DNA of 39,670 bases, from IMG/VR virus record IMGVR_UViG_3300020159_000809, positions 1 through 39,670 of that record. The stretch is one strand, 5' to 3'. Below are positions 1 through 39,670 of the stretch, in pieces. A program made the translations under genes and the position numbers. The notes under the pieces were generated by a model that searched no databases, was not told where the DNA came from, and saw nothing but the letters and a program-made list of their open reading frames with translations. How positions within the stretch are numbered: the first letter of the stretch is position 1; every line of letters starts with the position of its first letter. Source of the stretch: a virus.

Positions 1-26
1 AGTATGTCTTCTGAGTAGTTACGCAA
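1..26 (-). CDS. Possible start of a truncated downstream gene
   Basis: A TTG codon at 24-26 lies six bases downstream of an AAAGGA ribosome-binding sequence, and the frame stays open to the window edge (eight codons). It follows the stop of the 23-residue peptide by 17 bases. Too little is visible to assign a product. The start may equally be a chance match. Confidence 0.2.
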
Positions 27-43
27 ATGAAATCCTTTCACAA

Positions 44-115
44 TTAGTATCTGTTCATACTAGATCGTGAGAGGAAGTAAAAGCAAGCAAGGGCAAATAG
101 CACTACAAATCTCAT
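44..115 (-). CDS. Small hydrophobic peptide, 23 residues
   Basis: The ATG is preceded at six bases by an AGGAG ribosome-binding site, stronger than many sites in this genome. The peptide opens MRFVVLFALACFYFL and then turns polar and basic (SRSSMNRY). This gives one short potential membrane segment with a positively charged tail. It lies just downstream of the paired hairpins at 130-175. It could be a small membrane peptide (lysis, exclusion or leader role) or a non-functional open frame. No family is recognised. Confidence 0.35.
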   Translation of the reverse strand: MRFVVLFALACFYFLSRSSMNRY

Positions 116-129
116 GTTGTACTCCTGAT

Positions 130-175
130 GTTGGACTAATTTATCCAACCCTACTACAACTATTTAGTTGTAGTA
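130..175 (-). terminator. Two tandem inverted repeats at the end of the 80-residue gene
   Basis: Positions 152-162 and 165-175 form a perfect 11-base inverted repeat with only two bases between the arms. The TAG stop of the upstream gene lies inside it. A second repeat follows at 130-135 and 144-149 (GTTGGA/TCCAAC). On the minus strand these would fold as consecutive hairpins right after the gene. No U-tract follows, so intrinsic termination is unproven. A protein-binding operator, an RNA-stability element or control of the following small peptide are alternatives. Confidence 0.4.
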
Positions 176-402
176 TTCCAGTGGTACACGGCTTGGTGGA
201 GAACACCCAAAACATCGTCAGGGTTCTCGTCTTCGTTCTCTAAGGCTTGGCAATAACTATTTGCTGCTTTGATAATGCTTTCAGCATTAGCCAGTTTCTT
301 AGCAAATGAATCAACCAGTTGGCGTAGTGCTTGTTTATCGTCATACGCCCTAGCGAGAGAGACTTGAAGATCTTGAATTACTGCAAACTCAAATGATTCC
401 AT
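160..402 (-). CDS. Hypothetical 80-residue helical protein
   Basis: This acidic protein reads almost entirely as helix, with heptad-like spacing across residues 5-55 (VIQDLQVSLARAYDDKQALRQL region), suggesting a coiled coil. A GAGG site lies four bases before the ATG. The gene stands alone between a putative promoter region (403-454) and a hairpin covering its stop codon, so it may form its own transcription unit. It has a single Cys and no catalytic motif, and no family is recognised. The start is fairly secure because the frame begins directly after the intergenic region. Confidence 0.6.
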   Translation of the reverse strand: MESFEFAVIQDLQVSLARAYDDKQALRQLVDSFAKKLANAESIIKAANSYCQALENEDENPDDVLGVLHQAVYHWNTTTK

Positions 403-412
403 AAAACCTCAT

Positions 413-446
413 TTCATAGGTTATATACCAGCGTACATCCTATGAA
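413..446 (-). promoter_or_regulatory. Putative promoter/operator with an 8-base inverted repeat
   Basis: The gap between the 478-residue gene and the 80-residue gene carries TTCATAGG (413-420) and its reverse complement CCTATGAA (439-446). On the minus strand the spacer contains TGGTATATAAC, an extended -10-like element (TATATA at 422-427). A perfect TTGACA lies further upstream (453-458), but 25 bases away rather than the usual 16-18. A regulator bound to the inverted repeat would overlap the promoter. This is based on consensus matching only. Confidence 0.35.
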
Positions 447-454
447 TGGTCTTG

Positions 455-1891
455 TCAAGCATCGTCCGAAAGATCTAGGACATCTTGGTACATGGTATTG
501 GCTTGGTGGGCGTTTAATCCCCCACTGGACAACTGCCTAGTGACATCTCCAGCACTCTGACCAAACAAACGACTCAGCACTCCACTACTTCCACGAGCCT
601 CTACTTCTAAGCGAACCATATCCCGTGTATCACTTATGTTCCTAAACTTCTCAACAAGATTAAAGAGTCTGTCTACTTCCCCTGAAAGTGCTGGGTCAAG
701 ACCTTGTCCTTCTAGTTCTTCAGCAAAGCGAGCAAACAAAACACGACTCACTTGCATCTCCAACATTGCCCTCAATGCGGCTTGTAATTGATCCTTAGTT
801 TTGATCTCTACAGGTAACTTAAAACCACACTCAGAATCTTGTCGGAAAGCAGGGCAACGAGCGCTGAGATAGCAACTATTGCATTGACGTAAAAGGTTGC
901 CTTTATACGAAATTACTGGTATCTTTTCAACGCCTAATTCTTCAGATTCTTCATCACCAGCAAGGGTTTGAGCGAGTTGTGGAGTGAATTGCTCAATACC
1001 AATAACAGGTAGTAATACTTTGTCATCCTCGTGCCGCATCTCAGCACCTCGGATACTAATACTTGACCCCCTCGGTGCCACATTTGGAACGGAAGGCACA
1101 TTGCTGGGATAGTTACTATCCGTGACACTTTCTGATAGACCAATTTCTTGCTCATCATCAAGTTCTTGAGGCTCATAGACCCCAAAAGTTGTCTTTTCCC
1201 ACGCTTGCCAAGACACAATCGCAAGCCTTGCTACTTCAGAGTTATCATCTTGAACAATGGCATCATAATCAATACCTAGTTTAATGATGTCGTTTCGGTG
1301 TTTCTTTCGGGCAGAATCCTTCTGCTGGGCTGGGTATCGGCGTAGCCCATGACCATCCCAAACTTGAGTCTCACCATAGCGAACGGCAGATGTCCAAGAA
1401 CCCACAATTACTGAATCCCAAGGTAGCGAGGCAATAACATCGGGCTTGGACGACAACCCAATCAATTTAGCATCCCACCTTTGGACTAAGTTTCTAATGC
1501 GGGATATCGTTTTGCCATTAACTGCTTTGTCGCTGATTGCTGCTCTGCCATTCTTTTGGCATAACCACGCAAGTCGTTCCATATCGTCTGGGTCATTCCA
1601 TACAGGAATGTAGCGTTCACCTAGCCAAGTACCGTCATAATCGGGTCTTCCTATGACCATTGCAATGTTTTCGTAGTGTTGTCTGACAAAATCGTCATAG
1701 CGACTGACATCCTCATCAGTCTCCGAGGTGTACAAAACGATGTCTCCAGCAGGGAACATTACAGACAAATCAAGTTCTTTTTTCTTAGGAATTGGTAAAT
1801 GAGTGAGATTTACTGCATACTGCGTAACACCTGATGCCTGAAGCAGTGACCTGTGGGATGCCTTTTCAGCATTGGCAAAATAGACTTTCAT
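455..1891 (-). CDS. Unknown 478-residue protein with N-terminal alternating strand/helix domain and Cys cluster
   Basis: The first ~230 residues alternate short hydrophobic strands and helices (MKVYFANAE, YAVNLTHL, DIVLYTSE, IAMVIGRPDY, YIPVWNDPD, KLIGLSS, VIVGSW), which suggests a Rossmann- or TIM-barrel-like enzyme. A distant link to phage tRNA-guanine transglycosylase/DpdA-like barrels is possible but unproven. A disordered linker (~residues 250-300) is followed by a Cys cluster at ~340-360 (CNSC, RCPAF, ECGF) that could hold zinc or an Fe-S cluster. A helical C-terminal third completes the protein. The start overlaps the HAD-like gene stop as ATGA, so the two are probably co-translated. 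Confidence 0.75.
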   Translation of the reverse strand: MKVYFANAEKASHRSLLQASGVTQYAVNLTHLPIPKKKELDLSVMFPAGDIVLYTSETDEDVSRYDDFVRQHYENIAMVIGRPDYDGTWLGERYIPVWNDPDDMERLAWLCQKNGRAAISDKAVNGKTISRIRNLVQRWDAKLIGLSSKPDVIASLPWDSVIVGSWTSAVRYGETQVWDGHGLRRYPAQQKDSARKKHRNDIIKLGIDYDAIVQDDNSEVARLAIVSWQAWEKTTFGVYEPQELDDEQEIGLSESVTDSNYPSNVPSVPNVAPRGSSISIRGAEMRHEDDKVLLPVIGIEQFTPQLAQTLAGDEESEELGVEKIPVISYKGNLLRQCNSCYLSARCPAFRQDSECGFKLPVEIKTKDQLQAALRAMLEMQVSRVLFARFAEELEGQGLDPALSGEVDRLFNLVEKFRNISDTRDMVRLEVEARGSSGVLSRLFGQSAGDVTRQLSSGGLNAHQANTMYQDVLDLSDDA

Positions 1892-2373
1892 TCAGAGGCT
1901 CCTACGTCTTTGTAGAGAGACTGTACATCAATTTCATGTGCTAGATCACTCCATATCTGGCGCTCTTTGGGCTTATTATCTCGCCATTCTGGGCGAATAA
2001 AGTTAGGTAAACAAACTAAAATGCTGGGAATAGCATCCTGCATTACAAGCGTGACAGTCTCAGGATTGGTATCTACAAACCAATCAATCTTTCCGTAAAC
2101 TGCGTTTAAGTCACGAACACGGTCACGGAAGGCTGTTGGTCCTTTCCCTTTTACTGTATCTGCAAGTGCAAACTTATAGCCTTCTCGTTTAGCCCAAGCG
2201 TTTAACATTTCAGGATCAATGTCATTACCACCAAGAATAATCATTCTTCCGTGATACCTTGCGTACAAGGCTTCATACAGTTTTTGACCATCAGGTATTG
2301 GTTGTCTTGCGCCTGGAACCATTGCCTTATCGGTTGGTGCGTAGGCTAAAACATCAAAGGTAACTACGAGCAC
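1888..2373 (-). CDS. HAD-like protein, 161 residues
   Basis: The fold pattern resembles a small HAD-superfamily phosphatase: a first strand with an Asp (VTFDVLAY), a GGND turn after the second strand (MIILGGNDID), and a late WFVDTNPETV strand like HAD motif III. The C-terminal FIRPEWR is a distinctive conserved-looking end. The classical DxDxT loop is not present, so activity is uncertain. I place the start at a GTG at 2371-2373, because it overlaps the upstream stop as TAGTG, a junction type used elsewhere here. The open frame extends 24 codons further upstream, but over the neighbouring gene. Confidence 0.65.
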   Translation of the reverse strand: MLVVTFDVLAYAPTDKAMVPGARQPIPDGQKLYEALYARYHGRMIILGGNDIDPEMLNAWAKREGYKFALADTVKGKGPTAFRDRVRDLNAVYGKIDWFVDTNPETVTLVMQDAIPSILVCLPNFIRPEWRDNKPKERQIWSDLAHEIDVQSLYKDVGASE

Positions 2374-2831
2374 TAGTCGTACATACCCATTTGTGTACGC
2401 TCCTTGTGAGCGACATACCCTGAACCTACTGGGCAATAATGGCAAAGGTACTGACGATTGGCTTTTGGAACACCAACTTTACGACCAATGGTCTTGGATT
2501 CATCTTCCCAATCAATACAACTACCTTTAGGTGCACCATGTCGTTGGAAACACTTGAGTGCTTCTACTTTAAGATCGTCACGAACTTCACGAACTTCAAT
2601 CTCATTCTTCATCAATTCTTTTTTGATGCCTGTCTCACCATCTAATGCATCATATGTTGCTTGATCGCATCGGTATATCTGAGACATATGTGATTCAGGG
2701 GAAGGATCTTGGGCACGACCTAAGTGCATCTTAATGATCTCTTGCAATTCCATGTCATTATCTGCGTTACCGTCATAGTCCCGCATTTTGTGCATTGTCC
2801 CGCATGAGTTACAAACTAACAATCTTGGCAT
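2373..2831 (-). CDS. Zinc-binding protein, 152 residues
   Basis: Two CxxC knuckles bracket the protein, C7-x2-C10 near the N-terminus (CNSC) and C130-x2-C133 near the C-terminus (CHYC). Additional Cys residues lie between them (RCDQ, KCFQ, SCIDW). This suggests a zinc-ribbon or treble-clef fold closed by pairing both ends. The middle is charged and helical. No enzymatic motif is visible. It sits directly upstream of the HAD-like gene (TAGTG overlap), and the 478-residue gene two positions downstream also carries a Cys cluster. Function unknown. Confidence 0.7.
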   Translation of the reverse strand: MPRLLVCNSCGTMHKMRDYDGNADNDMELQEIIKMHLGRAQDPSPESHMSQIYRCDQATYDALDGETGIKKELMKNEIEVREVRDDLKVEALKCFQRHGAPKGSCIDWEDESKTIGRKVGVPKANRQYLCHYCPVGSGYVAHKERTQMGMYD

Positions 2832-2869
2832 GTTGTACTACTTTCTTGTGAACTTACTACCTTGGTAGT

Positions 2870-3049
2870 CTACTCTTTTTCGTCATCCCAAGTATCATCA
2901 TGAATACCCAATGCGTCTAAAAACTCTCTTGCTTGGTCCATAATGTTACTACTGCTAGGGTGGAATTGCTGTCGCTCGCCACGCATCGCCATACGCTTGT
3001 CCCTTGCTTTTTGCGCCTTTTCAAAACTATAGATTTTTGCGTCAGGCAT
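2870..3049 (-). CDS. Small hypothetical protein, 59 residues
   Basis: The ATG at 3047-3049 overlaps the stop of the preceding gene as TAATG, the same coupling seen throughout this region. The protein has a basic N-terminal half (KAQKARDKRMAMRG) and an acidic C-terminus ending DDTWDDEKE. It looks helical with a central QQFHPSSSNIMDQAREF segment. No known family is recognised. The coupling and the otherwise gene-free 200 bases support it being real. Confidence 0.6.
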   Translation of the reverse strand: MPDAKIYSFEKAQKARDKRMAMRGERQQFHPSSSNIMDQAREFLDALGIHDDTWDDEKE

Positions 3050-3252
3050 TACAGACTTATTGTTGGGTCAGAAACCTCAGCCATAGGGCTTTTTGGGGAA
3101 ACACCATACTGTGATTGAAGCACCATTTGACGCTTCATAGAAGGTCCAGACTCCACTACACCGCCACGATCTGGGGTGAGATTCTTAAATGCGCCATCAG
3201 TAATACCTAGGCGAAGGTCATTGTTTTGGGAACGAGATGAGTTTACAGCCAT
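3049..3252 (-). CDS. Small hypothetical protein, 67 residues
   Basis: A polar, Ser/Asn/Gly-rich protein with no predicted membrane segment and a likely disordered start (MAVNSSRSQNNDLRLGITDG). It lies between a His-rich 97-residue protein and the 59-residue protein, and its stop overlaps the next start. It belongs by position and composition to the set of small minor proteins. No motif beyond low complexity is recognised. Confidence 0.55.
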   Translation of the reverse strand: MAVNSSRSQNNDLRLGITDGAFKNLTPDRGGVVESGPSMKRQMVLQSQYGVSPKSPMAEVSDPTISL

Positions 3253-3268
3253 GATCTATTTTACCACC

Positions 3269-3562
3269 TTACTCGCCCATATGGGAATAGTGTTCATCTC
3301 CAGTAAGTCGGCGGTACCACGAACCTTGATGTTGTACATCATCATAAATGTGCTTACCACCAGAATCAACCATGCTGTCTGGGAGTGCTCTACGGGCTTT
3401 TCCGTGCATATCATTTGCCATACGCCATGCATCTGTGTGAGCAGTCTCTCCACGAAAGGTGTGAAAATGCTTGCCTTCTTTAGTTACAACCCCTGTCATA
3501 CCGTCATCAGTATGCCCATGACCAATACCTAAACCTAAATATGTATGATTCCAATTTTCCAT
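3269..3562 (-). CDS. His-rich small protein, 97 residues
   Basis: Eleven or more His residues are spread along the chain (GIGHGHTDDG, KHFHTF, DEHYSHMG), which could bind a metal or simply mark a composition bias. It begins two bases after the stop of the RGG-box protein, with no clear ribosome-binding site, so translational coupling is likely. An alternative overlapping frame on the same strand (3256-3453) is shorter and poorly placed. Function unknown, and it probably belongs to the minor-protein set. Confidence 0.55.
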   Translation of the reverse strand: MENWNHTYLGLGIGHGHTDDGMTGVVTKEGKHFHTFRGETAHTDAWRMANDMHGKARRALPDSMVDSGGKHIYDDVQHQGSWYRRLTGDEHYSHMGE

Positions 3563-3564
3563 AA

Positions 3565-4377
3565 TTACTTCTTTCCAACCTTGGATGAACCAATTTTAGC
3601 AGGCTTGCCAAGAGATGCTCCAGTAACTGAACCAAATGAAATCGCTGGTGAGCCTGGCTGACCTGGACCTTGCTGTGTTGCTGGTGGTGCACTTGCTCCA
3701 GCGTAGTTATTTACTTGTCTAGCATCTGTATTATTTGCTTGAATGGTGGGGGCGCTAGTATTGCCACTATAAGTTGTAGCACCTGCTACAGCAGGCTTTT
3801 GCTTTGGTCCACGAGCAACTGGAGTTCGTGCACCTGATTTGTTTTGCTGGTCTCTAGTTTTTCTAGCCGCTTGTTGTGCAGGAGTAACTACCCTTTTAGG
3901 TTTTGTGCTTTGTTGTCCTTGCGGTGCAGGTTGCACTTGTGGTGCGGCAGCACCACCACTGTTATTATTAAACGCATTTTGGTTCTGCCCACCTAAACCT
4001 TGTTGGTTGTATGTGTTCCCAGAACCTTCACCAAAACCGCCACCTACAAAAGTGGTGTTGTTGCTGTTTGTATCACCACCATCATTTCCACCACCTCTAC
4101 CTCCACGCCTGCCTCCACGCCTGCCTCCACCCATTCCCCTGTTACCATAAAGACTGATCGGGCCTTGACCGTAGAGTGCACTTTGCATTAAATTTGCGCC
4201 AAATCCACCTTGTGTACCTGCGGCGTTGTTTGGCATATTGGAAGCACTGAAGTCTTTTTGTACACCTGCGGTTGGTGCTTGGAACCTTGATTGCTGAGGC
4301 GCTTCTCCACGTTCCATTCTTCCCGTGACGTTATACAACGGCTGTTGGTTGACTCCACCAAATCTATTTTCAGGCAT
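3565..4377 (-). CDS. RGG-box, Q/N/G-rich disordered protein, 270 residues
   Basis: The protein is low in complexity throughout. Residues ~80-97 are an RGG/RG box (MGGGRRGGRRGGRGGG), a motif class known from RNA- and G-quadruplex-binding proteins. Residues 124-142 carry NQQGLGGQNQNAFNNNSGG, shared with the 505-residue protein at 5964-7481. Residues 211-220 carry TIQANNTDAR followed by NNY, shared with the tape measure at 32402-35089. The C-terminus is basic (SSKVGKK). A structural or scaffolding role is inferred from composition and from the link to the tape measure, and no enzymatic domain is visible. The ATG has no clear ribosome-binding site. Confidence 0.75.
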   Translation of the reverse strand: MPENRFGGVNQQPLYNVTGRMERGEAPQQSRFQAPTAGVQKDFSASNMPNNAAGTQGGFGANLMQSALYGQGPISLYGNRGMGGGRRGGRRGGRGGGNDGGDTNSNNTTFVGGGFGEGSGNTYNQQGLGGQNQNAFNNNSGGAAAPQVQPAPQGQQSTKPKRVVTPAQQAARKTRDQQNKSGARTPVARGPKQKPAVAGATTYSGNTSAPTIQANNTDARQVNNYAGASAPPATQQGPGQPGSPAISFGSVTGASLGKPAKIGSSKVGKK

Positions 4378-4383
4378 GGACTA

Positions 4384-4704
4384 TTATACCCATAGACTTT
4401 GCATAGAGTATCGCCCTGATCCACTGAACTGATCATCTGTCATTTGTGCTCGTTGCATCATGACTGGAGCACCTGATACCCATGAACGGTAGTTAGGGCT
4501 AAAACGGTCAATTGACAGAACATCTGCCACGCCAAGTTCTTGCTTAACAAACCCTCTACGCTCAGGCATTAGTTGCTGAGGAACTGTAGGGCGAATTGCA
4601 CGAATAGTCGCAGGATCAGAAATAGCAGAATCTAGGGCAATGTCAACCAGCATCTCTTCACGAGATTGCCAAGGTCTACGAGTGCGGAAGTTATCTACAG
4701 GCAC
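4384..4704 (-). CDS. Hypothetical 106-residue protein
   Basis: The start is a GTG overlapping the upstream stop as TAGTG. The protein is Arg/Met/Pro-rich with several short motifs (RTRRPWQSREEM, RPTVPQQLMPERRGF, FSPNYRSWVSGAP) but no recognisable domain. The segment DIALDSAISDPATIRAIRP looks helical. It sits in the block of small proteins between the GPYLN-type protein and the RGG-box protein. Function unknown. Confidence 0.65.
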   Translation of the reverse strand: MPVDNFRTRRPWQSREEMLVDIALDSAISDPATIRAIRPTVPQQLMPERRGFVKQELGVADVLSIDRFSPNYRSWVSGAPVMMQRAQMTDDQFSGSGRYSMQSLWV

Positions 4705-5174
4705 TAGTCCTCAAATTTCTGTGGTGCTTCTCTTCTTTTTGAGAAATCATGCATTTCTTCTGGTCGCATAATAACACCAGGAGTGCTACCAGTCCGAGGT
4801 AGGAGAGGACTCTGATTAGTGTTAGGTAGGCCTGCGTTTCCTGTAAGGTAATGTCTATCTTGAGCAGATAAATGTACGCTATATATCCGATGAACTGAAC
4901 CTAAGTGTTCTGTATTGTCAGGGTCTAATCCAATCTCTTGTGTAATGTTTCTAAGGTCAGTTATATACTTTTTCATACCAGCGAGACCAATTGATGAGAA
5001 AGAACCGTGTTTCTTCTTCATTTGATCAGGTCCTGGCATTGCCGAAAATCGCATATGCTTAATCGCATGCTGGTAGGCTTTTCCGTCTGGAAAGTCTTCA
5101 TCTCCAGGGCTTGGTCCAACTTTACCATTAAGGTAGGGTCCACTTACTGGATTCATGCGATGATCGTGTGCCAA
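4704..5174 (-). CDS. GPYLN-motif protein, 156 residues
   Basis: The N-terminus (M-x3-HR-x4-SGPYLNGK) matches that of the 76-residue protein at 8607-8837 (M-x3-HR-x4-DGPYLNTK). The paralogue alignment supports the TTG at 5172-5174 as the start, even though an ATG lies six codons further in. Later segments include a basic-helical stretch (MKKYITDLRNITQEIG) and GVIMRPEEMHD, whose IMRP resembles the 101-residue protein at 8848-9153. It probably belongs to the minor-protein family of this region. No enzymatic signature. Confidence 0.7.
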   Translation of the reverse strand: MAHDHRMNPVSGPYLNGKVGPSPGDEDFPDGKAYQHAIKHMRFSAMPGPDQMKKKHGSFSSIGLAGMKKYITDLRNITQEIGLDPDNTEHLGSVHRIYSVHLSAQDRHYLTGNAGLPNTNQSPLLPRTGSTPGVIMRPEEMHDFSKRREAPQKFED

Positions 5175-5177
5175 TAG

Positions 5178-5450
5178 TTACAGCCAGTCTTTTGGATCTG
5201 TTGAATTTGACCACTGGTTGCCGATGGGGTCAACTAAAATGTTTCCAGTGCCTTTTCTTTTTGGCTGAAAGTTGTCCCCATAATGACCGTCTGTACCTTC
5301 TGGTGTTTGGTATGAAGAATCATCAGCAGATGTTGGGCGAGGTATTCTTTGGCTCGGAATGTTACCAGAGTCCTCTAAAGATCTAGCAGCGCACTGTGCA
5401 CGATCAACCCTGCGGTTAGGGTGATGCTCTGTACGTTCTCCGTTAGCCAT
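5178..5450 (-). CDS. Tandem paralogue 1 (RT..HPNRRVDR family), 90 residues
   Basis: This is the last transcribed of three consecutive small proteins sharing an N-terminal motif: Met, two or three small residues, R-T/R, two residues, (H/D)(P/S)(N/R)R(R/K)V. Here it reads MANGERTEHHPNRRVDR. The rest is polar and disordered with Gly, Asp and Ser. The start overlaps the preceding stop as TAATG. The shared head with diverging tails suggests a common docking motif. Function unknown. Confidence 0.65.
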   Translation of the reverse strand: MANGERTEHHPNRRVDRAQCAARSLEDSGNIPSQRIPRPTSADDSSYQTPEGTDGHYGDNFQPKRKGTGNILVDPIGNQWSNSTDPKDWL

Positions 5451-5713
5451 TAGTAACCTCCATCATCATAGTCGTAACCGTCATACGAACCAATATCATC
5501 GTTTGGTTCATGCATATTCTCATCTGCTTCCGAATAACTTTCAGCAATACCAGCAGCATCAATACCATTCCACATTGCTTGTTGTTCAGCAATATCTCTT
5601 TGAACACGAGGGTCATCACCAAAGCCAACACCGATTTCAGCGTACCTGTTACCTAATGCTTCTTTAGTAACCTTACGGTTTGAATGATGTCGGGTATCGT
5701 CACCTCTAGGCAT
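5450..5713 (-). CDS. Tandem paralogue 2 (RT..HSNRKV family), 87 residues
   Basis: The N-terminus MPRGDDTRHHSNRKVTK matches the neighbouring proteins on both sides. The C-terminus is strikingly acidic and Tyr/Gly-rich (residues ~70-87, DDIGSYDGYDYDDGGY), which predicts disorder. TAATG overlaps join it to both neighbours, so the three are translated as a unit. No known domain. Confidence 0.65.
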   Translation of the reverse strand: MPRGDDTRHHSNRKVTKEALGNRYAEIGVGFGDDPRVQRDIAEQQAMWNGIDAAGIAESYSEADENMHEPNDDIGSYDGYDYDDGGY

Positions 5714-5964
5714 TAGTCTCTCTTCTCTCTTTCGCTAAAACCTGAATCCATACCCTGTACGCCTTCAGCATCAGATGTCTTATCATTGCCCCAATGTTCT
5801 GGTGCTTCTGGATTCTGGTCATGTGTTTCGTTTGCTCCACACATTTCGCAATGCGCTTCTTTGCCATAATTAGGGCTAGTCATTGCAGCCATGTTTGCAA
5901 TATCAAATGCGTATCGGTCAACTCTACGCCTTGGATCAAACTCTGTGCGGTTACCTTTAGGCAT
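5713..5964 (-). CDS. Tandem paralogue 3 (RT..DPRRRVDR family), 83 residues
   Basis: MPKGNRTEFDPRRRVDR at the N-terminus is the clearest version of the shared motif. Unlike its paralogues it has a Cys pair, HCEMCGANETH (residues ~39-49), which with nearby His could bind zinc. The C-terminus is charged and polar. It is first transcribed of the three and overlaps the 505-residue gene's stop as TAATG. Function unknown. Confidence 0.65.
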   Translation of the reverse strand: MPKGNRTEFDPRRRVDRYAFDIANMAAMTSPNYGKEAHCEMCGANETHDQNPEAPEHWGNDKTSDAEGVQGMDSGFSEREKRD

Positions 5965-7481
5965 TACGGCTTTTCCGTTCGTGGATTCTTTGGCTTAGAT
6001 GTGGTTGGGCGACCACCACGAGATGCGTTTTGTGCTCGTGGGTGTGTCTGTGCTGCTGGACCACCTGTTGAAAGAACATTTGCACTTGGATTTGGAGATG
6101 AAGCCTTGCCTGCTGTACTGGCTACTGTTGGACCACTGTTGATAGTTGCGCCTTTAACATTGCCATAAGTGTTGCCATCACCAGTATTTGCTTGAATGGT
6201 GGCATAGTTGTTATTGATTGAACCACTACCACTACTTGCTGGAGATGTACCACCTGCATTGTCATTGAAAGCATTAAAGTTTTGTCCACCCATTCCTTGT
6301 TGGTTTACGGTATGCCCACCTTGAAAGTGTTGTGACCGTGTTGAAGTAGGTGCAGATCCTGCTGTTGGAGTAGGTCCCATTGATGGTGGTGGTCCTGCTG
6401 GAGTTGGTCCTGTTGTTGATGGTGTTTCTCCTGTTGGAGTAGGTCCCATTGATGGTGGTGGTCCTGCTGGAGTTGGTGACCCTTTAGCCGAGTCATGTCC
6501 ACCAAGAAAACCACGAAGGCGAGCACCTAAACTTGGTTTAGCAGGTTTGTCTCCTGTAGCAGTTGAAGTTGACTTAGTAATACCAGCGTCTTCATCAGAC
6601 CAATCATGGAATTCAGGTCCACCTCTGCCACGACCTTCAGGTGCTGTCGTTGGGTCAAATCCACGCAAACCATTTTCACGGTCTCTACGAATGCGATTCA
6701 TAGCGGCTGTACCTTTTGCTTGGCTCCTTGTACCAGTCACTGGTTCTGACTTACCTGTCTTGTCTGTATTCAGGATGTATGGTCCACCAGACTTTTTACC
6801 TTTTGGCATACCACCATCATCATTGACTACTGATTCGGTCTCTGGACCTTTACTAATATTTACACCACCATCTAAAGCAACAGGTGCTGTTTCGGTTTTC
6901 CGTTTTCCTTCAGCAGCCTGTTCCTCGGACATACCTGGTCCTGGAGTAAACCCTGGAGAAGATTCTTTAAACAATGATCTTGCTTCAGCAGAATCTTTGG
7001 CTACTTGTTTGCCTTCATCAGAATTCAAATAGTCTTGGTTTTCTTTTTCGGCTGCATCAGTAATAGCATCCATCTTCTTTGTGCCCTTAAACCTACCCAA
7101 GTCAACAGTGTTGCTTGAACTATCTTTACGAGGAACTTGTGCAGAAGAAGAAGGACCAGAGTTCTTTGGTTCTTTAGGCTTCATTTCTGTCTTAGGCATT
7201 TCTTTTGCTTTAGGCTTCTTGTCTGCTTTAGGCTTCTTACCAGTTTCTTTTAGCACGGTTCCTAGTTCCTTGGGGGATGGTGGTTTAGTATCACTTTCTT
7301 TTGCTGCTACCTCTTCGTCAGACAATTCTTTGTAACTTCCACCAGCAGCAATAACATCAGCCTTTACTTTGTCTTTTTCTTTATCATTCATCTTGGCAGA
7401 ATACCTTTTTTTGGCGGCTTTATATGACTTTGTCGTCATCTCTGGTTTCCACTTAAATTCGTTTGGATCTTTCGCTGCCAC
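5964..7481 (-). CDS. Large disordered Lys/Pro/Gly-rich protein, 505 residues
   Basis: The N-terminal ~100 residues are Lys-rich (repeats like KPKADKKPKAKE), and the middle is Pro/Thr/Gly-rich with two copies of a PTPAGPPPSMGPTPT repeat (encoded at 6362-6477). The C-terminal ~120 residues contain NQQGMGGQNFNAFNDNAGG (393-411) and ATIQANTGDG (~427-436), counterparts of motifs in the RGG-box protein, and the first also of the tape measure linker style. A GTG start follows GGAG at seven bases. No folded enzymatic domain is visible. A virion-associated or scaffolding role is inferred, not shown. Confidence 0.7.
   Translation of the reverse strand: MAAKDPNEFKWKPEMTTKSYKAAKKRYSAKMNDKEKDKVKADVIAAGGSYKELSDEEVAAKESDTKPPSPKELGTVLKETGKKPKADKKPKAKEMPKTEMKPKEPKNSGPSSSAQVPRKDSSSNTVDLGRFKGTKKMDAITDAAEKENQDYLNSDEGKQVAKDSAEARSLFKESSPGFTPGPGMSEEQAAEGKRKTETAPVALDGGVNISKGPETESVVNDDGGMPKGKKSGGPYILNTDKTGKSEPVTGTRSQAKGTAAMNRIRRDRENGLRGFDPTTAPEGRGRGGPEFHDWSDEDAGITKSTSTATGDKPAKPSLGARLRGFLGGHDSAKGSPTPAGPPPSMGPTPTGETPSTTGPTPAGPPPSMGPTPTAGSAPTSTRSQHFQGGHTVNQQGMGGQNFNAFNDNAGGTSPASSGSGSINNNYATIQANTGDGNTYGNVKGATINSGPTVASTAGKASSPNPSANVLSTGGPAAQTHPRAQNASRGGRPTTSKPKNPRTEKP
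6362..6477. repeat. Two 47-base direct repeats inside the 505-residue gene
   Basis: Positions 6362-6408 and 6431-6477 are near-identical 47-base copies with a 69-base period (23 codons, in frame). They encode the PAGPPPSMGPTPT units. Between the copies the sequence differs, so this is a decayed or partial tandem repeat. Copy number may vary between relatives. Confidence 0.85.
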
Positions 7482-7526
7482 TGGGTGCTCCTCTAAGGAT
7501 TGAGATGTATATACTTTACCAGTTAA

Positions 7527-8027
7527 TCAACGCCAAGAAGGGCGAAGAGAACTAAGTTTGGCTCGGCGTTCAGCGTCAATGTATTCAGCATTCTGACGCT
7601 CGTCTACACGGGGGATACCTTTAGGTCCTACTTTGCCATCATTAGTCAAAACAACTGGGGCTGCTCCAGGGGGGGCAAACTTCTGACCCCTTGACTCATA
7701 AGCAATGCCTGTCCAGAGGTTGAACTCATCGGGCCAGATGTAGTCACCTGCGTTAATGCGCTCACCCTTGTGCACACCACGAGAATACTGACGAGCATTC
7801 ATACGGCTCAGTGTTCCTGTAATTTTGTCCTGTCTACGGTTGGAAGACATTGTCCCAAGGTATCCGTCTGGATACGTTGTGTCTGGCATAGAACGATATC
7901 CAGCCAGTTGGTAATCCTTGTTATTACGGAATACTGGGGCAGGACCAAACTGAGGCTGTGATCCAGCGCCTGGTGCTTCCGAAGGAGAGTTCCAGTTGTT
8001 AAAGGATGTTTGTGAGGAGCCAGCCAT
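7527..8027 (-). CDS. Conserved-looking minor protein, 166 residues
   Basis: The N-terminal 35 residues are disordered (Ser/Gln/Pro/Gly). The central part has an ordered feel: DTTYPDGYLG, RQYSRGVHKGERI and DYIWPDEFNLWTGI. Such segments resemble minor proteins in actinobacterial phages, though I cannot name the family. The C-terminus is basic. The start overlaps the ParB-like stop as TGATG, with AAGGA six bases upstream. A virion or capsid-associated role is plausible by context. Confidence 0.7.
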   Translation of the reverse strand: MAGSSQTSFNNWNSPSEAPGAGSQPQFGPAPVFRNNKDYQLAGYRSMPDTTYPDGYLGTMSSNRRQDKITGTLSRMNARQYSRGVHKGERINAGDYIWPDEFNLWTGIAYESRGQKFAPPGAAPVVLTNDGKVGPKGIPRVDERQNAEYIDAERRAKLSSLRPSWR

Positions 8028-8473
8028 CAGTCATCCTTTCCTTTAATCGTAGGGAAATCTTCTGTAAAATGTACAACTGGAATGTCAACACCAGCCTTTA
8101 TTGCTGCAAATGCTCGGTGGTGACCATCACTAATCATACCATTTTGGCGAAAAGCAATAACGGGCTTTACAACACCGTGTTCTTTCATTGACGAAATTAG
8201 ATCATCTATAGGATAATCAACGCTTGTCTGAAAGTCTGGGTGTAAGTCCAATTTGTCCCAGTCAGTATGGTATATATTTGGTTTGTATGATTGTTTAAAC
8301 TGTTCTGGACTTATATGCCCAATTGCCCTAACACTTACAGTATCCCCACGATTCCATATTTTTGTTTGATACGGAGTATTAGTTTCTAGGCTTTTATCAA
8401 AGTTAGTACGTTCGTAATTAGGTAACCTGGATAGGTAAGAACTAACTTTCTTCTTCTTACCACCATCAGCCAC
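8027..8473 (-). CDS. ParB/sulfiredoxin-fold protein, 148 residues
   Basis: Residues ~105-135 contain GMISDGHHRAFAAIKAG followed by IPVV, the signature of ParB N-terminal/Srx-like domains, whose members bind nucleotides (CTP in true ParB) or act as nucleases. The preceding VVKPVIAFRQNG strand-turn fits too. No helix-turn-helix follows, so this is not a full partition protein. A lysine-rich N-terminus (KKKK) may contact DNA. The start is a GTG that overlaps the previous stop as TAGTG. It sits among minor proteins rather than with a ParA, arguing against plasmid-like partitioning. Confidence 0.8.
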   Translation of the reverse strand: MADGGKKKKVSSYLSRLPNYERTNFDKSLETNTPYQTKIWNRGDTVSVRAIGHISPEQFKQSYKPNIYHTDWDKLDLHPDFQTSVDYPIDDLISSMKEHGVVKPVIAFRQNGMISDGHHRAFAAIKAGVDIPVVHFTEDFPTIKGKDD

Positions 8474-8607
8474 TAGACGTTTCCAGCCATGCCTTGATTA
8501 GCAGTAGTAACAAACCCACCAGCGGAACCAGCCACAGCAGTAATAGGGCGTGGTTTTTCCTTCTTAACAACTTTTTCTTTCTTTACTTTCTTCTTTATAA
8601 CAACCAT
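8473..8607 (-). CDS. Small basic protein, 44 residues
   Basis: The first 20 residues alternate Lys with Val/Glu (MVVIKKKVKKEKVVKKEKPR), and the rest is Gly/Ala/Thr-rich. Its ATG overlaps the stop of the 76-residue gene as TAATG, and its stop overlaps the ParB-like start as TAGTG. Both junctions fit the local pattern and support a real gene. A nucleic-acid-binding tail is possible from charge alone. Confidence 0.6.
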   Translation of the reverse strand: MVVIKKKVKKEKVVKKEKPRPITAVAGSAGGFVTTANQGMAGNV

Positions 8608-8837
8608 TACTTCCACCTCATTTTGTCATCTGGATCCATTGGGTCTTTTGCTTGAGCATCACTTTCCCAATCAAAAGGTCTATCAGGTTTATCAGGTTTA
8701 CCACCTGTTTTGGTTGGTGGTTTCTTTGGTGGTTTCTTTCCACCACCACCTGTGGATGTGCGAGCACCACCCTTTTTCCACTCTTTAGTATTGAGGTAAG
8801 GACCATCAATCTCGTCTAGTCGGTGAGTTAGTGGCAT
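8607..8837 (-). CDS. GPYLN/FDWE-motif protein, 76 residues
   Basis: Two shared motifs meet in this protein. Its N-terminus (MPLTHR, then DGPYLNTK) matches the 156-residue protein at 4704-5174. Its DRPFDWESDA near residues 54-63 matches DRPFDWEVDA in the 101-residue protein upstream. Between them is a Gly/Lys/Pro linker (TGGGGKKPPKKPPTKTGG). The whole chain appears disordered, as if made of two docking motifs on a flexible tether. Function unknown. Confidence 0.65.
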   Translation of the reverse strand: MPLTHRLDEIDGPYLNTKEWKKGGARTSTGGGGKKPPKKPPTKTGGKPDKPDRPFDWESDAQAKDPMDPDDKMRWK

Positions 8838-8847
8838 AACTCAAATG

Positions 8848-9153
8848 TTAATAACCGTTGCGAAGAGTATTTTCAATAGTACTTGCACCATCAGAACCAA
8901 TATCATGTTGTACATTTACAATAATCTTACCTGCACCTGTTGGTCGTGATGGGCGCATAATGCCATGTGGGGGTGTTGGGTCGGCTTCTGTTGGGACAAG
9001 TTCTGGTGCATCTACTTCCCAATCAAATGGGCGATCTGAATGAGCACCACCTGCGGGGTGAGCCTTGTATGCAGAATCACGCTTGGCAAACTTACTACGA
9101 CCTGCGTACTCGTTAATGTCTGTAATAGTTGCGTTTTTACGAATGCGTCCCAT
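8848..9153 (-). CDS. FDWE-motif protein, 101 residues
   Basis: Contains DRPFDWEVDA (residues ~41-50), shared with the 76-residue protein, and GIMRPSRP, whose IMRP recurs in the 156-residue protein. The N-terminus is basic (MGRIRKNATITDINEYAGRSKFAKR) and the C-terminal 25 residues look ordered (KIIVNVQHDIGSDGASTIENTLRNGY). Overlaps the 197-residue gene's stop as TAATG. Function unknown. Confidence 0.65.
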   Translation of the reverse strand: MGRIRKNATITDINEYAGRSKFAKRDSAYKAHPAGGAHSDRPFDWEVDAPELVPTEADPTPPHGIMRPSRPTGAGKIIVNVQHDIGSDGASTIENTLRNGY

Positions 9154-9746
9154 TAGATTTTTGGTAACTCCCCAGCCTTGCGCTTCCTGCCGTAGTCGGC
9201 AAGGTCGGCTTTGGCTCGTGCTTCTGATGCTTCCCGATTGACTTTTGCTTTATAGTTCTTATCATCTTGTTTTATTTCTGCTTTGCTACCACCCTGAATA
9301 TAGGCTGTAGCAGAACCACCAGCACCTGACATTTCCCCCCATTGGTCTTCATCTTTCTTTGCTCGTGTATACGAATCAGCACGTTCCATAGCACCCATTG
9401 GATCCTTACTGTATTCCTTATTAACTTTTTTAATGGCTTTTGCTTTACTTGCTTTATCTTTCAAGATTGCTTTACCTTCAGGAGACTTTGGCTCGTGCCA
9501 AGTTTCAACTGTGCTACCAATTTTGATACGCTCTCTTGGCAGTTCTGGCATTCCCATTTTACGGCGGTCAGCGTTTTGGGAATCTTCTCGTGCTGTTTTG
9601 GCTTTGATGCGCTCAGTCTGCGCTGCCGAAGTATTACCACTATCGTCACGAACTGTGTGAGTGTCTGGTGCTGCGCCTCTTCGTGGCTTAAGTTTTCCAC
9701 TGTTAGCGTAAGGCGTAATGCCCTTGACTCTGTCTAGCATGCCCAT
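9153..9746 (-). CDS. Highly charged Lys/Ala/Glu-rich protein, 197 residues
   Basis: Begins MGMLDRVKGITPYANSGKL, which loosely resembles the HR..GPYLN.K heads in this region. The remainder is Lys/Arg/Asp/Glu/Ala-rich with long helical stretches (KAILKDKASKAKAIKKVNKEY; EASEARAKADLADYGRKRKAG). It looks like a charged single helix or coiled coil with disordered joints. GAGG lies six bases upstream of the ATG. It may bind nucleic acid or act as an internal virion protein, both inferred from composition only. Confidence 0.65.
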   Translation of the reverse strand: MGMLDRVKGITPYANSGKLKPRRGAAPDTHTVRDDSGNTSAAQTERIKAKTAREDSQNADRRKMGMPELPRERIKIGSTVETWHEPKSPEGKAILKDKASKAKAIKKVNKEYSKDPMGAMERADSYTRAKKDEDQWGEMSGAGGSATAYIQGGSKAEIKQDDKNYKAKVNREASEARAKADLADYGRKRKAGELPKI

Positions 9747-9748
9747 AA

Positions 9749-10039
9749 TTACCTCACAACTGGTTTAAAGGAAATAGCGGAAATGCTCTCTCCGTTCTCA
9801 CCTATAATATCATCAAACCCAACGATAAAGCAAAGATCTATACCACGAGGGGCGACAAACCCACGAGCGATAGCACACGCTTTAGCACCTTGGTTTACTG
9901 CACTTGCTCCAATGGCACGAATCTTAGGCAAGTGCCCTGCAACTACCGACCTAGCAAGGATGGAACCCACGCTTTGGGGGTTGCTTGATCCTGATACTTT
10001 TAGAACGTCTTCAACTTTAGCATTTAGTTCCTGGGACAT
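9749..10039 (-). CDS. spoVS: SpoVS (stage V sporulation protein S) family protein
   Basis: This 96-residue protein closely follows the SpoVS pattern: VLKVSGSSNPQSV, then IRAIGASAVNQGAKA, then AIARGFVAPRGIDL. SpoVS proteins are small Alba-like folds known from spore-forming bacteria and Deinococcus-Thermus, thought to act as nucleic-acid-binding regulators. Length matches the family. AGGAG precedes the ATG by six bases. It sits at the junction between the replication/nuclease operon and the minor-protein set. It may compact or regulate DNA or RNA during infection, an inference. Confidence 0.9.
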   Translation of the reverse strand: MSQELNAKVEDVLKVSGSSNPQSVGSILARSVVAGHLPKIRAIGASAVNQGAKACAIARGFVAPRGIDLCFIVGFDDIIGENGESISAISFKPVVR

Positions 10040-10085
10040 ATTGACTCCTTGTTGTTTGGTATACCTATGTCCCTATAATACCATG

Positions 10086-10451
10086 CTACTTGAAATGGGC
10101 TTCTTTCAACAATAAGAGCATATCTTCTAAACGCATTACAGCGTAAGATTCACCAACGGCTGCTGCTCCTTTGCCTGGGCGCTTTACAACAAGCAATGGT
10201 ACGCCCATATGAATCTTACTGGCTTGCTTTACGGTGTCATTAAGCCACTCACTAAGTTTAAAAGCCTTTTGGTTCTTGGCTTGAATAGCCACTTCTGCCA
10301 AAGTAATGCGTTGGACTACCCCATGAATATCTCCAGCATCGTTCTCTCCAGCAAGGGCAGTTCTTCGTGCATGGGGAAATCCTTGCTCCTTGAGGTAGTT
10401 GACTAACAATGTCTCAAAGGAAGTGCCTTTGGCTTTATGTTTATTCCCCAT
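10086..10451 (-). CDS. PD-(D/E)XK nuclease, Holliday-junction-resolvase-like
   Basis: The order of motifs suits a small PD-(D/E)XK resolvase: KGTSFETLLVNYLKEQGFPHARR (helix with Glu), GENDAGDIHG (metal-binding Asp), then EVAIQAKNQ for the E-x-K strand. The usual Glu of E-x-K is Gln here (QAK), so the catalytic residue may be shifted or altered. A VPLLVVKRPGKG strand follows, as in Hjc-like folds. It overlaps the winged-helix gene by 11 bases. It would cut branched DNA during replication or packaging. Confidence 0.75.
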   Translation of the reverse strand: MGNKHKAKGTSFETLLVNYLKEQGFPHARRTALAGENDAGDIHGVVQRITLAEVAIQAKNQKAFKLSEWLNDTVKQASKIHMGVPLLVVKRPGKGAAAVGESYAVMRLEDMLLLLKEAHFK

Positions 10452-10848
10452 AACCCAAACTTTCTAAAGCGTTTTTACCTTTGGGAGTAATCTTGCAAAC
10501 ACCTTGCAAAACCCCAGCACGGCCTAATCGTTTTTTATTAGTGGCAATCAAGTAACCTTCTTTTTTAAGAACAGAGGGTAATGCCCACCAACCGTTATTA
10601 GTTTGATCTAGCCCTGAGTACTCACCCATTTCGTCTTGAGTCATATCTGTGTTCTCTGCGTAAGCGCTCAATGCTATGTAAAGCCTGTTACCAACACTAA
10701 GTGTTGCTTCTTTTTTGTCAGACTTTTTCTTACTGGGTATTTTGGCTTCTTCAAGCAGTTTACAAAGGCGTTCAATCTCATCAGCCGCTTCTTTGCAATC
10801 TACCTTCTTAGGAAAATCTGAACGAAGTCTTTCTACTAATGTAGGCAT
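10441..10848 (-). CDS. Winged-helix-like DNA-binding protein, 135 residues
   Basis: The N-terminal 50 residues are helical and charged (ADEIERLCKLLEEAK, then a Lys-rich linker). From ~residue 50 a winged-helix pattern appears: LYIALSAYAENTDMTQDEMGEYSGL, then ALPSVLKKEGYLIATNKKRLGRAG as recognition helix and wing, ending ITPKGKNALESLGY. This matches phage helix-turn-helix proteins that sense or bind DNA, though no named family is certain. GGAGGA lies 10 bases upstream of the ATG. Confidence 0.6.
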   Translation of the reverse strand: MPTLVERLRSDFPKKVDCKEAADEIERLCKLLEEAKIPSKKKSDKKEATLSVGNRLYIALSAYAENTDMTQDEMGEYSGLDQTNNGWWALPSVLKKEGYLIATNKKRLGRAGVLQGVCKITPKGKNALESLGYGE

Positions 10849-10854
10849 CTGTAG

Positions 10855-11016
10855 TTATTCCTCCTCAATCTTAAAACTACCGTGACTCATGTGTAGCAAT
10901 CTTCCTTGAGGGGTAATCCCGATCCATGTGGGGGCATCCGAATCGCAAAGGCAGCCGACAGTCCTCTTGTCATCTTGCTCTATGGTGTACGAGCACTTGT
11001 TACAGTGAACTTTCAT
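10855..11016 (-). CDS. Small zinc-ribbon-like protein, 53 residues
   Basis: C5-x2-C8 (CNKC) and C22-x-C24 (CLC) could bind one zinc. The C-terminus ends in acidic KIEEE. The ATG overlaps the preceding stop as TAATG, and the gene fills what would otherwise be a 170-base gap. It is too short to assign beyond a zinc knuckle. Confidence 0.65.
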   Translation of the reverse strand: MKVHCNKCSYTIEQDDKRTVGCLCDSDAPTWIGITPQGRLLHMSHGSFKIEEE

Positions 11017-11501
11017 TACGGCGTAAACCTATGTTGACGAACTTCTTTGCCTGACATCCCAATGCGGCGTGACAGTTCACGAGAAACTACTTGAGCACCA
11101 CGCTCGCAACGGTCAAACACTGTATCTACTAACTTACGGTAGGCACGTTTCTGCATGTGAATCTCAATCTGATCAACAATCTTTGGGTCAACATCACGCT
11201 TGGCTTTAGCCACAGTCACCAAGTCACCTTTGGCTTTGTCACCCCACTGCTCAATCAATACGCTGGATTGTAGATATTCCAAAATGTTACGTTCACGCTC
11301 TTCTGTAATCTCAGCCTGTACCAATTGTGCTTTGGCAAATACTAACCATGCCATGAAGTCTGTGTACAACTCCATTAAATCAAAGTCACCAATATCTCCA
11401 ATGTTTCTAGGTAACTCAGGTAGCAGACCGCTTGGTTTTTTTGGTAACGGAAAGTTTTGTAGGAACAAATCCATCTCTGGTGTTTGGGTCATCATTGTCA
11501 T
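11016..11501 (-). CDS. Hypothetical 161-residue protein
   Basis: The start is set at the ATG at 11499-11501 because GGAGGA lies six bases upstream; the in-frame GTG two codons earlier would abut that site. The 5' end overlaps the Cas4-like gene by 86 bases. The protein is helical with FDLMELYTDFMAWLVFAKAQLVQAEI and a C-terminal basic part (CERGAQVVSRELSRRIGMSG). It resembles helical small-terminase- or recombination-accessory-type proteins by texture only. Function unknown. Confidence 0.65.
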   Translation of the reverse strand: MTMMTQTPEMDLFLQNFPLPKKPSGLLPELPRNIGDIGDFDLMELYTDFMAWLVFAKAQLVQAEITEERERNILEYLQSSVLIEQWGDKAKGDLVTVAKAKRDVDPKIVDQIEIHMQKRAYRKLVDTVFDRCERGAQVVSRELSRRIGMSGKEVRQHRFTP

Positions 11502-12369
11502 CTTCACTCCTCCAACATGTCTTTTTGTATGAACAGAACTTGCAACCAGTTGAGGATGAGGACTCTGCCCACATTGGTCTCATTGGCGGTATATCTTTTT
11601 GTAATGCTGTTATCAAACGCTTGCAGTTGTCAAGCATCGGTTGAACTAATTCAGGAGTAAATCCTACAACAAACTCTTTAACTTCTTGCGTAGGCTTCCA
11701 TTCGTACAGGTACACCATCTCATGAATACCTGTGCAGTACATGTATAGCAACCCTTGTTTGATATGGCTAGGAAATGGTTGGCGAATCTTCTTCCACAGT
11801 CCATCTAAAGTGATGTCACCTTTTTGATATGAGTTAAACAAGTCTGGTGCTTCAAACCTAACTGTGCCTAAACCAACTGACTTAATCTCAATCAACGCAC
11901 GACCATTAGCATCATTGATAATGCCATCAGCATGCCCAAGAATCATGTGTTCTTCATTGCTTAGTGGCACTTCCCGATATAGCGGATAAGGGATACCGCA
12001 ACTTGGGCAAGATTTAGGGCTAATTGCTTCCCATTTGTGGTTACATATCGTGTTAGAGCACTGCCACCAACCTTCTAGAACTCCAGCATGGTTTAGCCAA
12101 TCTTGCCATTTAGCGTGAATGTAATGCCCTTCGGCAAATATGTTAAGACGTTGAAACGAAAAGGTTTCAGGGTCTTTAGGTTGTTCTCTAATGGTGTACC
12201 AATTAGCACGAGGGCACCAGTCACGCTTGGCTAGATCACTTGGGTGAATGTGAGCAGTGTCTCTAGTGCTCTCACGATCATCTCTATCTTTAAGAATCTG
12301 TATCGCAACTGTGGGCAAAACACGACCATTCATGGTCAGCAACTTAAGATAGTCATTACGCTCACTCAT
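11416..12369 (-). CDS. Cas4/RecB-like PD-(D/E)XK nuclease
   Basis: The catalytic core shows GHADGII (Asp) and ALIEIKSV (E-x-K). A Cys near the N-terminus (DWCPRANWY) and a C-terminal C-x2-C-x5-C (CKFCSYKKTCW) match the four-Cys Fe-S cluster of Cas4 and AddB-type nucleases. An inserted zinc-ribbon-like segment (CSNTICNHKW...CPSCG) lies between. Such phage enzymes act as 5'-3' exonucleases with RecA-type recombination. The start at 12369 is chosen because its ATGA overlaps the upstream stop; an in-frame ATG six codons earlier is possible. Confidence 0.85.
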   Translation of the reverse strand: MSERNDYLKLLTMNGRVLPTVAIQILKDRDDRESTRDTAHIHPSDLAKRDWCPRANWYTIREQPKDPETFSFQRLNIFAEGHYIHAKWQDWLNHAGVLEGWWQCSNTICNHKWEAISPKSCPSCGIPYPLYREVPLSNEEHMILGHADGIINDANGRALIEIKSVGLGTVRFEAPDLFNSYQKGDITLDGLWKKIRQPFPSHIKQGLLYMYCTGIHEMVYLYEWKPTQEVKEFVVGFTPELVQPMLDNCKRLITALQKDIPPMRPMWAESSSSTGCKFCSYKKTCWRSEDDNDDPNTRDGFVPTKLSVTKKTKRSAT

Positions 12370-12572
12370 CGTGGAGGAAATCCCCATGTCGTAATATCTG
12401 CATATTTTTTTGTTCTGTCCCTTGGTTGTTTAGCAAACGCAGAACGCTTACCAGTTAATAATTCTTTCATGGCTTCATGATAATGAAACCGAGCACGTTT
12501 TAAGTCAATCAATCTATTCTTATGGTAGTTATTAGCAAGGCGCTCAGCCTCTTTATATTGCATTGGTGTCAT
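12366..12572 (-). CDS. Small basic hypothetical protein, 68 residues
   Basis: Helical and basic (YKEAERLANNYHKNRLIDLKR) with a C-terminus rich in Lys/Arg and Pro. GGAG lies seven bases before the ATG. It overlaps the resolvase-like gene by 20 bases and the Cas4-like gene by four. The position between two nucleases suggests an accessory role in the recombination module. No family recognised. Confidence 0.6.
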   Translation of the reverse strand: MTPMQYKEAERLANNYHKNRLIDLKRARFHYHEAMKELLTGKRSAFAKQPRDRTKKYADITTWGFPPR

Positions 12573-12900
12573 TAATCATCTCCAAAAAATCATCTTCAAT
12601 AAGCACTACGTAGTTTTTACCAGCAAGATCAAACTGCAACACTGGAACCCGTTCTTCAGCAATGGCCCTTAGCCGTAGTTCTCGCAAGTCCACTTCCTTG
12701 AGTGTAATCGTCTTCATGTTCTCTGTCAACTTATTTTCAATAAGAAAGTCATGACTTCTTACATCATTCTTCCTAAGCCACCCAGCACCTGATCTAGCGT
12801 TGCGAGAACCGTTGTATGTTTTTGCAGTGCGCTTTTCTTGCCTTACAGACTTCTTTAGAATCTTTTTATGGCGATCAGGGTCTTGACCAATTGGTGTCAC
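12553..12900 (-). CDS. Small PD-(D/E)XK nuclease-like protein
   Basis: Contains GAGWLRKNDVRSHDFLIENK, where D-x-V followed by the I-E-N-K (E-x-K) strand resembles the metal-binding core of resolvase-type nucleases. After that come helix RELRLRAIAEERVPVLQF and strand KNYVVLI. The basic N-terminus likely contacts DNA. The start is a GTG overlapping the RecA stop as GTGA. It is the second of three PD-(D/E)XK-type genes here, presumably processing recombination intermediates. Confidence 0.65.
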   Translation of the reverse strand: MTPIGQDPDRHKKILKKSVRQEKRTAKTYNGSRNARSGAGWLRKNDVRSHDFLIENKLTENMKTITLKEVDLRELRLRAIAEERVPVLQFDLAGKNYVVLIEDDFLEMINDTNAI

Positions 12901-13919
12901 CGTGCAACACCGTAATGCTTTTCAACAGCAGCAACTAACTGATCCTTCATTCCCACATCTTGTCGGAACGCCTCAAGCATCTTTTCTTTACCTTGCCAGC
13001 GACCTTCACCAAACGAGTAGTAAGCCCCAGCACGAGTAATAACCTCAATAGCGATACCAATATTGATCGTGTCTTTGAGTACATCAAAATCTCCTATGTC
13101 AAATCCTTGTGTTTGAGCAAAATAGAAATCAATCACTGCTGACTGATTTGGACGGTATGTCTTATTCTTAAGTGTGCGAGCCTTGATTGTCTGCCCAACT
13201 ACTTCATCTTTATCTTTTAACCACTCATCTCGGCGTACCTCAACACGGCAAAAGTATGCAAAGTTCTTGGCTAAACCACCTGGTGTTGTGCGGTTGTCTC
13301 CCCACATGACACCAATCTTTTGTCTCCACTGGTTGATCATCAACCCTGTGCAGGTTCGTTCATCCTCAATCAAAGACCGCTTTTGTGCCTCAGAAGACTT
13401 ACGGAAGAACTTAGAGGTAAGGCGAGCGCCTAAACCAACGGTGTATTCGTCCATTGTCTTCTCTGACTCATCCCCAGGAACAAGCGCTGGCAAAGAGTCA
13501 ATAACAATCATGTCTGCTGCTCGTTGTGCCATCAAGTTAATAACTAAGTTGTAAGCATGCTCCATAATGTTTGTTTCAACAACGTACAAACGATCCAAGT
13601 CAACACCAATGGACTCTGCGTACTCAGGGACAAACTCTTCAGCAGCAACCCACACAGCAATAAAGTCAGGATTTAACTTCTGATTCTCTGCAATGGTCTT
13701 AAATGCAAGCGCAGTTTTCCCCGATGATTCATCACCAATAATTTCAGACCACTGGTTTACAGGCCATCCCCCGCCAAGCATCAAGTCATATGACAAGACA
13801 CCTGTAGTGATACGACCAAGTTTGCCTCTGGTATCACTTCCCTTGACGATTGTACCTAAACCATGCTGTTTGTTTACAGCGTTAACAATTGAAGAAAGGC
13901 TGTCCCAATTTTTGTCCAT
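12897..13919 (-). CDS. recA: RecA-family recombinase
   Basis: A 340-residue protein with Walker A GDESSGKTAL (residues ~62-71) and Walker B MIVIDSLPALVP. Then comes the MINQWRQKIGVMWGDNRTTPGG segment typical of RecA L2 and the ATP-binding core. It forms filaments on ssDNA and drives strand exchange. AGGAG lies six bases before the ATG. It is slightly shorter than host RecA (~350) and clustered with three nucleases, as expected for a phage recombination module. Confidence 0.95.
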   Translation of the reverse strand: MDKNWDSLSSIVNAVNKQHGLGTIVKGSDTRGKLGRITTGVLSYDLMLGGGWPVNQWSEIIGDESSGKTALAFKTIAENQKLNPDFIAVWVAAEEFVPEYAESIGVDLDRLYVVETNIMEHAYNLVINLMAQRAADMIVIDSLPALVPGDESEKTMDEYTVGLGARLTSKFFRKSSEAQKRSLIEDERTCTGLMINQWRQKIGVMWGDNRTTPGGLAKNFAYFCRVEVRRDEWLKDKDEVVGQTIKARTLKNKTYRPNQSAVIDFYFAQTQGFDIGDFDVLKDTINIGIAIEVITRAGAYYSFGEGRWQGKEKMLEAFRQDVGMKDQLVAAVEKHYGVAR

Positions 13920-13932
13920 GTGATGCTCCTAG

Positions 13933-14301
13933 TTAGACTGTCCACGATACCTGATCCGCTTGTTCATACACGCCATTCCAGCCGCATTCAAAGCATCTCG
14001 GTGCAGGTACTTTACCACCTGCCGATGCATTTGCACGACTAAACACGTTCTTTCCTCCACATCTTGGACAAGTTAAATCCCCATCCAAGCGTTGTGCTTC
14101 TCCACCCTTCCATGAGCGCAGTGCAGTACCCATATCAATCTTTCCGTCAGCATCAGGAACAGGTCTTGCTTGCTCTGATGCTTGAACTACTGCACGAGCC
14201 TGTTGTTGTAATGCTGGCAAAATATGATTAGTTGTAACAGGGGCAGATGGTCTACTTACTGTTGCCTTGTTGTTTAACTTGTTATCCCACCAACTACTCA
14301 T
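13933..14301 (-). CDS. Zinc-ribbon protein, 122 residues
   Basis: The last 45 residues hold a classic zinc ribbon, TCPRCGGKNVF and PRCFECGWNG (two CxxC). The first ~75 residues are disordered. The start at 14301 is chosen because it overlaps the upstream stop by eight bases and has GGAGGA nearby; a longer frame adds seven residues. Proteins of this layout are common next to phage polymerase and RecA genes. Function likely nucleic-acid binding. Confidence 0.8.
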   Translation of the reverse strand: MSSWWDNKLNNKATVSRPSAPVTTNHILPALQQQARAVVQASEQARPVPDADGKIDMGTALRSWKGGEAQRLDGDLTCPRCGGKNVFSRANASAGGKVPAPRCFECGWNGVYEQADQVSWTV

Positions 14302-14656
14302 AGAAATAATCTTCCTCCGCAATTAACGCAATGATGTTACTTTCTAATAGTTTCTGAACCAACGCCATACCATAGGACAAAAGAACGGTCTTAGAACCAT
14401 CAATCATTTTAGATGTTGGCTTCTCTTCAGCATCCATAGTTACTTCTAGCACTTCAGTAAACCAATCTACCGCTTCTTCTATCTCATCGTACACACCAAA
14501 CTCATGAAGCATGTCCCATTGTGAGTTAATTAGATCAGTTTCCATAGCCTGTACTTCAATGGATGGAGGTGTCAATCCCATGTGTTGAGCCAACTCCTGA
14601 CCCGATGGTAATGACAGCATTAAACAAAAGTTTCTTTTATCTGCAACTGTATTCAT
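14294..14656 (-). CDS. Helical hypothetical protein, 120 residues
   Basis: Starts ATGAATACAG with an AAAGGAA site, overlapping the polymerase stop as ATGA. The protein is acidic and helical with EIEEAVDWFTEVLEVTMDAEE in the middle and a hydrophobic LLSYGMALVQKLLESNIIALIAEE near the C-terminus. It contains no zinc or catalytic motif. It is probably a replication accessory factor by context only. Confidence 0.7.
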   Translation of the reverse strand: MNTVADKRNFCLMLSLPSGQELAQHMGLTPPSIEVQAMETDLINSQWDMLHEFGVYDEIEEAVDWFTEVLEVTMDAEEKPTSKMIDGSKTVLLSYGMALVQKLLESNIIALIAEEDYFYE

Positions 14657-16704
14657 TTTCCTTTTGCCTCCGCCCAACTAGTTGCCGCATGGCAAGACAC
14701 TTTTAGTGTCACCCCCATAATACTCCTGTCGTGACCCATTGCCGAAATCAGAGTATTCATTGCAGTTTCTTCCTCATCTTTAGGGGCAATAACAATAAGT
14801 TCGTCATGCACTTGCACAAGCATCTTAGTACTTGATCCCTTAAAGGCAGCGTCTACATCAATCATGGCCTGCTTGCAGATGTCTGCTGCACTTCCTTGAA
14901 TAATGGCATTGATAGCCTGACGCTGTGCACGAGACACTTCAAACTGGCGACTAAGTGTTAGACCAGGAAGTCTTCTGCGTCTACCACTCAGGGTGGATAC
15001 ATAGCCTGACTTTGTAGCACGAGCAATCGCAACTTGCTTCCATTTTGTCAACCCAGCAAAACTTCTGTAGTAAGAATTAAGAATCTCCTCAGCATGCTCA
15101 TCAGAGATACCTGTAGTCCTAGCAAGTTTTCCAGAACCACCACCGTAGGCAGTAAGAAAGTTTACTCCTTTACCAATCTGACGCTCCTCTGATGTTACTG
15201 CTGCTATGTCCTTCTTAAATACGGCTGCTGCTGTTGCAGCGTGAATGTCCTCGTTGTTTCTAAAGATGCGAAGAAGTTGTGGGTCTTGACTAAACATAGC
15301 CATAACTCGGAGTTCAATCTGATCGTAGTCAGCCACCAGCATTGTGTACCCAGGAGGGGGTACGAACAAACTTCGGATACTGGAATCTCTTGGAATGTTC
15401 TGCAAGTTGGGGTCATTGGATGATAAACGACCAGTTGCAGTCCTATGCAAATTGTACGAAGGGTGTAGTTTCCCACTATTTAACTTGGGGATCAGACCAT
15501 CAACATATGTTGTTTTTAACTTCTGTAGTTCAGAGTAATCAATCAAGAGTGGAATAAGAGCGTGGTCATCTCGTAACTTCTCTAAGGCTTCCATATCTAC
15601 GGATGGTGCACCTTTAGGAGTAGTTTTGTGTGGCTTTAACCCTAATCCACCTTCACGCTTTTTATTAAACAAGTAATTTTGTTTATCTTTATTTGAGTCT
15701 GGGTTAAAACCAGCGTAGGACATATCAACAATTTCAAGAAGACAATCACGCTGTTTGATCTCTAATTCTTTACGCAAGTCTTTAAGGGCGCTAGTTCGTA
15801 CAGTAATACCCTCATCTTCCATAGTCATAATCACTCGTAGCACTTCCATGTCTTGCTTAAGGGCAGGTGCAAGGGATTCTGTAAGGCGCAATTTAGCCAT
15901 GAGTTTGCTATACAACAGCCATGTCCAGCGAGCATCTAGGTGCACATACCTTGCAGCAGTACTAAAGGGCACAGTGTCAATAACAGCACCCAACTTTCCT
16001 TCTTTGGCGTAAGCATCGTGACCACCAAAGTTCTGAGCAACTAAGTTGGTAAGAGAGAACGATATTGAGTTCTCATCTTCCAAGTGCTGAAGAATCATGG
16101 TATCCATGTACGGACCTGGTGGTAACTCTCCGTAATACTTTTGGATGGAGCGAGCATCAAACTTTACGTTGTGCCCAACTTTAACAAGGTCACTAAAGAA
16201 TAAGGGGCGTAATTCCTCAAATACCACTGAGCGAGACAGTTGCTCAGGTGGAGCAGAATACTCACCTGGAATTACATACTTAGCCTTAGCCATTGACTCC
16301 CCACCACTTGCTAAGAACTTACGGTATCCCGATGGTGGGACAGTTGTACCATCACCACGCTCTTCTGGAACAATTACTTCTCCAAGTTTGTGCCCCATAG
16401 GGATAGCCCACGAGTGACCAAATGTGGCAATGCTAATCCAAAACACCTCGTTACGAAGTGGATCCAAGGCTAATTGTTTCATGTACCTAGAACGAATTGT
16501 TTCCGTGGAACTAGCAACAATGGATTCCCCTGGATTCTTAAGAGTTGCAATGTGCTCCTTACACTCTTTTAAGAAGAGTTTATGAAGATCATCATGTCTC
16601 TCAAGAACCCCACGGGATTCCACGTCAAAAGCAAACTCTCCTGCTTTTGTAACTACCTCAACAAGGTTTCGCAATTCCTCTACGGTATGTACCGTATGAG
16701 GCAT
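14653..16704 (-). CDS. Family A DNA polymerase with 3'-5' exonuclease domain
   Basis: The 683 residues hold an exonuclease domain with D27-x-E29 (FDVES), GHNVKFD (~177-183) and YVHLD (~253-257). The polymerase domain has motif A VADYDQIELRV (~457-467), motif B R508-x3-K512 with YGGG (~520), and motif C VHDE (~640). No N-terminal 5' nuclease domain is present, as in many phage enzymes. It should be the replicative polymerase, with the helicase, primase and ssDNA-binding-like protein nearby. ATGA overlaps join it to the next gene. Confidence 0.97.
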   Translation of the reverse strand: MPHTVHTVEELRNLVEVVTKAGEFAFDVESRGVLERHDDLHKLFLKECKEHIATLKNPGESIVASSTETIRSRYMKQLALDPLRNEVFWISIATFGHSWAIPMGHKLGEVIVPEERGDGTTVPPSGYRKFLASGGESMAKAKYVIPGEYSAPPEQLSRSVVFEELRPLFFSDLVKVGHNVKFDARSIQKYYGELPPGPYMDTMILQHLEDENSISFSLTNLVAQNFGGHDAYAKEGKLGAVIDTVPFSTAARYVHLDARWTWLLYSKLMAKLRLTESLAPALKQDMEVLRVIMTMEDEGITVRTSALKDLRKELEIKQRDCLLEIVDMSYAGFNPDSNKDKQNYLFNKKREGGLGLKPHKTTPKGAPSVDMEALEKLRDDHALIPLLIDYSELQKLKTTYVDGLIPKLNSGKLHPSYNLHRTATGRLSSNDPNLQNIPRDSSIRSLFVPPPGYTMLVADYDQIELRVMAMFSQDPQLLRIFRNNEDIHAATAAAVFKKDIAAVTSEERQIGKGVNFLTAYGGGSGKLARTTGISDEHAEEILNSYYRSFAGLTKWKQVAIARATKSGYVSTLSGRRRRLPGLTLSRQFEVSRAQRQAINAIIQGSAADICKQAMIDVDAAFKGSSTKMLVQVHDELIVIAPKDEEETAMNTLISAMGHDRSIMGVTLKVSCHAATSWAEAKGK

Positions 16705-16709
16705 GCGAC

Positions 16710-17435
16710 CTACCGAGCGTCAAGTAATTCAGTAGCAACTTCCAACAATTCTGAGCGTGTTGGAATTTGAATGATGCTTGGGTCATAAGCATTGTTCATA
16801 AGAACCTTCATCGTGTCCTCTGTAAATGCTGTCAAGTTCCACTCTTCAAGGTCACGCTCACGAACCATCTGCAAGATAGTTTGTGTTTGTGCGCCCTTAC
16901 CAGTCTTAGAAACTGCCCAGTAATTCTTGGACAGAGGTCCTTGACGTGGGTCAAGGTGGAAGTTCTTCAGTTGGTCAATCAAGCGAACACCAACCTCAAA
17001 GGACTTAACTACTGGCTCTTCACCGTTGGCAAGGAGTGCAATGTTAAATGCAAACTTTGTGCTTGGGCGATTACCTGAGTCACACAATGGGCAACCATTT
17101 GGGTCATCATGAAGACACACAAATGACTTTTGGCCTTGACGACCATCAATCCAGTGTGTACGGAACGATGCATATGGCTCGTCTTCCAAGAACTTGATAA
17201 CTTGTGTTTCCTCAAGAACCTTGAAACGCTGTGCATATGGTGATGCTGCTTCTTGAACACGATCTGCTGCACCCCAACCACGCTTGATGGATCGGTTTGG
17301 CTGTGCAACTTCTGTGCGCTCTACTTCAAAACCAGTATCGGGCTTTGCCGTTACTGCTGGTTTTGTTTTTGTTGATACAGGTGTTGAAAACTCCTGCTCA
17401 TCATCTTCCATGTCGTCATATCTGTTCGTTGTCAT
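16710..17435 (-). CDS. Putative ssDNA-binding protein with zinc-like Cys motif
   Basis: Begins with an acidic/polar tail, then RGWGAADRV. The core contains VIKFLEDEPYASFRTHWI, a Cys segment FVCLHDDPNGCPLC (gp32-like C-x9-C-x2-C), and strands leading to FAFNIALLANG. This arrangement is the phage ssDNA-binding family found directly upstream of the polymerase in many genomes. It would coat unwound template during replication. Cys spacing fits zinc binding. The C-terminal ~60 residues are helical. Confidence 0.75.
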   Translation of the reverse strand: MTTNRYDDMEDDEQEFSTPVSTKTKPAVTAKPDTGFEVERTEVAQPNRSIKRGWGAADRVQEAASPYAQRFKVLEETQVIKFLEDEPYASFRTHWIDGRQGQKSFVCLHDDPNGCPLCDSGNRPSTKFAFNIALLANGEEPVVKSFEVGVRLIDQLKNFHLDPRQGPLSKNYWAVSKTGKGAQTQTILQMVRERDLEEWNLTAFTEDTMKVLMNNAYDPSIIQIPTRSELLEVATELLDAR

Positions 17436-17466
17436 TTGTGCTTTCTCTGCTTTCTGTTTGGGGTTT

Positions 17467-17886
17467 TTACTTAATCCAGTTTTCTTTAATGTGCTTTTTA
17501 AAACCTAGCCAGTTTGCTTTATTGGGCTGGGGATTATCCAAACCAAAATGCTGTACTGAGTAGATAAGTAACTCTACCTGACTTCTGCTGTAAAGTCTAC
17601 GACCTTTAGTAACTTTTCCAGGAATTTGTTGTCCTTCGGGTGGTGGTGTTCTAAATGTCGCAGTTGGGATATACCCAAGTGTTTCCCACTTACGAATAGT
17701 TCCTGGTTTTCTATTTAGGGCTTTAGCAACTTCTCCAACAGTATAAAAACTTACTTCCTCACCTTTAATAGTAAACGTGACCGTATGCAAGACAGCAAAA
17801 GGATCTTCAATCCGTGCTGGCTTTCTTTTGCCTCTGTTTCTAGGGGCTGTTTTACCAGGGTAATCGTTTAAACTTTCAGCGCCCAT
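17467..17886 (-). CDS. MerR-like winged-helix regulator
   Basis: Residues ~48-110 read FYTVGEVAKALNRKPGTIRKWETLGYIPTATF, the MerR/excisionase-type helix-turn-helix with the RKWE..GYIP turn, followed by RRLYSRSQVELL. The N-terminus is a basic tail. The rest is a short helix and tryptophan-rich end. It overlaps the upstream gene by 19 bases. It may regulate the early operon or act at the origin. Confidence 0.85.
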   Translation of the reverse strand: MGAESLNDYPGKTAPRNRGKRKPARIEDPFAVLHTVTFTIKGEEVSFYTVGEVAKALNRKPGTIRKWETLGYIPTATFRTPPPEGQQIPGKVTKGRRLYSRSQVELLIYSVQHFGLDNPQPNKANWLGFKKHIKENWIK

Positions 17887-18290
17887 GTTTCTTTCTCTAC
17901 GTAAAATGATTTAATCAACTCTTGAATGTCATCATTATTCCAAGCAAGGCCCAGCAATTTATCTTCGCTGAGAACTTCAATTACTTCTTTAACAGTATCC
18001 CAATGACCATTTTGCTTAGCCCATGCTTCTGCGGCAGATGAATTAAACGACTTGGAGATTCGGCGCTCACGCTTCAACTCAACATCGCCAAGTTCAATCC
18101 AAAGGTTTCCTTTTTCATCAGGCTTGCCAAAAGATGTGAGGTAGGTAGTAAGTGATTCCTTAAAGCCATCAACACGCTTTTGTGTGGACTCTACCAATGC
18201 TTTATGGTTTCTGTACTCATCAACTAACTTGCGTAATGTCGCTGAATCGTACTCTTGTCCTTCGGGTGTTTCTCTAATAATCTGTGCCAT
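17868..18290 (-). CDS. Helical hypothetical protein, 140 residues (possible host-nuclease-inhibitor type)
   Basis: The ATG at 18288-18290 has GAGG six bases upstream and follows the helicase stop by one base. Residues 15-55 form a long charged helix (LRKLVDEYRNHKALVESTQKRV). Beyond it come strand-like segments (NLWIELGDVELKRER) and a helix with EAWAKQNGHWDTVKEV. This two-part layout resembles Gam-type or Gp157-type phage proteins in shape only. Function unresolved. Confidence 0.7.
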   Translation of the reverse strand: MAQIIRETPEGQEYDSATLRKLVDEYRNHKALVESTQKRVDGFKESLTTYLTSFGKPDEKGNLWIELGDVELKRERRISKSFNSSAAEAWAKQNGHWDTVKEVIEVLSEDKLLGLAWNNDDIQELIKSFYVEKETWALKV

Positions 18291-18291
18291 G

Positions 18292-19836
18292 TCATACCTC
18301 GTTGTGTCGTAGGAACTCTGAAAGAGCACCTAGGTTTAATTGGAAACTTCCCTTGCTATCATATCCACCGTCTATAAATGCTTTATTTATTCCTCGTTTT
18401 TCTTGCAGCATTTCATATTGTCTCTCTTCAATACTGCCCTTCATAACGAATGACACGATGTTAACGTGTGGGAACTCAGAAGACAACCTAATGATTCTGG
18501 CTTCTCTTTGATCCAATTTCCCAGCGCTCCAAGGAAGGTCATAGGAGATGAGGTAATTGGCAATTGGCAAGTCCACGCCATACCCTCCAGCATCAGAAGA
18601 CAAGAACAGACGGGTATTGGGGTCAGTGGAGAATTGCTGTTTAGACTTATCTCTATCCAGCATGTCCATACCGCCCATAAACAAAACACTTCTTGTAATG
18701 TCCTTAGTCTCTTGTTGCAATAGACGTAAATTGTTCTTAAAGAATGAGAACAAAACAACCTTATTCTTTGGATCTTCTTCCAAAACATCCGTAATGTATT
18801 GAACTACTGCGTCAAGTTTTGGGGTATTAAAATTATCTTGAACCAAGCCTTGTGTAACAACTTGTGATGCATGTTTACTTCCTTGATCGTTACTTACATC
18901 TAAGTACATCTCTGCTGACATCTTTACGAGGGCGGGATTATCGCAAAACATACGGAGCGTAGTTAACCTAGACATGATGTCACCTTGCGCTTCCATGCCC
19001 TTATTGTTTCCGTAGTAATGCGCCCAAAGATCAAACCCCCGACCATGCTCTGTCATTGCTTTTTGAATTGCATTGAGCAAGTCATCAGATAGTTTTTTGT
19101 AGGTTGCTGCACCAAAGGGGTCAAATGGAACTGGAACTACCTGATAAATAACCACTGGAAGTTGATCAGCAATATCCTCACGAGTCTTACGAATCATTGC
19201 ATGCTCCATACTCTGATGCAATGACTTTAAGTTCCTATACCTCTTTGGTTTACCAAAGTGGTCACGCTCAATAAAAGTTCTATCAAACACCTCAAACTTG
19301 CCCAAAATTGTTGGGTCTACAAATTCCATAATGGAGAACAGTTCTTCTGGTCTATTCTCAATAGGTTGTCCTGTCAATGCAAATCTGTAGTGGTATTTCT
19401 TTCCAATGCGCTTAATCAAGCGTGAGCGTTTTGCTCGTGGAGTTTTAATCATGGTTGCTTCATCAACAACAATTGCATCAAACTTGTGCTTCTCAAAGTG
19501 AGCAAGGTCATTAGCAAGTGACTCAGGATTAACAATTACGTATTGTGCACTAACTGCTGTTCTCCATAACTTCTTCCTTGCAGCAGCACCGCCATCAATA
19601 ACAATGCAAGAAGAGTCGGTAAATCTTTTAATCTCTCTATCCCATTGGTACTTTAGTGATGATGGAACAACAACAAGCGTTTTGGTGACATCTCCAGATA
19701 CTTGAAGATTCTCAATAGCGGCAATAGTGGTAATTGTTTTTCCAGCACCCATCACAAGGGCCAGTAGCATCTGCCCACGATCCACCATCTGCTCTGTGGC
19801 TTCTTCCTGAAAAGGGTACAGAGTTCCTTTAAACAT
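18292..19836 (-). CDS. SNF2/superfamily 2 DNA helicase
   Basis: A 514-residue protein with Walker A MGAGKTIT (near residue 30), DEAT Walker B (VVDEATMIK) and the ALTGQP helicase motif III-like segment. C-terminal motifs follow: FSFFKNNL, FLSSDAGGYGVDL and REARIIRLSS (motif VI). The FKGTLYPFQEEATEQM N-terminus is the Q-like/motif-I lead. Such phage helicases are translocases that remodel DNA or displace proteins and are usual in replication operons. It overlaps the primase stop by eight bases. Confidence 0.93.
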   Translation of the reverse strand: MFKGTLYPFQEEATEQMVDRGQMLLALVMGAGKTITTIAAIENLQVSGDVTKTLVVVPSSLKYQWDREIKRFTDSSCIVIDGGAAARKKLWRTAVSAQYVIVNPESLANDLAHFEKHKFDAIVVDEATMIKTPRAKRSRLIKRIGKKYHYRFALTGQPIENRPEELFSIMEFVDPTILGKFEVFDRTFIERDHFGKPKRYRNLKSLHQSMEHAMIRKTREDIADQLPVVIYQVVPVPFDPFGAATYKKLSDDLLNAIQKAMTEHGRGFDLWAHYYGNNKGMEAQGDIMSRLTTLRMFCDNPALVKMSAEMYLDVSNDQGSKHASQVVTQGLVQDNFNTPKLDAVVQYITDVLEEDPKNKVVLFSFFKNNLRLLQQETKDITRSVLFMGGMDMLDRDKSKQQFSTDPNTRLFLSSDAGGYGVDLPIANYLISYDLPWSAGKLDQREARIIRLSSEFPHVNIVSFVMKGSIEERQYEMLQEKRGINKAFIDGGYDSKGSFQLNLGALSEFLRHNEV

Positions 19837-20758
19837 TGATCCACCAGGGGAATACTGATGCTTGTGTAATTGCCGTAGTAATTTGTTCGTGTGTCATGTC
19901 ACCGATGTCTTTTGCGTCCGTGTGTGCGTAGTGCAACCAGTTTACACCATGCCTAAAGGATGGAAGTAACTTCTTTAAGCGTTTGGCGGCATTAATGCCT
20001 GCCTCATCGTTATCCAAAGCAACAATCAACCCATCAAAGTGTTCAACCAATAGTGAAATCTGATCCTTGCTAATGTGCGCTCCAAAAGAAGCCACACCAC
20101 TAACACCAGTCATGACCGTAGCAAGCCGTGCTACATCCAATGGAGATTCCACAAGTACACCAATCGGGCTGTCTGCTTTGTCTAAGCCAAATAAGGTCTC
20201 CGACTTCTTAACGCCAATTGGATAGTTTCTCACCCTGTTTACTTCTTTCTCCTGCCAACCACTTAATTCGCCTAATGGAGAAACGATAGGCAGAATCCAA
20301 GTCTGGCTACTCTCCACAAACCTAATCCCGTACTTCTTTGCGGAGTCACGATCAATGCCACGAGTCTTGATCCACCTATCTGATGGCGCTGGGAAAGCAC
20401 TGAATGCCTTCCAATCAACTACTGGTCGCTTCTCAGCAATTTGTGGTGTGTTCATACGATCTAATCCGTTGGATACAAGAAATGTATGTACTGCAATAAT
20501 TGAATCACTCTCACCAGTCAGTTCAGACACAAGTGAAGAAAGAGTTCCTCTAGCACCACAGGAGTAGCACAACCATAAACCCGTGTTGGCATTCATTGAC
20601 CACGAAGGAGAGCCATCAGCCTTCCCTGTTCGCTTGTAGTGTACTGGGCAGCAAGCAGAAATCTCTTGCTCCCCAATACGCCGAACGTCCACACCAAGTT
20701 GGCGTAGCACATCTGCTACATCAGTAATACCAGTTGTCCCTGTCATCGTCCTTGTCAT
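19829..20758 (-). CDS. DnaG-like primase, zinc-finger plus TOPRIM
   Basis: Residues ~35-75 carry the CHC2-type zinc finger (CCPVH and CYSC). The TOPRIM domain follows with VESPLDVA (Glu) and ALDNDEAG (D-x-D). It makes RNA primers for the DnaB-like helicase encoded just upstream. At 309 residues it is half the size of bacterial DnaG and lacks the helicase-binding C-terminal domain. The ATG at 20756-20758 is favoured, with GGAG nearby; an in-frame GTG precedes it. The 38-base overlap with the helicase gene suggests coupled translation. Confidence 0.92.
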   Translation of the reverse strand: MTRTMTGTTGITDVADVLRQLGVDVRRIGEQEISACCPVHYKRTGKADGSPSWSMNANTGLWLCYSCGARGTLSSLVSELTGESDSIIAVHTFLVSNGLDRMNTPQIAEKRPVVDWKAFSAFPAPSDRWIKTRGIDRDSAKKYGIRFVESSQTWILPIVSPLGELSGWQEKEVNRVRNYPIGVKKSETLFGLDKADSPIGVLVESPLDVARLATVMTGVSGVASFGAHISKDQISLLVEHFDGLIVALDNDEAGINAAKRLKKLLPSFRHGVNWLHYAHTDAKDIGDMTHEQITTAITQASVFPWWINV

Positions 20759-21986
20759 CACCCTCTTCTCCTACTTCTGTAAAGTCCATGTTATTCCAAT
20801 CCCAATTAATTCTAATCTCACCTAGTGGTGCAGAACGAGCAAGAACAACACGAATAATTCCCTGATTTTCAATATCAGGATCTGACTCCACTGCCAGTAC
20901 TAAGTCAGAGTCCTGAGCGAAAGAAGAAGTGTAGCCAATAGAGTCAGCCGTTACACGGCGTGATTTCTTGTTACCCAACTTCCAAGACAAAACCTGAGTC
21001 GTTCCAACAACTGGAATGTCTTGGTTTTGTGCAAGCCTTTTTAGTGAGCGAGTGATATTTGTTAATGCTTGTGGGCTTCCCTTTGGCTCACCTTGCTCAT
21101 CATCCATCAAGTACACACCGTCAATAAACAAAATGTCAGGTTGATACTCCTTGACCTTTGCTGTCAGTGCGCTAACAGTTGTTACAGACGCTGTGTCTTC
21201 TGTAATTACAAATGGGTGCATGTTCTTACGCATACGCAGAGTCTCACGAACACGCTCAAACTCTTGGTCAGATAATGACGCACGAAGAATGTTGCTGTAT
21301 GGAACTTTGGCAACGATTGCGTCATATCGTGCTGCTTGCTCCTCTGCTGACATCTCAAATGAAACAAAGAGTGGGCGCTTGCCATGAATGTGAGCAGCGT
21401 TAGCCATCATCAAAGTCATCAAGGACTTACCCTTCTTGGCTTCACCCACGAAGGTAATCAACTGTTGTGGGCGCAAACCTGATGTGATTCTGTCAAGACC
21501 TTGTATACCTGTAGGAATACCACGAATGGCATTAGGCATCTTACGAAGTTCATCGTACTTGTTTACTCGGTCTTCCCAAGTCTCAATAAGGTTTACATCT
21601 CGTAGGCGAGCAACATCCGCCCCAGCCTTTTGTACTCCAGCAGCAAGTAGTTTAAACGCCTCAGTGGTATCCCCACTTTGTATTGCAGGCATTGCAGCAG
21701 ACATTGCTTCAACCAAGTTACGGTGACGATACGAGGCATAGATTTCGTTAACAAGAGCGCTAAATGGTTCACCCTTTGCATCAACAAACTTGATGTCTCC
21801 AAACTCTTGTTTGATCGCACGAGTAGTTGGAACCTCACCATGCTCTCTCCAAAAGGAAACTAACCACTCCCAAACAATTTCCCACTCAGCAGTAAAGTAG
21901 TGCGCTTTCACGCCATGCTTTAGGGAGTACGAAAGGTCTTGCTCCTGAACTACCTTGCTAATTAAGAGTTGTTCTGCGCTAGCCAT
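20721..21986 (-). CDS. DnaB-like replicative helicase
   Basis: A 421-residue RecA-fold helicase: N-terminal helical domain, linker, then GEAKKGKSLM (Walker A) and DILFIDGVYLM (Walker B), then VVGTTQV and RRVTADSIGYTSSFAQDSDL as in DnaB H3-H4. The start at 21986 is chosen by TGATG overlap with the preceding stop; the frame is open four more codons upstream. It unwinds the fork and works with the primase directly downstream. Confidence 0.92.
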   Translation of the reverse strand: MASAEQLLISKVVQEQDLSYSLKHGVKAHYFTAEWEIVWEWLVSFWREHGEVPTTRAIKQEFGDIKFVDAKGEPFSALVNEIYASYRHRNLVEAMSAAMPAIQSGDTTEAFKLLAAGVQKAGADVARLRDVNLIETWEDRVNKYDELRKMPNAIRGIPTGIQGLDRITSGLRPQQLITFVGEAKKGKSLMTLMMANAAHIHGKRPLFVSFEMSAEEQAARYDAIVAKVPYSNILRASLSDQEFERVRETLRMRKNMHPFVITEDTASVTTVSALTAKVKEYQPDILFIDGVYLMDDEQGEPKGSPQALTNITRSLKRLAQNQDIPVVGTTQVLSWKLGNKKSRRVTADSIGYTSSFAQDSDLVLAVESDPDIENQGIIRVVLARSAPLGEIRINWDWNNMDFTEVGEEGDDKDDDRDNWYY

Positions 21987-22429
21987 CAGAGTGACCACGA
22001 GGTAGTCGTAGACACAACTGTTGCTCGCATGCCGATTACCTTTGCCTGTTCTTGATCTGCGGTGTAGATTTTTGCAATGCCTCTGTTGAACTGCAACTCA
22101 AAGGCAAGGTCTTCAATGTTGTCAAATGAAACCACGTTTGTTGATATCCCCTTCTTCAATAGCCACCTGTCAATTGCTTCAGCAAAACCAGGAGGAAACA
22201 ATGTATACACCTCTGTACCAACTCCCAACCTATGGATTGAATCACTTAGATGTTTTACTGGCAGTGGGTTTGTAGTCCACAACTTTAAGTAAGCATCCCA
22301 CTTCTCGTTCCTTAAAAAGAAAGCGGCTTTAACTTTTTCAACTGTCCTTGTCGGCTCTGACGCAAGTATGCCTTCAAACATAGTTGCTTGCACATGTGGT
22401 GCAAAAGAGGCGAGATCATTACCCTGCAT
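21986..22429 (-). CDS. Hypothetical replisome-region protein, 147 residues
   Basis: Starts at ATGCAGGG, 11 bases inside the DnaC-like stop. Residues 20-60 are helical (TMFEGILASEPTRTVEKVKAAFFLRNEKWDAYLKLW), and the remainder mixes strands (VVSFDNIEDLAFELQF, AKVIGMRATVVST). No known family. The position between loader and helicase suggests a helicase-loading accessory. Confidence 0.7.
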   Translation of the reverse strand: MQGNDLASFAPHVQATMFEGILASEPTRTVEKVKAAFFLRNEKWDAYLKLWTTNPLPVKHLSDSIHRLGVGTEVYTLFPPGFAEAIDRWLLKKGISTNVVSFDNIEDLAFELQFNRGIAKIYTADQEQAKVIGMRATVVSTTTSWSL

Positions 22430-23060
22430 GTTGTGTGACTCGGTAGTCCTTTCCTTCAAAGGGAATCTGAAGTGTAGCATCTTGCAAAATAGATGCAAGC
22501 CTCGGTCCATAATTATTTCCAATAGAAGCAATGCTGAACTCGGAAGTAACGATGGTAATCAGTTTCTGCTCATAGCGACTATTCAACAAAGTAGCAATTG
22601 CATTCTTTGTAAACTCTGTCTTCTTCTCACTTCCCAAACTGTCTAGTACGACAACATCAAAGACTGAGTTGATGTACTTCAAAAGGTATGGATCACCGTA
22701 CTCATCTGGAAGTTCACCATCGGATCGCAATTCGTCATAGGTTGCAGCAATAAACTTCTCTGCTGTAATGAAGAAGCCACCAAGTTGCTTAGTAAACAAA
22801 ATCTCTGACAAGAGTGCGGCAGCGAGGTGCGTCTTACCTGTTCCTGTAGCGCCACAGAAGTACAGACCTTCACCGCTTTCAAGGTTCTCATCAATGTTGG
22901 CTGCCCAGCCACGAATTGCTTTAGTTACACCCCAACTACCAACATCTTCGTTGTAACTATCCAATGTCTTATCCATGTACCGTTTCGGGATGTGTGCGTT
23001 ACTCACTCGCTCTGCTGGCTTACGATTTCTCCAATAGCGAGGACCATGCCATTCAGTCAT
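22419..23060 (-). CDS. DnaC/IstB-like AAA+ helicase loader
   Basis: The 213-residue protein has Walker A FCGATGTGKTHLAAALL (~residues 65-80) and Walker B VVVLDSLGSEKK. Phage loaders of this type bind DnaB-like helicase and deliver it to the origin. The start at 23060 gives GGAG ten bases upstream and overlaps the previous stop by eight; the open frame extends 34 codons further. It is next to the winged-helix initiator gene and the origin-like repeats. Confidence 0.9.
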   Translation of the reverse strand: MTEWHGPRYWRNRKPAERVSNAHIPKRYMDKTLDSYNEDVGSWGVTKAIRGWAANIDENLESGEGLYFCGATGTGKTHLAAALLSEILFTKQLGGFFITAEKFIAATYDELRSDGELPDEYGDPYLLKYINSVFDVVVLDSLGSEKKTEFTKNAIATLLNSRYEQKLITIVTSEFSIASIGNNYGPRLASILQDATLQIPFEGKDYRVTQHAG

Positions 23061-23481
23061 GTAGGTACTTCTCCAATCGTGGATCAAACTTAACTTCTTG
23101 TGGAACTGTTGGAAGAGTATCGGATGCGATGCGTTTAAGCAACCCACCTCTGCGACCAGCAAACGCTATCCAAGGAACTTCTTGATTTCCCAATGGAGTG
23201 CGCTTAATATCATCTGCAAATATATCAATCATCCGATAAATCTGAATAGGTGTTACCGACTTAGATAACATGTCTTTAAATATTTTCATCAAGGCTGGAC
23301 CGTTTACAGGAGCGTTTAAAGTCATAGACGTACTGATGGTGACATCCCGAAAGTATCTAACCATGTGTGTAAGCCCTTGCTTCTTTTCCAGAACTTTGGG
23401 TTGCTCAGGCTCAGGCTCGTCTGCCCCAATAACTTTTACATCCCAGTCATCACCCTTCTTGTTTTGGCGTGTAATGAGCAA
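23053..23481 (-). CDS. Putative replisome-associated protein, 142 residues
   Basis: Between the initiator and the loader. The start is probably the TTG at 23479-23481, 31 bases inside the preceding gene, as the only other in-frame Met is at residue 40. A polar linker (EPEPEQP) precedes a helical core (PALMKIFKDMLSKSVTPIQIYRMIDIFADDIKR) and a C-terminal strand/helix part. No known family. Loader-associated protein is a guess from position. Confidence 0.6.
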   Translation of the reverse strand: MLITRQNKKGDDWDVKVIGADEPEPEQPKVLEKKQGLTHMVRYFRDVTISTSMTLNAPVNGPALMKIFKDMLSKSVTPIQIYRMIDIFADDIKRTPLGNQEVPWIAFAGRRGGLLKRIASDTLPTVPQEVKFDPRLEKYLHD

Positions 23482-23602
23482 CCCTCACTCTCTTGCTACC
23501 TTCCACTGGATCCAATGACAAAGCAGTACCTTTTATGATTTTGCCTTTTTCATCCGTGACCTGAGTTTCGTAATCCCACATCCATCGCATAGTTCTTTTC
23601 AT
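23450..23602 (-). CDS. Small hypothetical protein, 50 residues
   Basis: The ATG overlaps the stop of the initiator gene as ATGA, the same coupling used all along this operon. The peptide has alternating aromatic/basic residues (MKRTMRWMWDYETQVTDEKG) and a basic end (KRVRVAHYTPKQEG). It overlaps the next gene's TTG start by 32 bases. It fills the only gap between 23481 and 23599, which supports a real gene. Function unknown. Confidence 0.6.
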   Translation of the reverse strand: MKRTMRWMWDYETQVTDEKGKIIKGTALSLDPVEGSKRVRVAHYTPKQEG

Positions 23603-24120
23603 TTCTGCTCACTTTCTTTGACAGTTTTAAGTTGACGCTGCCATCTAGGGTCCGATAAGAATAGGGCATCTTTCTTTCTCTTTTTGGATTTCCCCTCTAG
23701 ATAAAGATTAGTCTCTCTAGATTGGGTGTCAGCAGTGACACCCTCCGAGGGTGACTCCAGTGACACCCCGCTAGTGTCACCAGTGACACCCCTAGGGGTG
23801 TCTACAGTGTCACCCCTACGAGAGTTTGGATTGTTGAAATCAACCCGATAGAGGTTCGTCATGCTTCTGCCAGTCTTACCTTTTCGCACTGTCTTGATAA
23901 CAGCACCAGACGACTCAATACGGTTCATAGCCCGAATGACTGTTCTACGGTCATAACCTGTAAGTTCGGCTAGGTGGTCATAGGACGTTGTTATGTCTTG
24001 CCTATCGCCGTTCATGTAAGTCAGGGCGTGTATAAGCACACAGAGTGCTACTGCATCTTGCCCTAGGTATTCCAAGACCCATCGTGGTACTGGTATGAAC
24101 TGCCCATTTAATTTCGCCAT
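23599..24120 (-). CDS. Winged-helix replication-initiator-like protein, 173 residues
   Basis: Residues ~1-95 form a winged helix typical of phage initiator/replisome-organiser proteins: QDITTSYDHLAELTGYDRRTVIRAMNRIESSGAVIKTVRKG, then a wing with NLYRVDF. The next 45 residues are a degenerate Thr/Asp/Gly repeat (GDTVDTPRGVTGDTSGVSLES) encoded by an iteron-like DNA repeat. A basic C-terminus (KSKKRKK) may help DNA contact. AAGGA lies eight bases before the ATG. The layout, binding sites within the initiator's own gene, is like lambda O. Confidence 0.75.
   Translation of the reverse strand: MAKLNGQFIPVPRWVLEYLGQDAVALCVLIHALTYMNGDRQDITTSYDHLAELTGYDRRTVIRAMNRIESSGAVIKTVRKGKTGRSMTNLYRVDFNNPNSRRGDTVDTPRGVTGDTSGVSLESPSEGVTADTQSRETNLYLEGKSKKRKKDALFLSDPRWQRQLKTVKESEQK
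23724..23816. repeat. Iteron and palindrome cluster, candidate replication origin
   Basis: Four copies of CAGTG(A/T)CACCC start at 23733, 23758, 23781 and 23805, spaced 25, 23 and 24 bases. Inverted copies interleave: GGTGTCA/TGACACC around 23725-23742, CACCCTC/GAGGGTG at 23740-23754, GTGTCAC/GTGACAC at 23773-23788, and a perfect 18-base palindrome GACACCCCTAGGGGTGTC at 23785-23802. The repeats are inside the winged-helix initiator gene, as in lambda-type origins. A 9-base half site, CACCCCTAG, recurs upstream at 24172-24180. Confidence 0.75.
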
Positions 24121-24180
24121 GTTTGCTTCCTTCTTCTTGTCGTGTTATAGTTCCTATATGGGGTTCCCCTTCACCCCTAG
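24121..24180 (-). promoter_or_regulatory. Putative promoter region of the replication operon
   Basis: The minus strand contains a TATAAC -10-like hexamer (24144-24149) and GGGGAACCCC, a palindrome (24160-24169). CACCCCTAG (24172-24180), the half site of the iteron palindrome, suggests initiator autoregulation. No convincing -35 is seen, so the promoter assignment is tentative. Confidence 0.3.
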
Positions 24181-24210
24181 CCTTATCGGTTTATTCAGAT
24201 AGTGGCGCTT

Positions 24211-24259
24211 GTGGTAAGGGTGCTGGTGATTTCCCCTTCTTTGATCCAGCACCCACCAC
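24211..24259 (-). terminator. Strong stem-loop after the 210-residue gene
   Basis: GTGGT-AA-GGGTGCTGG (24211-24226) pairs with CCAGCACCC-ACCAC (24246-24259), a 14-pair stem with a two-base bulge and 19-base loop. It begins three bases after the stop at 24263. A GC-rich stem here would suit termination of the tail operon before the replication operon, but no U-tract follows. It could instead be a processing site. Confidence 0.45.
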
Positions 24260-24262
24260 GAG

Positions 24263-24895
24263 TTATCCTAAAAGTCTTTGTAATGTGGGGATATTGATCG
24301 CTCTTGCTTCCATAGAACCATCCACAAAGGTCACAATTAACTGAACCATTGAGATCAATCCTAAGTCTTCTTCTGTGAAGAGTGGTGTTGGGATACCTAG
24401 ATCTCTTTTCAACGCATCCTGGGGCTTCCTAGAGGCCTCTGAGGGGGCGCTAATAAGTGGATCATCTTGAGGAAGGTCATCATGGGATACCCACAAAGGA
24501 ATTAACCCATTGGTCAATTCTAAGGACATCATGTTTAAAGCGTCTGCCTCAAAGACAAGGCGCTGGGTCATCTCGGTAGCCTGACCAGTTTCGTCCGTAT
24601 CAAACAAGACAAGCAACTGGGCATCACTGTTCTTCTTGAGGGTATCCATGACCACATCATCAACTGCAATAACATTTTTTGCAGCCTGCATTACGGCTGG
24701 GTGTACCTTACCTGAATCAAAGTAGACGATGAAGTCTGCGCTGTAATCCACCAACCAGTCAAGAACTCGTGCTTGACCAGCAGTAGGTTTCCCAGTCCAC
24801 ATGTAGTGGAAGACTGCGCCCTCTTTAACATCCCCCAGCCCTACCTCAATTACATTGGCTGGAGCATTTCCCATTCCACCGATAACATATTCCAT
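24263..24895 (-). CDS. Hypothetical protein, 210 residues
   Basis: AGGA lies six bases before the ATG. Alternating strands and helices (VIEVGLGDV, FIVYFDSGKVHP, AKNVIAVDDVVMDTL, AQLLVLFDTDETG) suggest a Rossmann-like or flavodoxin-like fold in the first ~110 residues. The last 60 residues (MVQLIVTFVDGSMEARAINI) look like a separate small domain. No named motif. It sits between the holin-like gene and the stem-loop at the end of the tail operon. Confidence 0.7.
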   Translation of the reverse strand: MEYVIGGMGNAPANVIEVGLGDVKEGAVFHYMWTGKPTAGQARVLDWLVDYSADFIVYFDSGKVHPAVMQAAKNVIAVDDVVMDTLKKNSDAQLLVLFDTDETGQATEMTQRLVFEADALNMMSLELTNGLIPLWVSHDDLPQDDPLISAPSEASRKPQDALKRDLGIPTPLFTEEDLGLISMVQLIVTFVDGSMEARAINIPTLQRLLG

Positions 24896-24919
24896 GTTGG
24901 TTCCTATTCTGCATGTTGT

Positions 24920-25174
24920 TTACTTTAATGAACGCTTATTCGCCATATCACCTAAGAAGGTGAGCAATCGTAGCAGAGAGTGTACCGTTCCTGCAAGGGT
25001 AGCAACTGCTAATCCTGCAAGCCAGTGATCTGTAAACGGGATTACAAAAGTTGCTCCGTAAGACGCAACGACCCCTGTCATGACTTTCACCCAAGGCATT
25101 GCTTCACGAGGTGAAAGAGCATCTGCAACTTGTATCAGTTTGTATACGGCTAGTGCACAGATTATGTAGTTCAT
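24920..25174 (-). CDS. Small membrane protein, holin candidate, 84 residues
   Basis: Three hydrophobic segments appear: MNYIICALAVYKLIQV (with VADAL), VMTGVVASYGATFVIPF and WLAGLAVATLAGTVHSLLRLL. The N-terminus is chosen by TGATG overlap with the preceding stop. Small multi-spanning proteins next to tail-end genes are typical holins, which permeabilise the membrane for lysis. No separate endolysin gene is seen in this window. Could instead be a membrane accessory protein. Confidence 0.55.
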   Translation of the reverse strand: MNYIICALAVYKLIQVADALSPREAMPWVKVMTGVVASYGATFVIPFTDHWLAGLAVATLAGTVHSLLRLLTFLGDMANKRSLK

Positions 25175-26817
25175 CACGTTTTTCCAGGAATCCAATCAAA
25201 CACTAAAGCATAATCAATATTGGTGTCAAGCAACATAGTTACTGGCAACATTTGTGGAAGCAATCTTGCAATTGTGTTATTTACTTTTTTCTTGTTTGTT
25301 GAGTATATGGAGTATGAAGCGTATTCACTTCCTTCCCAAGCATGGTCAGAAAAGTTGTCTTGGTAAACAAACCCACCAAAGTCAGAAGAACCATTAAAGA
25401 ACGGTCCATACGTTCCTGGCTCAACCATCCATTCAGATACCACAGTACTTTCACCAGGTTGTAATGAAAATATCATTACGGGATACCTAGATACCGTAGA
25501 AGTTTGTACGGGCATTTTAATAACTGAACGAGCACCTGGTGATAGTTCTTCAGATATTCCTAAGTTATCAATTTGCGATGCAGTATCCCATGTAGTCCAT
25601 CCAGCAGATGCTGACCATTGCGAGCCATGTACTTCTGCATCTCCTGTTTTTAGAATTGAAGACCAATACTCTACGTCTTTTGCTACAGGCACAGCCACTA
25701 AAGAAGTTAATGCAAATTGGACTGATGCTGAATCATTGTTAGTTACTGTTAACTTTTCAGCATTCTTTGTAAAAGTACATGACGCACTAGACGAACTAAA
25801 ATCCCAGTTCTTAGAACCAGATGTGATTACAAACAAAGAATCGGCAACAAGGTTTACTTTTTCTGCGTATACACGAAATGTGTATTTTGGTGACACTGGT
25901 GCTTCAATTACATCTACCTGACAACCACTAACGGCTGTAATGTATTGCTTAATTGAATTGACTGTTCCTTTTTGTTGTCGGTAGTATCCAATATCTTGAA
26001 GTAACTGCCGAATACGAGAAGTACCAATATCTGCTGAAGTTACTTCTAAAGCAAACATTTCTGCCAATGCATCAATAGATTGAGACTCGTTATGCTCTGG
26101 ATCATATTGTGTCATTACTGCATCAATTAATGACCTTGTTTTATCTAACTCAAAACTAAAGATACTAAGGAATCTTGACAGTTGTCCACGCCCCAAACCA
26201 GATGGGTCTAATGCTGCCCCAGAAGTATCCCCCACTCGGTATTGCGCTGGAATCCTACTCCATAGTTGTTCGTAAGAACCATAGTTATTTGGAACAAGTT
26301 CTTCCAGATTTGCCATCCGCTCGTACCAACTTACTCCAGTGCTACCACTTCCGTTTTGGTTCCAGTGAATAAACAAAGAGTAATAGGCCCATACTCCTTG
26401 GGGAGACTCATAAGATTTAACATGCTCTACTGAGTAATCATCATCAAAATGTTTTTGTGTTTTGATGATAATACCGTCGGCAACAGTTTCAGGAAACCCA
26501 GTTGGTGAGTAAACAATAACTACTTCAAATGGTTTTGTTTCCCCTACTGCTATGAGTGTTTTGTCGCTAATGGTAAATTCAGACCATGTTAATAGCACTG
26601 TGTCATAATCAGTAGCAGTTGCTGTAAATTCAACAGTGGTAGCAAGGGCAGAACTTGCTTGTATAAGCCCATCGCCACGTAGTGCGGAGTCAGAATCTAA
26701 GCGTGTTTGTCCAACTGGAGTAGTTGTTTCATCTCCACGTACATAAGAACCAAACGGGTTAGCATCTGGGCTACCACCAAGATCAGCACGGCGAAGTCTA
26801 AAGGAGGTATATGCCAT
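25174..26817 (-). CDS. Baseplate/tail protein, gpI-like
   Basis: Residues ~190-290 (LSRFLSIFSFELDKTRSLIDAVMTQYDPEH, then LLQDIGYYRQQKGTVNSIKQYITAVSG) match the tail protein I pattern of P2-like baseplates. The N-terminal part and the C-terminal 200 residues are strand-rich and may connect to tail fibres. The length, 547, is longer than P2 gpI (~175), so the rest are extensions. It directly follows the gp6/J-like gene, as in P2 and Mu order. Confidence 0.8.
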   Translation of the reverse strand: MAYTSFRLRRADLGGSPDANPFGSYVRGDETTTPVGQTRLDSDSALRGDGLIQASSALATTVEFTATATDYDTVLLTWSEFTISDKTLIAVGETKPFEVVIVYSPTGFPETVADGIIIKTQKHFDDDYSVEHVKSYESPQGVWAYYSLFIHWNQNGSGSTGVSWYERMANLEELVPNNYGSYEQLWSRIPAQYRVGDTSGAALDPSGLGRGQLSRFLSIFSFELDKTRSLIDAVMTQYDPEHNESQSIDALAEMFALEVTSADIGTSRIRQLLQDIGYYRQQKGTVNSIKQYITAVSGCQVDVIEAPVSPKYTFRVYAEKVNLVADSLFVITSGSKNWDFSSSSASCTFTKNAEKLTVTNNDSASVQFALTSLVAVPVAKDVEYWSSILKTGDAEVHGSQWSASAGWTTWDTASQIDNLGISEELSPGARSVIKMPVQTSTVSRYPVMIFSLQPGESTVVSEWMVEPGTYGPFFNGSSDFGGFVYQDNFSDHAWEGSEYASYSIYSTNKKKVNNTIARLLPQMLPVTMLLDTNIDYALVFDWIPGKT

Positions 26818-26819
26818 CT

Positions 26820-28619
26820 TTAGACAACCCCACCGCTGGCATTAATAACTAATTCTGAAAGCAGTAACAGATTGTTAGTTGGTGCTTGAACACCTTTAAC
26901 TACAGGAGTCAATCCGATGGTATCAATCACTGCCGAAGATCCTGTTGTAAACCTGTCTACGGTAACGTAGTCCACACCATCAATATCAATAATTGCTCGG
27001 TAAAGTGTGCCAAGCGATATGGTTTGTCCAAAGGTTACGCTGTCAAAAGATAAAAGTGATTTAATGGCATTTGTAACTAAATCAATTACACTTGCCTGAA
27101 CATAAGTATTTAGGACGTTTAACGTAATAGTTACTTTTGCAGAAGTTAGCGCCACACTTGGCATCACTACTGTGTTTACCCCTACCATCTGACGAGGTTC
27201 AATATATTCATAAATTGAATCACGATATTCGTTGTCCAGTAACAATGGACTAGTTGTTGGACTAGTTACTAAGGTGCCATCATAAACCGCTTGATCAGAT
27301 AGCGCAAATATCTTAATTTGTGCGTTTTGATAAGTTGCAACAGAAGATACTGATGCCGATGCAACACTTGCAGAAACTAGGTCATACAATAAAGTAGACC
27401 CACTAGATCCAGTTTTGACTGTATATGTTCCATCAAATGTGTCATCTACGTCAAATACCGCAATAGTCTCTCCTACAGTTAAGCCGTGTGTATCACCTGT
27501 TGTCAATGTTGCAACATTGGCAGTAAGTGCTTTGTTTGTAATGTACCCAGTTTTAGCGGTAGCGCCAGTTACAACATTTGCCGTTGATTTTACAATTCCA
27601 GGAACTCGCAAAGTTAAATCACGATAATCCTGAATAGACACTGCACGATCCTGTGAACGAAATGATGCTGGAATGTTTAATTGCAGAGAATTAATACTTT
27701 CGCTGTTAGTTCCACCAGATGCTTTATTGACATTTGGAGTAATAACAATTCCATCATATGGAGGCCCTAGTGTATTTGTTAAAGACTCAAACTCAGTGAT
27801 TGTGTTGGCATCTACGTTCCCAGCACTTCCTCGTGACCTACGGTAAGTAATTGCTATTGCAGCATTGACTGTAGGTATTTTTCCATAAACACCGTTACCA
27901 AATGTAATAGTTGAAGTATCATTGGAGTTAAGCGTTATTGAAAAAATACCATCAGTATTTGTTGTATCTATAAAACGATCTACTAGTGAATAATAAATAT
28001 TAGTTCCACCAGCCCCTTCCCCAACAGTAACAGTTACTGTTTGATTAACTACACCAGTTCGGCTTAATGTAAACCTCTGTCCTGCTAACCCATTACTAGT
28101 AAATGTTTGAGTAAAGATTTCTCCCTCAGTAAGGGTTACTAGTGCATTTGTAGATTTAGCGTAAGTGGTGTAATTCTCAATTGCAGTTCCAGATTGGTTA
28201 AAAGCAATAGGGCTATTGTTTGTAAACACAACATCATCAGCACCACTAATAAGTGGGTTTGCCACAAACCTGGTGTTTCTTGGAATAAGTATTGGAGAAG
28301 CATCTGTTGCTGCTGAGTTTGTAGCATTTAGTGTAATAGACGCAGTGGCAGGAGTTCTTCCTGTAGGTGTGTAGTCAAGCAAACTAGCAAGTGCTAAGAT
28401 ACTAGAGCGTTGAGTTGCTGTTGACAAAAACGCTTCTTGAGCAGCACGGTCAATGTAGTAGTGAAGTACGTCGCCCATATATGCCCAAAGGTCAACAAGA
28501 AGCATTCCAAAGTCCGAAGCATCACGGGATGTCCACTCTGGTAATACGGCAGATGCTCGGGCTAAAAGATCTTCTTTAATTGAAAAATAATCCCTGCTGG
28601 TGTAGTCAAATGTGCTCAT
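26820..28619 (-). CDS. Baseplate wedge protein, gp6/gpJ-like
   Basis: The N-terminal part (DYTSRDYFSIKEDLLARA, then DFGMLLVDLWAYMGDVLHYYIDRAAQEAFL) is the diagnostic J/gp6 motif. The 599 residues include a strand-rich middle and a C-terminal part ending in DGVDYVTVDRF. It overlaps the gp25-like gene as ATGA. In contractile tails it forms the baseplate wedges that switch on sheath contraction. Confidence 0.93.
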   Translation of the reverse strand: MSTFDYTSRDYFSIKEDLLARASAVLPEWTSRDASDFGMLLVDLWAYMGDVLHYYIDRAAQEAFLSTATQRSSILALASLLDYTPTGRTPATASITLNATNSAATDASPILIPRNTRFVANPLISGADDVVFTNNSPIAFNQSGTAIENYTTYAKSTNALVTLTEGEIFTQTFTSNGLAGQRFTLSRTGVVNQTVTVTVGEGAGGTNIYYSLVDRFIDTTNTDGIFSITLNSNDTSTITFGNGVYGKIPTVNAAIAITYRRSRGSAGNVDANTITEFESLTNTLGPPYDGIVITPNVNKASGGTNSESINSLQLNIPASFRSQDRAVSIQDYRDLTLRVPGIVKSTANVVTGATAKTGYITNKALTANVATLTTGDTHGLTVGETIAVFDVDDTFDGTYTVKTGSSGSTLLYDLVSASVASASVSSVATYQNAQIKIFALSDQAVYDGTLVTSPTTSPLLLDNEYRDSIYEYIEPRQMVGVNTVVMPSVALTSAKVTITLNVLNTYVQASVIDLVTNAIKSLLSFDSVTFGQTISLGTLYRAIIDIDGVDYVTVDRFTTGSSAVIDTIGLTPVVKGVQAPTNNLLLLSELVINASGGVV

Positions 28620-29026
28620 AGTGTGGTTTCCTCTGTAAGGGATAGTGGGGATACTAGATCAAATTGTGTGCGAGTAGGGTCGTTGCTAGGTGGGACCAAA
28701 TAGATAACTTCAAGTAGCATACTTGCTTCTGAGATGTCATTATGTTCGGTTGATTTCACTAATCGGATGTCTATAATTTCTGCTCCAGAAACATTAGTAC
28801 GTAAGCCTTTGTTAACTTCCATTTTATACTCAGAAAATACAAGAGAATCATAGTTTTCAAATACAAGTGTTTGGCTGTTTCCCCCATAAGTATGGTTCAT
28901 AGGTCTTTCATATTCTTGAGTAAGTATGTAGTCTTTTATCTTTTGCCCAATTGATTTTTCTAAGTCAGTTTCATTAGATACTTTGCCAGAAGAAGCAATG
29001 GAGAATGGTGTTTTAATTGTTGTCAT
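28616..29026 (-). CDS. Baseplate wedge protein, gp25/gpW-like
   Basis: Residues ~30-136 have the gp25 fold: EKSIGQKIKDYILTQEYERPMNHTYG, then strands YKMEVNKGLRTNV and IDIRLV. ATG at 29026 overlaps the previous stop as ATGA with AGGAG four bases upstream. gp25-type proteins initiate sheath assembly at the baseplate. The start choice removes nine upstream residues. Confidence 0.85.
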   Translation of the reverse strand: MTTIKTPFSIASSGKVSNETDLEKSIGQKIKDYILTQEYERPMNHTYGGNSQTLVFENYDSLVFSEYKMEVNKGLRTNVSGAEIIDIRLVKSTEHNDISEASMLLEVIYLVPPSNDPTRTQFDLVSPLSLTEETTL

Positions 29027-29262
29027 GCTGCTCCTGGTTGTGTTTGGAGCCAAAACACATTGGTATAAGTGTCATCATCACTTGCTATTACAATTTGTGA
29101 ATTGACAGTAGGTACAGGCCAAACCCCATCAACTGCTGATCGTGCAATAGGGGAAATATCTAAGGTGGTATTGGAATCAAACTTGGCTGGTATACGAACT
29201 TTAATTTCGCCAGTACTAGCATTTGAATACGAAACTATTGCCCGATGAATATTAGTAGACAT
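29023..29262 (-). CDS. Short OB-fold baseplate spike protein, gpV/gp5 N-domain-like
   Basis: The start at ATGTCTAC has AAGGA nine bases upstream and overlaps the gp27-like gene by 11 bases. The 79 residues (HRAIVSYSNASTGEIKVRIPAKF, then SQIVIASDDDTYTNVFWL) fit the five-strand OB domain. No lysozyme or needle repeat follows, unlike T4 gp5 or P2 gpV. The membrane-piercing tip must be a different protein or be absent. Confidence 0.65.
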   Translation of the reverse strand: MSTNIHRAIVSYSNASTGEIKVRIPAKFDSNTTLDISPIARSAVDGVWPVPTVNSQIVIASDDDTYTNVFWLQTQPGAA

Positions 29263-30415
29263 AAGCAAATTCCTTTTCAGTGACCCAAGTCTTATTCTGA
29301 AGCGCTGCTTTTGGTGGAGCAGTAAAAGACTTACCTGATTTGGCAGACAGGGGTAGAGCATTTGTAGAATCAGTTTTAATATGAAGATATGTCATGTAAC
29401 TTTCTACATTGATAGCATGTCGTGCGTCTTGTACTACCCAGTAACCATCAAACTCAGAATTGTATTTTTCTATCTTGACAATACTTCCAGGGCGTAATGT
29501 AGAAATTCCTGAAACTACAAGGTCAGCATGAAATGGTATTGAGTTCTTGATGTACCCCTGGGTAAGTTGTTTTAGTGCGTTTACCGACGTTGCTTGCAGT
29601 GTAACTTCTTGCGTAAACCTTCCCGCAACTGGCTTACCTAAACCACTTGTTTCTGCGGTAGTAGATGAATTTTGTATTGTCTTACCATTTGTTGTAAGTG
29701 TTTTTAGTAGGTAGTTGTAACTATCTCCATCAGGGGTTATATCTCCAAAGGTTCCTTTAAACTCCATGATTACCCCAGGAACTCTTTTTTCACCATCTTC
29801 CGCAATAACGGATTGAAGCGTGAACGGAATGGTTGATCGGTAATAGTTAGAAAATGGATCATAGACATTTAAATGTGCATTAGATGCAGTTACGTAATAC
29901 CCCATTTTATTTGCGGTACTTACTAAAACTTCCCAATCAGATTTGTTACTTTGATCTAGTATTGGGAATACATAATTGTTATTTGGAACAGAGTACGAAA
30001 AGTTATATTTATTTGCTAGTTTTTTAACAAGGCTGGGCAGTGAAATGTTTTTATACACGGCACTTCGTGGAGGCTTCATTTCATAACTTGTACCAAAACA
30101 AACAACTTTTGCTTCTTGAATGAGGGAGTCATTAACAGACCCCATTCTTGAGTATGCTCCAATTTCAATGTAAGCAATATACCCATTGAACTCTACAGTG
30201 TTTGCAGTGTTGTTTCCAAAAGTGATAGTGACTGGAAGACCACGGTAAGCAGTCACAGCAGATGGTGGGAAACCTGAATATGTAATTGTTGCAATGTCAT
30301 GTTTGTTTTCTGAGTATGAAATATCAACAGCGACAACTTGCTCATCAGGAATAGTTCCACCAATGATATTGGTAATAATTATTGGTGCATCATCAAATGG
30401 AAATCTAGTAATCAT
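29252..30415 (-). CDS. Baseplate hub protein, gp27/gpD-like
   Basis: The 387 residues show paired β-barrel and strand patterns (ISYSENKHDIATITYSGFP; PVTITFGNN) and LPSLVKKLANKYNFSYSVP, as in hub proteins of T4 gp27 and P2 gpD type. The start ATGATTAC overlaps the previous stop as ATGA. Hub proteins form the trimeric centre of the baseplate at the tube's end. The next gene encodes the OB-fold protein, consistent with a gp27-gp5 complex. Confidence 0.8.
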   Translation of the reverse strand: MITRFPFDDAPIIITNIIGGTIPDEQVVAVDISYSENKHDIATITYSGFPPSAVTAYRGLPVTITFGNNTANTVEFNGYIAYIEIGAYSRMGSVNDSLIQEAKVVCFGTSYEMKPPRSAVYKNISLPSLVKKLANKYNFSYSVPNNNYVFPILDQSNKSDWEVLVSTANKMGYYVTASNAHLNVYDPFSNYYRSTIPFTLQSVIAEDGEKRVPGVIMEFKGTFGDITPDGDSYNYLLKTLTTNGKTIQNSSTTAETSGLGKPVAGRFTQEVTLQATSVNALKQLTQGYIKNSIPFHADLVVSGISTLRPGSIVKIEKYNSEFDGYWVVQDARHAINVESYMTYLHIKTDSTNALPLSAKSGKSFTAPPKAALQNKTWVTEKEFAYVY

Positions 30416-30663
30416 TGTGGTACACGTATTTCTGTACCTGGAGACATATCCAATGGAAATCCAACGTGTGGGTTGACATCGGCTAGTCTCCACCATTGTG
30501 CTGAATCGCCATACAACTTTGCTGCAAGTGACTCTAAAGTGTCACCATACCTAAGAGTGTATAGGAACACAGACACATCAGATACGGTTTTACGGGATGC
30601 AGTTATTGCACCATCATCTAACACAACAGGGTTGTACTCATACCTAGATAATACGGTAATCAT
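30412..30663 (-). CDS. LysM/tail protein X (gp53-like)
   Basis: The 83 residues contain YTLRYGDTLESLAAKLYGDSAQWWRLADVN, the LysM-like repeat in P2 gpX and T4 gp53. Trp pair WW and the trailing FPLDMSPGTEIRVP complete the fold. It binds hub or wedge components in baseplates. ATGA overlaps join it to genes on both sides. Confidence 0.88.
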   Translation of the reverse strand: MITVLSRYEYNPVVLDDGAITASRKTVSDVSVFLYTLRYGDTLESLAAKLYGDSAQWWRLADVNPHVGFPLDMSPGTEIRVPQ

Positions 30664-32402
30664 TTATTAACCGTTAACTTGGTCATACCCATTGCCTGGT
30701 CATAGGTTATACCAGTACTCTTCATTTTAATTTTTTGTGGAAGTGCTATATTTCCTAGTCCTGCTCGTGAGCAGTACGTAGTTATTTCTAACTCAACATT
30801 AAATTTGTCTTGATTAAATGGCCTAGGGGAAAGTTCACTTGCAAGTTCCCATGTCCATTTTGCGTCACTTCCTTCGGATCCAAACCTATATGTTGGGTTT
30901 TTTCCATAGACCATTACGTCTTGTTTCCACATTCCACGGTCTACATCAACTTTATATTTAATTGGGTGATCATTAATAGATATTACTAATGGACTAGCAG
31001 CAGTTCCATACTGCGAGTAGTTTGCTGAAGAAGTATCTGTAGGTGCACCTGCTGTGTACGTTAGTGTAGATGCGCTTGTTGCATTGCCCCCACCAACAGT
31101 TCTAAAATTTGATGCATTGTTTACATAAGAATGCCACGATATTTTTATTGTTCCGCTAAAAGTAAACACTAGTCCGCCACCCGCCTCTTTAGAAGATCCA
31201 ACGGTCTTATAAAAGGCAGCACCCTTATTTGAAACAATTATTGTAAAGTTTATATTTTTTACTTTTTGTTCTCCTTTTGATAAAAAAGAAGACAATTTCA
31301 TATCACCACCTGAACCCTGTTTCCAATCGGCTGATTTAATAAAATCAGCCATTCCTGCAATAGTGGCTTCCTGTAGTTCTCGTTCTGCTGTTCCTTCTGG
31401 TGCAAAATCCGCAGTACCCTCGCCACCAGTATTAGTATTTGGATCAATCGTAATATCAGTTAGAAATGTCTTGGCTTGAGTAAACCCAACGTACAGTGCT
31501 TGCATCGTGACATATACTTCGCAGACAGTAGGTACAAACCCTCGTGAGTACTTTTGAAAATCTACTTGACTGCTTGTAACAAAGCCTTCAACCATCATCC
31601 AATCGCTAAACACAACACGGATAGGTTGAGGGACTAAGAAGGCTTTGTTTCCTAAGTTGCTAGTAAAGTCAGACATACGCTTAGTATCGTAAACATTTTT
31701 TGTTACTGTTTTGGTTGCATCGGTTGGGTCAACTACGGTGACTTGTGTAGGAGGCATCAATAGAGCGTTGGCTTTTGAAGCGTTAACAATGTCTTGAGAC
31801 AGTCCCACACCCAGGATGTCATCTAGCACCATAATGTCAGCAAGAACCCCAATTGCAGTTACCCAGGCGGGATTGTATTCTTTATCAATATAGATTTGGC
31901 TTGCAAGTTCAGCGGCTGAACTTGTGTTTTTTGCTGGCTTTCCTTTTACAAGTTTATCCCCAGCAAGATACTTACCAGAATAAACTTCTGCTTCTCTATT
32001 AAACCTTAATCTAAATGCAAATGTGGCTTGACCAGGAATTGGTTGTGTTAGTTGGTTTGGTTCTTGGTTAAAGAAAAATTGCATACTTGTATCAGATTGA
32101 ATACTTCTAGTAATTGTTTCTGGGTTAAACTGAAAATTACATTTTAAATTTCCAAGCGTTGTTCCTGCTCCTGGAGTAGAACCTCCAGATGTACGCTTAT
32201 AGAATTCAGTTAAACGACGTACATAACCACGTTGGATAGTAGTTGCTCCAATAGTGTCACGGGCAACTCCCTCCACACCTGGACTTGGGTATAGGAATAA
32301 TGGGTTACTCCGATCTTTTGCAGGTGGTGGAGCAAGTTTTGCTGCGGCGTTTGGATTCGGTGTTACCCTGGGTCCTGGTGCTGGCCTTGGTCCTGGTGGC
32401 AT
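30660..32402 (-). CDS. Baseplate/tube-related protein, 580 residues
   Basis: A Pro-rich N-terminus (MPPGPRPAPGPRVTPNP) precedes GNLKCNFQFNPETITRSIQSD, like the contractile-injection-system tube-domain proteins next to LysM proteins. Further strands and a YNPAW helix follow. The location between tape measure and LysM fits an adaptor at the tube-baseplate joint. The family is not certain. Overlaps the tape measure stop as TAATG. Confidence 0.7.
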   Translation of the reverse strand: MPPGPRPAPGPRVTPNPNAAAKLAPPPAKDRSNPLFLYPSPGVEGVARDTIGATTIQRGYVRRLTEFYKRTSGGSTPGAGTTLGNLKCNFQFNPETITRSIQSDTSMQFFFNQEPNQLTQPIPGQATFAFRLRFNREAEVYSGKYLAGDKLVKGKPAKNTSSAAELASQIYIDKEYNPAWVTAIGVLADIMVLDDILGVGLSQDIVNASKANALLMPPTQVTVVDPTDATKTVTKNVYDTKRMSDFTSNLGNKAFLVPQPIRVVFSDWMMVEGFVTSSQVDFQKYSRGFVPTVCEVYVTMQALYVGFTQAKTFLTDITIDPNTNTGGEGTADFAPEGTAERELQEATIAGMADFIKSADWKQGSGGDMKLSSFLSKGEQKVKNINFTIIVSNKGAAFYKTVGSSKEAGGGLVFTFSGTIKISWHSYVNNASNFRTVGGGNATSASTLTYTAGAPTDTSSANYSQYGTAASPLVISINDHPIKYKVDVDRGMWKQDVMVYGKNPTYRFGSEGSDAKWTWELASELSPRPFNQDKFNVELEITTYCSRAGLGNIALPQKIKMKSTGITYDQAMGMTKLTVNK

Positions 32403-35089
32403 TAGTTACTCCTCAATAGTTCTTTTTTAAGTTCTTGCTCCATAATTTGGGCAATCTCTTGCGCCATTTTTCTTGCATCTTGTTGTGTATTACCAGAGGA
32501 AGTTACATATATGTTAGGAGCAATTGTAACATTAGTTGCTCCACCAACTTTTACGTTAGTCTCTCCACCCCGTGTTGGAGCGCCTGCCATTGGGTCGCCA
32601 CTACCCATTCCTGGAAGCATTCCAGCATCAGTCCAAGTACTTCTTTCTTTAAATATGCCTACTCCGTCATCGGTACCCTTTGCCTCCATAGTGGTACCAT
32701 CACCGAGGCTGATTGCTACGTGACCAATTTTGCTATCTTCGTTGCGACTAAATAACAAAGCCCCCCTAGTTTTCTTAGCGTCTTCTACTGTCATTCCATC
32801 TGAATTTTTATGTGTGTACTTGTATAATCCCTCAGCGTTTGTATTGCTAAATCCTGGAGCGCTATATCCAGATTGGATAGCAGCCCAAATAACTAAACCA
32901 CTACAGTCAAATGCGGTTGGATCTGGGTTGGTGTTATCACGCCCAGTGGCATATACGTACTTATCACCTTGCGATTTTAAAGCCTGTTGCACGAATTTGT
33001 CGGCCTTACTAATTGCTTCAGCACTTGGACCAGAACTTGAAGTGACAGGTGTGGAACCTGGAAGTTCTGCGGTTCCTATTGGTGTAGGGGATGTGGAGGA
33101 CATAGAACTAACATCACCAGTACCCTGATTCATTGCTTCAATTCTCTGAGCAAGTGTTATTGGACCAGGACCACCAGCAAATGACCCATTCTTTGCTGCA
33201 AAGTATCGGTCACCAATAACTGAACCAGGAGGAGTACCTAAACTAGCCCCTGCTGGTCTCCCCCACGGAGATCCTTGGTTTTCATATTCTCCACGTGAAT
33301 CAGGTAATTCTGCTGGTTGTACGTGCCAAGGCTCACCATACTGTCCACCAAAAGACTTTAATCCATACTTGTCAGCATTCTGTGCAACCCAGTCAATATC
33401 ACCAACAAGGTCTGCGGCGAGTCCCAACTCGTGCATAGAACTTCCTGGTGGGGCTACAGTTGCGCCACTGACGTGTCGGTACTGTTCCCCATTCCAAGCA
33501 GCATCTCCCATAGAGCCATCAGTAACCTTACGATACCTAGACAAGAATAAATTCTTTTGATCAGTTTCTGATCTCATTCCTTCGCCTAACCCAACATTAG
33601 GGTTAGCCGCAAACATGCTTTTAAGTCTTTGCTTAAAGGTTGTATTTAGTTTAGAAAAACTGGAATCTGAAGAAAGATCTTCCAGTGATATTCTTGCACT
33701 ACCATACCCTCTTGGAATAGTAGATCCTTTATTTTTATCATTACTTACAGGGTCACCAGCCATCAGGGTTCCACCCAACATCATTAGTGGTACCCCTGCC
33801 GCAGAACCAATACCTGTCATTGATGCAACAGCCCCAAGACCAAAAGAAAGTGCTCCAAGTCCTTTTCGGATCATTCCACCCTTACTAGATACCCCTACTC
33901 CAATAATTCCAGATAGTTTTTCTTCAAGTCCACCCAAGGCTCTAGTTACTGCTTGGATTCCCTTTTCCATATCAGCGTAGTTGTCTGCTTGACGCTTGTA
34001 GAAGTTTTCATCCCTTTCTTCTTTTGTGCGAGCAGTTTCCTCTGCTTGAGTAGCAAAGTTGTCTTCAATGCCCATCATCTTTCTTTGTGCTTTGTTGGAA
34101 GGGTCGTACATTCCCTTCCCGCCCTTCTTCTGATATGCAATATTAGAATCGGCGTAGTCAAGAACCATATCAATCATGTCTGGTGGGACACCCATTGATT
34201 CCAATCGTGTTCTAGTTACTGACCCAGATTGACGTGCTCCCTTAAGCACTCCAGCATTAGTTAAACCAGAATTCTTTGTAATGTCTTTGATGACTTGATC
34301 AATTCCACGTTGTTCTCCACCCACTCCATAGATACCTGTTCCAAGCATCATGGTCATACGGTTGTTTACTGGGGCAGATCCTAGTGTTTGAACCATGTTT
34401 GCCATGTCACCAGTGGAGTATGAATACCCAGACATGGCACGAAGTCCAGCAATACCACTTGCTTGTTTAGATGCTTCAATTCCTGTGCTCGCTTGGAGCG
34501 AAAGGAGTGTATTGATTCCACCATATCCAAGACGTTGATTTTGGAGTGGCTCTCGCATCTGGTGGTAATACTGGCTATTTGTAATACCTTTATTTTGCTG
34601 GTAGTAAACACCAAGTTTATCTACGGAAAGAGATCTTTCGTAGTTGTTATTAATACGATTGTCTAGTGCTTGAATTCCTGCGTTAAGCACTTGAAGGGCA
34701 GCAGCAGCAGTTTGACCTTTAATGCCGCCACCAGCACCGCCTCCACCTCCACCTCCACCGCCTCCAGAACCCTGCCCACCAAAGTAGTTATTAATTACTC
34801 GGGCATCTGTATTGTTTGCTTGGACAGTGGGGGAATTGGCTGAACCTAGTGGTAATTCAATACCTCCAGCAGTCTTGCTTTGTCCCGCTGTACCTGTTAA
34901 CCCACCTAGTTTTTGGATGCCTTGAAGAGTTTTAAGTGTCTTATCTAATTGGGTATTGATTTTTGTTAGGTTTTTACTAAGCCATTCAAAATCACCACGA
35001 ACGCCTTTAACGCTTTTAGCCAACTTATCAATGGATTCCGTATCAAGTTTAAACTTGGTACGAAGATCTCCTAGGTTTTTCTCTGCCAT
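32402..35089 (-). CDS. Tape measure protein with M15 peptidase and NlpC/P60 domains
   Basis: Residues 1-60 are a coiled coil. A linker with QANNTDAR (90-97) and a poly-Gly stretch follows, then a hydrophobic/helical middle. Residues ~465-600 form a VanY-type M15 peptidase: H553, D560 and E586-x2-H589. Residues ~690-825 are NlpC/P60: C729 in FDCSGLV and H790 in GHVAISLGDG. The C-terminal tail (DARKMAQEIAQIMEQELKKEL) is typical of tape measures. The protein would set tail length and open peptidoglycan during entry. AGGAG precedes the ATG. Confidence 0.9.
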   Translation of the reverse strand: MAEKNLGDLRTKFKLDTESIDKLAKSVKGVRGDFEWLSKNLTKINTQLDKTLKTLQGIQKLGGLTGTAGQSKTAGGIELPLGSANSPTVQANNTDARVINNYFGGQGSGGGGGGGGGGAGGGIKGQTAAAALQVLNAGIQALDNRINNNYERSLSVDKLGVYYQQNKGITNSQYYHQMREPLQNQRLGYGGINTLLSLQASTGIEASKQASGIAGLRAMSGYSYSTGDMANMVQTLGSAPVNNRMTMMLGTGIYGVGGEQRGIDQVIKDITKNSGLTNAGVLKGARQSGSVTRTRLESMGVPPDMIDMVLDYADSNIAYQKKGGKGMYDPSNKAQRKMMGIEDNFATQAEETARTKEERDENFYKRQADNYADMEKGIQAVTRALGGLEEKLSGIIGVGVSSKGGMIRKGLGALSFGLGAVASMTGIGSAAGVPLMMLGGTLMAGDPVSNDKNKGSTIPRGYGSARISLEDLSSDSSFSKLNTTFKQRLKSMFAANPNVGLGEGMRSETDQKNLFLSRYRKVTDGSMGDAAWNGEQYRHVSGATVAPPGSSMHELGLAADLVGDIDWVAQNADKYGLKSFGGQYGEPWHVQPAELPDSRGEYENQGSPWGRPAGASLGTPPGSVIGDRYFAAKNGSFAGGPGPITLAQRIEAMNQGTGDVSSMSSTSPTPIGTAELPGSTPVTSSSGPSAEAISKADKFVQQALKSQGDKYVYATGRDNTNPDPTAFDCSGLVIWAAIQSGYSAPGFSNTNAEGLYKYTHKNSDGMTVEDAKKTRGALLFSRNEDSKIGHVAISLGDGTTMEAKGTDDGVGIFKERSTWTDAGMLPGMGSGDPMAGAPTRGGETNVKVGGATNVTIAPNIYVTSSGNTQQDARKMAQEIAQIMEQELKKELLRSN

Positions 35090-35298
35090 TATGACTCCTG
35101 TTTACGCCATTTGCTCATTGCTGACCAGTAGGATCTTTGCCGTACAGTCATCGTTTTAATGTCTTTGAGCGAAAAGCCCTTGTAAACAGTTGCTATGGAA
35201 TCGTAGTCCCAATATGTTACTACTAAATTAGCCGAATAAAAGTGAGGCCCAGTTAAGCATGATTGGGAAAGGCTTTTCGCAATGGGCACAGTGGGCAT
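35089..35298 (-). CDS. Overlapping downstream frame of tail-assembly chaperone
   Basis: This frame is +1 relative to the gp26-like gene and overlaps its last 71 bases, then continues to TAATG at the tape measure start. Codons after the overlap give VVTYWDYDSIATVYKGFSLKDIK and MTVRQRSYWSAMSKWRKQES, which look like a chaperone tail. No start codon with a ribosome-binding site is convincing, so a frameshift from the gp26-like gene is more likely. The sequence CTT TTA TTC GGC TAA is at the join. Confidence 0.6.
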   Translation of the reverse strand: MPTVPIAKSLSQSCLTGPHFYSANLVVTYWDYDSIATVYKGFSLKDIKTMTVRQRSYWSAMSKWRKQES

Positions 35299-36022
35299 CC
35301 ACCTCCTTGATTTCTGGGCCAGGTTGTGCTGCTAGTAATTTATCAATGATTTTTGCTCTATCTTTCATACCCAATTTCTTAGCCCAAACCATAGTGTCTT
35401 TAGGTTGGGTTTCAGCATCCCAGACGGAGCATCGGGAAATCAAGAATGTATTTTGTTCTGGAATAGATTTAGCATGCTTACTTACATACTGACTATCTGC
35501 ACCAGTCACTAGATTAAATTTACAAATTGTTCCATCTTTAAGAGTAACCTCTAGCAAGTTTTTGGGGTCTGCTTTTACTTCCCGATTGCTAAAATCATTT
35601 AAATCAATTAAAGCATCATTGCTTTGGCGGCAATGTGGGCAATTAACTTGGTATTCTCGGATAGCCCCGTATGTTGCTTTGACAGTGGCTAGGAATAACA
35701 TATCCCTATCTCCAATAATTAAAGAATCAATTATTGAAGGATTACTTTTGACTAAGGTGTCTCCAATAGAAACAACACTTCTTTTAAGAAGTGCTGCCAT
35801 GTACTGAGCGTACAAGACATCATCGTCATCATCCATTGCCGCAAGTGCTTCTTCGTCCTCACCAGTAAGTTCAGACACTATTGCAGCAGTGTCCCACTCA
35901 CCAGTAATGGGGTTTTTGATTCCTCGGAATAGTTCGGTAGTTACTTCTGGTGCTGCTTGTATTTTGGGTACTGGATCAGACATAGCCTGGTTAAGGGCCA
36001 TAGCATCAGATTGTGTTGTCAT
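35228..36022 (-). CDS. gp26-like tail-assembly/baseplate protein
   Basis: A 264-residue protein in the T4-baseplate (gp26-like) position between tube and tape measure. It has two CxxC pairs, NCPHCRQS in the middle and HCAHCEKPF near the end, and an acidic start (DDDDDVLYAQYMAALL). Homologues chaperone the tape measure while the tail forms. GGAG lies five bases upstream of the ATG. The last 20 codons overlap the alternative frame 35089-35298. Confidence 0.82.
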   Translation of the reverse strand: MTTQSDAMALNQAMSDPVPKIQAAPEVTTELFRGIKNPITGEWDTAAIVSELTGEDEEALAAMDDDDDVLYAQYMAALLKRSVVSIGDTLVKSNPSIIDSLIIGDRDMLFLATVKATYGAIREYQVNCPHCRQSNDALIDLNDFSNREVKADPKNLLEVTLKDGTICKFNLVTGADSQYVSKHAKSIPEQNTFLISRCSVWDAETQPKDTMVWAKKLGMKDRAKIIDKLLAAQPGPEIKEVDAHCAHCEKPFPIMLNWASLLFG

Positions 36023-36067
36023 TACTTCTCCTACTTGTTGGGTAACCGAATACTATCTTAAAACAAA

Positions 36068-36688
36068 TTATTGTGCTGCAAGTTTTGCAATATCCTCGTC
36101 ATTCCACGCAACATAAAAACCTTCATGGTGGATGTTCATCTGTTGAACCATGATTCCGTTATCGCCAGCATTAAGATCACTAAGACCATAAGCACCAGGC
36201 CAGCAGTTAAACATCTTAAATGCTAACTTAACATTACCTGGCTTAACATTGTCGCCAGCAGTATTGTCCATTTGGTACTTAGCATCGGCACCCATGAATG
36301 GGTGGTCATATACTTTAACAAGGATGTCACAACGATAGTTGGTAGCATCACCCTCTGAACCACCGTCAAAACCGTTGATACCACCGTTAATCCAAGCATG
36401 CATGAATTTTTGCCACTTCCACAATTGATCTTGTGTTGCAAAAGCACCACGAGCAAAAGAAACTGCTGGGAAGTCTGATTGACCAATCATCTTGTGTGGG
36501 TGTGTGTTCATACCACCCTCACGATAAGCAATTAACTCATTTTGTACTGATAGCCCACCAACTTGGGCAAAACCCAAATCGCCAATACCGTTAAGTAGGG
36601 TGTTAAGTTCACTATCAATCGGAACAAATCGTACCGTAAATTTAAAGTTACGTAGAGGATCTGTACGAGTAAGTTGTGCATTTGCCAT
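36068..36688 (-). CDS. Tail tube protein, gp19-like
   Basis: The 206 residues open LRNFKFTVRFVPIDSELNTLLNGIGDLGFAQVGGLSVQNELIAY, the T4 gp19/tube pattern, followed by strand-rich core and DILVKVYDHPFM. It polymerises into the inner tube under the sheath. The gene order sheath-tube-chaperone-tape measure is diagnostic. AGGAG precedes ATG. Confidence 0.92.
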   Translation of the reverse strand: MANAQLTRTDPLRNFKFTVRFVPIDSELNTLLNGIGDLGFAQVGGLSVQNELIAYREGGMNTHPHKMIGQSDFPAVSFARGAFATQDQLWKWQKFMHAWINGGINGFDGGSEGDATNYRCDILVKVYDHPFMGADAKYQMDNTAGDNVKPGNVKLAFKMFNCWPGAYGLSDLNAGDNGIMVQQMNIHHEGFYVAWNDEDIAKLAAQ

Positions 36689-36697
36689 TAGTGTCTC

Positions 36698-38242
36698 CTA
36701 GATATTCGTGGTTACTGTGCTTCCACCAGTCCATTGACTGATGGTGATTACGATAAATTCAGCAGGTGATTGCAAGGCAACTCCTACTTCAATGTTTACA
36801 ACTCCATTTTCAATATCTACTGCTGTGTTGTTTGCTGAACTACAGTTTACAAAGAATGCTTCTTGTGCTGTGCGTCCTTTGAGTCCACCAGTTGCCCAGA
36901 ATGTATTCAATAGGGCAGTAATACGAACAGTAAGGTCTGTCCAAAGTCGGTCATCATTTGGCTCAAAGAGTGCTGATGCAGTGCTTGTCTTCAACATATC
37001 TTTAAGGAAGTTAAGTGAACGACGAACTGACACAAACTTCTCTGAAGTGTTGCGAGCCTGTGTGCGAGAGCCGTTAATGATTACGCCTACTCCAGGAACC
37101 AAAGTAAACAAGTTTAATTGATTTTCCTTGTACAAGGTACCTTGTTCTGCTTCAGTAAGGTTTGCAAGCAAGCCATATACGTTGCGGAGATCAAGTCCGT
37201 AACCAGCAGGAGATTTTGCAATACCTCGTGATACTTCAGAACGAACAAACGCACCAGCAACTGCTCCACCTGGGTAAGTGTCACGAACAGCGGCAGCACC
37301 AGTTTTTGTTGGATCAAACATCTTAAGTGCTGGTCCGTACACTGCTGCGTAACCTGACTTAGTATATGGCTCAACAGCATCTGCCAAAGATTGTTTTGTT
37401 GTTGCTGTCAGTGGGCTATCAATGATTAAGAATGAGTTTCCACGAGCAGCCATAACAGAAATAGCATTGTTAATAATTGTTGAGGAAGTTTGTCCAACTA
37501 AGTTAAACAACAAGCCTGAAGCAATTGTTTCGTAGCGGTTAAGGGTATTTGACCAGTCAGTTGAATCAACTGTTGCACCGTTAGATCCACCTGAGAAAGA
37601 AGTTCCTGCTACATAGTCGTCTACAGCAAGACCAGTAACCGCAATAGCAACTCCACTAGCAATTGTTGCTACGCTTGCTGAAGTTACATACGAAGAGTAG
37701 TTGTTTAGAACAGTAGCGACATAGCGATTGCTTTCTGGGTTTAATGACAGCCCAGACCAACTCTCTACTGATGTTCCATCAAGTTTTACAGATACAGTAA
37801 ACAATGAGTTAATGTTTGCTTTTGGTGCAGTTGTAATATCAGTAAGTGTTTCTGATTGGAATGTGTAATCAGCAGTGAGGCTGTTACCCCATGATCCAAC
37901 CGACTTTGCATTTAAGAGAACCAAGTTGGTAAGTGATCCAGCAGTAGGTGTTCCTGTGAGGGCACCAGCAGCAACTACTGCCGCACCGTCTGCAACACGT
38001 GCCACATATGCAGCCTGACCACCGTTAGCAAAGTAATGGTAGACAGCATAACCAAGATCATAAGCAATCTCTAGATCGCCAAATAGCGCTTTGTACATAG
38101 CCCAAGTTGTAATCAGCGTTGGGGTAATTGGTCCTCGTTCTGCTGTTCCTAAGAATGCAGCAGCCGTTGATCCAGCACTTTGTTGAATGTTTGTCGCAAA
38201 CGTACCTTCTTGTACGTATACTCCTGGGCGTTCGTAAGCCAT
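36698..38242 (-). CDS. Tail sheath protein
   Basis: The 514 residues start MAYERPGVYVQEGTF, the hallmark of sheaths, and contain GYAVYHYFANGGQAAYVARV and VIINGSRTQARNTSEKFVSVRRSLNFLKDML. C-terminal interlock segments (DIENGVVNIEVGVAL, FIVITISQW) fit the sheath family. Its contraction drives the tube through the cell envelope. GGAG lies five to six bases before the ATG. Confidence 0.97.
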   Translation of the reverse strand: MAYERPGVYVQEGTFATNIQQSAGSTAAAFLGTAERGPITPTLITTWAMYKALFGDLEIAYDLGYAVYHYFANGGQAAYVARVADGAAVVAAGALTGTPTAGSLTNLVLLNAKSVGSWGNSLTADYTFQSETLTDITTAPKANINSLFTVSVKLDGTSVESWSGLSLNPESNRYVATVLNNYSSYVTSASVATIASGVAIAVTGLAVDDYVAGTSFSGGSNGATVDSTDWSNTLNRYETIASGLLFNLVGQTSSTIINNAISVMAARGNSFLIIDSPLTATTKQSLADAVEPYTKSGYAAVYGPALKMFDPTKTGAAAVRDTYPGGAVAGAFVRSEVSRGIAKSPAGYGLDLRNVYGLLANLTEAEQGTLYKENQLNLFTLVPGVGVIINGSRTQARNTSEKFVSVRRSLNFLKDMLKTSTASALFEPNDDRLWTDLTVRITALLNTFWATGGLKGRTAQEAFFVNCSSANNTAVDIENGVVNIEVGVALQSPAEFIVITISQWTGGSTVTTNI

Positions 38243-38282
38243 TATTTACTCCTCTAACTTAGTGGGGGTTTTGATAGGAAAA

Positions 38283-38969
38283 TCACGAGTTAAAAACATA
38301 AGTTTGATGGCTAATTGTACTACTGATTGACGTGACAGGTTTTGTCGCTGCCAACTGCACTAACTCTTGTCCTGTTATTTCTGCTGACATTTTCAATGTT
38401 AACACCTTACGGAATATGCGTTTTCTGTATCCTGATTCCGTATCCAGGAGATCGGCGTTGGTCCAGTCCAGCATGTCAAACCTTCGGACCGTGTTATCGG
38501 CGGGAATAGTAATAGAGTTATACCTGAAAGGGACTACCTTAGATAACAAGACAGAAGTCAATTGTCTGTCATGTAGTGCAGATCGGCAATATATTGAAAC
38601 CTGATAAAGGAGGTCCACAGGAATAAATGGGTCGGCAACCATAAAATGAGCACTAGCAGAATAAGAGTTGCTGGCGCTTACTACAGATGCTTCGCTAGGC
38701 CAATAAGTAGCAAAGGCTGGGTGATCAGCAAACCGATTACTGTGAGTCGTGTCAAAGTATATAGGGCTATCTGAATATTGACGGTCTGTGGCATGCAACA
38801 CATCTATAAGTTCAATAGTGATAAATGGGTATTCTCGCTCAGTTTCCCCCTCTGGATAACGAAAGAATACTTTGACGGGACGATGGGCGTTACGATCATC
38901 AATTACATATAGAGAACTAAACCTTGCTTTAATTGCTTCGTCTTCTGCAAGGATAAAGCCAGTCTTCAT
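38283..38969 (-). CDS. Neck/tail-terminator-like protein, 228 residues
   Basis: Located between a HK97-gp10-like protein and the sheath, the usual place of the tail terminator. It shows RPVKVFFRYPEGETEREYPFITIELIDV, then LLYQVSIYCRSALHDRQL strands like tail-completion proteins. No family identity is certain. Overlaps the upstream gene as ATGA. Confidence 0.65.
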   Translation of the reverse strand: MKTGFILAEDEAIKARFSSLYVIDDRNAHRPVKVFFRYPEGETEREYPFITIELIDVLHATDRQYSDSPIYFDTTHSNRFADHPAFATYWPSEASVVSASNSYSASAHFMVADPFIPVDLLYQVSIYCRSALHDRQLTSVLLSKVVPFRYNSITIPADNTVRRFDMLDWTNADLLDTESGYRKRIFRKVLTLKMSAEITGQELVQLAATKPVTSISSTISHQTYVFNS

Positions 38970-39385
38970 TTGCTACGCCCAGTATCGGCTAATCGCTTTA
39001 GTTTACGCTCAATAGACTGACCAAACTTAGAATTGGCAGTGATAACTTCATGGCGAAGTATTGATTTTGCTCCCGTACTTGGAGAGCCATACTCAATTTC
39101 CATTGCTTGTTTACTAGATTTTGCAGTAGTTCCATATACAAATGAACCATCTTTATTGTCCCATTGAATCCTAAAGTCTTTTGCAATACCTTCCCAACCG
39201 CTGTCTTTCTGTGGGAGTACTTTTTGAATACGGGATACTTCTTCTTTCCTGCATTCCTCAATGATGTCATTAAGGTATGTTTCTAGGTTAAGCATTAAGT
39301 CACCGTAGTAAGCGATTGGGGCTGGACATCCCTCAATGAGTTTTTTAGAACTGGAGTTTTGGGCAATAGCAGGTGTAGCAACCAT
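38966..39385 (-). CDS. HK97-gp10-like neck protein, 139 residues
   Basis: The central part (LETYLNDIIEECRKEEV, then SFVYGTTAKSSKQAMEIEYG with ILRHEV) matches the gp10/neck-protein fold that joins head and tail. AGGAG is five bases upstream of the ATG. Position upstream of the terminator-like and sheath genes fits. Confidence is moderate as the family is divergent. Confidence 0.65.
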   Translation of the reverse strand: MVATPAIAQNSSSKKLIEGCPAPIAYYGDLMLNLETYLNDIIEECRKEEVSRIQKVLPQKDSGWEGIAKDFRIQWDNKDGSFVYGTTAKSSKQAMEIEYGSPSTGAKSILRHEVITANSKFGQSIERKLKRLADTGRSK

Positions 39386-39444
39386 GATGACTCCTCAGTT
39401 CTAGGCGTTGTATCGCTTGACGCTCATCAAGCAATATAAGTTTA

Positions 39445-39670
39445 TCAGGTAGACGCTGGGAGGTTTACAGGCCAAGGATAGTCTTGAGTATTCATTGCTG
39501 CTGGACCTGGATCATTTACCATTTCCTCATCAATATAAATCTCTAGACCTTCAACTACTACAAGAACATCGTCTTTTGCCCTACCTCGTACACGATACAT
39601 AGAAACACCGTAGTAACGAGCATCATAAAAGAACATATCGTTTAGGTGCCGCTGGTATTCAAATGGTTGG
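39445..39670 (-). CDS. Truncated neck/head-tail connector-type protein
   Basis: The frame stays open to the window edge, so the gene starts outside. The visible ~75 residues include QRHLNDMFFYDARYYGVSMYRV and DVLVVVEGLEIYIDEEMVNDPGP. They look like a strand-rich connector by position only. The stop is at 39445-39447, 60 bases before the gp10-like gene. No assignment beyond head-tail module. Confidence 0.5.
   Translation of the reverse strand, partial: QPFEYQRHLNDMFFYDARYYGVSMYRVRGRAKDDVLVVVEGLEIYIDEEMVNDPGPAAMNTQDYPWPVNLPAST

Follow-up and report, generated by a model that had tools for sequence, protein, structure and literature searches.

The window analysed here (the whole stretch of 39,670 nucleotides of viral DNA) carries a block of small genes on its minus strand, at 2870-10039. 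Two of the block proteins, the disordered b4 and b10, share with a tape-measure-like protein (TMP) G/N/Q-rich motifs that are alike within one genome and unlike between lineages. Judging from the sequences, b4 may well bridge TMP and b10 through homotypic pairing of these motifs, with a late role in the virion or in tail assembly, and we put this forward as a tentative reading. The block itself is apparently undescribed, coherent, and conserved, and, in line with the preliminary description, it apparently resembles none of the known head, tail, or lysis modules. That description had named the block a candidate undescribed system; what stands is a coherent, conserved block marked by motif sharing, but the motif network extends beyond it to TMP.

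Layout and conservation of the block

Seventeen open reading frames (ORFs), with the SpoVS gene counted, fill the whole span in our ORF survey of the window (Table 1). About half of the junctions are one-base overlaps (TAATG, TGATG, or TAGTG) and most of the remaining ones range from -10 to +16 nt, with a single 45-nt gap at 7482-7526; such tight gene packing is normal in the rest of this phage too. FoldIndex is below zero for 11 of the 17 proteins and above zero for the tail, polymerase, and recombinase controls. The earlier picture of about 16 small, mostly disordered, coupled genes is borne out. The proteins are mostly of low complexity and include SpoVS and a protein resembling the ParB N-terminus (b12); the other 15 gave no match above noise in Pfam and PHROG, and at the nucleotide level the block had no match among named phages.

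The SpoVS domain, already recognized earlier, spans most of its 96-residue protein (69.9 bits vs a cut-off of 24). The ParB-like fold reported for b12 stands in part, as PHROG supports an N-terminal ParB fold limited to residues 56-138, whereas Pfam stays below threshold. b12 is without the further DNA-binding and dimerization domains of ParB, and no ParA was found among the window proteins scanned. As a block gene, b12 is confined to the window and a near-identical relative; since an IMG/VR search gave one near-identical relative only, b12 was not retained as a marker of the family.

Table 1. Features of the block and of the tape-measure-like gene
Feature	Coordinates	Strand	Length (aa)	Remarks
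b1	2870..3049	-	59	short, charged; poorly conserved
b2	3049..3252	-	67	core protein; RSxNxDLxxGxxDGxxKxLTPxRGG
b3	3269..3562	-	97	present in some relatives
b4	3565..4377	-	270	disordered; matched motifs 1 and 2; adaptor in the proposed model
Motif 2 copy in b4	3697..3753	-		APTIQANNTDARQVNNYAG, matching TMP
Motif 1 copy in b4	3946..4020	-		GNTYNQQGLGGQNQNAFNNNSGGAA, matching b10
b5	4384..4704	-	106	core protein; identity 58-100% in most relatives, 31% in most distant
b6	4704..5174	-	156	tag 2 at 5115-5174 (tag HMM 1.2e-10)
b7	5178..5450	-	90	tag 1 at 5391-5450 (tag HMM 1.1e-11)
b8	5450..5713	-	87	tag 1 at 5654-5713 (tag HMM 2.4e-11)
b9	5713..5964	-	83	tag 1 at 5905-5964 (tag HMM 3e-10)
b10	5964..7481	-	505	disordered; matched motifs near C-terminus
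Motif 2-like copy in b10	6150..6209	-		NYATIQANTGDGNTYGNVKG, weaker
Motif 1 copy in b10	6243..6317	-		GHTVNQQGMGGQNFNAFNDNAGGTS
b11	7527..8027	-	166	most conserved block protein, family hallmark
b12	8027..8473	-	148	ParB N-terminal-like; PHROG ParB matches 3.2e-8 and 6.2e-8
b13	8473..8616	-	47	Lys-rich; partly conserved among relatives
b14	8607..8837	-	76	tag-2 N-terminus (8781-8837) on TSTGGGGKKPPKKPPTKTGG body
b15	8848..9153	-	101	small; DRPFDWExDA motif in common with b14, GxIMRP motif in common with b6 (by eye)
b16	9153..9746	-	197	charged, low-complexity; moderately conserved, 43-55% in some relatives; FoldIndex -0.2
SpoVS-family protein	9749..10039	-	96	first gene of conserved cassette; Pfam PF04232 1.5e-19
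TMP	32402..35089	-	895	position in tail module
Motif 2 copy in TMP	34778..34834	-		SPTVQANNTDARVINNYFG, N-terminal linker

Absence of the block from close relatives, which would have counted against the preliminary description, is not seen for the core: SpoVS, b11, b5, and b2 are present and syntenic in all 50 relatives that are long enough (50/50), and their order is kept as far as the Streptomyces phages BRock and LuckySocke. In these two, the late cassette holds SpoVS, b11, a b5-like ORF, b2, g3, g2-like, and TGT-like genes in unchanged order, with lysis genes lying between b2 and g3. Unlike in the window, their disordered protein is without a TMP match, and the stretches searched gave no match to either of the tags described below. 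The disordered LuckySocke gp188 and BRock gp37 were considered as b4 analogues and rejected, having no tape-measure match.

For b11, at least 583 relatives are present in IMG/VR, and an alignment of 10 sequences contains many invariant columns. AF2 gave no confident fold for b11 (pLDDT 49) or for a relative's copy of b5 (pLDDT 51), and PDB sequence searches with b11 and b4 were empty. The earlier view of one cluster of about 16 genes thus holds for the conserved core, but b12, b3, b6-b9, and b13-b16 vary or turn over (turnover among relatives in the case of b6-b9 and b13-b16), and passengers, several of them lineage-specific, appear to sit among the 17 genes. In some relatives, the block also includes Dps and DUF6496 proteins. 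The hosts of this large virus group are probably freshwater actinobacteria.

N-terminal tags on the small proteins

Many of the small block proteins, with bodies that are unrelated to each other, have an N-terminal tag in common, namely MPxGxDTRHHPxRxV or MxxDHRxxxxGPxLN, as recognized with tag HMMs. The tags are almost exclusive to the block: about 42 ORFs carry tag 1 at E<1e-5, all of them inside it and with the tag at or near the N-terminus. Moreover, the tag types are interchangeable on one body, since the TSTGGGGKKPPKKPPTKTGG body of the b14 type bears tag 1 instead in other phages. The tag sequence is retained at the protein level, and in view of its synonymous divergence we discarded the possibility that the tags act as DNA or RNA signals. 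The shared motifs noticed earlier are therefore real, and the tag HMMs, together with the motif pairing described below, make them stronger than was claimed. These genomes also contain another cluster, in which a different N-terminal tag is joined to GNAT, ART-like, and ParB-like bodies.

The internal proteins of phage T4 carry a common N-terminal capsid targeting sequence on otherwise unrelated small proteins, and the block, as far as its sequence tells, is like them in placing one N-terminal tag on diverse small proteins. The block could accordingly be read as encoding virion-internal proteins, packaged and ejected as in T4, with tags that target the capsid or tail, bodies that serve as cargo, and a motif trio that either plays a secondary part or holds them close to the tail. 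Tags that are N-terminal, swappable on one body, placed on unrelated bodies, and kept at the protein level all fit this, as do the second tagged cluster and the Dps and DUF6496 proteins that join the block in some relatives. However, the proteins scanned yielded neither a T4-type prohead protease nor a cleavage signature of that type (the head cluster of one relative does include a proteasome-subunit-like gene), the tags differ in sequence from the T4 signal and have no evident link to it, and, unlike in T4, two tag types are interchangeable on one body. We regard this explanation as improbable. In the bridging model that we prefer, the small tagged proteins would be clients or cargo that are recruited through their interchangeable tag. 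In either case, they offer a testable candidate for a targeting signal in a freshwater phage family that is abundant and uncultured and that counts culturable Streptomyces phages among its relatives.

Matched motifs in b4, b10, and the tape-measure-like protein

Covariation was assessed with one genome per clade, using masked, ungapped scoring with controls in place of gapped alignment, which was swamped by glycine runs. For b4 and b10, the genome's own pair is both the row and the column maximum in 12 of 12 genomes (permutation p<=5e-6, the permutation floor), whereas a control region was null (p=0.07). Own pairs are likewise favored between the TMP N-terminal linker and b4 (p<=5e-6, row maximum in 7 of 11), the control linker being null (p=0.47). 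When all ORFs of a genome are scanned with b4, b10 and TMP are the top two matches in five genomes (W, G003, G005, G006, and G007), and b10 ranks first in the remaining genomes that have a long b10. The genes of b4 and b10 lie near each other, so joint replacement by recombination could contribute to their covariation.

The TMP-b4 match is weak or absent in G010, G015, and L050 despite a strong b4-b10 match, and it was not seen in the more distant clades (G013, G014, G017, and the Streptomyces phages); the trio is thus not shared by the whole family.

How fast the motifs change is best seen in four sister phages, where the b4 N-termini are 86-96% identical but the b4 motifs at the same locus only 22-38%, whereas b4 and b10 motifs inside each of these genomes are 55-78% identical. 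Motif length also ranges among phages from about 20 to over 40 residues. These observations bear on the idea that all the motifs dock onto a single shared third partner (for example a host protein, or a tail-assembly chaperone, hub protein, or tube protein) and are alike because they fit the same site. Such docking would account for similar motifs in three proteins and for their position in disordered linkers; yet motif length and spelling change wholesale while neighboring parts of the protein stay 86-96% identical. A docking site would need to keep pace with this, and no partner of such variability was found. We consider this unlikely, albeit worth keeping in mind.

Many synonymous sites differ between the matched segments (at 17 of 35 identical residues in L052), and thus the match is kept at the protein level. 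Their nucleotide identity is 0.57-0.75 for real b4-b10 pairs and 0.62-0.82 for TMP and b4. The motif sharing might instead have arisen without function, through gene conversion or repeat recombination between low-complexity genes, as the neighboring positions of b4 and b10 and the low complexity of the motifs could suggest, but this is hard to reconcile with the divergence. Furthermore, a third locus is involved at 25 kb (the b4 and b10 genes lie about 25-31 kb away from the TMP gene), and other low-complexity regions were null as controls. Gene conversion was set aside as the source of the match on account of the synonymous divergence, and the explanation as a whole seems to us very improbable.

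The composition of the motifs is prion/ASM-like (G 19%, N 17%, Q 7%), with flanks rich in K, E, and P. The proteins might also form condensates or compartments inside the cell, in which tail assembly is concentrated and the motifs serve as stickers; this would agree with the G/N/Q-rich motifs, their valency, and the disorder and low complexity of the proteins. One-to-one specific matching, however, exceeds what condensation requires, and we give this possibility little credence.

Proposed mechanism and relation to known systems

In the model that we favor, the block would be a late accessory cassette (presumably expressed late) of a freshwater actinobacterial myophage family, with TMP, b4, and b10 at its heart and b11, b5, b2, and SpoVS as its invariant framework. 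Motif 2 of b4 would pair with the N-terminal linker of TMP and motif 1 with the C-terminal part of b10, like stacking on like, probably in a short contact of beta-arch or amyloid-like type. The motif spelling is private to each phage lineage, common to the partners and unlike that of sister phages. b4 would hence link TMP to b10 with lineage-private specificity, either while the tail is assembled or at its head-proximal end. Tape-measure proteins determine the length of the tail and are believed to reach the cell interior early, and to our knowledge few partners are known for their N-terminal part. Toward its C-terminus, TMP carries cell-wall hydrolase domains (VanY, Pfam 2.8e-6, and NLPC_P60, 7e-10), which suggests that the motif-bearing N-terminus faces away from the tip. 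The preliminary description had also considered genome packaging; as the motif network extends to TMP, a role in the tail is favored instead. It is conceivable, if rather doubtful, that a hypervariable, self-matching peptide code wires TMP to dedicated disordered adaptors, so that tail assembly or an ejected protein complex stays lineage-faithful in co-infection. We know of no homotypic matching code of this sort in viruses, nor did the literature searched describe one.

One of the closest parallels may be the amyloid signaling motif pairs of bacteria and fungi (BASS, sigma, and PP/RHIM), short motifs at the termini of NLR and effector proteins that are found as similar pairs in neighboring genes and are diverse between families (PMC8086366, PMC12261475). 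Similarly, b4 and b10 have a similar motif of 20-40 residues in two proteins encoded close together, but there is no NLR or Bell-type effector, the partners being a phage tape measure and two disordered proteins without recognized domains. A Pfam scan of 20 motif segments gave no match to motif families, and comparison with three published amyloid peptides yielded a mean z of 0.2-0.4, similar to controls, with two isolated significant cases.

As proposed partners of TMP, b4 and b10 are also reminiscent of tape-measure chaperones of the lambda gpG/gpGT type. Their genes, however, do not adjoin the TMP gene but lie at a distance of about 25 kb or more; also unlike such chaperones, b4 and b10 are disordered and share sequence with TMP itself. 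Around eleven natural motif types covary over two or three proteins and thus form a ready specificity series, and such covariation provides a computational handle for finding interacting disordered proteins.

Genomic setting and layers of the block

The window, a linear 39.7-kb stretch of an IMG/VR virus record with a GC content of 43%, carries nearly all its recognised genes on the minus strand. Along transcription, tail sheath, tube, tape-measure-like protein (TMP), and baseplate genes are followed by replication genes (DnaC-like loader, DnaB, primase, helicase, DNA polymerase, UvsX, Cas4-type exonuclease, and Holliday junction resolvase), and then by SpoVS, the block of small genes, and a queuine tRNA-ribosyltransferase-like gene (TGT). 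Some relatives have contigs of about 92–99 kb, and in four of these the starting sequence recurs near the opposite end. Since a close relative encodes WhiB and the nearest named phages (BRock, LuckySocke, Alone3, GiJojo, and pSt2308) infect Streptomyces, the data indicate an actinobacterial host. A freshwater actinobacterium is plausible: most relatives have a GC content of 43–46%, and WhiB has served in published work to mark actinophages that infect freshwater 'Ca. Nanopelagicales' (PMC10202952).

Seventeen ORFs fill the block, with one-base stop/start overlaps at many junctions and a single gap (see table). FoldIndex is negative for 11 of the 17, and the only recognisable proteins are SpoVS (1.5e-19) and b12, with a ParB-N fold (3e-8). 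No published description of the block was found in the open-access full-text literature, which does not by itself make the block new. The preliminary description had proposed it as a candidate undescribed system, which is partly supported. In a comparison across related phages, SpoVS, b11, b5, and b2 are each present in every one of the 50 relatives whose sequence spans 14 kb or more. Together with the downstream genes g3 (48/50) and TGT (46/50), they form a syntenic core, whose order is also kept in the distant relatives BRock and LuckySocke and, as far as SpoVS and b11 are concerned, on a Streptomyces xanthochromogenes contig; b11 relatives in IMG/VR number at least 583. The second, fast layer comprises b4 and b10, both disordered and of low complexity, and the third, the turnover layer, consists of small genes (b3, b6–b9, and b12–b16) that are gained, lost, and shuffled among relatives. 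From the lysis-gene neighbours in Streptomyces phages and the link to the TMP described below, we infer late expression of the block.

Some further observations concern the block and its surroundings. The TGT-like protein at the cassette end, whose linkage to the block persists in relatives as far as Streptomyces phages, is possibly a 7-deazaguanine DNA-modification enzyme. In the relative G007, the turnover layer of the block holds a ferritin/Dps-like and a Lys-rich gene, which suggests that the block can take on nucleoid-type proteins. Block homologues on a 412-kb Streptomyces xanthochromogenes contig may represent a related prophage or phage remnant in a host genome.

Features and their locations (G, relative genomes; L, loci)
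Feature	Location	Strand	Content or match
Block	window 2870-10039	minus	SpoVS and ORFs b1-b16
Gap in block	window 7482-7526		45 nt
TGT-like gene	window 455-1891		phrog_887, 1.6e-35
TMP	window 32402-35089	minus	VanY and NlpC/P60 peptidoglycan hydrolase domains, towards C-terminus
G007 block genes	L109:3952-5172		ferritin/Dps-like (3.5e-16); DUF6496
S. xanthochromogenes region	L148:8602-10971		SpoVS and b11 homologues; small ORFs resembling b5-b2 region between b11 and endolysin
Second cluster, G003	35.0-43.4 kb (L074:15015-20000, L075:1-3420)		small genes; matching regions in G005-G007
Proteasome-subunit-like gene	L073:5609-6244		PF00227, 3.5e-8

Matched motifs in b4, b10, and the tape measure

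A BLAST match between the block and the TMP gene was the starting point for the motif pairing. In the window, b4 SGNTYNQQGLGGQNQNAFNNNSGG matches b10 GGHTVNQQGMGGQNFNAFNDNAGG, and b4 APTIQANNTDARQVNNYAG matches the TMP N-terminal linker SPTVQANNTDARVINNYFG; b4 carries both motifs here and in several other lineages. Elsewhere the spelling is entirely different, yet again common to the partners: GSVINDASSANAFQ (b4), GAVINDTSSNNAFQ (b10), and GSVINDASAANAIQ (TMP) in G005; QTATNNSANAIGAG in both b4 and b10, with QTATSAAQNAIASG in the TMP, in G009; and NTSANVNNAPQIYAPKN (b4) with NTSANAISAPQIYAPRN (TMP) in G007. The 45-residue motif of G012 is 78% identical between b4 and b10, and additional types occur in G010, G011, G015, L050, L161/L163, and L166. 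When all ORFs of a genome were scanned with b4, b10 and the TMP were the best two in the window, G003, and G005–G007, and b10 ranked first in G009–G012 and G015.

When b4 was scored against the final 200 residues of b10, the own pair topped both its row and its column in all 12 cases (one genome per clade; p<=5e-6, the lowest value that 200,000 permutations can give), with p=0.07 for the remainder of b10. The TMP N-terminal linker likewise gave p<=5e-6 against b4 (own pair the row maximum in 7/11), with p=0.47 for the second TMP linker. Controls came from the same genomes as the tested pairs, and the permutations ignore phylogeny, with roughly one genome per clade and related pairs (window/G003 and L161/L163) included. 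Motif turnover is plainly fast: in four sister phages, b4 N-termini are 86–96% identical and the b4 motifs at the same locus 22–38%, with a within-phage b4–b10 motif identity of 55–78%. Synonymous differences within matched b4–b10 segments reach 17 of 35 identical residues, and the TMP/b4 segments also contain many; the match is therefore kept at the protein level and is not merely recent copying.

Read from these sequences, b4 can be seen as an adaptor between the TMP and b10. Homotypic motif pairing would account for the matching partners, for spelling that drifts or jumps in concert, and for the G/N/Q-rich composition; alternatively, the motifs might all dock on one third protein. The motif-bearing TMP N-terminus would lie towards the head, judging by the hydrolase domains towards the TMP C-terminus. 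Amyloid signalling motifs in NLR systems were recognised by the same kind of within-pair similarity (PMC8086366). But similarity to published motif peptides was not significant overall, and we claim no membership in that class for the phage motifs. The TMP–b4 match is weak in G010, G015, and L050, and none was detected in G013, G014, G017, or the Streptomyces phages (in G011, a contig end cuts the TMP N-terminus). The trio thus belongs to part of the family and is an overlay on a wider conserved cassette.

N-terminal tags of the turnover genes

Two N-terminal tags recur on bodies that are mostly unrelated: tag 1, MPxGxDTRHHPxRxV, on b7, b8, and b9, and tag 2, MxxxHRxxxxxGPxLNxK, on b6 and b14. 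Across 20 records, 9,946 ORFs were searched over their 60 N-terminal residues with HMMs of 20 and 19 residues. At E<1e-5, tag 1 was recognised in about 42 ORFs, every one of them in the block and nearly all matching from the N-terminus onward; the tag-2 set was smaller, and each of its members with a good E-value again lies in the block. Three weak tag-1-like N-termini lie outside it in the distant relative G017, and a full-length ORF search gave few internal matches, mostly at probably over-extended ORF starts. The body TSTGGGGKKPPKKPPTKTGG is joined to tag 2 in three genomes (window, G003, and G011) and to tag 1 in three others (G005–G007). Different codons encode 43% of the identical tag residues in pairwise comparisons; what is conserved is therefore the protein sequence of the tag rather than its DNA.

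A second tagged cluster and a gene in a putative head cluster

A second small-gene cluster, in G003 and three relatives, carries a different recurrent N-terminus (like MAAHEHLNxxQF) on varied bodies. One is a GNAT acetyltransferase (4e-6) and another weakly resembles a rifampin ADP-ribosyltransferase (0.009); by eye, there are also ParB-like and further ART-like proteins. The window b12 may have come from this cluster, because its sole distant match falls in the corresponding G007 region. Finally, a proteasome-subunit-like protein, encoded in a putative head cluster next to a portal-sized gene, could be an unusual maturation protease.

Follow-up and report, generated by a model that had tools for sequence, protein, structure and literature searches.

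A probable lambda-type replication origin inside the initiator gene of a phage with only distant cultured relatives

The window, that is the whole stretch of viral DNA analysed here (IMG/VR record IMGVR_UViG_3300020159_000809, 39,670 bases), carries a block of replication genes on its minus strand. An O-like replication initiator of 173 amino acids (23599–24120), assigned from Pfam, PHROG and an AlphaFold2 model, is followed by a 142-amino acid protein of unassigned function (23053–23481), whose gene, by synteny, directly follows that of the initiator in every case and which has no Pfam or PHROG match. Next come a DnaC-like helicase loader (22419–23162; phrog_50 at 6e-37, and synteny), whose true start is probably internal, and a 181-amino acid protein with no assigned function (21986–22531, placed between loader and helicase by synteny), whose true start may be internal. 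A DnaB-like replicative helicase (20721–21998; DnaB_C at 2e-31, phrog_19 at 6e-61) and a DNA primase with a zinc ribbon and a Toprim domain (19829–20761; Pfam and PHROG) complete the block. All 16 relatives that we compared share this order (initiator, unassigned gene, DnaC-like loader, second unassigned gene, DnaB, primase), some of them being only 62–65% identical in DnaB. The 142-amino acid protein, lying between initiator and loader, is a candidate adaptor. The window also encodes a tail sheath protein, a family A DNA polymerase and RecA (Pfam, PHROG) and is probably a fragment of a larger genome, one relative contig being 97 kb long. The named phages closest to the window in sheath and DnaB are those of Streptomyces (such as BRock and GiJojo, 31–35% identity), a kinship that hints weakly at an actinobacterial host.

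The initiator matches Pfam HTH_36 (5e-6), phrog_270 (7e-14) and the O-like families phrog_678 (2e-8) and phrog_391 (4e-8), in agreement with the winged-helix initiator candidate proposed in the first-pass annotation. It has no match to Pfam Phage_rep_O (PF04492, the family of lambda O proper) at an E-value of 0.1; lambda O itself, used as a control, matches this profile at 6e-36. The AlphaFold2 model contains a fairly confident winged helix (residues ∼13–97), a disordered stretch (residues ∼101–152) that coincides with the linker encoded by the repeats described below, and a C-terminal helix (residues 158–172). The overall pLDDT is 61, and thus the winged helix alone is reliable. When this model was searched with Foldseek, numerous HTH initiators of phages were returned, among them the lambdoid O protein of phage Min27 (1e-5), and plasmid Rep proteins in the PDB matched weakly.

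Four phased repeats lie inside the initiator gene and span positions 23724–23815. As previously noted, they comprise three copies of CAGTGACACCC, starting at 23734, 23759 and 23782, and one copy of CAGTGTCACCC at 23806, with spacings of 25, 23 and 24. The inverted copies described as interleaved with them are present, but they are the second arms of 20-bp dyads rather than separate elements. We find that the natural unit is this 20-bp dyad with the core GTGWC-N6-GWCAC, which occurs four times at distances of 23–25 bp. On the minus strand the iterons are R1 (23796–23815, GGGTGACACTGTAGACACCC), R2 (23772–23791, GGGTGTCACTGGTGACACTA), R3 (23749–23768, GGGTGTCACTGGAGTCACCC), whose reading frame differs from that of R1, R2 and R4, and R4 (23724–23743, GGGTGTCACTGCTGACACCC), which has perfect 8-bp arms. 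A search with the dyad GGGTGTCACTGNTGACACCC returned four minus-strand matches with 0–2 mismatches and one reading of the same site in reverse, whereas 100 dinucleotide shuffles of the window gave no match. All four occurrences of the exact core in the 39.67-kb window lie in the initiator-gene array, and the core scan located no second dyad array elsewhere in it. The perfect 18-bp palindrome GACACCCCTAGGGGTGTC (23785–23802), taken in the first-pass annotation for an additional dimeric site, does exist but is the place where R1 and R2 meet. Besides the window, one distinct relative sequence has it (L002, the same as L003, L013 and L014), while it is missing in 43 of 45 distinct initiator genes, and we rejected it as a separate site for this lack of conservation.

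Directly 3′ of R4 lies a tract (23664–23723, minus strand) with an AT fraction of 0.63 and a purine fraction of 0.67, which is a candidate unwinding element; its AT excess is modest when compared with the locus mean of ∼0.57. The GC skew has no inflection at the array, an absence that is uninformative here because nearly all genes of the fragment are on one strand.

We compared the array among relatives. A scan with DnaB yielded 73 loci, which together with loci from another search gave 45 distinct homologous initiator genes; these genes are related, and counts made across them are thus not independent. In all 45, the winged-helix region is followed immediately by four dyads with a 6-nt spacer, a few of which depart from the core at one or two positions. 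The exact core occurs 166 times within these genes versus twice in 656 kb outside them. The dyads occupy two reading frames, the place of the odd-frame dyad varies by clade, and the relatives use five frame and spacing schemes (24/23/25, 30/23/25, 22/24/24, 24/22/24 and 26/22/24). Because the dyad frames differ between clades, the amino acids of the linker vary while the DNA repeat stays. Comparing the window with L004, L005 and L010, we count 0 synonymous differences in the 23 codons of R2–R4 and 28–40 in the 98 codons of the winged helix. Codon-preserving shuffling of the window gene, repeated 20,000 times, never produced four dyads. Judged by these sequence comparisons, the dyads are selected as DNA and not as protein. 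Loss of the repeats at the DNA level in relatives that keep the protein, the outcome that the first-pass annotation had held against its own reading, was not seen; we found the opposite. In the replication region of BRock and GiJojo we looked for a homologous initiator and for dyads, and found neither.

The replication origin of phage lambda, ori-lambda, consists of four iterons, each an 18-bp inverted repeat, and a 39-bp high-AT region, all located in gene O (PMC6022878; see also PMC7466680). For lambda, the script applied to the window returns iteron spacings of 20, 24 and 23, places the iterons in all three frames and gives AT and purine fractions of 0.68 and 0.67 for the 60-nt flank on the 3′ side. 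The corresponding values for the window are spacings of 24, 23 and 25, two frames, and fractions of 0.63 and 0.67, and the flank averages 0.68 AT and 0.71 purine over the genes of 44 relatives. The iteron, spacing, frame and flank figures thus agree with those of lambda and indicate the same design, and the proposal of a compact new origin design has to be given up in favor of the lambda ori design. Direct sequence and profile comparisons between the window family and lambda O revealed no significant similarity, so that the link to lambda O is made by shared PHROG families (phrog_678 and phrog_391 are matched by both proteins), fold and architecture. The feature-by-feature match with ori-lambda makes an intragenic lambda-type origin the best reading, and we consider it very probable that the repeats represent such an origin, contained in the very gene that encodes its initiator. 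The earlier suggestion that the initiator gene doubles as origin is probably correct in the light of the conserved in-gene dyads and the lambda-like layout. Most likely, a design already known from lambda is documented here in a group of phages whose cultured relatives are all distant.

Alternatively, the dyads could be sites at which the winged-helix protein acts in regulation (autoregulation or a transcription block), or in another cis role such as partition or packaging, with replication starting elsewhere. Winged helix-turn-helix proteins are often repressors, and repressors, as well as the plasmid segregation protein TubR, are among the PDB fold matches of the model. However, the PHROG families of the protein are those of replication initiators, the dyads are located mid-gene beside an AT-rich tract and not at a promoter, the replication gene order is constant, the layout agrees with that of ori-lambda, and the window contains no second array, all of which makes a purely regulatory or other cis-acting role improbable. 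We assign a still lower probability to RNA hairpins selected in the mRNA. Each dyad could, from its sequence, fold as a short hairpin, but the pairing is not kept: of 208 W/W dyads (a count that includes a few weak matches outside arrays), 88 combine arms that are incompatible at their fourth position (left A 72, right A 16), and the ∼24-bp phase of the dyads persists. The choice of A or T appears to be independent in the two arms (both-A 8 observed versus ∼9 expected), and for this reason many dyads cannot pair fully at this position as RNA; despite this, both arms still fit the GTGWC half-site. We therefore rejected the hairpin on the basis of its non-complementary arms. The linker reads GVTGDT or GVTADT in some units, but the matching Thr/Asp/Gly protein repeat claimed earlier simply results from translation of the DNA repeats, which lie in two frames, and a protein repeat with no role for the DNA is scarcely credible, since it is ruled out by the differing frame of R3, the variable frames among relatives and the frozen synonymous sites in R2–R4, with the linker predicted to be disordered and codon shuffles failing to reproduce four dyads.

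Comparison of initiators and their iterons revealed that in L070 all four dyads have changed from GTGTC to GTATC/GATAC, except for one right arm, and that the second position of the recognition helix has changed from Arg to Ile. L026 has Thr at this position, and its dyads have drifted in a partly similar way. Initiators with Arg or Ser at the second position mostly keep GTGWC. These observations, made in two lineages only, are suggestive of an iteron sequence that changes along with the recognition helix.

If the array is a lambda-type origin, dimers of the 173-amino acid winged-helix protein would occupy the four 20-bp dyads, each dyad taking up a single dimer and lying about two helical turns from the next, and would form an O-some-like complex. 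This complex would open the adjacent AT- and purine-rich tract (23664–23723), and the C-terminal tail of the initiator, perhaps together with the 142-amino acid neighbor, would recruit the phage DnaC-like loader and DnaB, after which the phage primase would join. From its layout, we infer origin activity for the array segment. A broader proposal, which we put forward as tentative and rather doubtful at this stage, is that a large uncultured phage group may use a minimal, split lambda-type initiation system composed of a 163–192-amino acid initiator (hardly more than winged helix, origin-encoded disordered linker and short tail), a separate 142-amino acid adaptor and a DnaC-like loader. The GTGWC-N6-GWCAC array would then recur in several distinct initiator families and mark origins from sequence alone, its iterons co-evolving with the recognition helix.

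A leader hairpin is located ahead of the initiator gene, at 24211–24259 (minus strand) in the window. In L021, L023, L026, L050, L057, L064, L066, L070, L073, L075 and L084, it precedes the initiator start by 50–145 nt. Its stem sequences vary between relatives yet pair, and a purine-rich, Shine-Dalgarno-like AAAGAAGG or AAAGGAGGT is retained in the loop region. Single-sequence folds have z-scores of −2.3 to −5.2, and the predicted fold differs in L064 and L073. The hairpin has no Rfam match, and its stems are misplaced in the automatic alignment, so that covariation could not be properly counted; the hairpin may serve the initiator gene as a ribosome site or as a regulatory RNA element. In one clade only (L031, L032, L034–L038, L040 and L041), a perfect 18–20-bp palindrome, TTGTACGTAATTACGTACAA, is found ∼50 nt before the first iteron.

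Our analysis provides a precise and testable pair of putative origin and initiator sites for phages without close cultured relatives, and places the lambda arrangement, an origin in the initiator gene, under strong DNA-level selection in distant phages that encode a DnaB and a DnaC-like loader themselves. In metagenomic phage genomes, origins could be called by means of the dyad array, and the matched variants of initiator and iteron form a natural data set on DNA recognition by winged helices.

Related arrangements can be found beyond this family. Scanning viral contigs for a pair of neighboring GTGTC-N6-GACAC dyads, we obtained at least 120 stretches. Among the matches listed, 48 of 79 loci examined contain a gene matching the window-family profile, and L088, L090, L098, L146 and L161 apparently encode HTH initiators that are more distantly related and have dyads within their genes, a hint that several phage initiator families have this iteron class in common. 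L088, L090, L109, L111, L122 and L123 contain ORFs of 429–442 amino acids outside the window-family profile. The HTH-initiator-like proteins that lie off this profile (the 429–442-amino acid ORFs and those of L098, L146 and L161) have their GTGTC-N6-GACAC dyads in two or three frames. In the literature available to us, we found little on intragenic phage origins outside the lambdoids.

The likeness to plasmid RepA-type winged-helix initiators (PDB IDs 5kbj, titled as a Rep-DNA complex, 4pql and 4pt7) is a match in fold, and a weak one (E ∼2e-3). Initiators of the HTH_36/phrog_270 type from Parageobacillus phage JGon-2020a and Pseudomonas phage vB_Pae_U7 share with the window a homologous winged helix followed by intragenic repeats in more than one frame, but have other iteron sequences and longer proteins. 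The JGon-2020a protein is a distant homologue (29% identity) and, unlike the window initiator, has a DnaB_2 C-terminal domain; its gene contains four different, GGTTCTNNNAGAACC-like dyads, 21–22 bp apart and in all three frames, behind which lies a stretch of 77% AT that includes a tandem 14-mer. The repeats of vB_Pae_U7 occupy two frames of its initiator gene.

Lambda, lambdoid and Stx phages have in common with the window four imperfect palindromic iterons of 18–20 bp, ∼20–25 bp apart. In both lambda and the window, the iterons lie in the middle of the initiator gene, in several frames, and are followed by an AT- and purine-rich tract; the initiator is a winged-helix protein, and the helicase loader gene is located downstream. 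The window differs in its own iteron sequence (GTGWC-N6-GWCAC), in the length of the initiator (173 versus 299 amino acids for lambda O) and in a DnaC-like AAA+ loader in place of lambda P. Unlike lambda, the window phage encodes its own DnaB and primase and carries the 142-amino acid gene between initiator and loader.
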